From: Sulfurimonas sp. HSL3-7
GTDB taxonomy: Bacteria > Campylobacterota > Campylobacteria > Campylobacterales > Sulfurimonadaceae
Length of the DNA stretch: 64,000 nucleotides
Assembly: GCF_039645985.1 (NCBI RefSeq)
Contig: NZ_CP147919.1
Location: 248,001 to 312,000, forward strand
Direction: 5' to 3'
A program made the position numbers and the translations under genes. Shown here in pieces: positions 1-64,000 of this stretch. Below the pieces are notes generated by a model. It was not told where the DNA came from. It searched no databases and saw only the letters and a program-made list of their open reading frames with translations. How positions within the stretch are numbered: position 1 is the first letter of the stretch; every line of letters starts with the position of its first letter.

Positions 1-2
1 GC

Positions 3-620
3 AAAGCTCTTTTAGAGAGCAAATGTGCCTCCTGCCACAACCTCGATATTCCGCCGGAAACGTATCCCGAAGAGAAAGCACCGCCGATGATGGCGGTGGC
101 GTTTCACATCTACGACTTTATCGAGGTGGATACACCGGCAGAGAAGATCCCCGCGTCGATCGCTTTTGTGAAGGATTATGTTTTCAGCCCCTCTTACGAG
201 AAGTCGTTCTGTGACAAGAAAAGCCTGGAGGATTACGGTCTGATGCCGTCGCAAAAAGGGAAACTGAGCGAAGCAGAGCTTGACGCTGTTGCCATCTACA
301 TGTTTGAACATTATAACCGGGAGAATTTTCTGCGGGTGATGAAAGAGAGACAGATCCTGCGGGATATGGATCCCGGTGAACGTGTCGCGCGAAAATATGG
401 CTGCACCAGCTGTCATGGCGTAACACAGAAGAAGATGGGGCCTGCCTTACGTGCTATCGCCAAGCGCTACAAAGATGACGAAAAGCAGATCAAGAGAAGC
501 ATCCTTTCAGGCACCAAAGACAGATGGGAAGAAGCAAACCACGCGAGGATGCCTGCGTTTAAAACACTTAACGATGAAGAGCTTGACAGCGTGACAAGCT
601 GGATATTGGAGCAGAAATGA
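3..620 (+). CDS. Dihaem cytochrome c, C-terminal part (5' end outside the window)
   Basis: The frame is open from the window edge, so the start lies outside; about 205 codons are visible. Two haem c attachment sites (CxxCH) are seen: CASCH at bases 24-38 and CTSCH at 402-416. A methionine in the segment ARMPAF, about 45 residues after the second haem, is a likely axial ligand. The second half reads as a class I cytochrome c domain; the first haem belongs to another small domain split by the window edge. The likely role is periplasmic electron transfer. The stop overlaps the next start by 4 nt (ATGA), so the two genes are probably translated together. A shorter frame starting at the methionines near base 87 would lose the first haem and is rejected. 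Confidence 0.85.
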   Translation, partial: KALLESKCASCHNLDIPPETYPEEKAPPMMAVAFHIYDFIEVDTPAEKIPASIAFVKDYVFSPSYEKSFCDKKSLEDYGLMPSQKGKLSEAELDAVAIYMFEHYNRENFLRVMKERQILRDMDPGERVARKYGCTSCHGVTQKKMGPALRAIAKRYKDDEKQIKRSILSGTKDRWEEANHARMPAFKTLNDEELDSVTSWILEQK

Positions 621-1012
621 TGGGTAAAAGCATTTTGGCCGTCTTTGTATTGCTTTTTTCGATGACCGCAACAGCCGATGTCAACAAAGGCAAACGCTAC
701 TATATGAAAAGTTTCAAGCAGAAGTTCAAGATGAACGGGCTTGCGTTTACACAGCTGCATACCGCTGAGGAGTGGAGCGTGCTTTTCGAGGAGGAGGGTA
801 AAGGGTTTATCAGCGAGTTTTCCCGGAAGTATCCCGAGCAAAAAGCCTTCCTTGAGGATCCGAAGCTTTGGAAAAAGCTGCAGCATGTCAGGGATTTTGC
901 CATTGAGTATGCCAAGGATTCCGGCAATATACCCTCCTGCGGAGAAGATGAGGCGACAGAGACACCGATAGAGCTTGAACCTCAAGAGAGTTCGAGCGAA
1001 GCTCTGTTTTGA
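617..1012 (+). CDS. Small secreted protein of unknown function, coupled to cytochrome c
   Basis: This 131-residue protein starts with a typical signal peptide (hydrophobic residues about 5-17, then TATADV), so it should be periplasmic. The mature part is charged, with no CxxCH and a single cysteine near the C-terminus, and ends in an acidic Glu/Ser-rich tail. I do not recognise a family. The 4-nt overlap with the upstream dihaem cytochrome suggests a common operon and perhaps a role as accessory or partner of that cytochrome; this is inference from position only. Confidence 0.7.
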   Translation: MMGKSILAVFVLLFSMTATADVNKGKRYYMKSFKQKFKMNGLAFTQLHTAEEWSVLFEEEGKGFISEFSRKYPEQKAFLEDPKLWKKLQHVRDFAIEYAKDSGNIPSCGEDEATETPIELEPQESSSEALF

Positions 1013-1043
1013 ACGACGATGAGATTAAAGTATAAGTCTGTTT

Positions 1044-1234
1044 CATGAGTTTGCGGATTACACGGACCAGCTGCCGGATGAGCGCGGTCAACACCTATTG
1101 TTGCGGCTTGTCTCAAAGGGTGGTTCGCACACCGCGTTATGGGTTACTTAGAGATGATGGGATACAGTGATGTCTATGTCATTGATACCTCGATCGTCAA
1201 TTTTATCGAAGCATATCACGCCCCCACCGAATAG
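1044..1234 (+). pseudogene. Decayed rhodanese-like sulfurtransferase remnant
   Basis: No intact gene lies here, but two frames carry protein-like segments that join if frameshifts are allowed. From 1044 the frame reads HEFADYTDQLPDERGQH and is then lost. From 1139 another frame gives MGYLEMMGYSDVYVID and ends at a stop at 1234. The pattern of a polar strand before a Cys-containing loop, then R/H-x-x-x-GYLxxxGYxxVYxIDxxI, resembles the second half of a rhodanese domain. The expected active-site cysteine loop falls where the frame breaks. Only about 60 residues remain. The family call is from memory of rhodanese consensus, so it is moderate at best. Confidence 0.4.
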
Positions 1235-1272
1235 ATGAAAAGGAAAGGGTGAATTACCCTTTCTTTCTCTTC

Positions 1273-1304
1273 TTAACACTTATGTAACAATAGCATCTTA
1301 TAAT
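1273..1304 (+). promoter_or_regulatory. Promoter with direct-repeat activator-like site, upstream of the first SafE-like gene
   Basis: The 17-nt motif TTAACACTTATGTAACA (1273-1289) lies where a -35 box would be, 9 nt before TATAAT (1299-1304). Its half-sites TTAACA and GTAACA are 11 bp apart, one helical turn, as in sites bound by OmpR/PhoB-type regulators. The same motif with the same spacing occurs at 8965-8996 before the paralogous SafE-like gene. No good -35 hexamer is present, which fits activator-dependent transcription. Confidence 0.6.
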
Positions 1305-1332
1305 AATTATAATTTTAATCTGAGGTGAATTG

Positions 1333-2085
1333 ATGGAATCAGTAGATCTATGGACAATATTTTTTGTGGCTCTTTTAGGCTCGGTTGGGCACTGTATCGG
1401 GATGTGCGGCGGCTTTGTCGTGGCCTATTCAACAGCGAAGATCGATCCAAACCGCACAAAGTTCTTTCAAAGTTTGGCACATACGCTCTACTCGGTGGGG
1501 CGTGTGGTCTCGTATATGTTGATCGGAGCGGTATTCGGTTATTTGGGTTCGGCGATCAATTTCTCCCTGGGTGCCAAAGGGGTGCTTTTTATCGTGATCG
1601 GTATTTTGATGGTGATCATCGCTTTTTCATTAAGCGGAAAGATAAAGTTTTTGACGGTGATCGAACACTCTATAGTGCAGACCCCGCTGTTCAAGAAACT
1701 CTTTCAGTCGGTCATCAAGTCAAAATCGTTGCCGAGTTTTTTTTACATGGGCGTGCTTAACGGTCTGATTCCCTGCGGCCTGGTCTACTTTTTCGCAACG
1801 GCCGCGATCGCTTCGGGTTCAGCGCTGATGGGAGCCGTGGTGATGGCCGTCTTCGGTCTGGCGACGGTGCCTGCACTTTTTATTTTGGGGATGGTGAGTA
1901 CCTTTATCTCTCAAATGGCCTGGCGTAAACATGTTCTGAGCGCGGCAGCGGTACTGATCGCCCTGTATGGTATTTATACCGGGTATAAAGGCTACCTCAT
2001 GATCAATCATCCCGAAATGATTAAAGAGAAGATGATGAAGATGAAACAGGATTTTAAAAGTGAGATTGAAAAGACGAAACAGTAG
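1333..2085 (+). CDS. SafE/TauE-like membrane protein (COG2836 type)
   Basis: About 250 residues with roughly six hydrophobic segments. The motif GHCIGMCGGF in the first membrane segment and NGLIPCGLVYFF in the fourth put conserved cysteines inside the membrane, as in the SafE_2/DsbD-like transmembrane family annotated as sulfite exporter or heavy-metal transport proteins. The substrate cannot be read from sequence; in bacteria with cbb3 oxidase such genes often sit near copper-handling or oxidase-assembly genes. I chose ATG at 1333, 4 nt after the GAGGTGAA ribosome site; a TTG directly before it is the alternative. The end is a lysine-rich hydrophilic tail without the cysteines seen in the paralogue at 9038. 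Both paralogues share a promoter motif. Confidence 0.8.
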   Translation: MESVDLWTIFFVALLGSVGHCIGMCGGFVVAYSTAKIDPNRTKFFQSLAHTLYSVGRVVSYMLIGAVFGYLGSAINFSLGAKGVLFIVIGILMVIIAFSLSGKIKFLTVIEHSIVQTPLFKKLFQSVIKSKSLPSFFYMGVLNGLIPCGLVYFFATAAIASGSALMGAVVMAVFGLATVPALFILGMVSTFISQMAWRKHVLSAAAVLIALYGIYTGYKGYLMINHPEMIKEKMMKMKQDFKSEIEKTKQ

Positions 2086-2451
2086 CAGGATATAGGGTTT
2101 TTGCAGCAAAATTTTCGGCATGAAATAAAATAATATAAAAATGTAGTATTTATAAGCTGTTTAAAAGATAATTGTATTTATAATTATTATAAGCATTCAG
2201 ATGGGTGCTGTTATTAACAATTATATAATTAATAATTTTTTCCCTTTCTTTTCTTTCTTAGCTTTTTGGTGTGTTGGCGTTTTCATACTCCTTGTGCAAC
2301 AACTTCCGACACACCTTGCATCAGCAAACTATTAACTTGCAGTTTTAATTATCCAGATAACTTTTAAATCAATAAATTATTTGCTACACTGTATATCTAC
2401 TAAAAAGCATGTGACAACGTAATACATTAAGTGCGCATGAAAGGATAGAAG
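2086..2451. other. AT-rich intergenic region, no gene seen
   Basis: No plausible coding frame is seen in these 366 bases. A weak long-loop inverted repeat (GGTGTG near 2269, CACACC near 2313) is present. Shortly before the rubredoxin gene a -10-like TACACT follows a -35-like TTTTAA at 17 nt. Confidence 0.6.
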
Positions 2452-2631
2452 ATGGAGATGCATAAAAGATATATCTGCACCGTTTGTGATTGGATCTATG
2501 ATCCTGAAGTGGGGGATCCTGACGGGGGGATAGCACCGGGAACGGCTTTCGAAGATATTCCGGATGACTGGGTCTGCCCTGACTGCGGTGCCGGCAAAGA
2601 GGCGTTCGAAGAGCTCGAACAGTATAAATAA
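2452..2631 (+). CDS. Rubredoxin
   Basis: A 59-residue protein with the complete rubredoxin pattern: CTVC near residues 9-12 and CPDC near 42-45 give four cysteine ligands for one iron, with [13 protein letters not shown] and the conserved DDWVCPDC between and around them. Rubredoxins are cytoplasmic one-electron carriers, in anaerobes and microaerophiles often serving oxygen or peroxide detoxification. The start ATG at 2452 follows AAGGAT at 2441-2446; an in-frame ATG at 2458 is also possible. The gene stands alone, followed by the convergent uppP gene. Confidence 0.95.
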
Positions 2632-2801
2632 AATGCTTGCGGTTATTCAGGTCTTGAGACAAGCAGAAGCAGGGAAATCGACTTAGCCTTTAGAGGTGAA
2701 AATATGCCTAAGTTAAGCAGTGAGGGGATAGAAACAGGACAACTGGAAGACGCTCGTTAACAGGAGGTATGCATCCTAATGAAGTGGATAGAGTCTTTAT
2801 A

Positions 2802-3569
2802 CTACCCGTTAATAAGCAATAACACAATACCGAAAATAATGCGGTAGATACCGAAACTGACAAAGGTAAAACGCTGCAAAAAGACTAAAAAAAGCTTAAT
2901 AGTAATGTATGCGACGACAAATGCGGTGACAAAGCCTGCGAGAAAGGCCGTCCAATTGGCATCAGCGAACTCATTGTAATGTTTGAGCAAATCATAGCCG
3001 CTTACGGCTCCCATTACCGGAATCGCTAGTAAAAAGGAGAACTCGGCACTTGTCTTACGGTTTATCTTCAGCATAAGACCGCCTATGATGGTGGCTCCGG
3101 CACGGCTTGTGCCCGGAATAAGTGAAAAGACCTGTGCGACACCGACGAAAAAAGCCTGTTTGTAACTGACGTTTTCGACTTCGCTGGTGTGGCTCATTTC
3201 CTCTTTATAGAACTTCTCGACGATCAGAAAGATGATCCCGCCTACGATGAACATGATCGCGACGACCTCGACGGAGAAAAGGGCTTTGATCTGGTCTTTG
3301 AAGAGGTAGCCGACAATAGCCAGCGGCAAAAAGGCGATGAAAAGTTTTTGCCACAGTTCGACCTTGGCAAGTGTCATTTTTTCACGGTAGAGCAGCATCA
3401 CCGCCAGGATGGCGGCAAACTGGATGATCACCTCATAGGCTTTGGTCAGACTGTCTTGAGAGACACCCAAATATTTACTGGCAACGATCATGTGCCCGGT
3501 TGAAGAGATAGGTAAGAATTCGGTAAAACCTTCGATTATACCGATGATGATGGCTTGAAAAATGTCCAA
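2802..3569 (-). CDS. uppP: Undecaprenyl-diphosphate phosphatase
   Basis: This 255-residue polytopic membrane protein dephosphorylates undecaprenyl pyrophosphate so that the lipid carrier can be reused for peptidoglycan and other envelope polymers. The BacA/UppP signature EGFTEFLPISSTGHM is at residues 14-28 and the second conserved loop GTSRAG at about 152-157; both carry the residues that bind the pyrophosphate. Length is normal for the family. The gene is monocistronic and convergent with the rubredoxin gene. Confidence 0.96.
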   Translation of the reverse strand: MDIFQAIIIGIIEGFTEFLPISSTGHMIVASKYLGVSQDSLTKAYEVIIQFAAILAVMLLYREKMTLAKVELWQKLFIAFLPLAIVGYLFKDQIKALFSVEVVAIMFIVGGIIFLIVEKFYKEEMSHTSEVENVSYKQAFFVGVAQVFSLIPGTSRAGATIIGGLMLKINRKTSAEFSFLLAIPVMGAVSGYDLLKHYNEFADANWTAFLAGFVTAFVVAYITIKLFLVFLQRFTFVSFGIYRIIFGIVLLLING

Positions 3570-3717
3570 GTAAATTCCTGATTATATATAGATGCGAGCA
3601 GGCTGTCTGAAAGAAGCAAAAACCTGCTTGTTTTGTTTTAGCATTGTAACATTTCGGTGCTAAATTGATTAGATTTGAATTGTCGATGTATTTGCTATCG
3701 ATGAAGCCCTTTTTTCA

Positions 3718-3746
3718 TTTACAGCTAAAGGGTTATAGGCTATAAT
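3718..3746 (+). promoter_or_regulatory. Sigma-70-type promoter of the aminotransferase-hisZ-purA group
   Basis: TTTACA (3718-3723), a 17-nt spacer and TATAAT (3741-3746) form a near-consensus promoter. Transcription would start near 3753, leaving a leader of about 80 nt before the ATG at 3834. Confidence 0.7.
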
Positions 3747-3833
3747 ACGCGGTTTGAAAAAATATTAGGTATAAATATCATTTGAGGACCTCTGTTTCAG
3801 GGTTTTTAGATGATGTTTATTTAAGGAAATGAT

Positions 3834-4955
3834 ATGTTGCTTTTTACTCCAGGACCGACCCCCGTACCGGAATTTGCCCGTGTAGCGATGGCAGGAGAAA
3901 CCCTTCATCACCGTACACCGGAATTCGAAGCGATCTTTGCCGATGCGCGTAAACTGCTTTTTAAGCTTTTTAATACAGACGAAGTGATCATGCTCGCTTC
4001 GTCAGGTACAGGCGCGATGGAAGCGGCTGTTGTCAATCTCTGCTCGGACACGCTTCTGAGTATTAACTCCGGAAAGTTCGGCGAGCGTTTTGGAAAGATC
4101 GCGGTTGCAAGCGGTTTGAAGAACATTGAGATCAAAAACGAATGGCATACACCGGCATCGGTAGCGGAGGTCGTCGAGGCACTCAAGGCCAACCCGCAGA
4201 TCGATGCACTGGCGATTCAGATCTCTGAATCGGCCGGCGGGCTGCGTCATAATGTCGAAGAGATCGCAGCGGCAGCTAAAGCGATCAATCCGAACATCAT
4301 GGTCATCGCCGACGGTATTACGGCAGTGGGCGTCGAGCGTATCGATGTGACGAACATAGACTGTCTGATCGCAGGGAGCCAAAAAGCGTTGATGCTGCCA
4401 CCGGGACTGGCGATCCTTGGCCTGAGCAACGCGGCCGTTGAGAAAATCGGTAGTGGAAAGGGTTACTACCTCAATCTCGCTTCCGAGATCAAAAAGCAGT
4501 CGCAGAACACAACGGCCTATACAGCGGCTACGACACTTATTATCGGACTTCGCTCTGTGCTTCAGCACATTGAAGACAATGGCGGCTTGGAGAAGCTATA
4601 TGCGGATACGGAAAAACGTGCAACTGCCGTATTGGCGGCACTCAAAGCCGTTGGGCTTCATGTCTATCCGACCTCGCCGGCGCGTTCGATGACAACGATT
4701 GATGATGAAAATGCATCTGAGATCCGTAACCTGCTCAAAAATGAGTTCGGTGTCAATGTGGCAGGCGGGCAGGATCACCTTAAAGGCAAGATCTTCAGAA
4801 TCAACCAAATGGGACTGATCGAACCGTATGAGATCGTCTGGGTTGTCAATGCCGTTGAACTGGCACTTCAGAAACTCGGACGCAGAGACTTTGACGGCAC
4901 GGCGAGCCGTGTGTTCAATGAGACCTATTTTTCGTTAAAGCAGACAAATAAATGA
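3834..4955 (+). CDS. PLP-dependent class V aminotransferase (serine/alanine-glyoxylate type)
   Basis: 373 residues. The start LLFTPGPTPVP and the segment HHRTPEFEAIF are hallmarks of the alanine-glyoxylate/serine-pyruvate aminotransferase subgroup of fold-type I PLP enzymes. ADGITAVGVERID carries the aspartate that contacts the cofactor ring nitrogen, and GSQKALMLPPGLAI carries the Schiff-base lysine (about residue 184). Campylobacterota have such a gene at this locus; the exact amino donor is not readable, but transamination of serine or alanine with an oxo-acid is likely. The stop overlaps the next gene by 4 nt (ATGA), so the pair is coupled. Confidence 0.9.
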   Translation: MLLFTPGPTPVPEFARVAMAGETLHHRTPEFEAIFADARKLLFKLFNTDEVIMLASSGTGAMEAAVVNLCSDTLLSINSGKFGERFGKIAVASGLKNIEIKNEWHTPASVAEVVEALKANPQIDALAIQISESAGGLRHNVEEIAAAAKAINPNIMVIADGITAVGVERIDVTNIDCLIAGSQKALMLPPGLAILGLSNAAVEKIGSGKGYYLNLASEIKKQSQNTTAYTAATTLIIGLRSVLQHIEDNGGLEKLYADTEKRATAVLAALKAVGLHVYPTSPARSMTTIDDENASEIRNLLKNEFGVNVAGGQDHLKGKIFRINQMGLIEPYEIVWVVNAVELALQKLGRRDFDGTASRVFNETYFSLKQTNK

Positions 4956-5794
4956 TATTTGAACACGAGATTCCGGAAGGCTCCAAACTCTATTTCGGCG
5001 ATTCGGCAAAGCGCAAGCGCGAGATCGAACAGGTGGCGAGCGAGGTTCTTTACAAAGAGGGCTTTGAAGAGATCGTTTCACCGCTCTTTTCCTACCATCA
5101 GCATGAATCTATTTCTGATACGAAAAAACTGGTGCGAATCAACGACAAGCAGAACAACAAAATGAGCCTGCGCGCCGATTCGACCATCGACGTGGTACGT
5201 ATTATCACGAAACGCCTTGGTCGTAACACGACGCATCGCAAATGGTTCTATATTCAGCCCATCTACCACTACCCTTCGGTGGAACAGTATCAGGTAGGGG
5301 CAGAGATCATCGGTGAGAGTGACTTGAGTACAGTGCTCAACCAGTCTGTTGAAATATTCAACCGTTTGAATGTGGAGCCATTGCTTCAGATTTCAAATAT
5401 CGCTATTCCGAAAAAGTTATCAAAACTTTTGAACATTGATCTTGATGATTTTCGCCATATCAATATTCAGAAGTTTCTGGCACTCGATATTGACTGGCTG
5501 ACCAAACTCGTTTACCTGCAGCATCCGGAAGATGTTGACAGTGTTATCGAGGTTGTACCGGACGAGATCAGAGAAGAGCTTTTAAAGATGAAAGAGATGT
5601 GCGGGAAGATCGCATACAAAAACAAGGTGATTGCACCGCTTTACTATGCGAAGATGCTCTATTATGATGAACTCTTTTTTAGAGTGATCGAGGGCAACGA
5701 GATCTACGCGCGCGGCGGTCGATACGTCAATGATGACGTAACATCGGTAGGTTTCGCCATCTACACAGACACATTAATAGAAGCAAATAAGTAA
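4952..5794 (+). CDS. hisZ: ATP phosphoribosyltransferase regulatory subunit-like protein (HisZ family)
   Basis: 280 residues resembling the catalytic core of histidyl-tRNA synthetase without the anticodon domain, as in HisZ, the regulatory partner of short-form HisG in histidine synthesis. The segment RKWFYIQPIYHYPSVEQYQ contains the class II synthetase motif-2-like arginine and turn, and YARGGRYVND near the end resembles the glycine-rich motif of HisS-like folds. It starts inside the stop of the aminotransferase gene and is followed 9 nt later by purA. No hisG is in the window, so the partnership is inferred from family only. Confidence 0.82.
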   Translation: MIFEHEIPEGSKLYFGDSAKRKREIEQVASEVLYKEGFEEIVSPLFSYHQHESISDTKKLVRINDKQNNKMSLRADSTIDVVRIITKRLGRNTTHRKWFYIQPIYHYPSVEQYQVGAEIIGESDLSTVLNQSVEIFNRLNVEPLLQISNIAIPKKLSKLLNIDLDDFRHINIQKFLALDIDWLTKLVYLQHPEDVDSVIEVVPDEIREELLKMKEMCGKIAYKNKVIAPLYYAKMLYYDELFFRVIEGNEIYARGGRYVNDDVTSVGFAIYTDTLIEANK

Positions 5795-5803
5795 GGAATG
5801 AGA

Positions 5804-7054
5804 ATGAAAGCAGATTTGATCGTAGGGATCCAATGGGGCGATGAAGGCAAGGGAAAGATCGTTGATGCGCTTGCCGGAAAATATGACATGGTTTGTAGAA
5901 GCCAGGGCGGGCACAACGCAGGTCATACGATCTGGGTAGACGGTGTAAAATATGCACTGCACCTTATTCCTTCAGGCGTACTGAACCCGAAAGCGGTCAA
6001 TGTTGTCGGTAACGGCGTTGTGCTTTCGCCTGAATCGATCATCAAAGAGATGGAACAGTTTGACGGGCTTGAAGGTCGTCTTTATATCTCGGACAAAGCA
6101 CACTTGAACCTGAGTTATCACGCGCTTATCGACCAGGCCAAAGAGCGTCTAAAAGGGGATAAAGCGATCGGTACGACCGGAAAAGGTATCGGTCCGGCCT
6201 ACTCAGACAAGATCAATCGTACCGGTTTCAGAGTCGGTGAGCTTCTTGACCCTGCTAAGCTATGCCAAGGGATTTTGGGCTATTTTGAGCAAAACCGTGC
6301 GATCTTTGAGGTGCTTGACATAGCGATACCTGAAGAAGCGGCACTCTTGGCAGAGCTTGAAGGGTACAAAGCGAAGCTGGCGCCGTTTATTACGGATACG
6401 ACGCAGATGGTATGGAAAGCGCTTGACGAAGAGAATAAAAAAGTACTGCTTGAGGGTGCGCAGGGAACGTTGCTTGACATCGACCATGGTACCTACCCGT
6501 ATGTCACATCATCTTCAACGGTCAGCGCAGGAGCCTGTACGGGTCTGGGTATCAATCCCAAAGATATCGGTAAAGTGATCGGTATTGTCAAAGCGTACTG
6601 TACCCGTGTCGGCAACGGACCTTTCCCGAGTGAAGATTTCGGTGATGACGGCAAACGCCTCGGTGAACAGGGCCACGAGTTCGGAACAACGACAGGGCGC
6701 GCCAGACGATGTGGATGGTTCGACGCTGTTGCTACCCGACATGCATGCCGTTTGAACGGTGTGGACGAGCTTGCCCTTATGAAACTGGACGTCCTGGACG
6801 GGTTCGACGAAGTGAAGGTCTGTGTCGCGTACAACTACAACGGCGAAGAGATCAATTACATGCCGGCTGACCTTGAAAACGTCACACCTGTTTATAAAAC
6901 ATTTAAAGGGTGGACAGGCTCTGTCGGTGTGCGTGAATTTGACAAATTGCCGCAGGATGCACAGGATTTTGTTACGACGATCAAAGAGATCTCTAAAACG
7001 AAAGTCGGCATTATCTCGACTTCACCGGAACGCGAAGACACCATACACCTTTAA
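5804..7054 (+). CDS. purA: Adenylosuccinate synthetase
   Basis: 416 residues from the chosen start. It condenses IMP and aspartate with GTP to adenylosuccinate, the first committed step to AMP. The GTP-binding P-loop GDEGKGK is at about residues 12-18, followed by [23 protein letters not shown] and [12 protein letters not shown] are further family motifs. AAGGA at 5793-5797 is 6 nt before the ATG at 5804, while the ATG at 5798 would have no spacing, so the shorter form is preferred. A 106-nt structured repeat begins within its stop codon. Confidence 0.97.
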
Positions 7055-7158
7055 ATTCCAGTTTCAGTGCATCTTGCACCGGAGTTCACCTCTCTAAGCA
7101 CAGCAGTGCGCTATCGGGTTCACATCCGATACAAGCTACACTAAATCTAAAATTTCAG
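7053..7158 (+). repeat. 106-nt structured intergenic repeat, copy 1
   Basis: This segment starts in the purA stop codon and resembles 32463-32568, which starts in the porB stop codon; both are 106 nt. Shared blocks include CATCTTGCACCGGA, CAGTGCGC and a TCGG-containing core. The ends form an imperfect stem (AAATTCCAG with CTAAAATTT). There is no terminal T-run. It could be a small mobile repeat or an RNA element acting on the 3' end of the transcript. Confidence 0.6.
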
Positions 7159-7247
7159 TTCTTTCTATACTGTTTTTTGTCTCTTCCTTTTACCTCTTTC
7201 TAACCAAAAATAGAGTAAAATCCAAAAAAATATTATGAGGTCTTCGT

Positions 7248-7799
7248 ATGAAAGTAACACTCTCACATGTTCCACGCATTGCACAAAGAATCGCTATCGA
7301 ACTCAACAAAAGTGGTCTAGTTACGATGACCAGAGGTCTTGACCCTGTCGCACATGAGGCAGAGAAGATCCTTGAAGAGAGTGTAAAAAAAGAACATGCA
7401 CTTGAAGAGCGTGTCAATGAGATGCTTGCTGAGAACGAGGACAATATTGAGGATATGTTGGCAGATGAACGCCAGCTTTTCTTCATGATCAAGAAAAAAC
7501 TGGCACCGGAATATGGCGTTATTCTCTCTTATGAAGAGCGTTATTCGGATCTTTCGCATAAGATTCTGGATGAACTGTATGAAGAAGATCTAATCAATTA
7601 CGAAGTGACAGAAAACCGTATTAAAAATGTTATCTACAATGCAATTACGGGTTATATCGCAAGTAACGATGAGATTGATGATGCCGTGATGGAGAAGATC
7701 CGGTCATACAAACGCCGTATTATCCCCGGCACAGAAGAGTTTGATATTATTCATGAAAAGCTCTATAACGAAGAATTACAAAAAAGAGGACTTGCCTAA
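7248..7799 (+). CDS. DUF507 family protein
   Basis: 183 residues, mostly charged helices with no signal peptide or membrane segment, so cytoplasmic. The start MKVTLSHVPRIAQRIAIEL and the duplicated helical repeat layout match the DUF507 family, found in Campylobacterota and Deltaproteobacteria and of unknown function. Its stop TAA shares one base with the ATG of carA, so translation is coupled; the same order before carA is known in related genomes. Whether it affects carbamoyl phosphate synthesis is not known. Confidence 0.85.
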   Translation: MKVTLSHVPRIAQRIAIELNKSGLVTMTRGLDPVAHEAEKILEESVKKEHALEERVNEMLAENEDNIEDMLADERQLFFMIKKKLAPEYGVILSYEERYSDLSHKILDELYEEDLINYEVTENRIKNVIYNAITGYIASNDEIDDAVMEKIRSYKRRIIPGTEEFDIIHEKLYNEELQKRGLA

Positions 7800-8929
7800 T
7801 GAAACCAGTTTGGATCTATCTTGAAAACGGTACTTTTTTGGAAGCGTCATCATTTGGTGCTGAGACAACGCTCGTTGGCGAGATCGTTTTCAACACATCA
7901 ATGAGCGGCTATCAGGAGATCATGTCTGACCCATCTTATGCAGGGCAGTTTGTCACCTTTACAGCGCCGGAGATAGGTAATGTCGGTGTCAACGATGAAG
8001 ATATGGAGTCGAAAGCAGCGCATGCGAAAGGGATGATTGTCCGTCAATATCAAGACCGTTATTCCAATTTCCGTGCAGAAGATTCTTTGGCAAATTTCCT
8101 GAAAAAGCACAATGTTATGGGTATCAGCGATATCGATACACGTTACCTGACCAAGATGCTTCGTTCTGAAGGCGCAATGATGATGGTCGCTTCGACTGAG
8201 ATCGACGACAAAGAGGAGCTGAAAAAAGTTCTTGAGACTTCTCCGCGTATCGAAGAGGTCAATTATATTAAAGAGGTCAGTACTAAAGAGGCGTATGTTC
8301 ACAAGAACGGTACGTACGATGCCATTGGATTCAAATATAATGAAGCGCCTGAGGTGCAAGCAAAAATCGTTGCAATTGATTTTGGCGTCAAACGCAATAT
8401 TTTAAATGAACTGACACAGGCGGGACTGGAAGTCGAAGTCGTGCCGAATACATTTGATGCCGATGAACTGATCACACGTGTTAAGAACAAAGAGATCGAC
8501 GGTGTCTTCTTGTCAAACGGACCGGGCGATCCCCTGGTATTGAAAGAAGAACAGGCCCAAATCAAAAAACTGATCGCAGCGAAAGTGCCGATGTTCGGTA
8601 TCTGTTTGGGACATCAACTGCTTTCGATCTCGCATGGCTATGATACCTACAAACTCAAATTCGGACACCATGGCGGCAATCATCCTGTTAAAAATATCAA
8701 ATCTGGCATGGTGGAGATTACAGCGCAGAACCACAACTACAATGTTCCTGAGAACATTACGGAGATTGCGGAAGTCACACATACCAATCTCTTTGACAGC
8801 ACGATCGAAGGGCTTCGTTACAACGATGCTCCGATCTTTTCGGTACAGCACCACCCCGAATCAAGCCCCGGACCGAAAGAGAGCCGCTATATCTTCGGCG
8901 AGTTTTTAAGCCTTTTAAAACAGGCGTAG
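7799..8929 (+). CDS. carA: Carbamoyl-phosphate synthase small (glutaminase) subunit
   Basis: 376 residues. It hydrolyses glutamine and passes ammonia to the CarB subunit (not in the window) for carbamoyl phosphate, the precursor of arginine and pyrimidines. The N-terminal CPSase domain (YLENGTFLEASSFGA; FNTSMSGYQEIMSDPSY) is followed by a class I glutamine amidotransferase domain with the nucleophile in GICLGHQLL (about residue 268) and the His/Glu pair in SVQHHPESSPGP. The start shares one base with the stop of the DUF507 gene. Confidence 0.97.
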   Translation: MKPVWIYLENGTFLEASSFGAETTLVGEIVFNTSMSGYQEIMSDPSYAGQFVTFTAPEIGNVGVNDEDMESKAAHAKGMIVRQYQDRYSNFRAEDSLANFLKKHNVMGISDIDTRYLTKMLRSEGAMMMVASTEIDDKEELKKVLETSPRIEEVNYIKEVSTKEAYVHKNGTYDAIGFKYNEAPEVQAKIVAIDFGVKRNILNELTQAGLEVEVVPNTFDADELITRVKNKEIDGVFLSNGPGDPLVLKEEQAQIKKLIAAKVPMFGICLGHQLLSISHGYDTYKLKFGHHGGNHPVKNIKSGMVEITAQNHNYNVPENITEIAEVTHTNLFDSTIEGLRYNDAPIFSVQHHPESSPGPKESRYIFGEFLSLLKQA

Positions 8930-8964
8930 ACTGTCAAGAAAGATTTTTCTTTCTGACGATATAA

Positions 8965-8996
8965 TTAACACTAATGTAACACTCCTGCGCTAAAAT
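8965..8996 (+). promoter_or_regulatory. Promoter with direct-repeat activator-like site, upstream of the KCG-tailed SafE-like gene
   Basis: TTAACACTAATGTAACA (8965-8981) differs at one base from the motif at 1273-1289 and again lies exactly 9 nt before a -10 box (TAAAAT, 8991-8996). Identical spacing in front of two paralogous genes argues for a shared regulator binding in the -35 position. Confidence 0.62.
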
Positions 8997-9037
8997 TTTT
9001 ATTCAAAGCGTAAGAAAGCACTCTTTTTAGGACCTCC

Positions 9038-9919
9038 ATGAACGGTATTGAGTTCACTGCCATAATCACATTTGCACTGCTCGGTTCGATCGGCCACTGC
9101 ATCGGTATGTGCGGTGGTTTCATTGTGACCTATACGACAGCCAAGATCAAACCGGAACAAGACAAGTTTACCCAATCGACCTATCATCTTTTTTACAATT
9201 TCGGACGTGTCGTAACCTACACAGTCCTGGGTGCTCTTTTTGGTTATTTCGGTTCGCTCTGGGACATTTCGCCTTTGGCAAGGGCCATTATGTTCGCTGT
9301 TGCCGGTGTTATGATGATCCTGATGGGATTCTCATTTGCCGGAAAGCTGAAGTTTCTGACATCGATCGAATACCCGATTACAAGACAACCCTGGTTTAAA
9401 AAGATATTTACCTCCCAGCTGACATCGGCTAAACCCAGCAGTTTCTTTACTCTGGGACTGTTGAACGGCCTGTTTCCATGCGGGCTTGTTTATACGATGC
9501 TTGTGACGGCAACGACCACGCAGTCGGCACTGTGGGGTGCGATCGTTATGGCGATATTCGGCATCTTTACGATCCCTGCGCTCTTCAGTTTCGCTTTTGC
9601 CGTCGGTCTATTCTCACAAACACGTTTTCGTTCGTTAATGATACAGTTCGCCGCGATCACTATTATCGTCTTCGGCGGATGGACGCTGATGAAAGCCTAT
9701 ATGCAGTTTGACTACTGGAACAACACCCCTCGCGAGCAGCAGCTCAAGGATGCGCAAGAGATGGGTAAGTGCGGTGCCGGCAAGTGCGGTGCCGGCAAGT
9801 GCGGCATGGGCAAATGCGGTGCAAAACCGGTAGAAAACAATGCGCCTGAATCGCTTAAGGATGACGTGATGAAATGTGGTGCCGGCAAGTGCGGCAGCGG
9901 TAAATGCGGCGGAAATTGA
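9038..9919 (+). CDS. SafE/TauE-like membrane protein with cysteine-rich KCG-repeat tail
   Basis: 293 residues. The first ~240 match the paralogue at 1333: GHCIGMCGGF in the first membrane segment, NGLFPCGLVYTM in the fourth, about six membrane segments in all. The last ~50 residues are different: four KCG units spaced by five residues, a linker AKPVENNAPESLKDD, then three more, ending KCGGN. All seven tail cysteines are in KCG, giving a soluble, probably metal-binding extension. The same unit makes up the secreted peptide at 48117. The gene lies directly upstream of the cbb3 oxidase cluster and under the motif promoter at 8965, so a role in copper supply or storage for the oxidase is a reasonable inference. 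The tail is encoded by 15-nt near-repeats, prone to length change. Confidence 0.82.
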   Translation: MNGIEFTAIITFALLGSIGHCIGMCGGFIVTYTTAKIKPEQDKFTQSTYHLFYNFGRVVTYTVLGALFGYFGSLWDISPLARAIMFAVAGVMMILMGFSFAGKLKFLTSIEYPITRQPWFKKIFTSQLTSAKPSSFFTLGLLNGLFPCGLVYTMLVTATTTQSALWGAIVMAIFGIFTIPALFSFAFAVGLFSQTRFRSLMIQFAAITIIVFGGWTLMKAYMQFDYWNNTPREQQLKDAQEMGKCGAGKCGAGKCGMGKCGAKPVENNAPESLKDDVMKCGAGKCGSGKCGGN

Positions 9920-10025
9920 GTAAAAACTGCTGATCAAAAAGTGTCTACTTTGAGGTGAATAGCTGCTAAAAAGCCATATTTTAAGCCATTTCTGTGAGAT
10001 GGTGTTTCTTTTTTTCCCATTACAC

Positions 10026-10054
10026 TTAATTACTACTTAAATATATTATATAAA
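10026..10054 (+). promoter_or_regulatory. Possible promoter of the cbb3 oxidase cluster
   Basis: TTAATT (10026-10031), 17 nt and TATAAA (10049-10054) form a weak sigma-70-type promoter in the 260-nt AT-rich gap before ccoN. Downstream, ATAATCGTTATTAT (10102-10115) is a near-palindrome reminiscent of Fur/PerR-type boxes. The boxes are below consensus, so this is tentative. Confidence 0.35.
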
Positions 10055-10128
10055 TCGAATAACATTGCCATAAGCCCATCCTTTAAGAATTATCAAACAA
10101 AATAATCGTTATTATCATAGCGTCTAAA

Positions 10129-10149
10129 AACCCTTTTTCTTAAAGGGTT
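10129..10149 (+). promoter_or_regulatory. Hairpin in the ccoN leader
   Basis: AACCCTTT (10129-10136) and AAAGGGTT (10142-10149) pair perfectly around a 5-nt loop, about 30 nt before the ccoN start. No T-run follows, so it is not a simple terminator; it may affect leader stability or be an operator. Confidence 0.4.
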
Positions 10150-10180
10150 CTTACGCTTTGAATTTTTTAGGAGGCTGTAA

Positions 10181-11662
10181 ATGGAGAATCGTCCTTTAGA
10201 GTATGATTACACTGTTGCGAAGATGTTTATGCTTACGACTGTGTTGCTCGGAATTGTCGGTATGCTTATCGGTGTTATTCTGGCATGGGAACTTGCCTTT
10301 CCAAGTGTTAACACACTGTTGGGCAGTGGAGTAGCGGAGTATACAAACTTCTCTCGTCTGCGTCCGTTGCATACGGATGCAGTAATTTTTGGTTTTACCG
10401 TGAGCGGGATTTTCGCTACATGGTATTATGTGGGACAACGTGTTCTGAAAGTGTCAATGGCGGAATCGTCGTTCTTGATGTTCATGGCTAAACTTCAGTT
10501 TTGGATCTACCTGTTGACAGTTGTTGCTGTTGTCGTATCTCTTTTGCTGGGCATTACTACGTCGAAAGAGTATGCCGAGTTTGAATGGCCGATCGATATC
10601 GCGATTGTTGTCGTATGGGTACTATGGGGTATTAATATGTTCGGTTTGATCGGTATCCGCCGTGAAAAATCGCTCTATATCTCTATCTGGTACTACATTG
10701 CTACATTCCTAGGTGTTGCTATGCTTTACCTGTTTAACAACATGGAAGTTCCAACAATGTTCTTATCTGGTGGTCTTGGCGCATGGTGGCACTCTGTATC
10801 TATGTATGCAGGTACGAATGACGCACTTGTTCAATGGTGGTATGGTCACAATGCGGTTGCGTTCGGTTTCACCGTGCCAATCGTTGCAATGATCTACTAC
10901 TTTCTGCCAAAAGAGTCTGGTCAGGCTGTATTCTCATACAAGCTTTCTCTCCTCTCTTTCTGGGGTCTGATGTTTGTTTACCTTTGGGCCGGTGGTCACC
11001 ACCTTCTTTTCTCAACGGTACCGGACTGGATGCAGACAATGGGTTCAGTATTCTCTGTAGTATTGATCCTTCCGTCTTGGGGTTCTGCGATCAACATGCT
11101 TCTTACAATGAAGGGTGAGTGGCAACAAGTTGCGTCATCTCCATTGATCAAGTTCATGGTATTGGCATCGACATTCTATATGTTCTCTACGCTTGAAGGT
11201 CCTATCCAGGCGATCAAATCGGTAAATGCTATCGCACACTTTACAGACTGGATCGTTGGTCACGTACATGATGGTGTTCTTGGTTGGGTTGCATTCATGA
11301 TTATGGCGGCACTTTTCCACATGGCTCCACGTGTATTTAAACGTGAGATCTACTCTAAGTCATTAATGAATACACAATTCTGGATTCAGACGCTTGGTGT
11401 TGTTCTTTACTTTACTTCTATGTGGATTGCGGGTATTACCCAAGGTATGATGTGGCGTGCGCACGATGAGTTCGGTAACCTTGCTTACTCATTCATCGAT
11501 ACAGTAAACGTACTTCACCCATACTACACAATCCGTGCAGTTGGTGGTACACTTTACCTAATCGGTATGTTCTTGTTTGCATGGAACATGTATAAAACTA
11601 TGACTGCTGGTCGTCGTGTTGAAGAAAATGAACTTCAAAACGCTTCACCTATGGCAGCGTAA
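10181..11662 (+). CDS. ccoN: cbb3-type cytochrome c oxidase subunit I
   Basis: 493 residues, about 12 membrane segments. It is the catalytic haem-copper subunit that reduces oxygen at high affinity and pumps protons. Visible hallmarks are the N-terminal segment with RLRPLHTDAVIFGF (low-spin haem ligand histidine), YGHNAVAFGFTVPIV (Cu-B histidine), WAGGHHLLFSTVPDWMQ (the other two Cu-B histidines) and VGHVHDGVLGWVAF (haem ligands). Length is typical for Campylobacterota, where related enzymes are near 490 residues. It is first of a tight group ccoN-ccoO-ccoQ-ccoP with gaps of 9-14 nt. The ribosome site AGGAGG is upstream of the ATG. Confidence 0.98.
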   Translation: MENRPLEYDYTVAKMFMLTTVLLGIVGMLIGVILAWELAFPSVNTLLGSGVAEYTNFSRLRPLHTDAVIFGFTVSGIFATWYYVGQRVLKVSMAESSFLMFMAKLQFWIYLLTVVAVVVSLLLGITTSKEYAEFEWPIDIAIVVVWVLWGINMFGLIGIRREKSLYISIWYYIATFLGVAMLYLFNNMEVPTMFLSGGLGAWWHSVSMYAGTNDALVQWWYGHNAVAFGFTVPIVAMIYYFLPKESGQAVFSYKLSLLSFWGLMFVYLWAGGHHLLFSTVPDWMQTMGSVFSVVLILPSWGSAINMLLTMKGEWQQVASSPLIKFMVLASTFYMFSTLEGPIQAIKSVNAIAHFTDWIVGHVHDGVLGWVAFMIMAALFHMAPRVFKREIYSKSLMNTQFWIQTLGVVLYFTSMWIAGITQGMMWRAHDEFGNLAYSFIDTVNVLHPYYTIRAVGGTLYLIGMFLFAWNMYKTMTAGRRVEENELQNASPMAA

Positions 11663-11676
11663 GGAAAGGGGATAAT

Positions 11677-12369
11677 ATGTTTCATTGGTTAGAAAAACAC
11701 CCGTTCTTTTTCTCGGTTGGTGTATTTGTAGTTATCGCGTTTGCCGGTCTCATTGAGATCGTGCCAAACTTTGCGCAGGCATCACGTCCTGTCATCGGTA
11801 CCAAACCGTATACAACACTTGAGTTGGCTGGTCGTCATGTTTACATTAAAAACTCATGTAATGCATGTCACTCACAGCTTATCCGTCCGTTTAAAGCAGA
11901 GACAGACCGTTACGGTGATTACTCTCTAAGCGGTGAGTACGCTTATGATCGTCCATTCCTATGGGGTTCAAAACGTACCGGTCCGGATCTTATGCGTGTT
12001 GGTAACTACCGTACAACGGACTGGCATGAAAATCACATGAAAGATCCTGCAGCGGTTGTTCCAGGAACTGTCATGCCGGCGTACCCTTGGATGTTTACAA
12101 ACGAATCAGATATCGAGACAGCATATGCTGAACAACTGACTGTTAAAAATGTCTTCTCTGTTCCTTATAACAAAGAACTACCGATGAAAGACGGCTCTAG
12201 CGCAGTAGTTAAGCTTGCAGAGACTCTTGAAGGTGCGCAAGCGTCTGCTCTTGAAGAGGCGAAACTGATCGCTGCAGACATGAAAGACAAAAGTGTTCAA
12301 GATGCAGTTGCTGCCGGTAAGATCCCAGAGATCGTAGCACTGATCGCTTATTTGAACAGCTTGAAGTAA
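11677..12369 (+). CDS. ccoO: cbb3-type cytochrome c oxidase monohaem subunit
   Basis: 230 residues: an N-terminal membrane anchor (about 10-30) and a periplasmic cytochrome domain with one CxxCH, CNACH at residues 61-65. MPAYPWMF holds the likely axial methionine. It passes electrons from CcoP to the CcoN core. The segment GRHVYIKNSCNACHSQLIRP is characteristic of FixO/CcoO. The acidic, helical C-terminal part between the haem domain and the end is ordinary for this group. Confidence 0.97.
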   Translation: MFHWLEKHPFFFSVGVFVVIAFAGLIEIVPNFAQASRPVIGTKPYTTLELAGRHVYIKNSCNACHSQLIRPFKAETDRYGDYSLSGEYAYDRPFLWGSKRTGPDLMRVGNYRTTDWHENHMKDPAAVVPGTVMPAYPWMFTNESDIETAYAEQLTVKNVFSVPYNKELPMKDGSSAVVKLAETLEGAQASALEEAKLIAADMKDKSVQDAVAAGKIPEIVALIAYLNSLK

Positions 12370-12382
12370 GGAGGGTCATTCA

Positions 12383-12583
12383 GTGGATATTGAAACTTTA
12401 CAGGCGTACGGTTATTTCTTCTTTACCGTTTTTTTGGTAGTAGTGCTTTATGCGTATATCTACCATCTCTATACGGCTAAGAAAAAGCATGGCCGTGATT
12501 ATGAAGAGTTAAGCAATATGGCACTGCGTGATGATATTACCGATGAACCGGTAAACAAAGTCTCGGATGAGACAGAAAAGTAG
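12383..12583 (+). CDS. ccoQ: cbb3-type oxidase small subunit (CcoQ/FixQ-like)
   Basis: 66 residues with one N-terminal membrane helix (about 9-28: GYFFFTVFLVVVLYAYIYHLY) followed by a charged cytoplasmic tail. Size, topology and position between ccoO and ccoP identify it as CcoQ, which stabilises the oxidase complex. It begins with GTG at 12383, preceded by a strong ribosome site AAGGAGGG (12368-12375). Confidence 0.88.
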   Translation: MDIETLQAYGYFFFTVFLVVVLYAYIYHLYTAKKKHGRDYEELSNMALRDDITDEPVNKVSDETEK

Positions 12584-12592
12584 GAGTCAAAT

Positions 12593-13507
12593 ATGAATAA
12601 GTTAACCTTAGCGGGTATTATTACTGTCATTCTGATGCTCGGTGCAACTTATCTTGCAATCGATCCGAAACACGGACTTGGCGGCGATATAGTTAACATG
12701 CTTGCGGTTGCGGGTGCGGTTGCGCTTGTAATCATTACAGTATTTGTTGTAATCAAGTATGTTCGTCAAATGCAGACAGATACTGCTTCTGGTAAATTGG
12801 CAGATGAGAACTGGGACGGAATCGGCGAGTACAAAAATGAACTGCCGGCTGGTTGGGCATTTCTGTTTCTAGGCACGATTGTTTGGGCAATGTGGTACTT
12901 TATCGCAGGATATCCTGTAAATGCCTACTCTCAGATCGGTGAGTACAATGAAGACGTTGCCGTTCTGAATGCAAAGTTTGAAGCAGAACATGCTAACTTG
13001 GATGCTGAGACCTTGGTAGAGATGGGTGAATCTGTATTTTTGGTACAGTGTGCTCCATGTCACGGTCTTAAAGCAGACGGTATCGATGGCAAAGCAGCTG
13101 ACCTGAACAAACGTATCTCGAAAGAGAGTGTACTTCATGTTATAATGAATGGTGCAAACAACCTGAAAACTGATTTCCCTGGCGGTATGCCGATGGGTCT
13201 TAACTACTCGTTTGCCAGCGAAGCTGAGTTGAACAAGCTGGTTGATTACGTGGTTGCAGGTCTGCCGGAGAGCGATACTGAAGGTGCGGCACTTTTCCAA
13301 CAGGGTACATGTAACTCTTGTCATGGTGAAAGAGGCGAAGGTATGGCTTTTGCAGGACCGAAAATCAACGGTTTCGACGTACCGACAGTTTCATCTGTTC
13401 TTAAAGACGGTAAAAAAGGTGTTATCGGTGCAATGCCGGCATTTACCAACTTGACAGATGTTCAAACTCAAGCAGTTAGTGCTTACGTTACTAGCTTAAG
13501 CAAATAA
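12593..13507 (+). CDS. ccoP: cbb3-type cytochrome c oxidase dihaem subunit
   Basis: 304 residues. Two N-terminal membrane segments (about 4-22 and 35-55, with another hydrophobic stretch at 87-106) anchor two cytochrome c domains: CAPCH at residues 153-157 and CNSCH at 240-244. It receives electrons from periplasmic cytochromes. GGMPMGLNY and GAMPAFTNL carry the likely axial methionines. The DUF4006 gene follows after 10 nt. Confidence 0.97.
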   Translation: MNKLTLAGIITVILMLGATYLAIDPKHGLGGDIVNMLAVAGAVALVIITVFVVIKYVRQMQTDTASGKLADENWDGIGEYKNELPAGWAFLFLGTIVWAMWYFIAGYPVNAYSQIGEYNEDVAVLNAKFEAEHANLDAETLVEMGESVFLVQCAPCHGLKADGIDGKAADLNKRISKESVLHVIMNGANNLKTDFPGGMPMGLNYSFASEAELNKLVDYVVAGLPESDTEGAALFQQGTCNSCHGERGEGMAFAGPKINGFDVPTVSSVLKDGKKGVIGAMPAFTNLTDVQTQAVSAYVTSLSK

Positions 13508-13517
13508 GGGGTCCATT

Positions 13518-13733
13518 ATGAATGAAAACAGAGGTGTATTCGTTTTAGATGGTATTACAGGGATGCTTATCGCAACAGTGCTGTTGCTGAGTATTCTTGC
13601 CGGTTTAACTGTGGCTGCTATCGGTGCACAGAACAGAAACGCCAACAACTTCTATGATATTGAAGATGCGAAGTCGATCAAAATGATCGATACGACATCA
13701 GCATCTCATATGGTTGACGTTAAAGTTAAATAA
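13518..13733 (+). CDS. DUF4006 small membrane protein of the cbb3 cluster
   Basis: 71 residues: start MNENRGVFVLDGITGML, one strongly hydrophobic helix (about 13-36), then a polar tail. This is the DUF4006 family, which in Campylobacterota regularly follows ccoP. Size, one-helix topology and place suggest a subunit or assembly factor of the oxidase, similar in role to CcoS or CcoM; no direct function is known. Confidence 0.85.
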   Translation: MNENRGVFVLDGITGMLIATVLLLSILAGLTVAAIGAQNRNANNFYDIEDAKSIKMIDTTSASHMVDVKVK

Positions 13734-13740
13734 GGAGTTT

Positions 13741-13845
13741 ATGATGATTCAATACATGGACAAAATTCTTACAATTGGTTTGATCATCGCGGCAGCATAC
13801 ACACTGTATGCCGTTGTGACTCCAAATCACCTGTTTATCGGCTAG
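13741..13845 (+). CDS. 34-residue single-helix membrane peptide of the cbb3 cluster
   Basis: A 34-codon frame directly after the DUF4006 gene, with a good ribosome site (AAGGAG, 13732-13737) 3 nt before ATG. The product is one hydrophobic helix (ILTIGLIIAAAYTLYAVV) with short polar ends. The 7-nt gap on one side and tight packing with the next gene on the other support a real gene. It may be an extra small subunit of the oxidase. Confidence 0.65.
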   Translation: MMIQYMDKILTIGLIIAAAYTLYAVVTPNHLFIG

Positions 13846-13855
13846 GGTTACTTAG

Positions 13856-14572
13856 TTGTGTAAATCACGAGGGCTAGCGGCCCTCATTCTCACTCTTCTT
13901 CTTTCCAATACCCTTTTTGCAGAGTATCTATACAAAGACGATGTTGTTCAAAGAGACAGTTTTACAGAAGAGATCGACAAGATCGGTAGTGAACTGTATG
14001 AAAAGACAGGTGTTTCCCTTTATCTTGTTATGGTTCGAGACCTGGATGAAAACCAGAGTATTGCCGGTTATGAGTTGGCACTTGCAAAAGAGTTGCCGCA
14101 GCCGGCTGTGATATTAAGCTTTGTGGAGCTTAAAAAGCAGGTGCAGATATTGGCCAGTCCCACATCACTTTACAATGATTTTGACAAAGAGAAGGTGCTA
14201 AGCCCCAATGCAACCTTTATCGGTGCCGTCGTCTCTTCCATTATGTTTGCCCGTAGTTTTGATGACATCAAAGAGTTTATGAGCAACTACGGTGGTGTTA
14301 TCCTTCCTGTCTTGGCAGAGAGGGCAAAGGGGGACGACATTGTCAATAAGTATGCCGTTGCGATGTTTAACGGCTATTCCGAGATCGCGGAGCAGATAGC
14401 AGGCTCGTACGGCGTTGAACTTGAGAGTGCAGCAGGTAATGAAAATAAAATGGCTATTGATGTCATTCGTTTAATCTTTTATGGTGTACTTCTACTCTTT
14501 GTATTAAAATACATTAGAGGAAAGTTCTTTAGTTCTCGTTCTAAAGTAGATGAAGAAAACAGTGAAAAATAG
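13856..14572 (+). CDS. Membrane protein with TPM-like periplasmic domain in the cbb3 cluster
   Basis: 238 residues. It starts with TTG at 13856, the first sense codon after an in-frame TAG, with AGGG 7 nt before. A signal peptide (about 7-22, ending LFAEY) leads a periplasmic domain of about 170 residues and one membrane helix near 200-220 (VIRLIFYGVLLLFVLKYI), then a basic tail. The layout signal, alpha/beta domain starting with IDKIGSELYEKTGVSLYLVMV, then C-terminal helix resembles TPM/YgcG-type proteins linked to respiratory complex assembly or repair. The family call is by pattern only. It lies between the small oxidase genes and fixH. Confidence 0.6.
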   Translation: MCKSRGLAALILTLLLSNTLFAEYLYKDDVVQRDSFTEEIDKIGSELYEKTGVSLYLVMVRDLDENQSIAGYELALAKELPQPAVILSFVELKKQVQILASPTSLYNDFDKEKVLSPNATFIGAVVSSIMFARSFDDIKEFMSNYGGVILPVLAERAKGDDIVNKYAVAMFNGYSEIAEQIAGSYGVELESAAGNENKMAIDVIRLIFYGVLLLFVLKYIRGKFFSSRSKVDEENSEK

Positions 14573-14592
14573 TCTGATACAAGTAGGAAAAT

Positions 14593-15102
14593 ATGAGTAA
14601 GAAGTCACAAGGTAAGGTCTGGCCTTACGCGATCGTTTTATCGATCTTGGGGATTGTCGCTGCTTCAGTGATGACTGTCGTCGTAGCCGTGCAGCACCCT
14701 GTAGAGATGAGTGATATGGATATGCAGAACTATCACCATTATGATGCCAACGCCAATGATATCATTGCCGCTCAAATCGCTTTTGACAAAAAATATTCTA
14801 TCGTTTATGCCAGTCAAGAGCTTAACCAGGATAATGCGGTCGTCATTTACAAGGTCACTGACAAAGAGGGTATGAGTGTAAACGATGCGAAAATAAATAT
14901 TGTCCTGACAAGACCGGACAACCGCAACAGCGATATCGTTATGGATACACCGGCAATTGAGAACGGTCTTTATGTTTTCAACGCCGGAAAGCTTCCATTG
15001 ACGGGACGCTGGAATATCATGGCTCACATCGTTGTAAACGGGTATGAACGCTATTACAGTCTAAAAGCAGACACGCGTTATCCTAACGTGTTTGAGTACT
15101 GA
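14593..15102 (+). CDS. FixH/CcoH family oxidase assembly protein
   Basis: 169 residues with an N-terminal membrane anchor (about 9-30) and a periplasmic beta-rich domain. VWPYAIVLSILGIV, the acidic DMDMQNYHHYD stretch and the sequence GLYVFNAGKLPLTGRWNI fit FixH/CcoH, needed for maturation or stability of cbb3 oxidase. Histidine and methionine residues just after the anchor could bind copper, which is inference. The last gene of the oxidase group; its stop codon lies at the edge of a structured element. Confidence 0.85.
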   Translation: MSKKSQGKVWPYAIVLSILGIVAASVMTVVVAVQHPVEMSDMDMQNYHHYDANANDIIAAQIAFDKKYSIVYASQELNQDNAVVIYKVTDKEGMSVNDAKINIVLTRPDNRNSDIVMDTPAIENGLYVFNAGKLPLTGRWNIMAHIVVNGYERYYSLKADTRYPNVFEY

Positions 15103-15185
15103 CCCGGGTTCACGCGACTTTCTTTCGCTTTGGACTGTCATCAATGTAAACATTATGGCAGTCTAAAAGACGACTCATCCGGGTC
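15101..15185 (+). repeat. Nested inverted repeat after fixH
   Basis: GACCCGG (15101-15107) pairs with CCGGGTC (15179-15185), enclosing a second hairpin GACTGTCAT (15133-15141) with ATGGCAGTC (15155-15163), whose one exception is a G-T wobble. It begins in the stop codon of the fixH-like gene. No T-run follows the outer arm, so a classic terminator is unlikely. Confidence 0.5.
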
Positions 15186-15291
15186 TAACGCTTTTCATTC
15201 CTTTTACACTCCCCATACACTCTTCTGTCAAGAAAACAGACCTATTTCTATAAATTGACTATAATTCTTTATAAGAAAACCAAGGTAATAA

Positions 15292-17637
15292 ATGTCTCTT
15301 AAAACCACCATCCTTCCTACTTCACGTGCTATCCGGTCACAGATCTTGAAAGAACAGTCTCACGACGGGTTTCTCTCCAACTATCTGACAATAGGCGAAT
15401 TTTTGCAGCGGGCAATACATGTGAAAGGTTATCACCGAATAGACGAGGACACAAGGACGCTTCTTTTGCTCGAAGCGGCGGATTTTAAGAACTTCGCAAC
15501 GCTGAACATTGAGAGGAACTTTTTTACTTTTACACAAAATGCGAGCTATCTGTTTCGTTTTTATGAAGAGTTGAGCGGTGAACTGGTCGATATAGGAAGT
15601 TTGGAATATGCCGATACCTACGGGGATTATGAAGAGCACATAACGATCCTTCAAGAGCTCCACAGGCGTTATAGAGATCTCTGCGAAGAGAAGAAGATAC
15701 TGGATCCGATCTTTCTGCCGCAGCACTACAAACTCAATGAAAATTATCTGAAAACGCTTGGCGAAGTGGAGCTTTATGCCCTTGGATACCTGACAAACTT
15801 TGAGTTGGAAGTATTAACCTCATGTGCCGAGATCATCCCTCTTTTCCTACGTTTCCGTGCCAATGAGTTTAATGTAAAACTGACAAACAAGTTCGTAAAG
15901 ATCGGCGTCCCAGTGGTAAAGAACAGTTCACAGCGCATTAACCTGCAGACCATGGCAGTTGATGATGTCCGGCCTAATAACGAAGAGATCAATGCCACGG
16001 TAGAGAGCTTTTCACAGTCACTATTGCAAGTCGGGTTTATAAAACAGAAGGTCTACGCCCTCATTAAAGAGGGGGTGGCGCCCGAGAAGATCGTTGTGGT
16101 ACTGCCCGATGAGAGCTTTGCGCAGCATCTGCGCCGTTTTGATACGGAGGGGAACTTTAACTTTGCTATGGGCATTCCACTTTCGCAAAGTATCTTTGTC
16201 GAAAGTCTTGACGCGGTGATGCAGTATATGGAGAACGCTACGGTTGAAAACAGGGCCCGGCTGAATCGTATCGGAGTAGAACTGCTTGAGGGCTTGTATG
16301 CAAACTACCGTTCCGCTGTCTCCGGTCTGGACTTTTCGGCTCTGATGGAGCCGTTTTTAGAGAAAGAGCATGACCAGGCGGTGATCGATATTGTACGTGA
16401 AGAGCTCTACTATTTTGAGAAGATCCTGCCCTTCTTGCAAGAGTCGCCTTTGAAGTCCGCCCTGCATCTCTTTGCCAACCGGCTGAGGGCAAAGTCCATT
16501 GACGATGTACGCGGCGGCAAGATCACGGTGATGGGGGTATTGGAGACCCGTTTGGTGGAGTACGAAGGGGTCATTGTCGTGAACTTCAATGAGGGCGTCG
16601 TCCCGCGTAAAAGCGAAAAAGATCTTTTTTTAAACTCGACTACAAGACACAATGCAGGTCTGCCGACGACCAGCGAGAGGGAAGACCTGCAAAAGCTCTA
16701 TTACCACTCGCTTTTCGCCCAGGCTTCCAAAGTGATGATCGCGTATGTCAGTTCAAGCGATTCCGTCCCCTCGCGGTTTTTGACACAGCTTGGACTAGAA
16801 TTGGGAGGCGGACAACAAGATGAGTATTACGCCCCAGTCGTCATGCCGGTTCAGTTCCATGAAAAAAGGCCACTCACCCCGATAGAGGGGGAGTATGACT
16901 TTACCAAACATTCTCTTTCAGCGACAGGCCTAAAGACCTTTCTGACCTGTAAACGCAAGTTTTATCATAAGTATGTCGAAGGCATCAAAAACCATGAAAT
17001 CGCCCAGGATATGCCGAAAGAACATGAGGTCGGAACGGCCCTGCATGAGGCATTGAAAATTGTCTATGAAGGGCAAAACAGTTTCAGTGACATCGCAGAA
17101 CTGAGAAAAGCAGTGGCGAAGGCTCTGGAGAGCTGCAGCGGCAAAAGTGTACTGGACAAATACTTGCACAAACTCTGGATGAAACGTCTGGAACCGTTTT
17201 TTGAACGCGAGATCGAGCGTTTCAGGGAGACACGTGTCCACGCCTGTGAGAAGAAGCTGGAGACCGAGGCGAGGGGAATCAAACTGGCCGGGGTAGTCGA
17301 TCGTATCGATATGACGGTGGACGGCCTGGAAGTATTGGACTATAAAAGCGGCAAGTATATGACCTACACACTAAAGACGCTTGAGGGCGCAAAAGATTTT
17401 CAGCTGGAGTTCTACTTTCTGCTAGCGAGCACATTGGGTGAGGTCAATAATTGCGGCTTTTACGACCTTAATAACGGGAAGATCGTCTATGAACCGGTCT
17501 TGAACGAAAAACTGGAAAAACTCTACAGTGTCCTGGATGAACTGCGGGAGACCAAACATTTTGATTTCCAGATGACAGAGAAGCTGAGTGACTGCAGCTA
17601 CTGTGAATACGCCTACCTCTGCCAAAGGGGAGGGTGA
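15292..17637 (+). CDS. addB: AddB-like subunit of the AddAB helicase-nuclease (PD-(D/E)XK, Fe-S type)
   Basis: 781 residues. With AddA it forms the helicase-nuclease that resects double-strand breaks for RecA loading; Campylobacterota use AddAB in place of RecBCD. The N-terminal two thirds resemble an inactivated helicase fold. The C-terminal nuclease domain shows GTALHEAL (about 583-590) and GVVDRID...EVLDYKSG (about 665-687), the metal-binding D and D-x-K. A cysteine in LKTFLTCKRKF plus the cluster CSYCEYAYLC at the C-terminus look like the four ligands of the AddB iron-sulfur cluster. The start follows AAGG. The stop TGA lies at the base of a large palindrome that separates it from addA. 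Confidence 0.85.
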   Translation: MSLKTTILPTSRAIRSQILKEQSHDGFLSNYLTIGEFLQRAIHVKGYHRIDEDTRTLLLLEAADFKNFATLNIERNFFTFTQNASYLFRFYEELSGELVDIGSLEYADTYGDYEEHITILQELHRRYRDLCEEKKILDPIFLPQHYKLNENYLKTLGEVELYALGYLTNFELEVLTSCAEIIPLFLRFRANEFNVKLTNKFVKIGVPVVKNSSQRINLQTMAVDDVRPNNEEINATVESFSQSLLQVGFIKQKVYALIKEGVAPEKIVVVLPDESFAQHLRRFDTEGNFNFAMGIPLSQSIFVESLDAVMQYMENATVENRARLNRIGVELLEGLYANYRSAVSGLDFSALMEPFLEKEHDQAVIDIVREELYYFEKILPFLQESPLKSALHLFANRLRAKSIDDVRGGKITVMGVLETRLVEYEGVIVVNFNEGVVPRKSEKDLFLNSTTRHNAGLPTTSEREDLQKLYYHSLFAQASKVMIAYVSSSDSVPSRFLTQLGLELGGGQQDEYYAPVVMPVQFHEKRPLTPIEGEYDFTKHSLSATGLKTFLTCKRKFYHKYVEGIKNHEIAQDMPKEHEVGTALHEALKIVYEGQNSFSDIAELRKAVAKALESCSGKSVLDKYLHKLWMKRLEPFFEREIERFRETRVHACEKKLETEARGIKLAGVVDRIDMTVDGLEVLDYKSGKYMTYTLKTLEGAKDFQLEFYFLLASTLGEVNNCGFYDLNNGKIVYEPVLNEKLEKLYSVLDELRETKHFDFQMTEKLSDCSYCEYAYLCQRGG

Positions 17638-17903
17638 AGCCTTTGTATACAGATCATATACTCAGCAGTTGTGAGAGCGTTTTAATCAAGGCAGATGCTC
17701 TTCAGCATAGCCATAGCTACGTTGAAGGTTGTCTAACGCGGAGTAAAGCGCTCTCACAACTGCCCTTTGGGAGGGAAAATAAGAGGCAATCTTGCTTCAC
17801 TTTTCTTTTCAACTTAGTCACAACTAGGTCTTCAAATAAAACTAAAACAATCTTACCTCTTATTTTTCCTCTGAGCGGTATGATCTGTACACAAAGGTTT
17901 CAC
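17634..17903 (+). repeat. 270-nt three-arm palindromic element between addB and addA
   Basis: Three perfect or near-perfect inverted repeats are nested here. Outer stem: 17634-17658 with 17879-17903, 25 positions with one G-T wobble and one A-C mismatch. Arm 1: GCAGTTGTGAGAGCG (17665-17679) with CGCTCTCACAACTGC (17749-17763), perfect; inside it CTTCAGCATAGC pairs with GCTACGTTGAAG around a 4-nt loop. Arm 2: 17771-17786 with 17856-17871, 16 positions with one wobble. The folded RNA would be a three-way junction running from the addB stop codon to 2 nt before the addA start, and the AAAGG ribosome site of addA (17893-17897) lies inside the outer stem. Confidence 0.85.
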
Positions 17904-17905
17904 TA

Positions 17906-20635
17906 ATGTCTGAGTTTATCCCTTTTCACGCGTATGAGGCTAGTGCCGGTGCGGGCAAGACGTTCTCCCTGGTCGTACGCTACCTCTCGCTGCTGTTTAT
18001 GGGGGAAGATGCCGACAAGATTCTGGCTCTGACCTTTACCAACAAAGCGGCCAACGAGATGCAGGAGAGGATCGTCGAGACATTGATGTACTTTCAGGAA
18101 CGTGATGAACGTTTTGAGGTGGCCCGTGTCACCGGTATCGATGTGGAGACACTCCTGACGCTGCGTCAAGAGGTCTTGGCGCAGTTTTTGAAGTCCGATG
18201 CCAAGGTGATGACGATCGACAAGTTCTTTGCCAAGATTTTGCGCAAGTTCTCCCTGCATGCGGGGTTGATGCCGACCTTCTCGACTTTTGCATCACAGCA
18301 TGAGATCAAGATCCTGGCCCGGTTCCTGACCTTGGCCAATGTTAAAGGAAAGGAGAGTGAACTGATTGCACTTTCCACCATGGCCTCGAAACGTCTTTCG
18401 GACATCTTCGGGCTGCTTAACGAGCTCTACGCAAAACGCAAAGAGCTGAAAAGTCAGAAATTTCAGCAGCGTGATTATATTAGCATTGAGAATGAGATCA
18501 TGCGTAACTTCTCGAGTCTGCAGAGCATGGTTTTTGCTTCCAATATGTCCGACGGTGCCAAAAAGACAATGCAGTGTGAGAGCGTTGACGATATCCTTTC
18601 CAAAGCGTGGATCGAGAAAGACACCCTGGAGTATTGGCAGTACAAAAAAGGCTTTTCTCCGGAGATGGATGAACGTCTTCATACGATTCAGATCCTGCTC
18701 CCAGACTACATGAAAGCCAAAGAGGCACAGTTCTTTCACTCTCTTATGGCGCTTCTGGATATCTATGAAGAGGCGAAGATGATGGTGGCGAAAGAGGAGA
18801 GTGAACTCTCTTTTGATGACATTACCAACCTGGTCTACACTCTTCTGAAAGAGCGTGTAGACAGCGCGTTCTTATATTTCAGACTCGATGCGAAGATCGC
18901 CCATGTGCTGCTCGACGAGTTTCAGGATACTTCCGTTGTACAGTTTGACATACTCAAGCCGATCATCGACGAGATCGCCTCCGGAAAGGGCATTAACGAG
19001 CGCAGTTCACTTTTTATCGTCGGGGATGTAAAACAGTCCATCTACCGTTTCCGAGGCGGGACCAAAGAGCTTTTCTACCACGTCACCGGCAAATACGGTG
19101 TGACAGTGGAGAACCTGCTGACAAACTATCGCAGCGATGCCAACGTGGTCGGTTTTGTGAATACGGTCTTTGAAAACAAGATTAGGAACTATAAGCCGCA
19201 ACTGGTGCGCGACAAGGCCGGGGAAGGGTATGTCGAAGTCATCAACAACGATGATGCTTTGGCGGGAATGGCGGAGAAGGTCCTCGCTCTGATAGAGAAG
19301 GGGGCCGATCCGGACAGTATCGCTGTCTTGACACAGACAAACCGCGACGGTACAGAAGTCGAAGCACTTTTACGGGAATTAGGCATTGATGTCGTGACGG
19401 AGACGACGTCTCTTTTGATCAACCAAAAAAACATTCGTGCTCTGATAGAGTATTTGAAGTACTCCTATTTCAACGAGAACATCTACGCCCGTAATTTCTT
19501 TGCCCTTTTGGAGCTGGAGGTTGGAACGTTAAAGCCGTGCAATATCAATGCGTCCGACCTTGCCGACGAATTGTTGACGGTGATAGATGAATACAGGCTT
19601 TTTGACGGTGACCTGAACCTTCTGCTCTTTTTACAGCTGCTAAGCAATTACAGCGACATTGAGCAGTTCCTATTTGAGTACGAGCGTCTTGACGCTACAG
19701 CGGCACAGGCAGACCTGCATGGTGTCCGGGTATTGACGGTGCATAAATCGAAAGGTCTGGAATTTGAAAATGTCATTGTCATGGACAGACTGGGACGGGC
19801 GAAAGCCGATACAAGTACGATCATCTATCAATATGAGGGGATCACGCTTCAAAAGATCTATCTGCGAATGAAAAAACGGGCCAGCTTTGATCTGGGGTAC
19901 GCTCAAGCCTTGGAAGATGAGGAACGTTTGAATCACGAGGATGCAATGCATGCCCTGTACGTCGCCTTTACCCGTGCTCGTAACCGGCTTTACATCATAC
20001 AAAAGTCAAAAGAGTCCAAATTTGACATCTTGGCGCTGGAGGAGCAGATATGGGGCGAAGAAAAGATCGAACAACGGGGTGTTGCAGTACAAGCGGAGAG
20101 TAAGCCCTTTGCCTATGAAGCGTGCAACTACGGTCAACAGAGTGAGATCATCAAAGAGGAGAACGAGGAGGAGGATAAAGACCAGCACGCCATCGAGTTC
20201 GGTCTTGCGCTGCACTATACGATGGAAATGATGGGCGGTTTTGATGCCGGTGCCATTGAAGAAGCGGTCAGTGTTGCCATGAACCGTTACGGTGCCTATC
20301 TTAGCGAAGCTGATTTTGTCAGTATCCAAAGACGGATCAGCCATCTTGTGAAGGATGATACATTCAAGGCACTCAGCAGTGGTATAGTCACGAAAGAACG
20401 TGCCATTAGCTACAAGGGCGAACTGCGTTATATCGATCTTTTGGTACAGCATGAGGATGGATGGGTCGTTATGGATTACAAGTCTGCCAAAGGCCACAGT
20501 GAGCAGTATAACAAACAGGTCAGTTTCTATAAACAGGCGATTGCAAGCATTACCAAAGAGAAGGTGTCCGGATATCTTATCTATATGCTTGAAGAGGGGT
20601 GTGAGATCGTCGAAGTGCAGGGTGACGCCAGATAG
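17906..20635 (+). CDS. addA: AddA/RecB-like helicase-nuclease subunit
   Basis: 909 residues. Superfamily 1A helicase motifs occur in order: Walker A ASAGAGKTFSL (about 12-22), Ia LTFTNKAANEM, Walker B LLDEFQDTS (about 334-342), III GDVKQSIYRFRGG, IV LTNYRSD, V LTVHKSKGLEFENVIV, VI YVAFTRARNRLY. The C-terminal PD-(D/E)XK nuclease shows GLALHYTME, LRYIDLLV and VMDYKSAK. It unwinds and cuts DNA ends with AddB. The start ATG at 17906 follows AAAGG, which is locked in the outer stem of the palindrome upstream; its expression may therefore depend on translation through that structure. Confidence 0.93.
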   Translation: MSEFIPFHAYEASAGAGKTFSLVVRYLSLLFMGEDADKILALTFTNKAANEMQERIVETLMYFQERDERFEVARVTGIDVETLLTLRQEVLAQFLKSDAKVMTIDKFFAKILRKFSLHAGLMPTFSTFASQHEIKILARFLTLANVKGKESELIALSTMASKRLSDIFGLLNELYAKRKELKSQKFQQRDYISIENEIMRNFSSLQSMVFASNMSDGAKKTMQCESVDDILSKAWIEKDTLEYWQYKKGFSPEMDERLHTIQILLPDYMKAKEAQFFHSLMALLDIYEEAKMMVAKEESELSFDDITNLVYTLLKERVDSAFLYFRLDAKIAHVLLDEFQDTSVVQFDILKPIIDEIASGKGINERSSLFIVGDVKQSIYRFRGGTKELFYHVTGKYGVTVENLLTNYRSDANVVGFVNTVFENKIRNYKPQLVRDKAGEGYVEVINNDDALAGMAEKVLALIEKGADPDSIAVLTQTNRDGTEVEALLRELGIDVVTETTSLLINQKNIRALIEYLKYSYFNENIYARNFFALLELEVGTLKPCNINASDLADELLTVIDEYRLFDGDLNLLLFLQLLSNYSDIEQFLFEYERLDATAAQADLHGVRVLTVHKSKGLEFENVIVMDRLGRAKADTSTIIYQYEGITLQKIYLRMKKRASFDLGYAQALEDEERLNHEDAMHALYVAFTRARNRLYIIQKSKESKFDILALEEQIWGEEKIEQRGVAVQAESKPFAYEACNYGQQSEIIKEENEEEDKDQHAIEFGLALHYTMEMMGGFDAGAIEEAVSVAMNRYGAYLSEADFVSIQRRISHLVKDDTFKALSSGIVTKERAISYKGELRYIDLLVQHEDGWVVMDYKSAKGHSEQYNKQVSFYKQAIASITKEKVSGYLIYMLEEGCEIVEVQGDAR

Positions 20636-20741
20636 AGGTGCGGCTTGGACAAACATAAGAGAATATCGGTTGGCGGCTGGACTTATCTGCCCGTCAGCCG
20701 AACTGTCGCATACTTTCATCAGAGATTACGAGGAGAAGAGG

Positions 20742-21344
20742 ATGACAGAACGTTTTGACAAAGCCGCCAAAGAATGGGATAAAAGCGATAAGCGTACGCA
20801 GCTGGCACGTAATATCGGCAGTGGCATCGTAGAACATGTCGAACTGACACCGGAGATGCATCTGATGGACTTCGGTGCGGGTACGGGACTGCTGGCCGAA
20901 CATGTGGTCCCGCGGGTCGCCAGGGTCTCTGCCGTCGATATTTCGCAGGGGATGCTCGATGAATTGGTCGTCAAACCTTCGCTGCAGGGGAAGGTGGCAG
21001 CCTACTGCCAAAACATTCTGCATGAGCCTCTCGAAGATGACTTTGACGGCATCGTTAGCGCGATGGCGCTGCATCATGTCGAAGATACCGACGAGATACT
21101 GAAAGTCTTCTATGACCACATAAAACCCGGTGGTTTTGTTGCGCTTGCCGATTTGGACAAAGAGGACGGAACCTTCCACAGCGACGGCAACGATGGGGTG
21201 TTCCACTTCGGGTTTGAGCGCGAGGAGTTCCGCTCGAAACTTGAGTCGGCCGGCTTTAAGAATATACATTTCTATACGGTGCACACCTTCGAAAAAGAGA
21301 ACAGCCGGACCTACGACGTTTTTCTGGCGACAGCCTATAAATAG
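20742..21344 (+). CDS. Class I SAM-dependent methyltransferase
   Basis: 200 residues. Motif I for S-adenosylmethionine is MDFGAGTGLLAEH (about 48-60), with the acidic residue of motif II in SAVDISQGML and the later segments ALHHVEDTDEIL and HIKPGGFVALADL typical of small methyltransferases of the UbiE/Methyltransf_11 kind. The substrate is unknown. The frame stays open upstream to 20400 inside addA, but the ATG at 20742 follows GAGGAGAAGAGG and starts the conserved domain, so it was chosen. It follows addA at 106 nt. Confidence 0.88.
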   Translation: MTERFDKAAKEWDKSDKRTQLARNIGSGIVEHVELTPEMHLMDFGAGTGLLAEHVVPRVARVSAVDISQGMLDELVVKPSLQGKVAAYCQNILHEPLEDDFDGIVSAMALHHVEDTDEILKVFYDHIKPGGFVALADLDKEDGTFHSDGNDGVFHFGFEREEFRSKLESAGFKNIHFYTVHTFEKENSRTYDVFLATAYK

Positions 21345-21391
21345 TATCTGTCGAGATTGCATAGAGTAAAAACGCTCAAAATTCTTATAAA

Positions 21392-21432
21392 AACCTTAAT
21401 TTAAGTACTAATTAAGGTTATTCCCCTATACT
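21392..21432 (+). promoter_or_regulatory. Inverted repeat overlapping the rplM-rpsI promoter
   Basis: AACCTTAATT (21392-21401) and AATTAAGGTT (21410-21419) are perfect 10-nt arms around an 8-nt loop. TATACT at 21427-21432 is the likely -10 box of rplM, so the repeat covers the -35 position. It may be the terminator of the upstream gene or an operator; no T-run follows. Confidence 0.5.
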
Positions 21433-21463
21433 TCCGCTATCAAAAAATTATAAAGGGTGCAAT

Positions 21464-21886
21464 ATGAAATTTACAAAAATTGCAACACCTGAGCAGATTA
21501 AACAAGATTGGATCTTGATCGATGCTGAAGGTAAAACTTTCGGTCGTCTAATCACTGAGGTTGCAACACACCTTCGTGGTAAAAACAAACCGTACTATAC
21601 GCCGAACGTTGACTGTGGTGATTACGTTGTAATCGTCAACGCTTCTAAAGCAAAATTCAACGGTGCAGGCAAGCTTGCAAACAAAGAGTACTTCTCTCAC
21701 AGTGGTTACTTCGGTTCTACTAAGAGCGTTAAGATGACAGATCTTCTGGAAAACAACCCGGAAAAACTGTTCAAACTTGCAACACGCGGTATGCTTCCAA
21801 AAACGAAGCTTGGTCGTGCAATGTTGAAAAAATTAAAAGTTTACGCTGGTGCTGAGCATCCTCACACTGCGCAAATTTCTAAGTAA
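21464..21886 (+). CDS. rplM: 50S ribosomal protein L13
   Basis: 140 residues, normal length. WILIDAEGKTFGRLITEVATHLRGK at the N-terminus (WxxxDAxGxxLGRLA pattern), the segment YTPNVDCGDYVVIVNA and the C-terminal RGMLPKTKLGRAMLKKL define L13. It precedes rpsI by 10 nt, the universal L13-S9 operon. AAAGGG is the ribosome site. Confidence 0.99.
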   Translation: MKFTKIATPEQIKQDWILIDAEGKTFGRLITEVATHLRGKNKPYYTPNVDCGDYVVIVNASKAKFNGAGKLANKEYFSHSGYFGSTKSVKMTDLLENNPEKLFKLATRGMLPKTKLGRAMLKKLKVYAGAEHPHTAQISK

Positions 21887-21896
21887 GGATTGATAG

Positions 21897-22286
21897 ATGT
21901 CAAAAATCTACGCAACTGGACGTCGTAAATCGTCTATCGCTAAAGTATGGTTAACACCAGGTACAGGTAACATCACAATCAACGGTCTTTCACTAGACGC
22001 ATGGTTGGGTGGTCTTGAAGCGAAAAAACTTCGTGTTAAACAACCGTTGGCTCTTACCAAACAAGAGACTTCTGTTGATATCGTAGCCGTTACTCTTGGT
22101 GGCGGTTTCGGTGGTCAAGCAGACGCCCTTCGTCACGGTATCTCTCGCGCACTTGTCAAATTTGACGACTCATTCCGTGCGATCTTGAAACCAGAAGGCA
22201 TGATGACCCGTGATTCACGTGTTGTTGAACGTAAGAAACCAGGTAAGCGCAAAGCACGCCGTTCTCCTCAGTTCTCTAAACGTTAA
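21897..22286 (+). CDS. rpsI: 30S ribosomal protein S9
   Basis: 129 residues. [18 protein letters not shown] at the start and the end [16 protein letters not shown], the basic tail that reaches the P-site tRNA, identify S9. Second and last gene of the L13-S9 operon; a hairpin terminator follows at 22297. Confidence 0.99.
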
Positions 22287-22296
22287 TCGTTTCTTT

Positions 22297-22320
22297 ACAG
22301 TGCCTTTTGGCGCTGTTTCC
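22297..22320 (+). terminator. Probable terminator of rplM-rpsI
   Basis: ACAGTGCC (22297-22304) and GGCGCTGT (22309-22316) form an 8-bp stem with one T-G wobble and a TTTT loop, 11 nt after the rpsI stop. The tail after the stem is pyrimidine-rich rather than a pure T-run. Confidence 0.6.
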
Positions 22321-22470
22321 CCTTCTCCTCCAAATTTCCAACATTTTCAACTTTACGCTTTTTTATCTTTTTTAATAATATTTGCTTCATTTTTTATTCA
22401 ATATATTTGATTATTGTGTTTTGATGTATTCAGATAAAATACATGTATAAGTTTTTATGCAAGGTGTTAA

Positions 22471-23850
22471 ATGAAAAAAACGATCATCTTATCCGGATTG
22501 TTGGCCGCAACACTTTACGGTGCAGAGTCACTGGACTCATGGTTCAGCGAGGGCAAAGCACACGGTAATATCAAATACTATTTTATTGAGACCAATAAAG
22601 AGCACAGTGCTTCAGGTCTGGAGAGCAGTGCCTATGCCAATTCCGTCGGCGGTCAGCTGGGCTATATAACCGGAAGCCTCTACGGTTTCACTCTCGGTGC
22701 GACCTTTATGACGACCAACCCCTTCGCGTTACCGGACAGTGTCGATACCTCGATTATCGGTCGTGACAATGCCGTTCAGAAGGGTCTGCCTGCAGGTGAT
22801 CCGGTAGCGCAGGAGGGTTTTTCGGTTTTAGGCGAAGCCTATCTTGACTACCAATATCAGGGCGTAGATGTCTGGTACGGTCGTAAGACCATAAAAACCC
22901 CGTTGGTCAATGCCAAAGAGGTCAGAATGTTGCCTTCGACTATTGAAGGGGGCGACTTTTCATACGCGTTCGAAAACGGCATCAAGATCGGCGGCGGTTA
23001 TCTGGACAAGTTCAAGCAGCGAACCTCAAGTCGGTTTGTCAATATTGTCGAGCATGCGCTTGGCGATAAGACCGAAGAGATCACCGGTCACAGAAGCGGA
23101 AATGTCCTCCCTTCCTATTTCGAGTGGCATGATGCGCATCATGCTGTCCGCCTCTACGACTATTACTCCAAAGACTTTATGAACACGACCTATTTCGATG
23201 CGGTGCATAACCATCAGGTCAATGAAGCGCTCTCTTGGACGGCTGCTGTTCAGGGAATGCACCAGCACGGTGTCGGCTATTCTCGTGGCGCTATGGACGC
23301 AGACACAGCGGCTTACGGCGGTAAGATCAATAGCCGTTTTTTCGGTTTGAAAGCGGGTGTGAACTATCATGAAAGTTCATTCCTGGTGGCATACACTAAC
23401 GTACTGGGTTCCCGTTCAAACGAGCACAACTCGCTTGTTATGCCGTGGGACGGTACGCCGCTCTTTACCGACATGATCACCTCGAACGACCTCTTTACCT
23501 CCAACTACGGAAAAGGTCTGACAAGCAGCGGCGGCTATATTGCGGGGACATCCGGTTATAAAGCGGCATACACCCAGAAGTATGACTTTACAGGCGTCAA
23601 GGGTTTCAAATCTGTTTTGTCATATGCTTATTATGACAACAGCAACTTTACCGATGCACAGCAGGACATCAACCTTGTCCTGGCATACGGCATCGGCAAG
23701 TTTGACCTGGCCCTCAAAGGGATCTGGGTCAGCAATAATGCCGGCAACACCGCTGCCGACGCCGATATAAAAGCCGGCGATGCAGGTGCATCGATCTCTC
23801 AGATCGACAAACTGACACAGTATCGTGTCATTGCAAACTACAAATTTTAA
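22471..23850 (+). CDS. OprD-type outer membrane porin
   Basis: 459 residues with an N-terminal signal peptide (MKKTIILSGLLAATLYG, mature from about AES). The rest alternates as in a beta-barrel, with many aromatic/glycine strands and ends YRVIANYKF, a C-terminal phenylalanine used for outer membrane assembly. ESLDSWFSEGKAHGNIKYYFIET and the motif DVWYGRKTIKTPLVNAKEVRM are like the OprD-family porins of Campylobacterota. It is followed after 14 nt by a secreted alpha-carbonic anhydrase and then a beta-carbonic anhydrase, so passage of bicarbonate or small acids is plausible, though inferred. Confidence 0.85.
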   Translation: MKKTIILSGLLAATLYGAESLDSWFSEGKAHGNIKYYFIETNKEHSASGLESSAYANSVGGQLGYITGSLYGFTLGATFMTTNPFALPDSVDTSIIGRDNAVQKGLPAGDPVAQEGFSVLGEAYLDYQYQGVDVWYGRKTIKTPLVNAKEVRMLPSTIEGGDFSYAFENGIKIGGGYLDKFKQRTSSRFVNIVEHALGDKTEEITGHRSGNVLPSYFEWHDAHHAVRLYDYYSKDFMNTTYFDAVHNHQVNEALSWTAAVQGMHQHGVGYSRGAMDADTAAYGGKINSRFFGLKAGVNYHESSFLVAYTNVLGSRSNEHNSLVMPWDGTPLFTDMITSNDLFTSNYGKGLTSSGGYIAGTSGYKAAYTQKYDFTGVKGFKSVLSYAYYDNSNFTDAQQDINLVLAYGIGKFDLALKGIWVSNNAGNTAADADIKAGDAGASISQIDKLTQYRVIANYKF

Positions 23851-23864
23851 AAAAGGAACCATAC

Positions 23865-24638
23865 ATGAAAAAGACAATCTTAATGATAAGTGCAGCAGCA
23901 GCGTTGATGATCAGCGGATGTGCTTCGCACAAAGCAGAAGTTAAAGCACACGAAGAGGCGGAAAAGGCACACGGTGCATCGCATGAAAAGCACTGGGACT
24001 ACTCTGAAAACGGCCCGGCACACTGGGAAGAGTTCTCCAAGACCTGCGGTACGGGGCACCATCAGTCTCCGATCAACATCATCCCAGGCAAGACGATAGA
24101 GATGAACCACCAGTATGACCTATCACTGGCTGAAGATGTCCACACTACGGCCAAGGTGATCGATAACGGTCACTCTATCAAGGTGACACCTAACAAGGGT
24201 GGTACGATCACGCTTCACGGCGAAAAGTTCACGCTTTTACAGTTTCATTTTCACGGCAAAAGCGAACATACCGTCGACGGCAAACGTTATGACATGGTCG
24301 CGCACCTTGTTCACCAAAATCCGGAGACTAAACAGCTGGCCGTTGTAGCGGTCTTCTTTGAAGAGGGTAAAAATAACGCCGTTCTCGATAATATCCTGGG
24401 AAATATCGGCGCAGAGATAAGAGTTGATCCGCAAGACCTTTTACCGGAAGATACGGCACACTACTACCACTATATCGGTTCATTGACCACACCGCCGTGT
24501 TCCGAGAACGTACAGTGGTATCTGCTTAAGCAACCGGCACAGGCATCGAAAGATCAGATCGAAGCTTTCCGAAAATACTATGTCGATAATGAGCGTCCAG
24601 TACAAGAGCTGTTTGACCGTCAAATCGAGTCAAATTAA
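23865..24638 (+). CDS. Alpha-carbonic anhydrase, predicted lipoprotein
   Basis: 257 residues. The N-terminus has a lipobox (ALMISGCAS, Cys about 19), so the enzyme is probably anchored in the outer or inner membrane facing the periplasm. The zinc ligands are in LLQFHFHGKSEH (two His) and VAHLVH (third His); GHHQSPINI and LTTPPCSENVQWY are family hallmarks. It interconverts CO2 and bicarbonate outside the cytoplasm. It is 14 nt after the porin gene, so co-transcription is likely. Confidence 0.95.
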   Translation: MKKTILMISAAAALMISGCASHKAEVKAHEEAEKAHGASHEKHWDYSENGPAHWEEFSKTCGTGHHQSPINIIPGKTIEMNHQYDLSLAEDVHTTAKVIDNGHSIKVTPNKGGTITLHGEKFTLLQFHFHGKSEHTVDGKRYDMVAHLVHQNPETKQLAVVAVFFEEGKNNAVLDNILGNIGAEIRVDPQDLLPEDTAHYYHYIGSLTTPPCSENVQWYLLKQPAQASKDQIEAFRKYYVDNERPVQELFDRQIESN

Positions 24639-24659
24639 GTCCAATCTTTTTTGTTCCTG

Positions 24660-24678
24660 AAGCAGTGTCAAACTGCTT
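24660..24678 (+). terminator. Hairpin after the alpha-carbonic anhydrase gene
   Basis: AAGCAGT (24660-24666) and ACTGCTT (24672-24678) form a perfect 7-bp stem with a 5-nt loop, 22 nt after the stop. A T-rich stretch occurs before the stem and a shorter one some 10 nt after it, so terminator function is uncertain. Confidence 0.4.
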
Positions 24679-24728
24679 TGGATACTATCCCTTTTTTGCC
24701 ATCAAATTTTCAAAAAACTTCTCTCAAT

Positions 24729-24760
24729 CTGTTTCAGAAACAGTCAAAATAGGATATACT
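24729..24760 (+). promoter_or_regulatory. Promoter of the beta-carbonic anhydrase gene with overlapping palindrome
   Basis: TATACT (24755-24760) is the -10 box, and TTTCAG (24732-24737) at 17 nt is the -35 candidate. A perfect palindrome, CTGTTTC-A-GAAACAG (24729-24743), lies over the -35, a typical place for an operator. Confidence 0.5.
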
Positions 24761-24792
24761 TTTTAATATTTTGCTCTGTAAGGAAAGATGGT

Positions 24793-25437
24793 TTGGTCAC
24801 TGAAACATTGATTAAAGGGAATGAGCTCTTTCAAAAAAGCTATGTTAAATCTAATGAAAAAGAGTTAGTAAAACTGGCGAAACATGGGCAGCAACCAAAG
24901 GTTCTCTATATCGGTTGTTCAGACTCGCGTGTCATTCCCGACCTGATTATGCAATCCAAACCAGGCGATCTTTTTGTCATACGCAATGTAGGAAATTTTG
25001 TTGCCCCTTTCCGACCCGATGAAGATTATCACTCCACCGCTTCGGCAATAGAGTATGCGGTCAGTGTTTTGAAAGTCAAAGATATCATCATCTGCGGGCA
25101 CACACATTGCGGTGCCTGTGAAAGTCTTTTTGAGACGATAGATGATCCGGAGCTGATCCATACAAAACATTGGTTGAAACTCGGCGAAAAAGCGAAATCG
25201 ATGGCGTTGATCGCTCTGGGCCATAATGCGGAGAAAGAGAGGCTTCTTCGTCTGACGGAGCAGTTCTCTATCATCACGCAATTGGAACATCTTCTGACCT
25301 ACCCGTCGGTTCAGAGACGGGTCGACAGCGGTGAAGTCCATATTCATGGCTGGTATTATGATATTGAAAACGGGAATATAGACTATTATGATCCGGAAAA
25401 AAATCAATTTTTACCGATCAGTAGTTTGGAAGATTAG
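24793..25437 (+). CDS. Beta-carbonic anhydrase
   Basis: 214 residues, no signal peptide, so cytoplasmic. YIGCSDSRV carries the first zinc cysteine and the Asp/Arg dyad; CGHTHCGAC carries the His and second Cys ligands. NVGNFVAPF is a further family motif. It supplies bicarbonate or CO2 to carboxylating enzymes. The only start that keeps the N-terminus in frame is TTG at 24793, 7 nt after AGGAA (24781-24785). It stands apart from the alpha-type gene with its own promoter. Confidence 0.95.
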   Translation: MVTETLIKGNELFQKSYVKSNEKELVKLAKHGQQPKVLYIGCSDSRVIPDLIMQSKPGDLFVIRNVGNFVAPFRPDEDYHSTASAIEYAVSVLKVKDIIICGHTHCGACESLFETIDDPELIHTKHWLKLGEKAKSMALIALGHNAEKERLLRLTEQFSIITQLEHLLTYPSVQRRVDSGEVHIHGWYYDIENGNIDYYDPEKNQFLPISSLED

Positions 25438-25585
25438 TCCTCTCACTGACAAATATTGACACCTTTTTTTCTCTGCCGGCGTAAAGCAGACAAAACAACT
25501 TCCTTGTACAAGTACAGGTTCTGCTATTTTCTTTTTATCCATAAACATTCTGTATAATGCACCCACCCAATAACAAGGAACCAAA

Positions 25586-26947
25586 ATGTTCAAAAAAGTG
25601 CTGATTGCCGCTGCGGTTATTATCGCCCTGCTTGCTGCGCTGCCGTTGGTCGGAAATATGAGTGTCGAGAAAATGATCAATGAACGTGTTGCTATGCTCA
25701 ATGCGAACGGTGTGCAGGTCAAGCGCCAGGATAACGGGTCAACCTACCTGACAACCAGGAGCCATTACGAATTTGCGCTTGAGGATCCAGTCGCATTTGA
25801 GAATTATCTTAACAGTTTTTCTAAAACCCAGGTTCCGGCTTATCTGCATGCGATGCTTGACGATGTGGTGATGGCTGCCGACGTGACCTATTCAAACCTG
25901 CTGTACAATAATGATATCAGTCTCGACCTTTATCCGGTGGCTTTTTCGAAAGAGGCTGGCGATCGAATGAAGGCTGAAGATGCGACGCTTTATACGCAGA
26001 TGGTCGCGATGCTTGATAACAGAGAATTCATGTATCACATGGATTACAATATGGCCGCTTCAACGTTCAAAGGCAATATCAAAGACATTAATAAGAAGCT
26101 CGTTTTTCAAGACGGCAAGGCAGCGATGATCGTTTTTGAAGCGGCGACCTTTACGGGAAGCGGTACCCTGGTTGAACCTGACAGCATTGAACTGCATGTC
26201 AAAAATGCCGATGTTGATTTCTCTTTACCCGATGATGCTACGATGAAACTGACGCTTCATAACCTCAAAAGCAGCAGTACTTTCGGTGCAAAAAATAGTT
26301 TTGATCTTAACTATAAGGCGGATGCACTTCATTTCGCATTTGTAGACAGCCAGACGAATGTACATATTGATGCCTCCGAGATGACGACACTTTCTAAGTC
26401 AAAAGTCGAGAACGCCAAGCTGGCGATGACCGTTAATGCTAATGTAAAACATTTTAAACTTCAAGACCTAAATGGTTCACTGGAGTTAGAAAACTTTATG
26501 TTTGATATGGATGCGGATGACATTGATGAAGTGGCGTATGAATCATTCCAACAAGCTTCGGAACAGGTGGGTACCTCTTCTCAGCATACACTGCTGGCTT
26601 CATTAGGCGTGGTGGCAAAAGGATTTAACCTGCACGTGAACAAACTGAGTGTTGACAAGATCGCGATCAAGGATTCGGGTCTGATGAATGGTTTTGATCA
26701 TAAGGTCGATATCATCGTGAAAGAAGATGGCAACCTGATTCAAAAGATGCAGATGACACCGATGGCACTGCTGCAAAATATCGATATCAGTGCAAAACTG
26801 CAGTTCGCTTCCTCCTTTTACGACTTTATGCGGACGCAGGGGAATTTCAGCATGGCTGATATGTTTGCAAAGAAAGAGGGCGACGCTGTCCTCTTCGATA
26901 TCACGCTGCACGACGGTAAAGCAACTGTCAACGGTCAGAGTCTCTAA
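25586..26947 (+). CDS. DUF945-like periplasmic/membrane-anchored protein
   Basis: 453 residues. The start MFKKVLIAAAVIIALLAALPLVGN is a signal anchor. The remainder is beta-rich with repeated stretches such as FKGNIKDINKKL and LNGSLELENFMFDMD, as in the DUF945/YdgA group of AsmA-like proteins. No catalytic motif is seen. The function is unknown; the AsmA-like look would fit envelope lipid homeostasis, but this is a guess. The next gene has its own -10 box (TATAAT 26985-26990). Confidence 0.5.
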   Translation: MFKKVLIAAAVIIALLAALPLVGNMSVEKMINERVAMLNANGVQVKRQDNGSTYLTTRSHYEFALEDPVAFENYLNSFSKTQVPAYLHAMLDDVVMAADVTYSNLLYNNDISLDLYPVAFSKEAGDRMKAEDATLYTQMVAMLDNREFMYHMDYNMAASTFKGNIKDINKKLVFQDGKAAMIVFEAATFTGSGTLVEPDSIELHVKNADVDFSLPDDATMKLTLHNLKSSSTFGAKNSFDLNYKADALHFAFVDSQTNVHIDASEMTTLSKSKVENAKLAMTVNANVKHFKLQDLNGSLELENFMFDMDADDIDEVAYESFQQASEQVGTSSQHTLLASLGVVAKGFNLHVNKLSVDKIAIKDSGLMNGFDHKVDIIVKEDGNLIQKMQMTPMALLQNIDISAKLQFASSFYDFMRTQGNFSMADMFAKKEGDAVLFDITLHDGKATVNGQSL

Positions 26948-27010
26948 CGAGTTCTCTTCGCTTTTTCGAAAGCATCCGCTATGGTATAATCCGTTCAAAA
27001 AAGTACGCCT

Positions 27011-28510
27011 TTGAAACAACTGCTGTTTTTACTTTTTCCACTCTTTTTGGCTGCTTCGACCCTCCATCTGAGCACCTCTTCCAACCCGTCGCGGATTAAT
27101 CCCATTTTGGCGACCGATGCAGCTAGTTCGGAGATCGCAGGCCACATCTTCAACGGCTTGGTCAAATATGATAAAGACGGTAAGCAGATTATCGGGGATC
27201 TGGCAGAGAACTTCTATTTTGAAGACAATGTCACGCTTGTATTTAAACTGCGCGACGGGGTTAAATGGCAAGACGGGGCACCCTTTAGCGCACAAGATGT
27301 GCTTTTTACCTATGAACTGATCAATTCACCTCAGGTGGTCTCACCCTATACGTCGAACTTCCGCATGGTAAAATCGGTGGAGATTGTGAATGACCTAACG
27401 TTAAGGGTCGTCTATACAAAACCCTATTTTAAAGCACTTGAGCTATGGATGAGCGGTGTTTTGCCCTACCATCTGCTTAAAGATGAGAAGCGTATTATGA
27501 GCTCGGACTTTAATACCCATCCTGTCGGAACGGGCCCTTACCGCTTAAGCAAACTTGAATTCTCTAAAAATATTGAGCTCGATGCCTATAGCGAGTACTT
27601 TGAACACCGACCCAAAATCGATAAGATCATCTATCATGTTGTTCCCGATGCGAATACACGTTTTTTGATGCTCAAGACAAAAAAGGTGGATATCGGCACA
27701 CTTGAAGCAATACAGATTGAACGGCAGATAGAGAAGAGTTTTTTCAATGATTTCAAGGTGATCGAAGAGATCGCACATGCCTACACCTACCTGGGGTTTA
27801 ACCTCAGACACAAGAAGTTTCAAGATCCGCGTGTGCGCGAAGCACTCTCTTTGGCTGTTGACAGAGAGGAACTGGTCGATATTTTGTTTATGGGACACGG
27901 GCAGGTCTGCACGGGGCCGTTCCTGCCGGGCGGTCCAGCGTTTAACAGCGAGGTCAAAGCGCCTGTCCCCGATTTAGAACGCGCTGTTGCACTCTTAAAA
28001 GAGGCGGGATATGATAAAAACAACCCGCTCAGCTTCGAGATAGCCACGTCAAATTCAAGTCCGATCCGTCCGTATGCAGCAGAGATCCTGCAGCATCAGC
28101 TTGCCAAGGCGGGTGTTGAGGTAACGCTTCGTGTGATGGAGTGGCAGGCTTTTTTAAATACGGTGGTTTTTCCCAGAGAGTTTGAGACAGTACTGCTCGG
28201 CTGGTCACTCTCCCTTTCGCCTGATCCCTATCTCTTATGGCACAGTGAAAGCGACAAGCAGGGCGGTTTTAATTTTATCGGCTATCACAACAAGAAAGTG
28301 GATAAGTTGATCGAAACGATGCAGGGAACTGTTGAGCGGGATAGACTTGCAAAGATCCAGCAGGAGATCTTTGCGGATGTGGTGAATGACAACCCCTATA
28401 TGTTTCTGTTTATCCCTAACGCGATTACCGTAGTCGATAAAAAGATCAAGTATATCGAACCAGCGATAAACGGTATTTGGCACAATTACATAGAGTGGGA
28501 AATAGAGTAG
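27011..28510 (+). CDS. Peptide/oligopeptide ABC transporter substrate-binding protein (SBP_bac_5)
   Basis: 499 residues with a signal peptide (LLFLLFPLFLAAST). Family 5 solute-binding signatures are clear: ISSEIAGHIFNGLVKYD-type start of domain I, DGVKWQDGAPFSAQDVLFTYE, GTGPYRL, and RVREALSLAVDREELV. It would bind peptides or similar solutes in the periplasm for an ABC importer, but no permease or ATPase gene is nearby. The start is TTG at 27011, about 20 nt after TATAAT at 26985-26990, without a good ribosome site. Confidence 0.9.
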   Translation: MKQLLFLLFPLFLAASTLHLSTSSNPSRINPILATDAASSEIAGHIFNGLVKYDKDGKQIIGDLAENFYFEDNVTLVFKLRDGVKWQDGAPFSAQDVLFTYELINSPQVVSPYTSNFRMVKSVEIVNDLTLRVVYTKPYFKALELWMSGVLPYHLLKDEKRIMSSDFNTHPVGTGPYRLSKLEFSKNIELDAYSEYFEHRPKIDKIIYHVVPDANTRFLMLKTKKVDIGTLEAIQIERQIEKSFFNDFKVIEEIAHAYTYLGFNLRHKKFQDPRVREALSLAVDREELVDILFMGHGQVCTGPFLPGGPAFNSEVKAPVPDLERAVALLKEAGYDKNNPLSFEIATSNSSPIRPYAAEILQHQLAKAGVEVTLRVMEWQAFLNTVVFPREFETVLLGWSLSLSPDPYLLWHSESDKQGGFNFIGYHNKKVDKLIETMQGTVERDRLAKIQQEIFADVVNDNPYMFLFIPNAITVVDKKIKYIEPAINGIWHNYIEWEIE

Positions 28511-28548
28511 TAGTAGCACTATTTTCTCTAAAGTGGAAGGAAATACAT

Positions 28549-29184
28549 TTGACAATTTTATTTGATTTAGACGGGACGCTTATCGATTCGACGGAAGCGA
28601 TATTGGAGAGTTTTCATAACTCATTTGATCTGCATAAACATCCCCATCCCAAGGATGAAGAGATCAAGGCATTGATAGGGCATCCATTGGATGTGATGTA
28701 TGCAGAGTTGGGCATCGAAGAAGCGAAGGTCTGGGACTTTGTCCACACCTATAAAGAGCATTATCGCGAGATATCAACACAGAAAACAGTACTCCTGCCT
28801 GAAGCGATAGAAGCTGTTGAAGAGGCCAAGAAATTTGCCCGTCTCGGAATCGTTACGACCAAGACCGGAAAATACTCTCGCGTACTGATGGAACATTTCG
28901 GATTGATGCACCATTTTGATGTATTGATCGGTCGAGAAGATGTCCAAAACCCGAAGCCTCATGCCGAACCGATAGACAGAGCAATAGCGCAGATGCAGGG
29001 AGTAAAAGAAAAATGCTGGATGATAGGCGATACCCGTCTGGACATTGCTTCTGCTAACAACGCGGGGATCAAGAGCATCGGGGTTCTGAGCGGTTATGAT
29101 AATCTGGAGCAATTACAAACATTAACTAATATTATCGAAAATAATGCTCTACAAGCTGTCAAATACATCGCAAAACTGGCATAA
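28549..29184 (+). CDS. HAD-family phosphatase (phosphoglycolate phosphatase-like)
   Basis: 211 residues. The catalytic aspartates are in LFDLDGTLIDST (residues 4-15), followed by the cap domain, motif II threonine in IVTTKTGK, the motif III lysine in NPKPHAEP and motif IV MIGDTRLDIASANNAG. This is subfamily IA, like Gph. The start is TTG at 28549 directly at the first motif, with GGAAGGAAA ahead of it. An upstream open stretch lies inside the previous gene and is not conserved-looking. Confidence 0.88.
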   Translation: MTILFDLDGTLIDSTEAILESFHNSFDLHKHPHPKDEEIKALIGHPLDVMYAELGIEEAKVWDFVHTYKEHYREISTQKTVLLPEAIEAVEEAKKFARLGIVTTKTGKYSRVLMEHFGLMHHFDVLIGREDVQNPKPHAEPIDRAIAQMQGVKEKCWMIGDTRLDIASANNAGIKSIGVLSGYDNLEQLQTLTNIIENNALQAVKYIAKLA

Positions 29185-29264
29185 TTGTGACGTTAACACC
29201 ACCCTTTTTTCTAAGCAAAAAAGGTGAAGCTAGATTTAAGAGCAAAATACATAAAATGCTAGCA

Positions 29265-29287
29265 TATATAGAATTATGAATAATTCT
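29265..29287 (+). promoter_or_regulatory. -10-like box and 18-bp palindrome upstream of porC
   Basis: AGAATTAT-GA-ATAATTCT (29270-29287) is a perfect palindrome with 8-nt arms, directly after a TATATA box (29265-29270). A palindrome at the expected transcription start is a good position for a repressor. The ribosome site of porC (AAGGAG) follows. Confidence 0.45.
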
Positions 29288-29311
29288 TTGTAATCAATTT
29301 AAGGAGAATTC

Positions 29312-29869
29312 ATGCTAGAGATTAGATGGCACAGTCGTGCGGGTCAGGGTGCGGTAACTGGTGCCAAAGGTTTAGCTGATGTTATTTCAACAACAGGGAA
29401 GCATGTTCAAGCATTCGCATTTTACGGCTCTGCAAAACGCGGTGCGGCAATGACAGCCTATAACCGCGTCGATGAAGCACCAATCATGAATCATGAAAAA
29501 TATATGGAACCTGATTATGTCTTTGTAATCGATCCGGCTCTTGTTTATACAACTGATGTTACGGTTAATGCAAAAGAGAACACGGTATTTATTATTACAA
29601 CACATATGAGTACGGAAGAACTGGTCGCATCTCAACCAAAACTTGAAGGTAAGACAGTCTACACGGTTGACTGCATCAAGATCGCACAAGAGACTATCGG
29701 CCGTGCTATTCCAAACACACCAATGTTAGGTGCATTTATGAAGATCTCTAAGATGTATGACATCGAGTTTTTTAAAGAAAGTATGCAAAGAATTCTTGCA
29801 AAACTGCCACAGAAGATTGTTGACGCAAATATGCTTGCTATCCAACGTGCGTATGATGAAGTGAAATAA
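29312..29869 (+). CDS. porC: Pyruvate:ferredoxin oxidoreductase gamma subunit
   Basis: 185 residues. IRWHSRAGQGAVTGAKGLADV and FAFYGSAKRGAAMTAY are signatures of the gamma domain (POR family) of 2-oxoacid:acceptor oxidoreductases. With the three following genes it forms the four-subunit PFOR which links pyruvate and acetyl-CoA + CO2 with low-potential electrons; in autotrophic Campylobacterota it works as pyruvate synthase next to the reductive TCA cycle. The gene order porCDAB is the one known in Helicobacter and relatives. Confidence 0.95.
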   Translation: MLEIRWHSRAGQGAVTGAKGLADVISTTGKHVQAFAFYGSAKRGAAMTAYNRVDEAPIMNHEKYMEPDYVFVIDPALVYTTDVTVNAKENTVFIITTHMSTEELVASQPKLEGKTVYTVDCIKIAQETIGRAIPNTPMLGAFMKISKMYDIEFFKESMQRILAKLPQKIVDANMLAIQRAYDEVK

Positions 29870-29879
29870 GGAGCAATAG

Positions 29880-30275
29880 ATGCAAAATAACGGATGGGAT
29901 GAATTTGAAATCGGCGCTATGCTTCGTTCATTTGACGGAGAAGTCAAAGATATCGCGACAACACCTCAAGAAGATCGTAATTACTCAAGTAATAACTCGT
30001 TTACAGCGAGTGTAGCAGACTGGCGTATTGAAAAACCGATATTCAACAAAGATTACTGTATTGATTGTCAATTTTGTTGGATCTATTGTCCCGATATTTC
30101 AATTATTTCTCGTGACAAGAAGATGATCGGTATCGATATGGATCACTGTAAAGGATGCGGCATCTGTGTAGAGGTTTGTCCTACAAACCCTAAATCACTA
30201 TTGATGTTCCCGGAACAAGCAGATGAAGAGGCAGAACTTGCTGGTTGGCCTGAGAAAGATAAAGGGGAAAAATAA
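29880..30275 (+). CDS. porD: Pyruvate:ferredoxin oxidoreductase delta (ferredoxin-like) subunit
   Basis: 131 residues. Two [4Fe-4S] binding motifs: CIDCQFCWIYCP (about 61-72) and CKGCGICVEVCP (about 91-102). The 60-residue N-terminal extension before the first cluster is usual for PorD of this group. It carries electrons between the thiamine diphosphate centre in PorB and an external ferredoxin or flavodoxin. The stop and the next start share bases (AATAATGG). Confidence 0.95.
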   Translation: MQNNGWDEFEIGAMLRSFDGEVKDIATTPQEDRNYSSNNSFTASVADWRIEKPIFNKDYCIDCQFCWIYCPDISIISRDKKMIGIDMDHCKGCGICVEVCPTNPKSLLMFPEQADEEAELAGWPEKDKGEK

Positions 30276-31498
30276 TGGCATTTGATAAAATGGAATTACG
30301 TGACGTTGAAGTATGGGACGGTAACTTTGCCGCGGCGCAAGCTATGCGCCAAGTACAGATCGATGTCGTTGCAGCATATCCGATTACGCCGTCAACACCG
30401 ATTGTTGAAGGTTATGCAAAGTTTTTAGCTGACGGTTATGTCGAAGGCGAATTTGTAATGGTTGAGTCTGAACATGCTGCTATGTCAGGATGTATCGGTG
30501 CTTCTGCTGCCGGTGGGCGTGTCGCAACAGCGACGTCAAGTCAAGGTTTTGCCTTGATGGTTGAAACGTTGTACCAGGCATCCGGTATGCGTTTGCCGAT
30601 CATCCTTAACGTTGTTAACCGCGCACTTGCGGCACCGCTTAATGTTAATGGTGACCACTCTGACATGTACCTGGGCCGCGATAGCGGTTGGATTCAGCTT
30701 GATGCGTACTCTCCGCAAGAAGCATACGACTTGAACTTTATCGCTTTTAGAGTAGCTGAAGATCATGATGTACGTCTTCCATGTATGGTTCACCAGGATG
30801 GTTTCATGACGTCACACACGGCACAAGGTGTAAATACGTTGACTGATGATCAAGCGTACGGTTTTGTCGGAGACTTTAAACCGATGAACGATATGCTTGA
30901 CTTTGACCACCCGGTTACTCACGGTGTTCAGACGGAAGAAGATTGGCACTTTGAGCACAAAGCGCGTCAGCACAATGACCTGATGACAAAAGTACTGCCA
31001 AAAGTTCAAGCTGCGTTTGATGACTTTGAAGCATTGACAGGCCGCAAATACAACATTGTTGAATCGTATGATATGGACGATGCAGATGTTGCTGTTATCT
31101 GTATGGGTACTTCGGTTGAGACAGCGCGTGAAGTTGCCAAGGAGATGCGTACACAAGGTATAAAAGCAGGTGTCGTCGGTCTTCGTGTATTCCGTCCATT
31201 CCCGTTTGAACAGATTAAAGAAGCACTTAAGGGTGCTAAAGCGATCGCTACACTTGACCGTTCATCTCCAAATGGCGCACCGGGTGCTCTTTTCAACGAG
31301 ATTGCAGGAACACTTTACAATACTGAGAGTCGTGCACTTCTTTCCGGTTATGTTTACGGTCTTGGCGGGCGTGATTTGACTAAACAACACCTTGTTGACC
31401 TTTACACGGAACTTCAGGCGAATGTTGATGCCGGTAAAGTAACAACACCACTACAACAGTTTATCGGCGTTCGCGGTCCGAAACTGGCATTTTTATAG
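30275..31498 (+). CDS. porA: Pyruvate:ferredoxin oxidoreductase alpha subunit
   Basis: 407 residues. VAAYPITPSTPIVEGYA and the segment SEHAAMSGCIGASAAGGRVATATSSQG are typical of the alpha subunit, containing the pyrimidine-binding part for thiamine diphosphate. LDRSSPNGAPGALFNEI near the C-terminus is also conserved. Third gene of porCDAB. Confidence 0.95.
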   Translation: MAFDKMELRDVEVWDGNFAAAQAMRQVQIDVVAAYPITPSTPIVEGYAKFLADGYVEGEFVMVESEHAAMSGCIGASAAGGRVATATSSQGFALMVETLYQASGMRLPIILNVVNRALAAPLNVNGDHSDMYLGRDSGWIQLDAYSPQEAYDLNFIAFRVAEDHDVRLPCMVHQDGFMTSHTAQGVNTLTDDQAYGFVGDFKPMNDMLDFDHPVTHGVQTEEDWHFEHKARQHNDLMTKVLPKVQAAFDDFEALTGRKYNIVESYDMDDADVAVICMGTSVETAREVAKEMRTQGIKAGVVGLRVFRPFPFEQIKEALKGAKAIATLDRSSPNGAPGALFNEIAGTLYNTESRALLSGYVYGLGGRDLTKQHLVDLYTELQANVDAGKVTTPLQQFIGVRGPKLAFL

Positions 31499-31507
31499 GA
31501 GAACAGT

Positions 31508-32464
31508 ATGAGTGAAATTAAAAAAATTAAAAACTTAAAAGAGTTCTCGACATCAGCGGACCGTTTCGAAGGTGCAAACCTTCTTTGTCCGGGATGTGCG
31601 CACTCTATTATTGTACGTGAAGTACTGAATGCAACGAATGATGATCTGGTTCTTGCAGCATCAACGGGTTGTCTTGAAGTATGTACAGCGGTTTACCCAT
31701 ATACATCGTGGGATGCTTCATGGATTCATATCGGCTTTGAAAATGGATCGACTGCTGTTGCCGGTGCAGAAGCAATGCACAAAGCACTTAAAACGAAAGG
31801 GCGATTGAAACAACCGGATCGCAACCCTAAGTTTGTTGCTTTTGGTGGTGATGGTGCCTCTTATGATATCGGTTTCCAATGGATTTCAGGATGTTTTGAA
31901 CGTGGTCATGACATGATGTACGTTGTACTTGACAATGAAGTCTATGCGAACACAGGCGGGCAGCGTTCATCGTCTACACCGATCGGTTCATCTGCTACAA
32001 CATCACCTGCAGGTCGCGTTAGTTACGGTGAAAAGCAGAACAAAAAAGATATGATGGCCATTATGGCGGCACACGGTTCGCCATACGTTGCGCAAGTCTC
32101 TCCAAATAAATGGAAAGATATGGTCAAGAAGATCCAACACGGTATGTCAGTAGAAGGTCCGGTATTTATCAATGCCGTTTCAGCCTGTACAACGGAATGG
32201 AAATTTGCCCCTGAAGATACAATGGCAATTACGGACCTTGCAACCGATTCCCTCGTATTCCCGCTGTATGAGATCATCAACGGGACAGAGCTGAACATCA
32301 CGTACCGTCCTAAAAATGTTGTACCGGTAGAAGAATACCTTGCTGCACAGGGCCGTTTCAAGCACCTTTTCAAAGATGAATACAAATATCTTATTAAAGA
32401 GTGGCAAGAGCGCGTAGATGCAAAATGGGACTATCTGCAACGCCGCGAAGAAGCACGCGTTTAA
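31508..32464 (+). CDS. porB: Pyruvate:ferredoxin oxidoreductase beta subunit
   Basis: 318 residues. It binds thiamine diphosphate and the proximal [4Fe-4S] cluster. LLCPGCAHSIIV gives two cysteines, further ones are in STGCLEVC and near NAVSACTTEW. FGGDGASYDIGFQW and DNEVYANTGGQRSS form the GDG...N diphosphate/Mg motif. The porCDAB genes are packed with 9-10 nt gaps or overlaps. A 106-nt repeat begins in its stop codon. Confidence 0.95.
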   Translation: MSEIKKIKNLKEFSTSADRFEGANLLCPGCAHSIIVREVLNATNDDLVLAASTGCLEVCTAVYPYTSWDASWIHIGFENGSTAVAGAEAMHKALKTKGRLKQPDRNPKFVAFGGDGASYDIGFQWISGCFERGHDMMYVVLDNEVYANTGGQRSSSTPIGSSATTSPAGRVSYGEKQNKKDMMAIMAAHGSPYVAQVSPNKWKDMVKKIQHGMSVEGPVFINAVSACTTEWKFAPEDTMAITDLATDSLVFPLYEIINGTELNITYRPKNVVPVEEYLAAQGRFKHLFKDEYKYLIKEWQERVDAKWDYLQRREEARV

Positions 32465-32568
32465 AAGTTCCAGCTTCGGCACATCTTGCACCGGACTGCG
32501 GCGCTCGACGCACATCAGTGCGCCTTCGGCCTTAGTTCGGCACAATCTGCACCCAATCTGAAACTTTT
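32463..32568 (+). repeat. 106-nt structured intergenic repeat, copy 2
   Basis: Second copy of the element at 7053-7158, of the same length and again starting within the stop codon of the gene before it (porB). The ends AAAAGTTCCAG and CTGAAACTTTT pair with one mismatch. It shares CATCTTGCACCGGA and CAGTGCGC with copy 1, while most differences between the copies lie between these blocks. Confidence 0.6.
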
Positions 32569-32606
32569 CAAGTTCAGGTGGGGATAAGATGGGTTTTGCC
32601 ATCTTT

Positions 32607-32746
32607 CACTATTCACTATTCACTATTCACTATTCACTATTCACTATTCACTATTCACTATTCACTATTCACTATTCACTATTCACTATTCACTATTCAC
32701 TATTCACTATTCACTATTCACTATTCACTATTCACTATTCACTATT
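32607..32746. repeat. Perfect tandem repeat, 20 copies of CACTATT
   Basis: The heptamer CACTATT is repeated 20 times without a break (140 nt). It ends exactly at the stop codon of the DUF4139 gene on the minus strand. Read on the plus strand the repeat is open in all frames (HYSLFTI), giving a false coding frame; on the minus strand every frame meets a stop. Perfect identity suggests recent expansion and likely length variation between strains. Confidence 0.97.
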
Positions 32747-34105
32747 CTATTGTTTTTTCGCTCTGTAATGGACCTCAAAACTTTGTTTACTGTCGGCTTT
32801 TACTGAGACCTGAAATGAGAGCAGGTTGGCATTTTCCCAACGGTATTGCTGTTTCGTAGCCACACTGCTTTGTCCTTTGTCATTTTTGATGAAAGGAACA
32901 AGCAGTTCCACTGTTTTGGACTCTTTAGATCGGTTGCCCAGTTCATAGTAGACTGTTTTGTCCATATAGTACCGGTCGCTGTTGCTGCTCAGGGTCTTTT
33001 CTGTAGCATGAAGATCGAAGTTTTTGCCGAGAGTGATCGCGATCTTTTCGTGTTTGGGCGTATGGGCGATAGCACTCTCACCTAAAAGCAGGGTAGTCTC
33101 TTTCTCTTTTGAATAGCTGCGTACAGTTCCCATCGGCAGAGGCCTGTCGAGGGACTCGATCTCCAGATATTGGCTGATGGTATGTTTCGCTTCTCCCTGC
33201 AAGTAGAACGGATTGCTGAATTTGGCCTTGTATTTCCGTTTAACGGGGATGTTTTTGATGTCGACGAATTTGATCTGAGTCTGTTGATTATTGGGTAGTG
33301 TGACCGGAAAAGGGATCTGGTAAAGATGGTACCCTTCATGTGAAACCTCTTGGACCGCGGGAGCGTCCATCTCGGCGACTGCCGCTTTTGCCATATACAA
33401 ACGCTTTTTGGGTTCTTGGACGCGGTCGATATCACCGGCCAGGACATTCACCCTGGTCTCTTTAAACGCTTTGCCGCTGCGGTTGTCGATGGTGATCCAC
33501 CCGCTAAGATCAACGCTTTTTTGAGAGAGCTTGAGTGTGTAGTCACTCTTCCAAGAGATGTTATTGACAAGATAGTCAAGGGAGAGGATGCCCCTGTTTA
33601 TTTTTGGTGTGTCGATGTTCCAGATCAAAGAGGGTTTTGTGATCAATTCACTTGGTATATAGGAAAAGATTAGTGCAGATACCGGTACTGTATAGATCTC
33701 ACTTTGCGCTGTTTTGACAACAGCCTGAGAATCTGCAGAAAGCAAACTGCCGCTTTTATATATCAGCCCACTGCCGGTTTCGATGTAAAATTTGACCTCT
33801 TTGCCTAAATGGGCCTCTGCCAGTTTCTGTGCAGTGATCTTATCGAAACGGTACTGTTGGGAATAGAGTGATACACCGTCGGGAAAAATGACATTGACAC
33901 TGTCTGTCTGGATACTGCTTGCCACATCGGGATAGATCAGCGACTGTTTGCCGCTGTCAAGTGATAATCCTCTCTTCTCGTGTACGAGTCCTATATTCCC
34001 GTTGTAGACAATTAGTGAAGAGCTGTCGGGGTGAGATGCAATGCTCGAAGCATTTAACAGGGGTGATGTCAGCAGAGTGAGGATGGAAAGTGCAGCGGCG
34101 TTCAT
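32747..34105 (-). CDS. DUF4139 domain secreted protein
   Basis: 452 residues with a signal peptide (about 1-20). The DUF4139 features are seen: ILSLDYLVNNISWKSDYTLKL, TIDNRSGKAFKETRVNVLAGD and a C-terminal beta-rich part with ELGNRSKESKTVELLVPF. Members are predicted periplasmic or outer-membrane proteins of unknown function. The start follows AAAGG. The tandem repeat touches its stop codon; shortening of the repeat cannot change the protein, because the stop lies before it. Confidence 0.8.
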   Translation of the reverse strand: MNAAALSILTLLTSPLLNASSIASHPDSSSLIVYNGNIGLVHEKRGLSLDSGKQSLIYPDVASSIQTDSVNVIFPDGVSLYSQQYRFDKITAQKLAEAHLGKEVKFYIETGSGLIYKSGSLLSADSQAVVKTAQSEIYTVPVSALIFSYIPSELITKPSLIWNIDTPKINRGILSLDYLVNNISWKSDYTLKLSQKSVDLSGWITIDNRSGKAFKETRVNVLAGDIDRVQEPKKRLYMAKAAVAEMDAPAVQEVSHEGYHLYQIPFPVTLPNNQQTQIKFVDIKNIPVKRKYKAKFSNPFYLQGEAKHTISQYLEIESLDRPLPMGTVRSYSKEKETTLLLGESAIAHTPKHEKIAITLGKNFDLHATEKTLSSNSDRYYMDKTVYYELGNRSKESKTVELLVPFIKNDKGQSSVATKQQYRWENANLLSFQVSVKADSKQSFEVHYRAKKQ

Positions 34106-34243
34106 GTTAAACCTTTTATCACTGGGGTGAAAAAGTATAGCGCGACTGGGTAAATAGCCTGAATGAGGCTATCTTGCAGCAAACGAAAAAAAGGGAGCTG
34201 CTTTGCTACAATATAGAGAAGAATTGATCTCCCAAGGAACAAG

Positions 34244-35809
34244 ATGAGCCAGGGCTATTTTTTAACGATTGATGCGGGGACAGGAAGCGGACGAGCAGTA
34301 ATATTTGATACTCTTGGTAATCAGGTGGGGATAGGCCAGCAGGAGTGGACGCATCTGAGCGAGGAGGGTGTTGCAAACTCAATGGGGTTTGACTATCAGA
34401 CCAATTGGACAATTCTCTCTTCATGTATCCAAAAAGCGATCGATACAGCGGGTATTAAAGCCGAAGCGATCAAAGCGGTCACAGCGACAAGTATGCGTGA
34501 AGGGATCGTCCTTTATGACAGGGAAGGCAAAGAACTGTTCGGGGTAGCCAATGTGGATGCGAGAGCTGACAGGGAGGTGACTGAACTCAAAAGAGAGTTT
34601 GCCGGCAGTGAAGAACGCTTTTATACCCAAAGTGGTCAGACCTATGCGCTCGGTGCGTTGCCCCGGTTGTTGTGGTTGAAGCGAAACAGACCGCACCTTT
34701 ATGAAAAGACAGCTTCAATGAACATGATCAGCGACTGGGTTCTGACGAAGCTCTCCGGCGTGATCGCGAGTGAGCCCTCGAATGCCGGAACATCGGGTAT
34801 CTTCTCGCTTGAAAAGCGTCAATGGGTACCGGAGATGGCAAAAAAGTTGGGATTAAAAGATGATATTTTCCCACCGGTATACGAGAGCGGAGCGGTCATC
34901 GGCGAGGTGACAAGAAGAGCATCGGAAGAGACAGGACTTGCAGCGGGGACGCCGGTAGTGACGGGCGGCGGTGATGTGCAGTTGGGTTCAGCCGGTCTCG
35001 GTGTTGTCGAAGCGGGCGAAGTTGCGGTCCTTGGCGGCACCTTCTGGCAGCAGCTGGTGAATATGCCGACGGCCAAGACAGATCCCAATATGGATATCCG
35101 TATCAACCCGCACGTCATCCCCGGTATTTCGCAGGCGGAGGGGATCACCTTCTTCTCGGGACTGGTGATGCGCTGGTTCAGGGACGCTCTGTGCCAGAGT
35201 GAGGTGTCAGACGCCAAGAGAAGAGGGATCGACCCTTATGCCTATCTCGAAGAGCTGGCTTCAAATGTGCCTGTCGGTGCCAACGGGATACTGCCCATCT
35301 TCTCGGATGTTATGCATTACGGCAGATGGTACCATGCCGCTCCCTCTTTTTTGAACCTCTCTCTCGATCCCGCGATCGCCTCGAAAGGAGCGATGTTCCG
35401 TTCGCTTGAGGAGAACGCGGCTATCGTCTCGATGCTCAACCTTGAGGCGATCTTCCGTTTTACCGGGGTGCAGAACGAGAGTATCACCTTTGCCGGCGGT
35501 GCAAGCAAGGGCACTTTGTGGTCTCAGATCCTGGCCGATGTCACAGGCAAAGAGGTGAAAATCCCGAATGTAAACGAAGCGACGTCGCTCGGCGGTGCCT
35601 TTGCCTGCGGTGTTGCAACGGGCGAGTATAAAAGCATTGCCGAAGCGGCAAAAAATCTGGTGCAGTGGGATAAATGCTACAACCCTGATACTCAGAACCA
35701 TGCAAAATACCGGGAGGTCGCCAGTCGGTGGCAGGCAGCATACGCTTCGCAGCTGAAACTGGTCGATCAGGAAATCACAACGTCGATGTGGAGAGCCCCC
35801 GGGCTGTAG
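34244..35809 (+). CDS. lsrK: Autoinducer-2 kinase (LsrK-like, FGGY family)
   Basis: 521 residues. The whole length resembles enterobacterial LsrK, not just the general FGGY kinase fold: DAGTGSGRAVIFD (phosphate 1), SMREGIVLYDREGKELF, ANVDARADREVTELK, GGGDVQLGSAGLGVV, GGTFWQQLVN, MRWFRDALC, IFSDVMHYGRWYHAAPSFLNLS, FAGGASKGTLWSQILADVTG and the C-terminal TTSMWRAPGL. It phosphorylates DPD (AI-2) in the cytoplasm. AAGGA before the ATG is the ribosome site and TACAAT at 34207-34212 a -10 candidate. No lsrACDBFR genes are in view. The gene for the AI-2 synthase LuxS lies 2 kb downstream. Confidence 0.92.
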   Translation: MSQGYFLTIDAGTGSGRAVIFDTLGNQVGIGQQEWTHLSEEGVANSMGFDYQTNWTILSSCIQKAIDTAGIKAEAIKAVTATSMREGIVLYDREGKELFGVANVDARADREVTELKREFAGSEERFYTQSGQTYALGALPRLLWLKRNRPHLYEKTASMNMISDWVLTKLSGVIASEPSNAGTSGIFSLEKRQWVPEMAKKLGLKDDIFPPVYESGAVIGEVTRRASEETGLAAGTPVVTGGGDVQLGSAGLGVVEAGEVAVLGGTFWQQLVNMPTAKTDPNMDIRINPHVIPGISQAEGITFFSGLVMRWFRDALCQSEVSDAKRRGIDPYAYLEELASNVPVGANGILPIFSDVMHYGRWYHAAPSFLNLSLDPAIASKGAMFRSLEENAAIVSMLNLEAIFRFTGVQNESITFAGGASKGTLWSQILADVTGKEVKIPNVNEATSLGGAFACGVATGEYKSIAEAAKNLVQWDKCYNPDTQNHAKYREVASRWQAAYASQLKLVDQEITTSMWRAPGL

Positions 35810-35854
35810 CCTTCTGCTATAATCCCGTTGAAAATTTAACAGAAAGAGAAAAAA

Positions 35855-36142
35855 GTGACCATTACAAAACGTGTAACATTTATTGCCAAACCGGACGGCA
35901 TCGAACAGATGAAGGCGCTGTTGACGGCGATGGTAGAGCCCTCAAAAGCGGAAGACGGCTGTATCTTCTACGAGATCGTTCAGTATAAAGAGAGGCCTGA
36001 GAAATTTATGGCGGTAGAGACATGGCGGGACGAAACAGCCCTAGAAGGGCACAAAACATCGGCACACTACAAGGTGTACAAGTCGAGTTACGAGCAGTAT
36101 TGTCTGGATAAATACACCGATGAACTGGAAGTACTGGGGTGA
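35855..36142 (+). CDS. ABM-domain protein (putative monooxygenase/isomerase, LsrG-like fold)
   Basis: 95 residues. TKRVTFIAKPDGIEQMKALL, DGCIFYEIVQYKERPEKFM and ETWRDETALEGHKTSAHY are the antibiotic-biosynthesis-monooxygenase (ABM) fold pattern, shared by YgiN-type quinol monooxygenases and by LsrG, which isomerises phospho-AI-2. Following lsrK by 45 nt suggests a role like LsrG, but the family is too broad to tell. It begins with GTG at 35855. A close paralogue (about half the residues identical by eye) lies convergent at 36197. Confidence 0.8.
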   Translation: MTITKRVTFIAKPDGIEQMKALLTAMVEPSKAEDGCIFYEIVQYKERPEKFMAVETWRDETALEGHKTSAHYKVYKSSYEQYCLDKYTDELEVLG

Positions 36143-36196
36143 TTTTTTAGAAGAAAGTATCCTGCGTATTTACAGGTACCCATACCTCTGAAAAGC

Positions 36197-36493
36197 TTAA
36201 AATAGATCCCCGAGAATGTTGAGGTTGTCGCTGTATTTGTCCGCGGTGTGTACCTCATAATGGGCTTTGTAGTGCAGGTAGTGCTTGGAGTGTTTATGCC
36301 CCTCCAGCGCCTCTTCATCGGCCCATGACTCGATGACGATGAATGTTTTCGGATCCTTTTCATACTGGAAAATATCATAGAGCAGACAGCCGTGTTCGTT
36401 GCGCGATGGGGTGATCATAGCGTTCAGTAGGGTAGAGAGCTGTTGTTCGTGCCCCTCTTTAGCGATAAATGTGACTTTTTTTGTGACTTTCAT
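36197..36493 (-). CDS. ABM-domain protein, second paralogue
   Basis: 98 residues, aligned over its full length with the gene at 35855: both have TK(R/K)VTFIAK, a D/HGC(I/L) turn, an (E/S)W-x-DE-x-ALEGHK block and Y-x-KY-D/S-D-x-L-x-x-LG at the end. It faces the first copy tail to tail and lies just downstream of the class II aldolase gene on the same strand (61 nt gap), with which it may be co-transcribed. A 31-nt hairpin repeat lies in that gap. Confidence 0.78.
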   Translation of the reverse strand: MKVTKKVTFIAKEGHEQQLSTLLNAMITPSRNEHGCLLYDIFQYEKDPKTFIVIESWADEEALEGHKHSKHYLHYKAHYEVHTADKYSDNLNILGDLF

Positions 36494-36519
36494 AATAATC
36501 CTTTATTAGTTATTTTTTA

Positions 36520-36550
36520 CGATACAGAATTTAGTTCCTGTCCTGTATTA
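36520..36550. repeat. Short hairpin repeat, copy 1
   Basis: CGATACAGAATTTAGTTCCTGTCCTGTATTA is near-identical to 59632-59661. ATACAG at the start pairs with CTGTAT at the end; in the other copy ATGC pairs with GCAT, so base changes are compensated. Confidence 0.5.
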
Positions 36551-36554
36551 CACT

Positions 36555-37727
36555 TTAGCGCTTTATCAGTTTAGCTTGTTCCAATTCCCAATATTCCATA
36601 TCGAAAACATCGCTTGGCTTGAGGCTTTTCCAGCCGCCGAGCTGTTCGGCGGTGAGCATCGCTTTGACGGTGTGTTCGACGATGTCGGCGATCACGTTAG
36701 CCTCTTTTTCGTCTTTGCCGAAAGCGACGGCACCAAAGCCTTTAATCATAGCATATCGCGGTGCCAGATCGAGACAGATATGCTTGCTGTCTGCATTCTC
36801 TTCAAAATAACGACGGTAGTTGTTTACGAATTGTTGCAACCCCTCTTGTACATCTTCGTCGATAACGGCGGGAAAGGGTTTGATCCGAATAACATGCTCC
36901 GGTGTCAACTCCCCTTTGGATAGGATCTCTTCAAGGTCGGGCAGCTTTGAAAGGGCACAGGCTTGAACCGAATCGAGGATAACGGCGGTAATAGCGGTAC
37001 CGCGAAGTTCCGATACCTTTTGGATCAGGGTGTCAAAAAAGGTACCGTCTAGATCTCTTGGTTCGCATTTTGTCGGGAGTGTTGTATTGGCCTGAATGTA
37101 CGCTTCGGCCTTTGTCACCAAGTCGATATGTTTTTCGTAGGATCTTTTGGCGTCATCATCAAAGGTAAAGAGGCCGTGATTAAGCAGAATGATCCCCTCC
37201 AGCGCACTCCAGTCGATGTCCCGGGTCTGTTCATAGATCTGTTTGGAGAGGATGAAGCCCGGCATCACATAGTCGATCAGCAGGACATTGTAGCCGTAGA
37301 TCTCTCTGAGCATCTCTTTGCCGTTGGGGGTGTTGGAGATGGTGACGATGGCATCGGCATGGGTGTGATCGACAAATGCAAACGGGATGATGGCATGGAG
37401 GATCGCCTCGATGGAGGGGTTGGGTGCATCAGCCTTGCGAAGGGCGGCACGCTGCTCCTTGACCATCTGCGAATCACTGAGCTCTTTACGTGTTGCCATC
37501 TCCTGGAGAACGGCAAGATCGACGGGCGAAAACCCCGGTTCCTCAATGTCAATCAGGTTCCAGCCGCTCCCTTTGACATAGAGGGTTTCATCACTCTTGT
37601 ATGAGGTGTTCCCGCCACCGTGGAGAACCAGATCTTCAGATTGTCCCAGCAGCTGGGAGGTGTAGACCCGCATCTGCAGCGGTGTCGTTAACGTGGCAGC
37701 TTTTGCATCATCAAACAGGCTTTTCAT
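36555..37727 (-). CDS. Class II aldolase/adducin family protein
   Basis: 390 residues from the chosen ATG. The class II aldolase fold is indicated by LVLHGGGNTSYKSDETLYVKGSG (phosphate and metal side), VDHTHADAIVTISN (H-x-H zinc ligands) and LLNHGLFTFDDDA (third His). It resembles the aldolase half of the bifunctional aldolase/short-chain dehydrogenase proteins (RhaE-W type) but stops before the dehydrogenase half. A role in splitting a phosphorylated sugar-like compound is likely; beside lsrK, LsrG-like proteins and luxS, phospho-AI-2 derivatives are an attractive substrate. The start may also be GTG at 37736. It is divergent from luxS. Confidence 0.85.
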   Translation of the reverse strand: MKSLFDDAKAATLTTPLQMRVYTSQLLGQSEDLVLHGGGNTSYKSDETLYVKGSGWNLIDIEEPGFSPVDLAVLQEMATRKELSDSQMVKEQRAALRKADAPNPSIEAILHAIIPFAFVDHTHADAIVTISNTPNGKEMLREIYGYNVLLIDYVMPGFILSKQIYEQTRDIDWSALEGIILLNHGLFTFDDDAKRSYEKHIDLVTKAEAYIQANTTLPTKCEPRDLDGTFFDTLIQKVSELRGTAITAVILDSVQACALSKLPDLEEILSKGELTPEHVIRIKPFPAVIDEDVQEGLQQFVNNYRRYFEENADSKHICLDLAPRYAMIKGFGAVAFGKDEKEANVIADIVEHTVKAMLTAEQLGGWKSLKPSDVFDMEYWELEQAKLIKR

Positions 37728-37803
37728 AATACTCACTTAGAGAAAAAATATAGCTGTATTGTACCGATTTTAATGTTACCCATTTATGCTAATATTCTCC
37801 TAC

Positions 37804-37809
37804 TATAAT
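37804..37809 (+). promoter_or_regulatory. -10 box of luxS
   Basis: TATAAT lies 15 nt before the luxS ATG in the 97-nt divergent gap with the aldolase gene. With a start about 7 nt downstream the leader would be very short, with AAGGA as ribosome site. No good -35 is seen. Confidence 0.5.
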
Positions 37810-37824
37810 TTTTAAGGATAACGA

Positions 37825-38334
37825 ATGCCACTATTAGACAGCTTTACCGTAGACCATACGATCATGCCGGCACCGGCCGTGCGCAAAGCCAAGGGGATGA
37901 AGACCCCGTCCGGTGACGATATCACTGTTTTTGACCTCCGTTTCGTCAAGCCAAACAAAGATATCCTGAGTGAGAAAGGGATCCATACGCTGGAGCATCT
38001 TTTTGCCGGTTTTATGCGTGACCATCTCAACAGCAAGGAGACCGAGATCATCGATATCTCGCCGATGGGCTGCCGTACCGGTTTCTATATGAGCACGATC
38101 GGCACGCCGGCGGAAGAGACGGTTGCCAAAGCGTGGAAAGAGTCGATGGAAGATGTCCTGCAGGTCGCTTCGCAAAATGACATTCCGGAACTCAACCTCT
38201 ACCAGTGCGGTACGGCCAAGATGCATTCGCTTAAAGAGGCACAGGAGATTGCGCATAAAGTACTCGATGCCGGTATCGGTATCATGGACAACGAAGCGCT
38301 GAAACTTGATCTTTCAAAAGTCGGTCAGGAGTAG
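37825..38334 (+). CDS. luxS: S-ribosylhomocysteine lyase (AI-2 synthase)
   Basis: 169 residues. The iron/zinc ligands are His54 and His58 in GIHTLEHLF and Cys128 in YQCGTAKMH; the catalytic Cys83 is in MGCRTGFY. It cleaves S-ribosylhomocysteine to homocysteine and DPD, the AI-2 precursor, as part of the activated methyl cycle. The next gene begins 3 nt after its stop. Its neighbours on the left include a kinase for its product. Confidence 0.98.
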
Positions 38335-38337
38335 CGA

Positions 38338-38640
38338 GTGAAGATCCTTTTACCGATGGACAGTGATGATACGCAGGAGGGGCAGCTTGTCTCGATCAAT
38401 GATGCCAAAACCTGGGCGCTGATCGACCTCGAAGCGGGTCAGGTCGTTGAGATCAACTACTTCGATACCAAAGAGGATGTCAACGACTGGGTGGATGCGG
38501 TCGTCGTTATCGGCGACTTTGAGCCGGTCATGGAGTTCATTGAGCAGCAGATGATGGTCCTAGTCGCCCACACCCAACGAGATATTGACGACATCGTCGA
38601 GGCCTTTCTCTTCAAAGAGCTGCACGACCTCGCTATTTAG
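38338..38640 (+). CDS. NifX/NifB-like dinitrogenase cofactor-domain protein
   Basis: 100 residues. The start KILLPMDSDDTQEGQLVSIND, the middle VVEINYFDTKEDVNDWVDAVVV and a C-terminal helix-rich part match the small DiNase_FeMo-co (NifX/YxeY-type) fold that can bind metal clusters. No nitrogenase genes are in the window, so the role is open. It starts with GTG at 38338, with CAGGAG in the end of luxS as ribosome site, and so is likely coupled to luxS. Confidence 0.7.
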   Translation: MKILLPMDSDDTQEGQLVSINDAKTWALIDLEAGQVVEINYFDTKEDVNDWVDAVVVIGDFEPVMEFIEQQMMVLVAHTQRDIDDIVEAFLFKELHDLAI

Positions 38641-38697
38641 CAAGTTGGAACGGTATAGATTTTCACCTCTTTTCCTAGCAGCAACGGATTATAAAAT

Positions 38698-39192
38698 ATG
38701 AACGATTACCGCCAGTTTTTACAACTTATCCAGCCGCAGCCCGGCTTCAAGGTGCTCGATATTACGGCCCATGCCGACGATCTGACAGCAGCAGTCGCTG
38801 AACACCTCTCCTCTTTTCCCGCATACCGTCTGGCACTGGCACTCTATCCGGGTGAGCATCAGCCGTTTGAGGAGAGCGAATCGCTCAAGATCCACACAGT
38901 TGCAAGTTACAACGCCCCTTTTCGAGCCCTGCCGCGCGACAACGATATCGTGCTGATCCGCGACGTGCTCCATCGGCACGCTTTCAGGGAGCGTATTCTC
39001 AAAGGTATCTACACGACTCTTGCCAACACCGGCGATATCATCGTCCTCTCTAAAAAGGGGGACGCCGATGTCGAAGAGCTCAAAGCGATGCTGGAGGCGG
39101 CGGAGTTCCGGGCCTCTAACAGTATCGATATCCTGGAAGGGTACGACCTGGTGATGGCGAAGAAGATGCATATGTGGGGCAACGGCCTGTAG
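38698..39192 (+). CDS. Short methyltransferase-like protein
   Basis: 164 residues. The fold order resembles a class I methyltransferase (KVLDITAHADDLTAAVAEHL at the place of motif I, VLIRDVLHRHAFRERILKGI later, then the terminal strand), but the glycine-rich motif I (GxGxG) is absent: ITAHADD replaces it. It may therefore bind no SAM or bind it differently. Function unknown. It follows the NifX-like gene after 57 nt on the same strand. Confidence 0.55.
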   Translation: MNDYRQFLQLIQPQPGFKVLDITAHADDLTAAVAEHLSSFPAYRLALALYPGEHQPFEESESLKIHTVASYNAPFRALPRDNDIVLIRDVLHRHAFRERILKGIYTTLANTGDIIVLSKKGDADVEELKAMLEAAEFRASNSIDILEGYDLVMAKKMHMWGNGL

Positions 39193-39376
39193 AATTTTTA
39201 TTTACCTGTTGGAACAGGAAATAAGAGCCTGTTTTAATGCTTTCTTATAAACAGTAATTACCAGCTGTTTTGAATTGTATCTCGGATTTCATCCCTTCTT
39301 TTACTTCTATACATTAGACGCCACATGAAAAAAAAGTCAGGTCAAAAATAAAATGAAATCCAAAGGGGTGCAAAGG

Positions 39377-40219
39377 CTAGACCTTCGTTGCAATATCTAA
39401 GCCAAGCTCTTTGATCATCTCCAGGTCACTTTTTTTGTCGCGTCCCTGTGTGGTGAGGTAGTTGCCGATAACGATAGAGTTGGCTCCCGCCGCAAAGATC
39501 TCGTTCTGGCGGTCACCGAACTGCATTTCGCGTCCGCCTGCGACCATGATACGTTCGGCGTCGCTGATGATCTCACGAGCCATTGTAATAAGTTCCAGTG
39601 CTTCATCTGTCGTCAGCGGATTCGGTTTTAAAGGCAGGGCCGGGTTGTGATGGTAAAAGTTGAGCGGCACGGAGACGGGGTTGAGACTTTTCAGGGACTC
39701 CAGCATCGAGATGCGGTCCTCCTGCGTCTCTCCCATACCGAAGATCCCGCCGGTAATCAGTTTCAGTCCCGCTTTGTTGACATTTTGACATGTCTCGTAG
39801 CGTTCCTGCCAACTATGGGTGGTACAGACTTCCGGGTAAAAGGCTTCGGAGGTCTCAAGATTGTGGTTGTAGGCTTTGACACCGGCCTCTTTGAGTGTGA
39901 GCAGCTGTTCGACACTGGCGGTACCGTTACAGGCGATCAGGCGAAGGTCCGGAACCGCACTGCTGACGGAACGGGCAACGTCGCAGACAAATCTGAGGAC
40001 CTTGTCATCAAGCCCTTTACGCGCTGTAACAAGGCAGAAGCCGAGCGCGCCCGAAGCACGGGCCGCTTTCGCTTCTTCAATAATCGTCTCTATCGGTTTC
40101 TGGATATAGCGTTCAATATCGGCTTTGTATTTGACGCTCTGTGAACAGAATTTGCAGTCCTCGTTGCAGGTACCGCTGTTGATGTTGGAGATGGCGCATA
40201 AAAAGATCTTTTTTGTCAC
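39377..40219 (-). CDS. bioB: Biotin synthase
   Basis: 280 residues from the GTG at 40219. The radical SAM cluster motif CNEDCKFCSQS (C-x3-C-x2-C) is near residues 18-28, and IACNGTASVEQL, YNHNLET and GGIFGMGE are further BioB signatures. It inserts sulfur into dethiobiotin. The GTG overlaps the stop of the upstream yfcE-like gene (GTGA), with AAAGGAAA as ribosome site, which fixes the start despite a longer open frame. Shorter than the usual ~330 residues of E. coli BioB but like other Campylobacterota forms. Confidence 0.93.
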   Translation of the reverse strand: MTKKIFLCAISNINSGTCNEDCKFCSQSVKYKADIERYIQKPIETIIEEAKAARASGALGFCLVTARKGLDDKVLRFVCDVARSVSSAVPDLRLIACNGTASVEQLLTLKEAGVKAYNHNLETSEAFYPEVCTTHSWQERYETCQNVNKAGLKLITGGIFGMGETQEDRISMLESLKSLNPVSVPLNFYHHNPALPLKPNPLTTDEALELITMAREIISDAERIMVAGGREMQFGDRQNEIFAAGANSIVIGNYLTTQGRDKKSDLEMIKELGLDIATKV

Positions 40220-40737
40220 TTTTTTTTCCTTTCGAACGAGAAGTGCTGCTCCTCGAAGTGCTTTGTTTTTAGCGCCCGTGAATAGTAGGTGACATTCAGG
40301 TGCGTATCGGTCACCTCCAGCATGGCGCATTCGCTGACCGGTTTGTTGCGGGCACAGGCCTCTCCCGGATTGAGAAAGAGGGTGCCATTGGTAAACTCAC
40401 AGTCAAAGGTGTGGGTGTGGCCATAAATTACTATCTCACTGTCAGGCGACATGAAAAACGGCAGATGCATCAATTTGAACTTTGTCTTTGCGAGCTTGAA
40501 ATAGTGCGGCTCCTGAACAAGGTTATAGCGGTTGTGCAGTTCATGCAGATGCGCGTCATTATTGCCGTAGACAGCGATATATCGTGCGCCGCTGCGGACC
40601 ATCTGTTCCAGCATCTCGGGCTTGACGATGTCGCCGGCGTGGATAAGAAATTCTGCCCCCTTGTCCATCAGGAGGTCGATGACTTTTTGCGAACGTTTCT
40701 CTTTTTTATGGGTGTCGGACAGGATACCTATTTTCAC
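40216..40737 (-). CDS. YfcE/MJ0936-type metallophosphoesterase
   Basis: 173 residues. IGILSDTHKK gives the D-x-H metal pair, IHAGDI the next Asp, VYGNNDAH the Asn/His block, and YGHTHTFDCE the final His pair. Such small phosphodiesterases cut a range of model substrates; the natural one is unknown. It overlaps bioB by 4 nt, so the two are coupled. Confidence 0.9.
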   Translation of the reverse strand: MKIGILSDTHKKEKRSQKVIDLLMDKGAEFLIHAGDIVKPEMLEQMVRSGARYIAVYGNNDAHLHELHNRYNLVQEPHYFKLAKTKFKLMHLPFFMSPDSEIVIYGHTHTFDCEFTNGTLFLNPGEACARNKPVSECAMLEVTDTHLNVTYYSRALKTKHFEEQHFSFERKKK

Positions 40738-40769
40738 AGAAAAACTCCTCTATTGCCCCGATGCATCTT

Positions 40770-43007
40770 CTATTCGGTCTCTTCCACCGGAGTGCGGTCT
40801 TTACATTTTATGCACTCATAGACCTCTTTGCCGCGATAGGTACGTCTAGCCAATGTTCCGTCACACCCTTCAACCTGACATTTTTTCTCTGTCGGCTCGA
40901 ACTTGGAGATAAACTTACATTTCGGGTAGTTCTCACAACCCCAGAACGGCCCGCGGCGCGATTGACGATAGATCAGTTTTCCGCCGCATTCGGGACACGG
41001 AACCTTCGACTCCTTGCTCTCCACCTCAAGGGACTTGGTGTTTTTACATTCAGGGTAGTTGCTGCACGCCAGAAACTTGCCGTTACGGCCGTTTTTGATC
41101 ACCATGTCGGCACCACACTTCTCGCACTTCTCATCAGTGGTCTCTACTTTCGGCCCCTCGCTTGTCTCGCCGTCCTCGGCGACCTGTTCGGTGTATTTAC
41201 ACTTCGGAAAGCCGCTGCAGGCGATGAACTTTCCGTAACGTCCTGAACGGAGCAGAAGCTCAGAACCGCACTCGGGGCAGTTGCGGCCGAGTGGTTGCGC
41301 CAATTTGAGAGAGACGATGCTCTGCTTGCCTTCGTTGACGCGTTCGATAAACGGGAAGTAAAAGTCGCTTAGGACTTTTTGCCAGTCATACCCCTCGTCG
41401 GCGATCTTGTCGAGCACCTCTTCCATATTGGCGGTAAAGTTGGCATCAACAATATCGGTAAAGTGCTTTTCTAGCATCTCTATGACAGTAAAAGCGACCT
41501 CTGTCGGTGCAATCTGACGTTTTTCGATCGTGATGTAATTACGGGCCTGCAAGGTCGAAATAGTCGGTGCATAGGTCGAAGGACGGCCTATACCTTCGGC
41601 TTCGAGCTGTTTGATGAGACTTGCTTCCGAAAAACGGGCCGGCGGTTCGGTGAAGTGTTGTGTCGGCTTGATCGATTCCATGGCAATGGCCTGGTTTTCT
41701 TCAAGGGCAGGCAGAAGTTTGTCTTTGTCGTCACTGCCGAGGACTTTATAAAAACCGTCAAAGATGAGCTTGCGCCCGTTTGCCTTGTACTCGCCGCTCT
41801 CGCTTTTAAAGATGATCGCCTGCTGTTCGAAGATCGCATCTTTCATCTGGCAGGCCAAAAAGCGGTTGTAGATGAGGGTATAGAGTTTAAGCTCATCCGG
41901 TTTGAGGTAGGCGGCTGCCACTTTTGGCGTGAACGAGAGCATCGTCGGACGGATCGCCTCGTGCGCCTCTTGCGCGCCTTTGGCCTTTTTGAGATAGCTT
42001 TTCGGTGATTTCGGCAGGTATTGCTCTCCGTATGTGTTCGCAATGGTCTCTCTGGCCGCTTCTACCGCCTCTTTCGCCATGTTGAGGGAGTCGGTACGCA
42101 TGTAGGTGATGACGCCCGAAGTGCCTTCGGGTGTTTTGACCCCTTCATAAAGTGTCTGCGCAAGCATCATCGTCTTTTTCGGTGACATGCCGAGTTTGCT
42201 CGAAGCGGTCTGCTGAAGTGTCGAGGTCATGAACGGCGGCGGTGTCGAACTTTTACGTTCTTTTGTCTCGATAGAGGCAACCTTGAAGGCCTCTTTCTCG
42301 AGAGTGGCTGCGATCGCTTTGGCATCGTCCGCATTGGTGATCGTGAGTTTTGATATCTTCTCGCCCTGATACTGGATCAGATTCGCATCGATATGGGGTG
42401 CGAAGACAGTGTCGATACTCCAGTACTCTACCGGGATAAAGGCTTTGATCTCGCGTTCGCGGTCAACAACGATCTTGAGTGTCGAAGACTGCACGCGTCC
42501 TGCAGAGAGCCCTTTTTGGATTTTTGAGGCCAGCAGAGGCGAAAGCTTGTACCCGACAACACGGTCCAGAAGACGGCGTGTCTGCTGGGCATTGACCTGA
42601 TCCATGTTGATCTGGCGCGGGTGCTCAAGGGCGGCATTGATCGCTGTTTTGGTGATCTCGTGAAAGACGATGCGCGGCAGTGTCTCGGGATCCTGCTTGG
42701 TCACTTTCGCAATGGCGTGGCCTACGTGCCAGCCGATCGCTTCTCCCTCGCGGTCCTCATCGGTCGCGATGTAGATCGTCTCGGCTTTCTTTGCCAGCTC
42801 TTTGATCTGCTTGACGGTTGCGGCATTCTCTTTGGCGACGCTGTACTCCGGCGTCAGCTCTCTCTTCTCTTCATCGACTTTGATTCCGAAACGACTCTTA
42901 GGCAGGTCGCGGATATGGCCTTTTGAGGCGATGACTTCGTACTCTTTGCCTAAAAAGTTTTTAATGGTCTTGGCTTTGGCGGGTGACTCGACGACGATGA
43001 GTTTCAA
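40770..43007 (-). CDS. topA: DNA topoisomerase I
   Basis: 745 residues. KLIVVESPAKAKTIKNFLG starts the TOPRIM domain with DREGEAIGWH (acidic triad); the catalytic tyrosine is in GVITYMRTDSLN (about residue 300). The C-terminus carries four zinc-ribbon-like units with CPECG...C..(F/Y)P.C spacing, the last being variant (CQVEGC...CIKC). It relaxes negative supercoils. The gene is alone on this strand between the bioB pair and the DegT-like operon. Confidence 0.98.
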   Translation of the reverse strand: MKLIVVESPAKAKTIKNFLGKEYEVIASKGHIRDLPKSRFGIKVDEEKRELTPEYSVAKENAATVKQIKELAKKAETIYIATDEDREGEAIGWHVGHAIAKVTKQDPETLPRIVFHEITKTAINAALEHPRQINMDQVNAQQTRRLLDRVVGYKLSPLLASKIQKGLSAGRVQSSTLKIVVDREREIKAFIPVEYWSIDTVFAPHIDANLIQYQGEKISKLTITNADDAKAIAATLEKEAFKVASIETKERKSSTPPPFMTSTLQQTASSKLGMSPKKTMMLAQTLYEGVKTPEGTSGVITYMRTDSLNMAKEAVEAARETIANTYGEQYLPKSPKSYLKKAKGAQEAHEAIRPTMLSFTPKVAAAYLKPDELKLYTLIYNRFLACQMKDAIFEQQAIIFKSESGEYKANGRKLIFDGFYKVLGSDDKDKLLPALEENQAIAMESIKPTQHFTEPPARFSEASLIKQLEAEGIGRPSTYAPTISTLQARNYITIEKRQIAPTEVAFTVIEMLEKHFTDIVDANFTANMEEVLDKIADEGYDWQKVLSDFYFPFIERVNEGKQSIVSLKLAQPLGRNCPECGSELLLRSGRYGKFIACSGFPKCKYTEQVAEDGETSEGPKVETTDEKCEKCGADMVIKNGRNGKFLACSNYPECKNTKSLEVESKESKVPCPECGGKLIYRQSRRGPFWGCENYPKCKFISKFEPTEKKCQVEGCDGTLARRTYRGKEVYECIKCKDRTPVEETE

Positions 43008-43178
43008 ATAGTTTTCCTTGTAGGAGGGATCTTTTTAGGAGCCGTATGCAGCCTCTAAAATTGTTTTTCTAATATATAGTATAGAAATAAAAAGTCCGAA
43101 AGTGTAGCGAAAAAAATATTAACGCTTAAAAAAGAAGGGCTGTAAGTGCAAATGTTAAGAAGAGAAAAAGCTTTGCCG

Positions 43179-44243
43179 TCAAAATGTACAGCCTCGATAG
43201 CCATAGTGATCAAGGACACTTTCAAGGGTCTCGACGACGGATGCTGCCTCATCCAGGGTTATGAGATGGTGGGCCGGGAGGAGGATCTGGGCTTTGTGGA
43301 CCTCTTCGGCGCCGAAGAGAGAGATGGCGTCATCTTTGAATGCCGTGGTCTTGTAGACGGGCTTGTTGCCGACGCGTACGGGGATCCCTTTTTCCGTCAG
43401 GGCCTGGTAAATATCCTCTTTTGGACAAAAGAGTGCCGGAACCAGCGCGATAGGAAAAAGCGGGTAGGCAACAAGATTTTTGGCTTTTGGCAGCTCCACA
43501 AGACGGTTGGATGCGAGTTTTTGAAGATAGAGCGTCTGAACTGCATCGATCTTTGCCAGGACACTTTCGATATCCGACAGAGCAGCCAAGGCAAACGATG
43601 CGGTCAGATTGTTCATCGTGCTGTACTCAGAGATACCGGCGATATCATAGTTCCAGAACTTCTTCTGAACATAGCCGCCTCTGCTTTTCAGGCGAAACTC
43701 TGCAGCCAGCTCTTCATCGTCGGTCGCGATAAAACCGCCCCTGGCAATAAAAGAGGGCAGAAGTGTCTCCAGGTCAAAAAGGGCTGTTTTGGCACCAGCA
43801 TACGCTTTGCCTCTAAAGGCCTGCGTAGCGTCTTCGATGAAGAGAAGGTCGTTCTTGTCGGCGAACTCTGTCAGGCTGTCCAGCTCTGCAAGCTGGCCGT
43901 GGTTGTGCGAGACAAGCAGTGCCCGGCTGCTTTCGTCTATGTTTTTATGCAAAAAACGGCCTTCGAGTGTGCCGTCGAGTTTAAGATCGCAAAAGCGGGG
44001 TTGAAGACAGTGCTTATGGAGAGCTTTAAAGAGGGCGAGCGGCGCATTAGGAGAGCAGAGAACGGTGCTCATCTCGTCGAAGATCGAGAAAGAGAGCGAA
44101 AAGGCGCTCTCAACTGAATCAAGCGCGATCACATGGCTGTAGCCAAGATAGGATGACAGGGCATTCTCCAGTGTATTAAGACTCTCGTCCGAAATAGTCT
44201 CAGGCCGGGCCAGCGGGTAGTTCGAGGGGTGGCGTTCGATCAT
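43179..44243 (-). CDS. DegT/DnrJ/EryC1-like protein lacking the PLP lysine
   Basis: 354 residues with the order of the DegT/DnrJ/EryC1/StrS sugar aminotransferase family: LGYSHVIALDSVESAFSLS near the N-terminus, LLFIEDATQAF (Asp138, contact to the PLP ring), RGGFIATDDEELA. At the place of the Schiff-base lysine the family pattern SFxPxK is replaced by LLPSF (Phe165). The protein would therefore lack normal aminotransferase chemistry and may act as a dehydratase-like enzyme, a binding protein or be decaying, although the reading frame is intact. It is coupled by ATGA to the SDR gene. Confidence 0.75.
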   Translation of the reverse strand: MIERHPSNYPLARPETISDESLNTLENALSSYLGYSHVIALDSVESAFSLSFSIFDEMSTVLCSPNAPLALFKALHKHCLQPRFCDLKLDGTLEGRFLHKNIDESSRALLVSHNHGQLAELDSLTEFADKNDLLFIEDATQAFRGKAYAGAKTALFDLETLLPSFIARGGFIATDDEELAAEFRLKSRGGYVQKKFWNYDIAGISEYSTMNNLTASFALAALSDIESVLAKIDAVQTLYLQKLASNRLVELPKAKNLVAYPLFPIALVPALFCPKEDIYQALTEKGIPVRVGNKPVYKTTAFKDDAISLFGAEEVHKAQILLPAHHLITLDEAASVVETLESVLDHYGYRGCTF

Positions 44244-44956
44244 TTTGTCTTCTTCTTTGTTATTCCGAATTTTTGGGCACGCACGGTCACTTCGGTCACG
44301 GCAGAACCGGGACGCATCTGCAGGATATCTTCAACGATATCAGCGATGTCCGTAGCAAGCAGTTTCTCATCCTCTTTCTCCGAGACCCCGAAACGCAGAT
44401 CGTCGAAAAAGGCGGTGTCCGTCATGTCCGGGTTGATGGTGAGGACATTCACTCCCTCTTTGCGCACCTCTTCAAAGAGGCTCTGCCCGAAGGCGCGAAG
44501 ACCGCTCTTGGTGGCACTGTAGAGGGCGGAAAACCTGGACGACCGCAGGGCTTCAATGGAGGTGATGTTGACGATATTGCCCTGGTTGGCCTTGAGTGTG
44601 CGAAGCAGCAGGTTGCTCAGCAGGATCGGCGCTTCGAGGTTGATGCGCATCATCGCCGTGATGGTCTCTGTCGAGAGCTCTTCGTGGGGCTCGAACCGTC
44701 CGAACCCGGCGGCATTGACAAGCAGGGTGAGCGCGCTTTTGTCCAGAGCAGCGACCGTCTGTTCGATCGCTTCGCTGTCTCGGAGGTCACACGGCAGCGG
44801 TGTAAAGTGCGGGTGCTCCAAGGTGGTCTGCGTGACGTTTCTGCTGAGGCCGTAGACCCTGAAGCCCATCTCCAGCAGCCTCTCGGCGATCGCTTTTCCG
44901 ATACCCGAACTGACCCCTGTCACCAGTGCGCTCTGCATAGTTGTATTTTCCATCAT
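44240..44956 (-). CDS. Short-chain dehydrogenase/reductase (SDR)
   Basis: 238 residues. ALVTGVSSGIGKAIAERLL is the TGxxxGxG cofactor motif, LVNAAGF the NAAG motif, and the catalytic Ser/Tyr/Lys are in NITSIEAL and YSATKSGLRAFG. A classical SDR with NAD(P)H; the substrate is unknown. The start ATG at 44956 overlaps the SPL-like gene stop (ATGA). Third gene in a minus-strand operon of four. Confidence 0.9.
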   Translation of the reverse strand: MMENTTMQSALVTGVSSGIGKAIAERLLEMGFRVYGLSRNVTQTTLEHPHFTPLPCDLRDSEAIEQTVAALDKSALTLLVNAAGFGRFEPHEELSTETITAMMRINLEAPILLSNLLLRTLKANQGNIVNITSIEALRSSRFSALYSATKSGLRAFGQSLFEEVRKEGVNVLTINPDMTDTAFFDDLRFGVSEKEDEKLLATDIADIVEDILQMRPGSAVTEVTVRAQKFGITKKKTK

Positions 44957-45966
44957 ATCTCCCAGGTCCGTATCTTCTCTTTCGGAAAATAGGCGGTGAC
45001 CTTGGCAACCATTGTCGCCAAAATCTTCTGTTCAACCGCTTTAGAGTAGCTTGCCACCCCGTCATTGACCTCGTAGGGGTAGAAGGCGATGTCGCTCGAA
45101 TGCATCTTTTTGATCCGTTTGAGGTAGGTCGAACTCATCCGAAAACTGCCTAGAGTGAGCTGGTGGATCTTTTCAGCATCGAGTGTCGCGAAGATCTCAT
45201 CGACAAATGGCAGGTAGAGCGCTTCGAAATCGTCGTTGTAGATGACCGGGTCGATGCAGAGGCGTACCTGCCAACCTGCCTGCAGAGCCTCTGCTATCGC
45301 TTTGAGACGCTGCCTTAGCGACGGGGTCTTATGTTCGTACCTGTCAATGATCACCTGCGGCGAAAGTGTCCAGGCCAGTACGATCTGCGCCGATGGCTCT
45401 AAAGAGCGCAGCGGCTTGAAGTTGGCGCTCTTGGTGCGGATCTCAAGGTTGAGATTCGGTTCCCTGCCTGCAAATACGATCCATGCCGCCGAGTGGCCGC
45501 TGAGCGATTCGGTGGCGAGGGTGTCGGTGTCGTAAGAGATGGCGACCAGGGTCGGTTTGTCAAGGTGCGGTTTCACCGCCTCGAAGTACGCCTCGATATT
45601 GACAAAGAGGACGTTGTTGGCGGAGTTGTACATTCCCTGAAGATAGCAGTAGTCGCAGTCGTAGAGACAGCCGAGAAGCGTCGGGGTATAGAAGAAGTTC
45701 TCGAACTCGAACCCGTCGCTGTAGTAGGAACCTTCATAGAGATAGGGGGCTTCGCGTCTGGCCAGGATGAGGTTCTTGCTGCGGCTCTGGATGCGGAAGT
45801 CCTGGTTGGGACGGTTAAAGACATCCTTGTAGTGGTCAATCTCGATGATATGCGAACGGGGAAAGCGTGCCATGATCCTCTTCGTCTGCGGGTGATCGAT
45901 GACGGCACGTTCCACATAGAGGTGGGAAAAGAGTTCACACGGTGAGTGCAGTAATGCAGCGTTCAT
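44953..45966 (-). CDS. Spore photoproduct lyase-like radical SAM protein
   Basis: 337 residues. C100-x3-C104-x2-C107 in LGCLYDCDYCYLQG is the radical SAM cluster motif, and the surrounding pattern (ARREAPYLYEGSYYSDGFEFENFF; SYDTDTLATES; YEVNDGVASYS) fits the SPL family (PF-SplB-like), known for repair of a UV thymine dimer in spores. Campylobacterota do not sporulate, so this is either a repair enzyme of vegetative cells or acts on another substrate. Its start overlaps the end of the nucleosidase gene by 32 nt. Confidence 0.85.
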   Translation of the reverse strand: MNAALLHSPCELFSHLYVERAVIDHPQTKRIMARFPRSHIIEIDHYKDVFNRPNQDFRIQSRSKNLILARREAPYLYEGSYYSDGFEFENFFYTPTLLGCLYDCDYCYLQGMYNSANNVLFVNIEAYFEAVKPHLDKPTLVAISYDTDTLATESLSGHSAAWIVFAGREPNLNLEIRTKSANFKPLRSLEPSAQIVLAWTLSPQVIIDRYEHKTPSLRQRLKAIAEALQAGWQVRLCIDPVIYNDDFEALYLPFVDEIFATLDAEKIHQLTLGSFRMSSTYLKRIKKMHSSDIAFYPYEVNDGVASYSKAVEQKILATMVAKVTAYFPKEKIRTWEI

Positions 45967-46729
45967 GCAGACGGTTCCTTTCGAGTTTTGTCAGCTTCTC
46001 TTCGACGTTCTGTATGCTCGGCGGCAAAGCCGAGCCGTTCTTTAATTTGTAATAATAACAGGCATCTTCAAAAACGTGCCCCTGGGTCTTGCTGAAAAGC
46101 GTTTTGAGCGCCTCGATGCGCTCGAGCTCCTCCTCGTTGAAAAGTGACGGTTTTCGAACAAGATGACTGAGTTCATCTGCGAGATGGAGAATCCCCTTTA
46201 GCTGAGCGGCAATCAGTGTTGTTGCCGCTTCTTTGGTGACACGCTCAGGCTCGAAATGGTCCGAGACCACTTTGACAAAGAGCATCTGGTGGCTCTGCAT
46301 AAAACGCGATGCCGCCTTAAAGACAGCGTGGGCCTCCATGTCGACAGGGTGGGCGTGCTCACTGTCTTTCGCCCCTTCGAGGGTATGCAGCTCCACCTCT
46401 TCGAAAGGGTGGTTCAGCAGCATATCGGGATAGTAGGCGTGCTCTTTATGCGTGATCTTGTGGGCGACAAGCGGTGTTCCGAGAGTGTAGCGCGTAGGCG
46501 CCGCGCAGATGCCGACATTAAGCAGCAGGTCGTCCTCTTTCGGACGTTCGTGACCGAAAAGCGATGAGGCTGCCATCAGGGCGTTTTCATACCCAACCTG
46601 CATAACCAGCAGGCGCACGTTCTCTGCTGAAAACAGCGGATAGGGAAGTGCATTTTCAACCTTTTTGAGTCTGAAATGGTCAATAATAGGACGCGCCTCG
46701 GCGCTGAGTGCGGTGACGATGTATAGCAT
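45935..46729 (-). CDS. MTA/SAH nucleosidase-like phosphorylase
   Basis: 264 residues. The N-terminus MLYIVTALSAEARPIID and the active site pairs DMEAHAVFKAA (Met-Glu contacts to ribose) and VVSDHFEPE (catalytic Asp) place it in the PNP/MTAN family; related enzymes cleave methylthioadenosine, S-adenosylhomocysteine or aminofutalosine. A nucleosidase in front of a radical SAM gene is suggestive, since radical SAM enzymes release 5'-deoxyadenosine, another MTAN substrate. A TACAAT box 7 nt before the ATG implies an almost leaderless transcript, so a longer frame (to 46891) is rejected. The last ~60 residues are an unusual charged extension. Confidence 0.8.
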   Translation of the reverse strand: MLYIVTALSAEARPIIDHFRLKKVENALPYPLFSAENVRLLVMQVGYENALMAASSLFGHERPKEDDLLLNVGICAAPTRYTLGTPLVAHKITHKEHAYYPDMLLNHPFEEVELHTLEGAKDSEHAHPVDMEAHAVFKAASRFMQSHQMLFVKVVSDHFEPERVTKEAATTLIAAQLKGILHLADELSHLVRKPSLFNEEELERIEALKTLFSKTQGHVFEDACYYYKLKNGSALPPSIQNVEEKLTKLERNRLHERCITALTV

Positions 46730-46838
46730 AAACGTATTGTAGCCAATTGCGCAGCCTGAAATATAATTTAGAGACTTAAGCTGTTTTTTTTTCGAAAAGC
46801 AATATACTGAAAATTGATATGAATTTAAAGGAGATACT

Positions 46839-47552
46839 ATGAAATTACGTTCAATCGTTACGGCAGGGTTGTTAGGGGCAGGACTACTCACAATGAGCGG
46901 GTGTGATTGGTTCGAAGATAAGGCAGAAGAAATAGTTGAGGATGCATTGAAACCGAATGTTATTCATCTTGCAAATGGTCAAACAAGTCTTGTTGAATTT
47001 ACGATCGAAGGTGATTCCCATTTTGTTGATGGATTTTCAAGTGATATGGTTCCGGTTACTGGGCATGATACGTATACGGTAAATAATACAGTAGTGGATC
47101 ATCCTGTAGATTTTCCGAAAAATAGTGCGCATCTGTATGCTTTATGTGCTACAGATAATGTTATAACTGACAGCGCAACAACCGGTTCACGACAGATCGA
47201 AGTCATAAATCTTTCTAATACAGTAATTGATGCGGGTAGTGGAAAGACAGTTACCGTTACCTTATATAACTCGTCAGATGCAGCTATTGCGTCAGCATCT
47301 TTGGCCGGACAAACACTTGCTGTTTGTAGTCGTGCAGAGTTGTCATTCCCGTCGTTTACGTTGTCAGATGTGAAAACAGTTGAAGTTAATGATGTTAATT
47401 ACACTGTTCCTCCCTATGATGCTGATATAGCAACGAAATTAGACCAAATTAATGATGTGGATTTTGATATTGTAGTATTTGATACAACGCCTGGTTCAGA
47501 AAAAGGGACGATAGTTCCTTTGGCAACAACAAGTGATTTAGAGATACTTTAA
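46839..47552 (+). CDS. DUF4397-like lipoprotein
   Basis: 237 residues. A lipobox (LLTMSGCDW, Cys about 22) marks a lipoprotein. The rest is beta-rich, with IEVINLSNTVIDAGSGKTVTVTLYNSSD as a repeat-like Ig or DUF4397 segment. Function unknown. Codon use is more AT-rich than in neighbouring genes, which may indicate a later gain. It stands alone. Confidence 0.6.
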   Translation: MKLRSIVTAGLLGAGLLTMSGCDWFEDKAEEIVEDALKPNVIHLANGQTSLVEFTIEGDSHFVDGFSSDMVPVTGHDTYTVNNTVVDHPVDFPKNSAHLYALCATDNVITDSATTGSRQIEVINLSNTVIDAGSGKTVTVTLYNSSDAAIASASLAGQTLAVCSRAELSFPSFTLSDVKTVEVNDVNYTVPPYDADIATKLDQINDVDFDIVVFDTTPGSEKGTIVPLATTSDLEIL

Positions 47553-47570
47553 GAAATAGAATTTTTTATT

Positions 47571-47596
47571 CGTTCCCAACCTTCACGTTGGGAATG
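47571..47596 (+). terminator. Strong hairpin after the lipoprotein gene
   Basis: CGTTCCCAAC (47571-47580) and GTTGGGAATG (47587-47596) form a 10-bp stem with one G-T pair and a 6-nt loop, 19 nt after the stop. A T-run lies before the stem rather than after it, so terminator function is likely only by analogy. Confidence 0.45.
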
Positions 47597-47683
47597 TATA
47601 CGGGAATAAAGAGCTCTTCATAGGTTCATTTTCTTTTGCAAGAAAATATTAGACGAAAAGCAGTAGTTATGTTGTCAGAGAAG

Positions 47684-47712
47684 TTGATTTATTTACGACT
47701 CTTTGCTATAAT
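47684..47712 (+). promoter_or_regulatory. Promoter of the SRP RNA gene
   Basis: TTGATT (47684-47689), exactly 17 nt, TATAAT (47707-47712): a near-consensus promoter, as expected for a highly expressed RNA. Start expected near 47719. Confidence 0.75.
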
Positions 47713-47719
47713 TCCGATA

Positions 47720-47870
47720 CTTTAATAAGCGCTCAGCACCGTTAGCGGTTTTGAACGCTTCCCTTTAGACCTGTGCAATGGTCGTTTGGAACAATGAGTC
47801 AGGGTGGGAACACAGCAGCTCACTCCACTCGGTTATGTGCCGCAGGTATCTGGAGGGGAGTACTTCTTTC
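47720..47870 (+). ncRNA. ffs: Signal recognition particle RNA (4.5S-type)
   Basis: The helix 8 core is present: TCAGG (47799-47803), stem GTG, tetraloop GGAA (47807-47810), stem CAC and AGCAGC (47814-47819), the asymmetric loop recognised by Ffh. The outer helix closes with 47761-47775 (CCCTTTAGACCTGTG) against 47850-47866-type sequence (GCAGGTATCTGGAGGGG). Both ends are estimated from this pairing and the promoter; the true RNA may be some 20-30 nt shorter. Short frames across it are false. Confidence 0.85.
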
Positions 47871-48040
47871 TATCAAAAAATGCAATCCATACTATCAATT
47901 TTAATAACTATACAGCCTCATACACGGCAACCCAATCGAACCATATTTTGTTTCTTAATGGTAAATTAAGAAACAAAACCATCTCTTATCTGTTATTTAA
48001 TTATTAATATTTTTTATACTATAGTAGTTGAAGTTATGTC

Positions 48041-48080
48041 ACCCATGTTACAGACAGCAGTTGTTATTTGGACTATACTG
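48041..48080 (+). promoter_or_regulatory. Promoter region of the KCG peptide gene with a partial match to the SafE motif
   Basis: CACCCATGTTACA (48041-48053) agrees with the core CAC-NN-ATGT-N-ACA of the motifs at 1277-1289 and 8969-8981. A weak -10-like TGTTAT (48063-48068) has the same 9-nt spacing; a better box TATACT lies at 48075-48080. The match is partial, so shared regulation is only suggested. Confidence 0.4.
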
Positions 48081-48116
48081 TACGACGTAGCATGAAAAAA
48101 TCGTAAAGGATCAAAG

Positions 48117-48380
48117 ATGAAAAAGATGAGTTTATTGGCACTGTTTATCGGTGCGGCGTTATTCATTGGTTTAGGTACGACGTCTGCATGGGCGCAAGAG
48201 GGCAAATGCGGTACATCGAAACCGGTAGAAGGTAAATGCGGTGCTGAGAAAAAAGCGGCAAAATGCGGTGCTGAGAAAAAAGCAGAAAAGTGCGGTGCTG
48301 AGAAAAAAGCAGAAAAGTGCGGTGCTGAGAAAACTGTCGAAAAAGTAGGCAAATGCGGCGCAGGCAAGTGCGGTAAATAA
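48117..48380 (+). CDS. Secreted KCG-repeat peptide (HvfA/bufferin-like metallophore precursor candidate)
   Basis: 87 residues: a signal peptide ending TSAWA-Q (about 26), then seven KCG units, the first two in EGKCG context, separated by AEKKAE-type spacers. All seven cysteines are in KCG. EGKCG repeats after a signal peptide are the mark of HvfA-type peptides, whose cysteines are changed to oxazolone/thioamide copper ligands by an MNIO enzyme (DUF692) with a partner. No DUF692 or DUF2063-like gene is in the window, so modification would need enzymes encoded elsewhere. Four near-identical 27-nt units (48237-48344) encode the middle. A DoxX gene follows on the same strand, as in the hvf operon. 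The same KCG unit forms the tail of the SafE-like protein at 9038. Confidence 0.75.
   Translation: MKKMSLLALFIGAALFIGLGTTSAWAQEGKCGTSKPVEGKCGAEKKAAKCGAEKKAEKCGAEKKAEKCGAEKTVEKVGKCGAGKCGK
48237..48344 (+). repeat. Four 27-nt tandem units inside the KCG peptide gene
   Basis: Units start TGCGGTGCTGAGAAAA and encode CGAEKKAEK-like blocks; units 2 and 3 are nearly identical, unit 4 has diverged. The period is a multiple of three, so copy change alters the number of metal-binding units without a frameshift. Confidence 0.85.
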
Positions 48381-48499
48381 CAGCTTTACATTGTCAAGGT
48401 CGGTAACGGCCTTGATTGCGACCGCTAGTGTAGTCATAACTGGTTTACATCAGTTATGAGTGCACTAACCAAAACCGGAGCTAGTAAAAAGGAGATGTT

Positions 48500-48943
48500 A
48501 TGCAATGCCAAATTACGAAACTCTGCAAGTTGGTCGAACCCCTTCTGGAGAAGCTTCAAAGTGTATCACTGCTTTTTTTACGTCTGATACTGGCGTACGG
48601 CTTTTACGAGCCGGCAAAAATGAAGTGGAGTGATATTGGTTCCGTCGCGGAGTGGTTTGGTTCGATGGGGCTTCCATTGCCGACACTGCAGGCTTATTTA
48701 GCCGCTTCCACTGAAGCTCTGGGTGTGTTGTTATTGACCCTCGGGCTGGCGACACGCCTTATCTCGATTCCGCTGATCATTGTGATGATTGTCGCGATCG
48801 TAACGGTGCACCTACCGCACGGTTTCAGTTCAGGCGATAACGGGTTTGAGATTCCGCTTTACTATATGCTGATGCTCTTTGTCCTTGTCACTCACGGAGC
48901 AGGAAAGTTTTCGGTCGATCATTTTCTATACAAAGAAAAGTAA
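48500..48943 (+). CDS. DoxX family membrane protein
   Basis: 147 residues, four hydrophobic helices. LFLRLILAYGFYEPAKMKW, GLPLPTLQAYLAASTEALGVLLLTLGLATRL and IPLYYMLMLFVLVTHGAGKFSVD fit DoxX/SURF4-like proteins. Some are quinone-linked, others belong to bufferin-type metallophore operons. AAGGAG precedes the ATG. The gap of 119 nt from the KCG peptide gene holds no obvious promoter, so the two may form one unit. Confidence 0.82.
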   Translation: MQCQITKLCKLVEPLLEKLQSVSLLFLRLILAYGFYEPAKMKWSDIGSVAEWFGSMGLPLPTLQAYLAASTEALGVLLLTLGLATRLISIPLIIVMIVAIVTVHLPHGFSSGDNGFEIPLYYMLMLFVLVTHGAGKFSVDHFLYKEK

Positions 48944-48977
48944 TCTTCTTTCAGAGTGGCGAAGCCGCCTCTTCGCT

Positions 48978-49208
48978 CTAACTGTCTTCCCTATACTTCG
49001 AAATACCACAGGGCTGGTTCGGCGTCGGCGGATTCTCTTTTAGGTACGTCAAATCTTCTAGTGTCTGTTTCAATACTTTTTTCTGCTGCAAAAGAGGCAG
49101 CATCAGGTTGTCTTTTTCCGTCAGGTTTATAGACCAGTCCATCAGTATATTCTCGACCTCTTTATCCAGGTCTGCAAGGGCGTTATTGATATGTTCAATT
49201 GATTTCAT
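48978..49208 (-). CDS. Small helical protein, function unknown
   Basis: 76 residues from the ATG at 49208. Predominantly helical (IEHINNALADLDKEVENILMDW), then a proline-rich tail PPTPNQPCG. A TATACT box on the minus strand lies about 20 nt ahead of this ATG and inside the longer frame to 49301, which argues for the short form. No family recognised. Convergent with doxX. Confidence 0.5.
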   Translation of the reverse strand: MKSIEHINNALADLDKEVENILMDWSINLTEKDNLMLPLLQQKKVLKQTLEDLTYLKENPPTPNQPCGISKYREDS

Positions 49209-49399
49209 AGTGCAAGTGTAACAGTAAAAGAGTATAGCGTGAATGAAAACCTCGGGATAATCCAAATATTTAAACAATACACAATACGTTCTTGTAATCA
49301 AACTGTATTGGAAAGTTTATTTTCTTGTGTCGTACCGGATACATCGGGGTAATAAATATCTTCTATTCTTCTGCCGTAATTTTGAATGAAGGAAGATTT

Positions 49400-51274
49400 A
49401 TGGAAATGAAAAAACCGATGATGATCATGTTGTCTGCAGCAGTGGCAACAGCACTGTTTATGACAGGATGCAACGACGGTACAGATGGTGTAGACGGTAT
49501 TGATGCCACAGCAGGTAGTCTTTATTTCGAAGAGCTTAGCGCACCGGTAACCGACACCGAGAAGATGGAGATCCGTACAGCTAAAAGTGTTACTTATGCC
49601 AACGGAAGCACGGACACAATAGGGTTCACAGAACTGATCTCAGCAAGCACGCTAGATAATGGTGAAACATTTGGTCTTTTAAAAGACAATACCGATACAC
49701 CGATCACGTATGCGGACGGCAGTCCGTTTATCTGTGACGGGGCAAATGGAAATGCCCTGGGTTCAGGTCTGGATCACTCGTCTATTCTCCAAAAAGATGG
49801 CCGTCTTTTCATGGTGTCTCAGTTTGAGTGTGAAGTGGGTGCGATGTACGGTATGGAGCTTGAGCAGGACAGTGAGGGTACTTTATCTGTCAAGGCCGAT
49901 TCACTTAAATATATCAGCCAAGCCGATGGTTTTGGCGGCTGGGTACACTGTGCGGGTGTAACGACACCGTGGGAATCACACCTCGGAAGTGAAGAGTATG
50001 AACCGAATGCGAGAGCGGTCGAAGAAGATCTAAATGCAACGACAATGTTGACCGGTAACAAATATTATGATGAAGTGACAAAATACTACTGGGCTGATGA
50101 AAACAACACAAATGTTTCGGCAAACAACAATCCGTATTACTACGGTTATATCCCGGAAGTTACGGTGGATGCGACTGCTGCTACACCAACATATCACTAT
50201 ACAAAACACTTCAGTATGGGCCGCGGAGCGTGGGAACTTGCGTATGTCATGCCGGATGAAAAGACAGCATATTTATCAGATGACGGTACCAATGTCGGTT
50301 TCTACATGTATGTGGCGGACACGGCGAAAGACCTTAGCGCCGGTACACTTTATGCCGCTAAATGGATTCAGACATCTGCTAAAAACGGCGGGGCTGCCGA
50401 CCTGGTCTGGATCAAACTGGGGCACGGAACAGATGCGGAACTTAAAACTATCGTTGCTTCAGAACCGAAATTCAGCGATATCTTTACAATAGGTACGGTA
50501 AGCAATAGTAGTTGTGATACCGGATTTACGTATGTCAATACGGCCATGGGTGAAGAGTGTCTACAGCTTAACGCCGGAAAAGAGACGGAAGCCGCATTCC
50601 TCGAGACCAGAAGATATGCTGCAATGCTTGGTGCTACGACAGAATTTAGAAAAGAAGAGGGCATCACATTCAACCCTGATGAGCGCAAACTCTATGTCGC
50701 TATGAGCCAGGTAACGAAAGGGATGTCCGATACTGCCGGTGATATTCAAATTGAAGAAGCGAACAGTTGTGGCGCGGTCTACGCACTGGATGTTCATGGT
50801 GCAACAGAAGTCGCTTATGACATCAACAGCAACGTGATCAACAGTGCATATGTTGTGAAAAATACACGTGCTGAGGTTATCGGTGCACCGGCAAGCTACC
50901 CTGCCGGTTCAACTTATGAGGCATACACATGTTCTGTTAACGGGATCGCCAACCCGGACAATGTGACTTTCCTTGAAGGGAAAAACACACTGATCATTGG
51001 GGAAGACACTGGTTCACATCCAAACGACTTCGTATGGTCGTACGATACGAAGACAAAAGAGCTGACACGCATTGTCTCAACACCGTACGGTTCTGAAACG
51101 ACATCACCGTTCTGGTACAAAGATATCAACGGCTACGGCTACTTGAGTCTGGTGACACAACACCCATTCGGTGAAGTCAGTTCAGGTGACGTCGATTACA
51201 GCTTGGAAGCAAGTGCAACGGAACTACAGAAACAGTCATCTGTCGGTGTCGTCGGACCGTTTAAAAGCTGGTAA
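49400..51274 (+). CDS. PhoX-like (DUF839) lipoprotein
   Basis: 624 residues. A lipobox TALFMTGCND (Cys about 24) and a following Gly/Asp-rich stretch mark a lipoprotein. The rest reads as a beta-propeller similar to PhoX/DUF839: DGFGGWVHCAGVTTPWESHLGSEEY, TKHFSMGRGAWELAYVMPDEKTAYLSDDGTN, RKEEGITFNPDERKLYVAMS and DNVTFLEGKNTLIIGEDTGSH are typical calcium-binding and phosphate-site strings. PhoX enzymes are calcium/iron alkaline phosphatases. GAAGGAAG precedes the ATG; a 25-codon upstream extension (to 49325) is not used. A dihaem lipoprotein gene follows. Confidence 0.82.
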   Translation: MEMKKPMMIMLSAAVATALFMTGCNDGTDGVDGIDATAGSLYFEELSAPVTDTEKMEIRTAKSVTYANGSTDTIGFTELISASTLDNGETFGLLKDNTDTPITYADGSPFICDGANGNALGSGLDHSSILQKDGRLFMVSQFECEVGAMYGMELEQDSEGTLSVKADSLKYISQADGFGGWVHCAGVTTPWESHLGSEEYEPNARAVEEDLNATTMLTGNKYYDEVTKYYWADENNTNVSANNNPYYYGYIPEVTVDATAATPTYHYTKHFSMGRGAWELAYVMPDEKTAYLSDDGTNVGFYMYVADTAKDLSAGTLYAAKWIQTSAKNGGAADLVWIKLGHGTDAELKTIVASEPKFSDIFTIGTVSNSSCDTGFTYVNTAMGEECLQLNAGKETEAAFLETRRYAAMLGATTEFRKEEGITFNPDERKLYVAMSQVTKGMSDTAGDIQIEEANSCGAVYALDVHGATEVAYDINSNVINSAYVVKNTRAEVIGAPASYPAGSTYEAYTCSVNGIANPDNVTFLEGKNTLIIGEDTGSHPNDFVWSYDTKTKELTRIVSTPYGSETTSPFWYKDINGYGYLSLVTQHPFGEVSSGDVDYSLEASATELQKQSSVGVVGPFKSW

Positions 51275-51374
51275 TCATTTTTAAACAACAACCGAGAGAA
51301 GGAGGGTTTCCTTCTCTTTTTTTAGAGATAGCCCATATCTTTAAAAAAAGAGAATGTGTTTTGATGAGGATCTT

Positions 51375-53159
51375 ATGAAATATTATATTTTAGCAGGTGT
51401 CATTTTAGTCGGTGCATATGTGTTAGGCTGCGGTAGTGCCGAAAACGGTGCTGCCGATACAAATGAGACGGAGGCACTTGCCTTCATAGCCGGTTACGAG
51501 AGTAATAACTCGCTTTATAACACTCGAAATATCGTGCCGGTCACGATCGACTTCTTTTCTACGACACCTCTAAACAACAGGGGTGCCTATGTGACCAGCC
51601 AGTGTTATACAAAAACCGTTGATGATAAAGGGACGGTCCACAACCCATGTTACGCATGCCACATCAACTCAAAAGAACCGAACTATGTCAATGATGCGGA
51701 CCTGCAGGAGAGCTACGCTTTTGGAGAATATACCCAGACCAACAGGTTTACGAACCTTTTTAAAGACAGAACCGCTTTGGTCGGCCAGATAAGCGATGAT
51801 GAGATCGTCAGTTATGTAAGAGAGAACAATTATATGCAGCAAGGGCAGATCCTTTTGGCCAACAAGCTGAAAAACCCGCCGACGGAGTGGGATATCAACA
51901 GTGACGGAAAGTGGGGCGGATATGTGCCGGACTGTTATTTTAATTTTGATGATGCAGGTTTTGACAAGTCCCCGGATAACGCATTTACCGGCTGGAGAGC
52001 TTTCGGATATTATCCCTTCTTAGGTACTTTCTGGCCGACAAACGGCAGTACCGACGATGTGCTTATCCGGCTATCAAGTGAGTTCATGCTGGATGAGAAC
52101 GGTCATTTTGACCGAGACGTCTATGCATTGAACCTAACTATCGTAGAGGCGCTGATAAAACAGAAAAATATTATGATTGATGAGGTTGACGAGCACCTGT
52201 ACGGTGTCGACCTGAATCAGGACGGCGTCTTAAATAGGACAGCAGAGATCGTCTTCAGATGGGAGAAGCCAAGCTATGACCCCGTAAGCGGAAAGATAAC
52301 AGGTTTTTCGATGAGTTATGTCGGACTGGCTAAATCGCTGCTGATTGAAAATGAGTACCTGATCGCACCGGGGCTCTACCCAAAAAACACAGAGTTCTTG
52401 CATAGTGTAAGGTATATCGATGTCGATGAGAGTACACAGAATATTACAATGGCGCCCAGAATGAAAGAGCTGCGATACGCCAGGAAAAAAGCATGGATTA
52501 CGTATGCAGCACTTTCCAACGCGACACTGACCGATATCAAGGAGAAAGATGCCTTTCCGGATAGATTGCGAACGGTCACCGGCAACTCCGAATATGGTGC
52601 TCTAAATAATATCGGCTGGGTCTACCAGGGGTTTATCGAAGATGAGCAGGGGGAACTCAGACCGCAGAACTATGAAGAGACACAATACTGTATCGGATGT
52701 CATAGCGGCATAGGTGCGATCGCGGACAGTACTTTTGTTTTTCAGAGAAAGTTTGACAAGAGTCACTTTCAAAATGGCTGGTATCACTGGACGCAGGATG
52801 CCAATGGGCTCAAAAACATCATAGAGCCGAAGACGCAGGATGGGAAATATGAATATTCGCAATACCTGGAAGTCAATCATGCAGGCGATGAGTTCAGGGC
52901 GAATAACGAAGTGATGGAAAGGTTTTTTGATGACAATGGTGCACTCCTGAACAGCGAAGTCGAGAAGATAAAAGATGATGTTTCTTATCTTTTGTACCCA
53001 TCCGTATCAAGAGCCAAAGAGTTGAATAAAGCGTACAAGATCATTGTCGAAGAGCAGAGTTTTATCTATGGCCGAGATGCCCATGTCAAACCCGTTGAAA
53101 GCGTACACCGTGAAGTTGTGCCGGATACACCGACCAAGGTCGCGGTCATTAGACGCTAA
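51375..53159 (+). CDS. Dihaem lipoprotein with dockerin/EF-hand-like calcium loops
   Basis: 594 residues. Lipobox (YVLGCGS, Cys about 16). Two haem c sites, CYACH (about 93-97) and CIGCH (about 442-446). Two calcium-loop-like strings, DINSDGKWGG and DLNQDGVLN, resemble EF-hand or dockerin loops. I do not recognise a named family. It would be on the periplasmic side of a membrane or on the cell surface and may transfer electrons. It follows the PhoX-like gene on the same strand at 100 nt, so the two may cooperate. The stop overlaps the convergent rnhB stop by 4 nt. Confidence 0.7.
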   Translation: MKYYILAGVILVGAYVLGCGSAENGAADTNETEALAFIAGYESNNSLYNTRNIVPVTIDFFSTTPLNNRGAYVTSQCYTKTVDDKGTVHNPCYACHINSKEPNYVNDADLQESYAFGEYTQTNRFTNLFKDRTALVGQISDDEIVSYVRENNYMQQGQILLANKLKNPPTEWDINSDGKWGGYVPDCYFNFDDAGFDKSPDNAFTGWRAFGYYPFLGTFWPTNGSTDDVLIRLSSEFMLDENGHFDRDVYALNLTIVEALIKQKNIMIDEVDEHLYGVDLNQDGVLNRTAEIVFRWEKPSYDPVSGKITGFSMSYVGLAKSLLIENEYLIAPGLYPKNTEFLHSVRYIDVDESTQNITMAPRMKELRYARKKAWITYAALSNATLTDIKEKDAFPDRLRTVTGNSEYGALNNIGWVYQGFIEDEQGELRPQNYEETQYCIGCHSGIGAIADSTFVFQRKFDKSHFQNGWYHWTQDANGLKNIIEPKTQDGKYEYSQYLEVNHAGDEFRANNEVMERFFDDNGALLNSEVEKIKDDVSYLLYPSVSRAKELNKAYKIIVEEQSFIYGRDAHVKPVESVHREVVPDTPTKVAVIRR

Positions 53160-53704
53160 AAGAGGGTCGCCTCCAGCGCTTTTAGCTTGAAACTCCGGCG
53201 ATGTTCAGGTGTGTAGCCGTACTTTTTGATCGCTTCGATATGGGCTTTGGTCCCATAACCTTTATGCTTTTCAAAATCATATTCAGGGTATGTCTTTGAG
53301 AATTCGATCATCTCCCTGTCATGGGTCACTTTGGCCAGGATCGAAGCGGCACTCACCTCTTCGACTTTGGCATCGGCCTTGACCATGGTCTTCAGGTTTT
53401 TCACACCGAAAGTGGTGTTCCCGTCAACGAGGTAGTTGTCACATTTTATTGTTGACTGGATCTCCTGAAGTGCAATGCTCATGCATTCGGAGATCCCTAA
53501 TTCGTCAACGCTGTGGGCCGGAAAGGTGACGATGTGGTAGGTGGCGCTTTCAATGATCTGCGGGTAGAGCAGTTCACGCTTTTTTTCACTGATCTTTTTT
53601 GAGTCCATAAGCCCTTCGACCGGTTTGTTGAGTACAACACCGGCCACAACCAATGAACCGGCAATCGGTCCTCGTCCAGCTTCGTCAATTCCGCAAAGTG
53701 CCAT
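53156..53704 (-). CDS. rnhB: Ribonuclease HII
   Basis: 182 residues. CGIDEAGRGPIAGSLVVAGV opens the family with two catalytic acidic residues (Asp-Glu), LVDGN and VEEVSAASILAKVTHDR supply the others. It cuts RNA in RNA-DNA hybrids and single ribonucleotides in DNA. It comes after the small barrel gene on the same strand (33 nt). Confidence 0.97.
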   Translation of the reverse strand: MALCGIDEAGRGPIAGSLVVAGVVLNKPVEGLMDSKKISEKKRELLYPQIIESATYHIVTFPAHSVDELGISECMSIALQEIQSTIKCDNYLVDGNTTFGVKNLKTMVKADAKVEEVSAASILAKVTHDREMIEFSKTYPEYDFEKHKGYGTKAHIEAIKKYGYTPEHRRSFKLKALEATLF

Positions 53705-53737
53705 AGATGTCTCCTTTTTTCAGTCATCGTATCATAA

Positions 53738-54238
53738 CTAAAATCGCCATGAAAAATAGGTGAAGAGGAAACCGGTGACGTCGACATCCCGGTAGTGAAA
53801 AGAGGGGACGTACATAAGATTGATGCTGGCATCACTATAGTAGAAGTTAAGCGCGGGTGCGATTCCGCCCATCAGGCCGTACTTTCCGCCATCACGACTG
53901 TTGTCGTTATCGTCATAGATCTTTTTCCAGCCTATGAAGCCTGACAGTCCTACGGCGCTCTGCAGAGCGCCGGTGTCAAAACGGATATAGTGGCCGGCAC
54001 CGAGGGTGAATTGGGGGTTGTAATAGGAGTCGTTGAGCAGCAGTGTATTAAGACCGAGGTAGAACTTTCTCTCCTCCTGGTAAAAATTATACTCATACCC
54101 AAGACCGTAGTTGAAAGCATTGTAGGTCTCGCCGAAACGGCTGCTTCTTTTTTCATGAAGGGCAAAACCGGAAAGAAGAAGGCGCTGTTCATTTCCAAAG
54201 AGTAATAAGGGGAGGAGGAGAAAAAGGTATCTTTTCAT
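53738..54238 (-). CDS. Small outer membrane beta-barrel protein (PagP-like appearance)
   Basis: 166 residues from the ATG at 54238, which starts the signal peptide MKRYLFLLLPLLLFGNE. Alternating strands with aromatic ends, GLGYEYNFYQ, LGAGHYIRF, and the C-terminal part GGIAPALNFYYSDASINLMY with final FTYFSWRF look like an eight-stranded barrel; the end resembles that of lipid A palmitoyltransferase PagP, but the active-site His/Asp/Ser of PagP cannot be located. The longer start (54253) has no better ribosome site. Confidence 0.6.
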   Translation of the reverse strand: MKRYLFLLLPLLLFGNEQRLLLSGFALHEKRSSRFGETYNAFNYGLGYEYNFYQEERKFYLGLNTLLLNDSYYNPQFTLGAGHYIRFDTGALQSAVGLSGFIGWKKIYDDNDNSRDGGKYGLMGGIAPALNFYYSDASINLMYVPSFHYRDVDVTGFLFTYFSWRF

Positions 54239-54293
54239 AGATGGGCAAGCCATTTTCAGACGCTTGCGATAAAATGAGCGTCGGCAGAGAGGA

Positions 54294-54623
54294 TTATGCC
54301 TCTTCGCTGTTTTTGCGTAGAGAGCTTAAGAACGTCTCTAAGTCATAGCGGCTGCGGTATTCCGGTGTCATGATGTGAATCAGGATGTCGCCAAGGTCGA
54401 CGGCGATCCACTCCCCGCTCTCATCAGTCCCTAAAAACTGCTCTTCGGGCTTTAGACCGCGTTTGAGATGGTCAAGTAAAGCTTCGGTGTGGCGGGTACC
54501 GAGTGACGAGGCGATAATGACATAGTCAACAAAGTAGTCGCGGCCGCGAAGGTCAAAGACCTCAATGGCTTCTGCTTTGTTAGTGTCCAGGATAGTTGTG
54601 ATTTTGTTAATGCGATCTTGCAT
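54294..54623 (-). CDS. rsfS: Ribosomal silencing factor
   Basis: 109 residues. VFDLRGRDYFVDYVIIASSLGTRHTEAL and GEWIAVDLGDILIHIMTPEYRSRYDLE are the RsfS/DUF143 signature. It binds L14 and blocks joining of the subunits in starvation. The ATG at 54623 overlaps the nadD end by 17 nt; the frame is open further but inside nadD. Confidence 0.93.
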   Translation of the reverse strand: MQDRINKITTILDTNKAEAIEVFDLRGRDYFVDYVIIASSLGTRHTEALLDHLKRGLKPEEQFLGTDESGEWIAVDLGDILIHIMTPEYRSRYDLETFLSSLRKNSEEA

Positions 54624-55167
54624 GGTTTTCCTCAAGTTGTTTTTTAGGGTAATACCCTGTAATGGCTGCGGCAACTTCGCTTGGAAGGTGCTCATCTGTC
54701 ATCTCTTTTCTAAGTTGTGTCGAACTGATGGCCTGTCTGACGTCTAACTGAATATAGTTCTGTCCGATCTCGATCTTGTCGCGGGTGGCGACAACCCAGG
54801 TGACCAGTTTGTCAAGTTCTTCGTACCGGTGCCATTTTTTCAGCGAAGCCAGGTTATCGGCACCGATGATAAAATAGATCTTGTCATATAAACCGCAAAA
54901 GTGCTTGACCGTCTCAATGCTTCTTACGGGCCGGTTCTGGCTGGTCTCAAAGTCACTTACTTCAACACGATCTTCATCTTTAAAGATCTCTCTCAGCCAG
55001 CTAAGACGAAGTGCTGCAGGTGCATGTGTGCCCGTTTTAAAAGGGTTGACAAAAGCAGGCACAATAATGAGCCTTTCGATATCAAGTTTGTCCAGGGCTG
55101 CAGTGACAACATGAACGTGACCGAGATGGGGCGGATCAAAAGAGCCGCCGTAAAGTGCTATATCCAT
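54607..55167 (-). CDS. nadD: Nicotinate-nucleotide adenylyltransferase
   Basis: 186 residues. ALYGGSFDPPHLGHVHVV has the H-x-G-H nucleotidyltransferase motif; VPAFVNPFK and the C-terminal ISSTQLRKEM are the other conserved blocks. It adenylates NaMN for NAD synthesis. Divergent from gapA and overlapping rsfS. Confidence 0.96.
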   Translation of the reverse strand: MDIALYGGSFDPPHLGHVHVVTAALDKLDIERLIIVPAFVNPFKTGTHAPAALRLSWLREIFKDEDRVEVSDFETSQNRPVRSIETVKHFCGLYDKIYFIIGADNLASLKKWHRYEELDKLVTWVVATRDKIEIGQNYIQLDVRQAISSTQLRKEMTDEHLPSEVAAAITGYYPKKQLEENHARSH

Positions 55168-55198
55168 TGTTGAAACCTCTATTGCTGTTTCAATTTAT

Positions 55199-55226
55199 CG
55201 AAATTATAGCTGAATTTCGTTAGAAT
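55199..55226 (+). promoter_or_regulatory. Hairpin and -10 box upstream of gapA
   Basis: CGAAATT (55199-55205) and AATTTCG (55213-55219) form a perfect inverted repeat just before TAGAAT (55221-55226), the probable -10 box of gapA. It may act as an operator. Confidence 0.35.
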
Positions 55227-55298
55227 CACCCAACAATAATCTAACTTTTATGACGTCTGACGAAGTAGAGAGGCGTTCATAGTACATCAGGACAAAAA

Positions 55299-56291
55299 AT
55301 GGCATTGAAGATTGCGATTAACGGATTAGGGCGGATCGGTAGATGTGTAGCGCGTATTATTGCGGACAGAGATGATATTGAGCTTGTGGCAGTCAATGCA
55401 AGCGGTGCGCATGAAATGATCGAATACAACGTTAAATACGATTCAGTTCACGGTATACGTAAAGATGCAAAAGTAGAAGAGGGGTATCTCTGTATCGGTA
55501 AAGACAGAGCCAAGATCCTCTCTGAACGTGATCCGGCAAAACTTAACTTCGCTGAATTCGGTGCTGAGATCGTACTTGAATGTACGGGCGCATTTTTAAC
55601 CAAGGAGAGTGTGCAGCCTTACCTCGATAACGGTGTCAAAAAAGTACTTTTCTCCGCCCCTGCCAAAGATGATACGGCTACTTTCGTCATCGGTGCCAAT
55701 GAAGAGAGTTATGCCGGTCAGTCTGTCGTTTCCAATGCAAGCTGTACAACCAACGGTCTGGCGCCTTTGGCCAAAGTGCTTGATGACGCATTCGGCATAG
55801 AAAACGGTTTGATGACAACGATCCACAGCTATACATCATCACAGCCTATTCTTGATGCCAAACATAAAAAAGATCCGAGAAAAGGACGTTCAGGCGCAAC
55901 CAACCTGGTCCCTACGACCACCGGAGCGGCAAAAGCGATCTCAAAAGTACTTCCGTCTCTTGAGGGTAAGCTCAACGGTCAGGCGATCCGGGTCCCGACG
56001 GCCGACGTCTCTATGGTAGACCTTACGGTCACCCTCTCAAAAGATGTTACGCTAGAGGAGATAAAAACGGCCTTTATCGCGGCCAGTGAAGGTTCACATA
56101 AAGGTATTTTGGGTGTTGATGAAGAGTACAGGGTCTCTCAGGATTTTGTCGGTGAAGAACGAAGTACTGTCGTCGCACTCGATACGATACAGGTGATCGA
56201 TGGAAACCTGGTCAAGGTACTTTCCTGGTATGACAATGAGTGGGGATATTCCAGTCGCCTGGTCGATATGGCTATCCACATCAGTAAATAG
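55299..56291 (+). CDS. gapA: Glyceraldehyde-3-phosphate dehydrogenase
   Basis: 330 residues. GLGRIGRCVAR is the NAD(P)-binding motif and the catalytic cysteine is in SNASCTTNGLAPLAKVL (about residue 150). It works in glycolysis or, in an autotroph, in gluconeogenesis. First gene of gapA-pgk-tpiA-fabI, with small gaps or overlaps. Confidence 0.98.
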   Translation: MALKIAINGLGRIGRCVARIIADRDDIELVAVNASGAHEMIEYNVKYDSVHGIRKDAKVEEGYLCIGKDRAKILSERDPAKLNFAEFGAEIVLECTGAFLTKESVQPYLDNGVKKVLFSAPAKDDTATFVIGANEESYAGQSVVSNASCTTNGLAPLAKVLDDAFGIENGLMTTIHSYTSSQPILDAKHKKDPRKGRSGATNLVPTTTGAAKAISKVLPSLEGKLNGQAIRVPTADVSMVDLTVTLSKDVTLEEIKTAFIAASEGSHKGILGVDEEYRVSQDFVGEERSTVVALDTIQVIDGNLVKVLSWYDNEWGYSSRLVDMAIHISK

Positions 56292-56302
56292 GGATTTAAA
56301 GA

Positions 56303-57504
56303 ATGCAGCTTTTAAATATTAAAGATATAGACCTTTATCGTAAAAAAGTTTTTATCCGTTGTGATTTTAATGTACCGATGGACGAGTTCGGCAATATTAC
56401 GGATGACCGCCGTATCCGTTCCGCCGTTGCGACGATCAACTACTGTTTAGACCAGGATTGTGCCGTTATCTTGGCGTCACACATGGGTCGTCCAAAAGGT
56501 GAGATCGATAAAAAATATTCTCTCGAACCTGTCCAGCTGCGTCTTCAACAGCTGCTTAAACGCCATGTCGATCTTGCGAAAGATGTGGTTGGCGAGGACG
56601 CAATGCAAAAAGCATATGACCTCCCTAATCATGAAGTGCTACTGCTTGAAAACCTCCGTTTTGAAAAAGGTGAGACGAAAAATGATGAGAAACTTTCGAA
56701 AAAACTTGCCGAAATGGCAGAGGTCTACATCAACGATGCGTTCGGTGTAAGCCATAGAGCACACGCTTCTGTCGAGGGTATTACCCATTTCTTCGACAAC
56801 GATCACAAAGCGGCCGGTTTTCTCCTGCAAAAAGAGATCAAGTTTTTCGGTACGCTGATCAGGCGCCCGACACGTCCGTTCGCGGCTATTGTCGGCGGTT
56901 CGAAAGTCTCTGGAAAACTTGAAGCGCTGATCAATCTGCTGCCAAGAGTCGATAAAGTATTGATCGGTGGCGGTATGGCCTTTACGTTTTTGAAGCAATT
57001 GGGTTATGATGTAGGCAACTCGCTTGTCGAAGACGATCTTCTTGAAGAAGCGCAGCACATCATGGATGAAGCACGCCGTTTGGGTGTCAAGTTTTATCTG
57101 CCGGTCGATGTTGTCGCGGCCCAGACCTTTGCAGCTGATTCGGTGAGCAAGGTAACATCGGCACAGGAGATCCCAAAAGGGTGGATGGGTCTTGACATCG
57201 GTCCGGCAACAGTGCGCCTTTACCGTTCAGTCCTTGCCGATGTCCAGACGGTCCTGTGGAACGGTCCAATGGGCGTTTATGAGATGGATCGCTTCGCACG
57301 CGGATCCAATAAGATCGCACATCTGGTTGCTGATTCGTATGCGACAACTGTTGTCGGCGGCGGTGACACGGCTGACCTGGTTCAGCGTGTAGGTGTAGAT
57401 GAGGAACTGACTTTTATCTCTACAGGTGGCGGTGCATCGCTTGAACTGCTTGAGGGTAAAGTGCTTCCGGGTGTTAAACCATTGATTGTAGAGGAAGAAG
57501 AAGA

Positions 57505-57508
<4 letters not shown>
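56303..57508 (+). CDS. pgk: Phosphoglycerate kinase
   Basis: 401 residues. [42 protein letters not shown] and [13 protein letters not shown] with [13 protein letters not shown] are the PGK motifs. It converts 1,3-bisphosphoglycerate and 3-phosphoglycerate. The stop overlaps the tpiA start (GTGA). Confidence 0.98.
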
Positions 57509-59050
<1,542 letters not shown>

Positions 59051-59834
59051 TTCTTAAACTGATTGACTGATGCTGAGGTCACTCCTGTCAGAACGGGAAT
59101 GACGTTGGCAGATCGTCAGCAATGACATATTTCATACTCTTCTAAATATCTTTCCTAACACCGCACTATAGATTTTCACTGTCAAGACATGTTCCATCCC
59201 TGTAAACCTACTTGCATTAAGATAAGAGTTGTCATTTGTTTACTCTCGAAAGTGGTATGTTATTAGTTTACATTCAAGGGGCGTCGTAGACATTGATTCC
59301 GGCAGAAGTGCCGAAATGCCATCAGGAAAGAGGTAGAGTCCGAGCAGTGACTTTTGGCCGGAAGGTGTAGCTCTTCTTCTTTTTCGTTAGGTTTTTTCTC
59401 CACAGAAACATTTTGTCCAGCAAAAACGGTACCCCTTGTTTTGAGCTAACAAGAAGATAAAAAACTAAAGTGCAATACCGGACGATACTTAAGTGCCAAT
59501 AGCACAATACAGGAAGAAGCTAAATTCCGAGTGAAATGTTACATCGTAAAAAATGACATCCTGACTGTCAAAATGCAGTAAAAAAATTTGATAATCGCAG
59601 AAGTCTATTATTGTTATGGATTCAGCCTTTGCGATGCGGAATTTAGTTCCGCCCTGCATTAGTCTTTAGTCTTTTATCTTTTCTGTCACGCCGGAAAAGA
59701 GACCATGAGGAAAAAAAAGAGGCGTTTTTTTATGCTCCCTGTGCGTAACAGCTGCCTCTCGGATGATGTAAATAAAAGAACGTACGATAATAGAAAGGTG
59801 TATGCGAAAGGTTATGGGCGGGTATATACCTTGA
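59051..59834. other. 784-nt intergenic region without a gene
   Basis: No coding frame with protein-like content is seen on either strand. It holds an imperfect hairpin at 59078-59103 (GTCACTCC with GGGAATGAC, like common GTCATTCCC-type dispersed repeats), a TGACG/CGTCA hairpin after it, and the short repeat at 59632. The rest may be decayed sequence. Confidence 0.6.
59632..59661. repeat. Short hairpin repeat, copy 2
   Basis: CGATGCGGAATTTAGTTCCGCCCTGCATTA matches 36520-36550 except for a few transitions and one base in length. GCGGAA pairs with TTCCGC around a TTTAG-like loop, or ATGC with GCAT at the outside. Confidence 0.5.
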
Positions 59835-60311
59835 TCAGCGTCGATCGATCTTTCCGATCCCCGGCATCGCATCGATCTGCTCAGCATGTGAGGGAGTTTT
59901 TGTCATGTTGGCATCATGCTTTTTCTTGTTATCAAGGTAGAGAGCTGCTTTGTCGACATAATACTGCAACCCCGAAGAGTTGATGTCATCCGCTGTTTGA
60001 ACAGCACCATCTGTTCTGTTTTCGGTATTGTCCTGCTGCTCTTGTGCTGTCGAAGTGTTACTTTCTGTAAACATTTTCCACTCCCCGTTAATCCACTCAT
60101 TGGTGTTTTTTTGCATGATGCGATGCTCCTTATGGTCATCACTGGCAGTTGTTGATGGGGACACTTTCTGTAAAGCACTGTTTTGCGAAGGTGGTGTTGT
60201 GGCGGTATCTTTGTTGCCACCATCGACAATATCCTGCAGTACATGGCCACTGCAGCCGCTAAGAAGGTTCATGAGAAATAAAAAGTGTGTGAGATGTTTG
60301 AGAAAAGACAT
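59835..60311 (-). CDS. Small lipoprotein, function unknown
   Basis: 158 residues with a lipobox (NLLSGCSG, Cys about 20). The mature part is polar, rich in Asn, Thr, Gln and Lys and probably disordered; there is one weakly amphipathic helix near GLQYYVDKAALYLDNKKK. No family recognised. It is divergent from the first porin of the tandem pair. Confidence 0.6.
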   Translation of the reverse strand: MSFLKHLTHFLFLMNLLSGCSGHVLQDIVDGGNKDTATTPPSQNSALQKVSPSTTASDDHKEHRIMQKNTNEWINGEWKMFTESNTSTAQEQQDNTENRTDGAVQTADDINSSGLQYYVDKAALYLDNKKKHDANMTKTPSHAEQIDAMPGIGKIDRR

Positions 60312-60536
60312 GACTATAAGACTACTCCTCTTAATATAAAGAACAGATTAATCTATTGAACTAATACAGGTTAAATGCTATTAGTAGGTATTCATGTGAA
60401 AATAGGTGTGATAAAAGTGTGATAGGCCCCCTGTAATAGGGAAGTAACAAATTGTATAATCAAAAGAAATCTTTAAGATAACTGTGATAAACTGGATGCT
60501 GACAAAACACAGTCACACTGTTCTTAAGGAGAATAT

Positions 60537-61748
60537 ATGAAATTAGTTAAAATGAGTTTATTGGCGGCAACGCTAGTCGCATCAAGTGCATTCGCAATCG
60601 ATAACGTAAAAGTATCGGGTGATGCCAAATTGTATTACGCTACAAATGATGGCGATAATATGGTAGCTGACGCAGCACTGTTCAATAAAGACTCATCAGC
60701 TGGTCAAGCAGCTTTGGGACTTGGTCTTACTGCAGATCTTACTGATGGCGTTTCTGCCGGCGTACACATGACAGCTCTTTCTGCAATGGGTCTTACTAAC
60801 ATTGTTAGCAATGTATGGGAAGGTGCACTAACAGACGAATACTGGTTTGACGAAGCATGGCTTGCAGGTACATACGGTAAGACAACGGCTAAAGTCGGTC
60901 GTATGACGCTGGATACACCTCTTGCATTTACTGAGACATGGTCAATCGCTAAAAATACTTTTGAAGCGGGTGTACTTCTAAACCAAGATATCCCTGACAC
61001 GACATTAGTTGGTGCTTATATCGGCGAATCTAATGCCGGTGGTGCTGGTCTATATGGAAATGTTATTGCTAATTTTGATGGAAACCAAAACACAAACTTC
61101 GGTCTTGTTAACGGTGGAAAAGGTGCATACGCGGTAGGTGCTGTGAACAACTCATGGACGCCATTGACTGTTCAAGGTTGGTACTATAACCTTCCATCTT
61201 TTGCAACTGCATACTGGGTTCAAGGGGACTTGGCATTTGATATGGGTCTGTCTGTAGGTGCACAGGTTGCCGGAATCGATGTAAATGCAATTCCAACTGG
61301 TGATACAAGCAATACTGCTTTTGCCGGAAAAGTCGGTTATGAGATGAAAGACACATTTGCTGTTTCTGTAGCTGGTTCACAAACGGGCGAGAACGACAAT
61401 GGCGTAGGTGCCGGTTTCAACGTCTTCGGTGTACAGTCAAAACTCTATACGGAAGCATGGTGGAACTACGGATATATCACTCGTGCTGATACAACTGCAA
61501 TCAACGTGACTGCAACAACTCCGGAAGCGTTGACATGGGTTGCATTAGGTCTTTATGCTACACAAACAACTACTACAGACGGTGTTGCAGCAGGAACGGA
61601 TCTTGAGATGACAGATATTACGGTGACTGCATCTAAATCAGTTGGCCCACTGGATGTTACACTTGCAGTTATCAGTACAGAAGCTGATGATCAAAATGCA
61701 GGTGACGCTTACCTGACTGCGCAAGCGTACCTTACTTACAACTTCTAA
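60537..61748 (+). CDS. Outer membrane porin, first of a tandem pair
   Basis: 403 residues with a signal peptide ending SSAFA-ID (about 20). The barrel-type sequence has DNVKVSGDAKLYY at the start and ends in AQAYLTYNF with a C-terminal phenylalanine. ALTDEYWFDEAWLAGTYGKT and GRMTLDTPLAFTETWSIA mark a Campylobacterota-type porin. Ribosome site AAGGAG before the ATG and a strong terminator after the stop show an independent unit. Its codon use (ACT/GCA rich) is that of a highly expressed gene. Most of the sequence is shared with 62101. Confidence 0.85.
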   Translation: MKLVKMSLLAATLVASSAFAIDNVKVSGDAKLYYATNDGDNMVADAALFNKDSSAGQAALGLGLTADLTDGVSAGVHMTALSAMGLTNIVSNVWEGALTDEYWFDEAWLAGTYGKTTAKVGRMTLDTPLAFTETWSIAKNTFEAGVLLNQDIPDTTLVGAYIGESNAGGAGLYGNVIANFDGNQNTNFGLVNGGKGAYAVGAVNNSWTPLTVQGWYYNLPSFATAYWVQGDLAFDMGLSVGAQVAGIDVNAIPTGDTSNTAFAGKVGYEMKDTFAVSVAGSQTGENDNGVGAGFNVFGVQSKLYTEAWWNYGYITRADTTAINVTATTPEALTWVALGLYATQTTTTDGVAAGTDLEMTDITVTASKSVGPLDVTLAVISTEADDQNAGDAYLTAQAYLTYNF

Positions 61749-61766
61749 TTCTTTGAAGTCTAGCTT

Positions 61767-61792
61767 TTCCGCCTTCGGGCGGAATCTTTTTT
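61767..61792 (+). terminator. Rho-independent terminator of the first porin
   Basis: TTCCGCC (61767-61773), TTCG loop, GGCGGAA (61778-61784), then TCTTTTTT: a GC-rich stem with a stable tetraloop and T-run. Confidence 0.92.
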
Positions 61793-62100
61793 CTGCAATT
61801 CATTCAACTTTATCTCTACAGCTCTAAAACAATAAGTCAGTATCCGCCCAGTAAGCATCTCTAATTTTCAACCGCTACCCATTTAGTACTTGATGACAGT
61901 AGTACATGTTAATGCCCAATAGCTTCCTGAGTACAAAAACACTATCATCAACAAAACTATAAAATTTGTATCTATTTTATAAGGTCAAGTGAATCTGGTT
62001 AGGAAATAAACCGTTATTGATTAAAAATTAATCAAACATTGGTGTTTTAAATGGTCTTGTTATCATATACTTTTTCTACATCTAAATCACGGAGAGTTAT
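61793..62100 (+). other. Intergenic region between the porins
   Basis: AT-rich; no gene seen. TATACT about 30 nt before the second porin ATG is a -10 candidate, and CGGAGAG is the ribosome site. Confidence 0.5.
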
Positions 62101-63339
62101 ATGAAATTAATTAAAATAAGTTTGTTGGCGGCAACGCTGGTTGCATCGAGCGCTTTCGCTATTGATAATGTAAAAGTATCGGGTAATGCTATGTTGTTTT
62201 ACGGAACTAATGATGGTTTCGACACAGGTTTTAATTCGGATAAAGACGCATCATTGTTCGGTAAAGATTACTCTTGGGGTCAAACATCGTTAGGTCTTGG
62301 CGTAACCGCTGATCTAACAGAAGGTGTCTCTTCGGGCGTACACCTAACGGCTATTTCGGCAATGGGTCTTACCAATATTGTCAGCGGCGTCTTTGAAGGC
62401 GGGCTGACTGATGAATATTGGTTTGATGAAGCATGGCTTGCCGGTACATACGGTAAAACAACGGCTAAAGTCGGTCGTATGACGTTAGATACACCACTTG
62501 CGTTTACGGAAACATGGTCAGTCGCTTACAATACATTTGAAGCCGGTGTACTTATTAATGAAGATATTCCTGATACCACACTAGTCGCTGCTTATATCGG
62601 TGAAAGTAATAACGGTAATGCAATGGGTCAGTGGGGTACTGGTCAATATGCGGGTGTGACTGCAGATTGGGACGGAAGCCAAAACACGACTTTCGGTCTG
62701 GTAAACGGCGGTAAAGGTGCCTATACAATCGGTGCTGTGAACAACTCATGGACACCGTTGACAGTACAAGGCTGGTTCTATAACCTGCCGTCAGCTGCGA
62801 CTGCATACTGGGTTCAAGGAGACTTGGCGTTGGATATGGGTCTGTCTGTAGGTGCACAGGTAGCGGGTATCGATGCAAATGTAGCAACAGGCGATTCGAG
62901 CAATATTGCCTATGCAGGAAAAGTCGGATATGAAATGAAAGATACGTTTGCAGTTTCTGTGGCTGGTTCACAAATCGGTGAAAATGATAATGGTATCGGT
63001 GCCGGTTTCAACGTTTTCGGTGCACAGTCAAAACTCTATACTGAAGCTTGGTGGAACTTCACTTATGTGGCTCGCCCTGATACAACAACGGTCAACGTGA
63101 CGGCTACAACGCCTGAAGAGTTGACATATGTCGCATTGGGTGTTTACGCTACACAGGCTACTGTCGGTGATAACGGTGGGGCTGCAACAGAAGTGGATAT
63201 GAGTGAGGTTACGTTGGAAGTGGCGAAATCATTTGGTCCGCTGGATGCAGGTCTCTACTATATCTTTACAGATGCAGAAGATCAAAATAACGGTGACGCA
63301 TACGGTTCAGCGCAAGTTTACCTTACTTACAACTTCTAA
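62101..63339 (+). CDS. Outer membrane porin, second of a tandem pair
   Basis: 412 residues. The signal peptide is almost identical to that of the preceding porin, and blocks such as DEYWFDEAWLAGTYGKTTAKVG, FNVFG(A/V)QSKLYTEAWWN and the end AQVYLTYNF match it. Differences lie in likely external loops: an insertion near the N-terminus (GFDTGFNSDKDASLFG), an altered stretch around GNAMGQWGTGQYAG and the segment near GDNGGAATEVD. It is a duplicate with loop divergence. Its own promoter region suggests separate control. Confidence 0.85.
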   Translation: MKLIKISLLAATLVASSAFAIDNVKVSGNAMLFYGTNDGFDTGFNSDKDASLFGKDYSWGQTSLGLGVTADLTEGVSSGVHLTAISAMGLTNIVSGVFEGGLTDEYWFDEAWLAGTYGKTTAKVGRMTLDTPLAFTETWSVAYNTFEAGVLINEDIPDTTLVAAYIGESNNGNAMGQWGTGQYAGVTADWDGSQNTTFGLVNGGKGAYTIGAVNNSWTPLTVQGWFYNLPSAATAYWVQGDLALDMGLSVGAQVAGIDANVATGDSSNIAYAGKVGYEMKDTFAVSVAGSQIGENDNGIGAGFNVFGAQSKLYTEAWWNFTYVARPDTTTVNVTATTPEELTYVALGVYATQATVGDNGGAATEVDMSEVTLEVAKSFGPLDAGLYYIFTDAEDQNNGDAYGSAQVYLTYNF

Positions 63340-63354
63340 TCTATCGAAGTTTTT

Positions 63355-63372
63355 ATCCGCCTTCGGGCGGAT
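63355..63372 (+). terminator. Hairpin after the second porin
   Basis: ATCCGCC (63355-63361), TTCG, GGCGGAT (63366-63372): the same type of hairpin as after the first porin, but followed by a CT-rich rather than T-only tail. Confidence 0.75.
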
Positions 63373-63510
63373 CATCCTCCCCTTTACTGTTTCACTGTAC
63401 AGATAATTTATAGTTTATTGTCACTATTTACTTGTTGCGGCATCATTTAGCTCTCATAGGTATACCTTTATCTTAGTGGTATCAGAGTCTTCGGTGATCG
63501 TTTGTTCAAG

Positions 63511-64000
63511 TCAAAAGTGTTCATCCTCGTGAGATTCTTCTTCGCCTTCGGTTAAAGCCCAGATGCTAAATGGGATCATCTCTACCGGTACAAAAGGGTG
63601 CTGAAGCGTCGACTCGTTACTCATCGTGACAACTTCGACTTTTTTGATGCCGTTGGTAATGATAAAGGCCTCGATCTTCTCGATCTGTTTGAAGAGCGCT
63701 TCCCGGTTTCCAAAAGGCATACAGAGCACGATACGGTCCTGTGCAGGAATATAAAAGTCGATTCCTTCATCGTAGTAGAGGGTGAACTCTTTTTTGAACA
63801 TCTCCAAAAAGACCATGTTCTCGAAGAGACGGCCGAAATGTTTCTGGGTGCTGAGCGCATTTTTGACAGAGGTGTCACAATGGTAGAGCTTTTTGACGGC
63901 GCGCGGATGGTCGAATTTACCCAACAGATGGATATAGCCCTGACGAGCAAGGGTGTCGACGTTCTTGTAGAGCATGTCTTTGGAGATCTTGCGTGAAGAC
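63511..64000 (-). CDS. C-terminal part of a DUF4143-like ATP-binding protein (5' end outside the window)
   Basis: The frame is open to the window edge; about 160 codons are visible. KISKDMLYKNVDTLARQGYIHLLGKF (a winged-helix-like stretch), KHFGRLFENMVFLEMFKK and the DEGIDFYIPAQDRIVL strand with a nuclease-like Asp match the C-terminal half of AAA_14/DUF4143 ATPases. The N-terminal P-loop is not in view. A methionine at 63975 is internal, not the start. Role unknown. Confidence 0.7.
   Translation of the reverse strand, partial: SSRKISKDMLYKNVDTLARQGYIHLLGKFDHPRAVKKLYHCDTSVKNALSTQKHFGRLFENMVFLEMFKKEFTLYYDEGIDFYIPAQDRIVLCMPFGNREALFKQIEKIEAFIITNGIKKVEVVTMSNESTLQHPFVPVEMIPFSIWALTEGEEESHEDEHF

Follow-up and report, generated by a model that had tools for sequence, protein, structure and literature searches.

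A KCG-repeat peptide beside HvfX in an MNIO-free Sulfurimonas genome, and its co-occurrence with a GMC flavoprotein and small subunit

KCG metallophore peptides have so far been described as MNIO products; what does such a peptide do in a genome in which no MNIO is found? The question is raised by a 64,000-nucleotide stretch of Sulfurimonas sp. HSL3-7 DNA (the window; positions 248,001 to 312,000 of NZ_CP147919.1). A sequence-only reading had described a signal peptide followed by seven KCG units, two of them as EGKCG, with all cysteines in this motif and a DoxX gene next to it. These features are borne out by the 87 amino acids encoded by the open reading frame 48117–48380 (plus strand), which possess a hydrophobic N-terminus and in which 7/7 cysteines fall within the KCG units, and by the adjoining frame 48500–48943. 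The locus is organized as follows:

48051–48079, plus strand: sigma-70-like promoter match preceding the peptide gene, weak (9/12 consensus bases)
48117–48380, plus strand: KCG peptide gene, HvfA-like, with predicted Sec-type export (NF050137, genus orthologues, family profile)
48117–48194, plus strand: signal peptide or leader, MKKMSLLALFIGAALFIGLGTTSAWA, of the conserved LLLGAALFtGLG type
48381–48499, plus strand: intergenic stretch with two strong hairpins (RNA fold)
48500–48943, plus strand: DoxX-family membrane protein, HvfX (PF07681, NF050144)

The assignment of the pair as an HvfA-type peptide and an HvfX-type DoxX protein stood up to profile searches, with both partners scoring above the cut-offs of NCBIfam models. 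The peptide scores 26.8 bits against NF050137, the HvfA-family motif model (cut-off 19.5); the downstream product scores 134.4 bits against NF050144, the HvfX model (cut-off 80), and 66.9 bits (2.6e-18) against PF07681. A search of the PDB returned no match for HvfX. The leader, called as a signal peptide by inspection and by conservation of the N-terminus in homologues, terminates in an AxA-type site between SAWA and QEG. Sigma-70-like matches upstream of the peptide are no more numerous than in shuffled sequences. The 119-nt gap separating the peptide gene from hvfX is predicted to fold at −44.3 kcal/mol (z = −5.0), a stability equaled by 0/200 shuffles.

In its Sec-type signal, repeated KCG units and downstream HvfX/DoxX, the locus resembles those of HvfA/oxazolin and the captophorins (EGKCG precursors, MNIO HvfB, partner HvfC), a class characterized by 5-thiooxazole groups on Cys. 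Unlike these, the peptide falls short of the full-length HvfA equivalog model NF050188 (13.3 bits, cut-off 95), and the genome, which is complete as a single contig of 2,872,400 bases, holds neither modification enzyme: no match to the MNIO (PF05114) or to the DUF2063 partner (PF09836) was found anywhere in its 2.87 Mb. The earlier claim that both are missing thus extends from the window to the whole genome, and MNIO is likewise absent from 8/8 sampled genomes of the genus (the present one and seven congeners). The same PF05114 profile recovers full-length MNIOs, with E-values of about 1e-72 to 1e-96, from 16/200 genomes of the order and from 15/180 genomes of the family (Sulfurimonadaceae, Campylobacterota). 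A spore-photoproduct-lyase-like radical SAM protein is encoded at 44953–45966 (minus strand; PF20903, 60.7 bits); as a candidate maturase it was rejected, its gene not being a recurrent neighbor in relatives.

The peptide is conserved. Orthologues occur in three other genomes of the genus (L346, L347, L350), in two of which HvfX was seen adjoining. In the same-genus orthologues of G231, G217 and G224, the KCG units persist amid changing spacers, and the codons show synonymous TGC/TGT and GGC/GGT differences. A 14-row profile of the window-type peptide (E ≤ 1e-6) matched 102/180 family genomes, the profile also taking in weakly scoring MNIO precursors and certain KCG proteins of other kinds; 90/102 of the matched genomes are without MNIO. 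The retention of KCG in genus orthologues through synonymous change, together with the family-wide matches, argues that the peptide is not a chance reading frame. The sequence-only reading had asked whether the KCG unit is conserved and whether related genomes carry the peptide-DoxX pair: the unit is kept in orthologues and relatives, and the peptide stands beside HvfX in relatives. Its label of an orphan peptide does not hold, since the pair with HvfX is conserved and, as described below, a second enzyme is a strong genomic companion. The bufferins of the Buf_EGKCG type are similar in motif and in DoxX association; in their survey only 67/2583 Buf_EGKCG genomes had no MNIO, with the supposition that the MNIO-less peptides need no modification or are now non-functional (PMC12452194). 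Unlike in that survey, the MNIO-free state is the rule here (90/102 family genomes).

The leader of this peptide type has the consensus MkKlnltALLLGAALFtGLG. Over the first 24 residues, mean pairwise identity is 57% among 29 HvfX/GMC-type KCG peptides and 34% in a control of only seven CusA-linked KCG lipoproteins, with shuffled leaders giving 22% and 17%, respectively. Such conservation suggests that something reads the leader; recent common descent may be an alternative source of conserved signal sequences. Leaders of MNIO-operon precursors from the same order share 17–38% identity with that of the window, a further difference from HvfA and the captophorins, and two MNIO genomes, G339 and G357, encode the window-type peptide about 2.5 kb away from the MNIO precursor. 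Judging from these different leaders and separate genes, the window peptide seems to belong to a type that MNIO does not use as substrate, even in genomes that have the enzyme.

Clustering of HvfX neighbors brought out a pair that recurs, in which a GMC flavoprotein is joined by a small subunit of the Gluconate_2-dh3 type (DH3), and the gene order peptide-HvfX-DH3-GMC was observed directly. The Sulfurimonas indica locus L284 unites the peptide, HvfX, a Glu_synthase-like protein, DH3 and GMC. A PF13618 search, independent of the peptide, placed DH3 in 44/200 order genomes; G188 and G199, with much higher DH3 scores, were left out, and for one of these the neighboring GMC was inspected and belongs to another subfamily. 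Within the order sample, DH3 is present in 31/34 MNIO-free KCG genomes. Across the 180 family genomes, 91 carry both peptide and DH3, 11 the peptide only, 6 DH3 only and 72 neither (OR 99), and the corresponding counts for the 165 MNIO-free genomes are 84, 6, 6 and 69 (OR 161), the relatedness of the genomes inflating these association statistics and their Fisher p-values. Among the matches listed for genus g2, 57 genomes have both, 4 the peptide only and 1 DH3 only. DH3 lies within 6 kb of the peptide (≤6 kb) in 41/91 genomes that possess both; the MNIO-free genomes with the peptide and without DH3 are G220, G224, G286, G314, G338 and G344, of which G286 is a single contig. This near one-to-one co-occurrence of the peptide with a GMC flavoprotein and PF13618 small subunit is new here; the companion is not mentioned for bufferins in the available portion of PMC12452194, and literature queries for GMC with DoxX, or Sulfurimonas with DUF692, returned nothing relevant.

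The association may reach further, with the proviso that titles of metagenome-assembled genomes (MAGs) can be wrong: a Planctomycetia MAG (L307) carries KCG peptide-DH3-GMC, and an unclassified MAG not titled Campylobacterota (L308) carries peptide-HvfX-DH3-GMC. In mainly gammaproteobacterial loci (L309–L312, L314, L324), the GMC/DH3 pair is preceded by a thioredoxin-fold protein. The KCG peptide was not found at the gammaproteobacterial GMC/DH3 loci examined, which implies some role for the enzyme beyond the peptide. In the genome of the window itself, GMC/DH3 is unlinked to the peptide, at L178:7474-9665 (G000:C1:1441473-1443664), about 1.15 Mb away.

The L178 genes match both GMC domains (PF05199, PF00732) and the small subunit (PF13618). 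By sequence, the nearest solved relatives are FAD-glucose dehydrogenase and fructose dehydrogenase (PDB 6a2u, 7w2j), and the companion enzyme is like these in its GMC family, its small-subunit pairing and three cysteines aligned with the 3Fe-4S region; the FAD motif is kept as well. Unlike the glucose dehydrogenase, it has Leu in place of His476 and Pro in place of Asn519, both invariant in 13/13 aligned members. We take His476 and Asn519 to be the catalytic residues of FAD-glucose dehydrogenase, which fits the titles of fructose-enzyme PDB mutants. With both positions replaced, the clade does not appear to be a canonical sugar dehydrogenase. The DH3 proteins start with RR motifs, as Tat signals typically do, which would place the action of the enzyme after export, in contrast to that of MNIO. 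GMC/DH3 is thus likely to be a flavoprotein of the periplasm whose substrate is not a standard one.

The KCG motif is not confined to the peptide. The search for other KCG peptides proposed from the sequence alone proved productive, as the genome encodes three further KCG-bearing proteins (window 9038-9919, L078:8125-8442 and L327:7475-7840). The first of these lies within the window:

9038–9919, plus strand: membrane protein of the DsbD_2 family (PF13386, 168 bits) that ends in a tail of seven KCG units

This gene lies upstream of a cbb3-oxidase-like (ccoNOQP-like) block, a gene order repeated in G102; the ccoNOQP naming is our assumption from gene sizes, gene order and general knowledge. The L327 gene (G000:C1:521474-521839) encodes a KCG lipoprotein and overlaps the terminal part of the gene for a CusA-type RND pump, a protein of the AcrB family that resembles CusA. 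KCG tails are also present in G102 and same-genus G217 (L359), homologues of the lipoprotein occur in several relatives (L348, L353, L354, L358), and cytochrome-c-like proteins with C-terminal KCG tails are encoded at L083:6658-7236, L355:7344-7937 and L357:3349-3975. In G002, a Lys/Cys-rich protein of KKCDKSKKCDYK repeats (L081:6457-6927) adjoins a ten-KCG peptide. Copper binding by MNIO-modified KCG peptides is published (PMC13097082, PMC13419390), and the unmodified KCG unit may bind copper too.

Taken together, a model for the locus emerges to which we assign a probability of roughly 0.55: peptide and HvfX would constitute half of an MNIO-independent, periplasmic KCG copper-handling system, with GMC/DH3 as its redox partner. 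The peptide would be exported to the periplasm, where its cysteine thiols, or a derivative of these, would bind Cu(I), and HvfX would work with it at the inner membrane. The periplasmic target of GMC/DH3 would be the peptide, the peptide's thiols or its copper, acted on either through a lasting cysteine modification or through mere redox cycling of thiol or copper. The link to copper is drawn from the other KCG proteins, whose genes overlap that of a CusA-type pump or precede the cbb3-oxidase-like block. The distance between GMC/DH3 and the peptide in the window's own genome counts against this model, as do the six MNIO-free genomes that have the peptide and no DH3 and the gammaproteobacterial GMC/DH3 loci.

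A rival arrangement, to which we give somewhat less than even odds, is that the peptide is an unmodified Cu(I)-thiolate buffer in which KCG is the metal-binding unit, with GMC/DH3 co-regulated for some other job. In its favor, MNIO-free genomes also have KCG tails attached to folded proteins (the DsbD_2 protein, the CusA-linked lipoprotein and the cytochrome-like L083 and L357 proteins), and a single shared leader-dependent enzyme is unlikely to serve proteins so varied. However, the K-C-G context, with 139/149 cysteines preceded by K and 128/149 followed by G, is as strict as that of MNIO substrates and exceeds the apparent need of plain thiolate binding. The conserved leader also speaks against such a buffer, which moreover leaves the near one-to-one link to GMC/DH3 unexplained.

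In a further reading, in our estimation unlikely, GMC/DH3 could be an unrecognized maturase, probably oxygen-independent, that oxidizes the KCG cysteines of exported peptides in place of MNIO, as its counterpart in low-oxygen bacteria. This would account for the near one-to-one presence with the peptide in MNIO-free genomes, and for a clade that has lost the canonical sugar-oxidation residues yet keeps the FAD motif and the three cysteines at the 3Fe-4S positions. HvfB reactions were carried out with O2 (PMC13419390), so a different route would suit low-oxygen bacteria. MNIO and DH3 did not overlap in the order sample (0/200 genomes with both), from which we predicted mutual exclusion; the denser family sample refuted it, with DH3 in 7/15 MNIO genomes where 8.1 were expected by chance. 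GMC/DH3 is therefore not a simple substitute for MNIO, and its Tat-like DH3 signal, placing its action after export, further sets it apart from an MNIO-type maturase. One Sulfurimonas MAG (L279) bears HvfX, a Glu_synthase-like protein, a KCG peptide, MNIO, DUF2063 and DH3/GMC together; such side-by-side presence of both enzymes is likewise at odds with replacement of one by the other.

One option of the sequence-only reading, modification in trans by an MNIO, can be discarded for this genome, barring an enzyme so diverged that PF05114 misses it. That a diverged MNIO elsewhere in the genome acts on the peptide seems to us very improbable: very distant members can escape profile searches, and two candidates passed a loose first look, but these received no PF05114 score, the profile that is so strong elsewhere in the order and family finds nothing here, and the DUF2063 partner is absent as well.

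In an HvfX tree, sequences from MNIO genomes and GMC genomes are intermixed (7–8 changes), and a tree-based test could draw on just 3 independent pairs with support, too few for significance, which nearly always pointed the expected way (p=0.25). The genome carries a second HvfX (L079:7675-8112), followed by a Glu_synthase-domain protein; this pair (L079:5918-8112 together) recurs beside HvfX in numerous relatives, whether or not they have MNIO. The Glu_synthase-domain protein was dropped as a peptide partner, because it also occurs beside an MNIO operon (L214) and in this genome adjoins the second HvfX only. The window's HvfX groups with that of the MNIO-bearing relative G170 in a supported four-member set, as it might if the peptide were a decaying remnant of an MNIO operon after loss of the enzyme. 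We regard this reading as barely tenable, given that orthologues retain the KCG units and show synonymous codon changes, that the type occurs in 102/180 family genomes, 90 of them without MNIO, and that it stands separate from the MNIO precursor in G339 and G357.

For these genomes, family-model names of the form “oxazolone/thioamide-modified RiPP” overstate what is known. With about nine in ten family carriers being MNIO-free and the peptide tracking a flavoenzyme of unusual catalytic residues, either the KCG motif works unmodified or a second chemistry exists.
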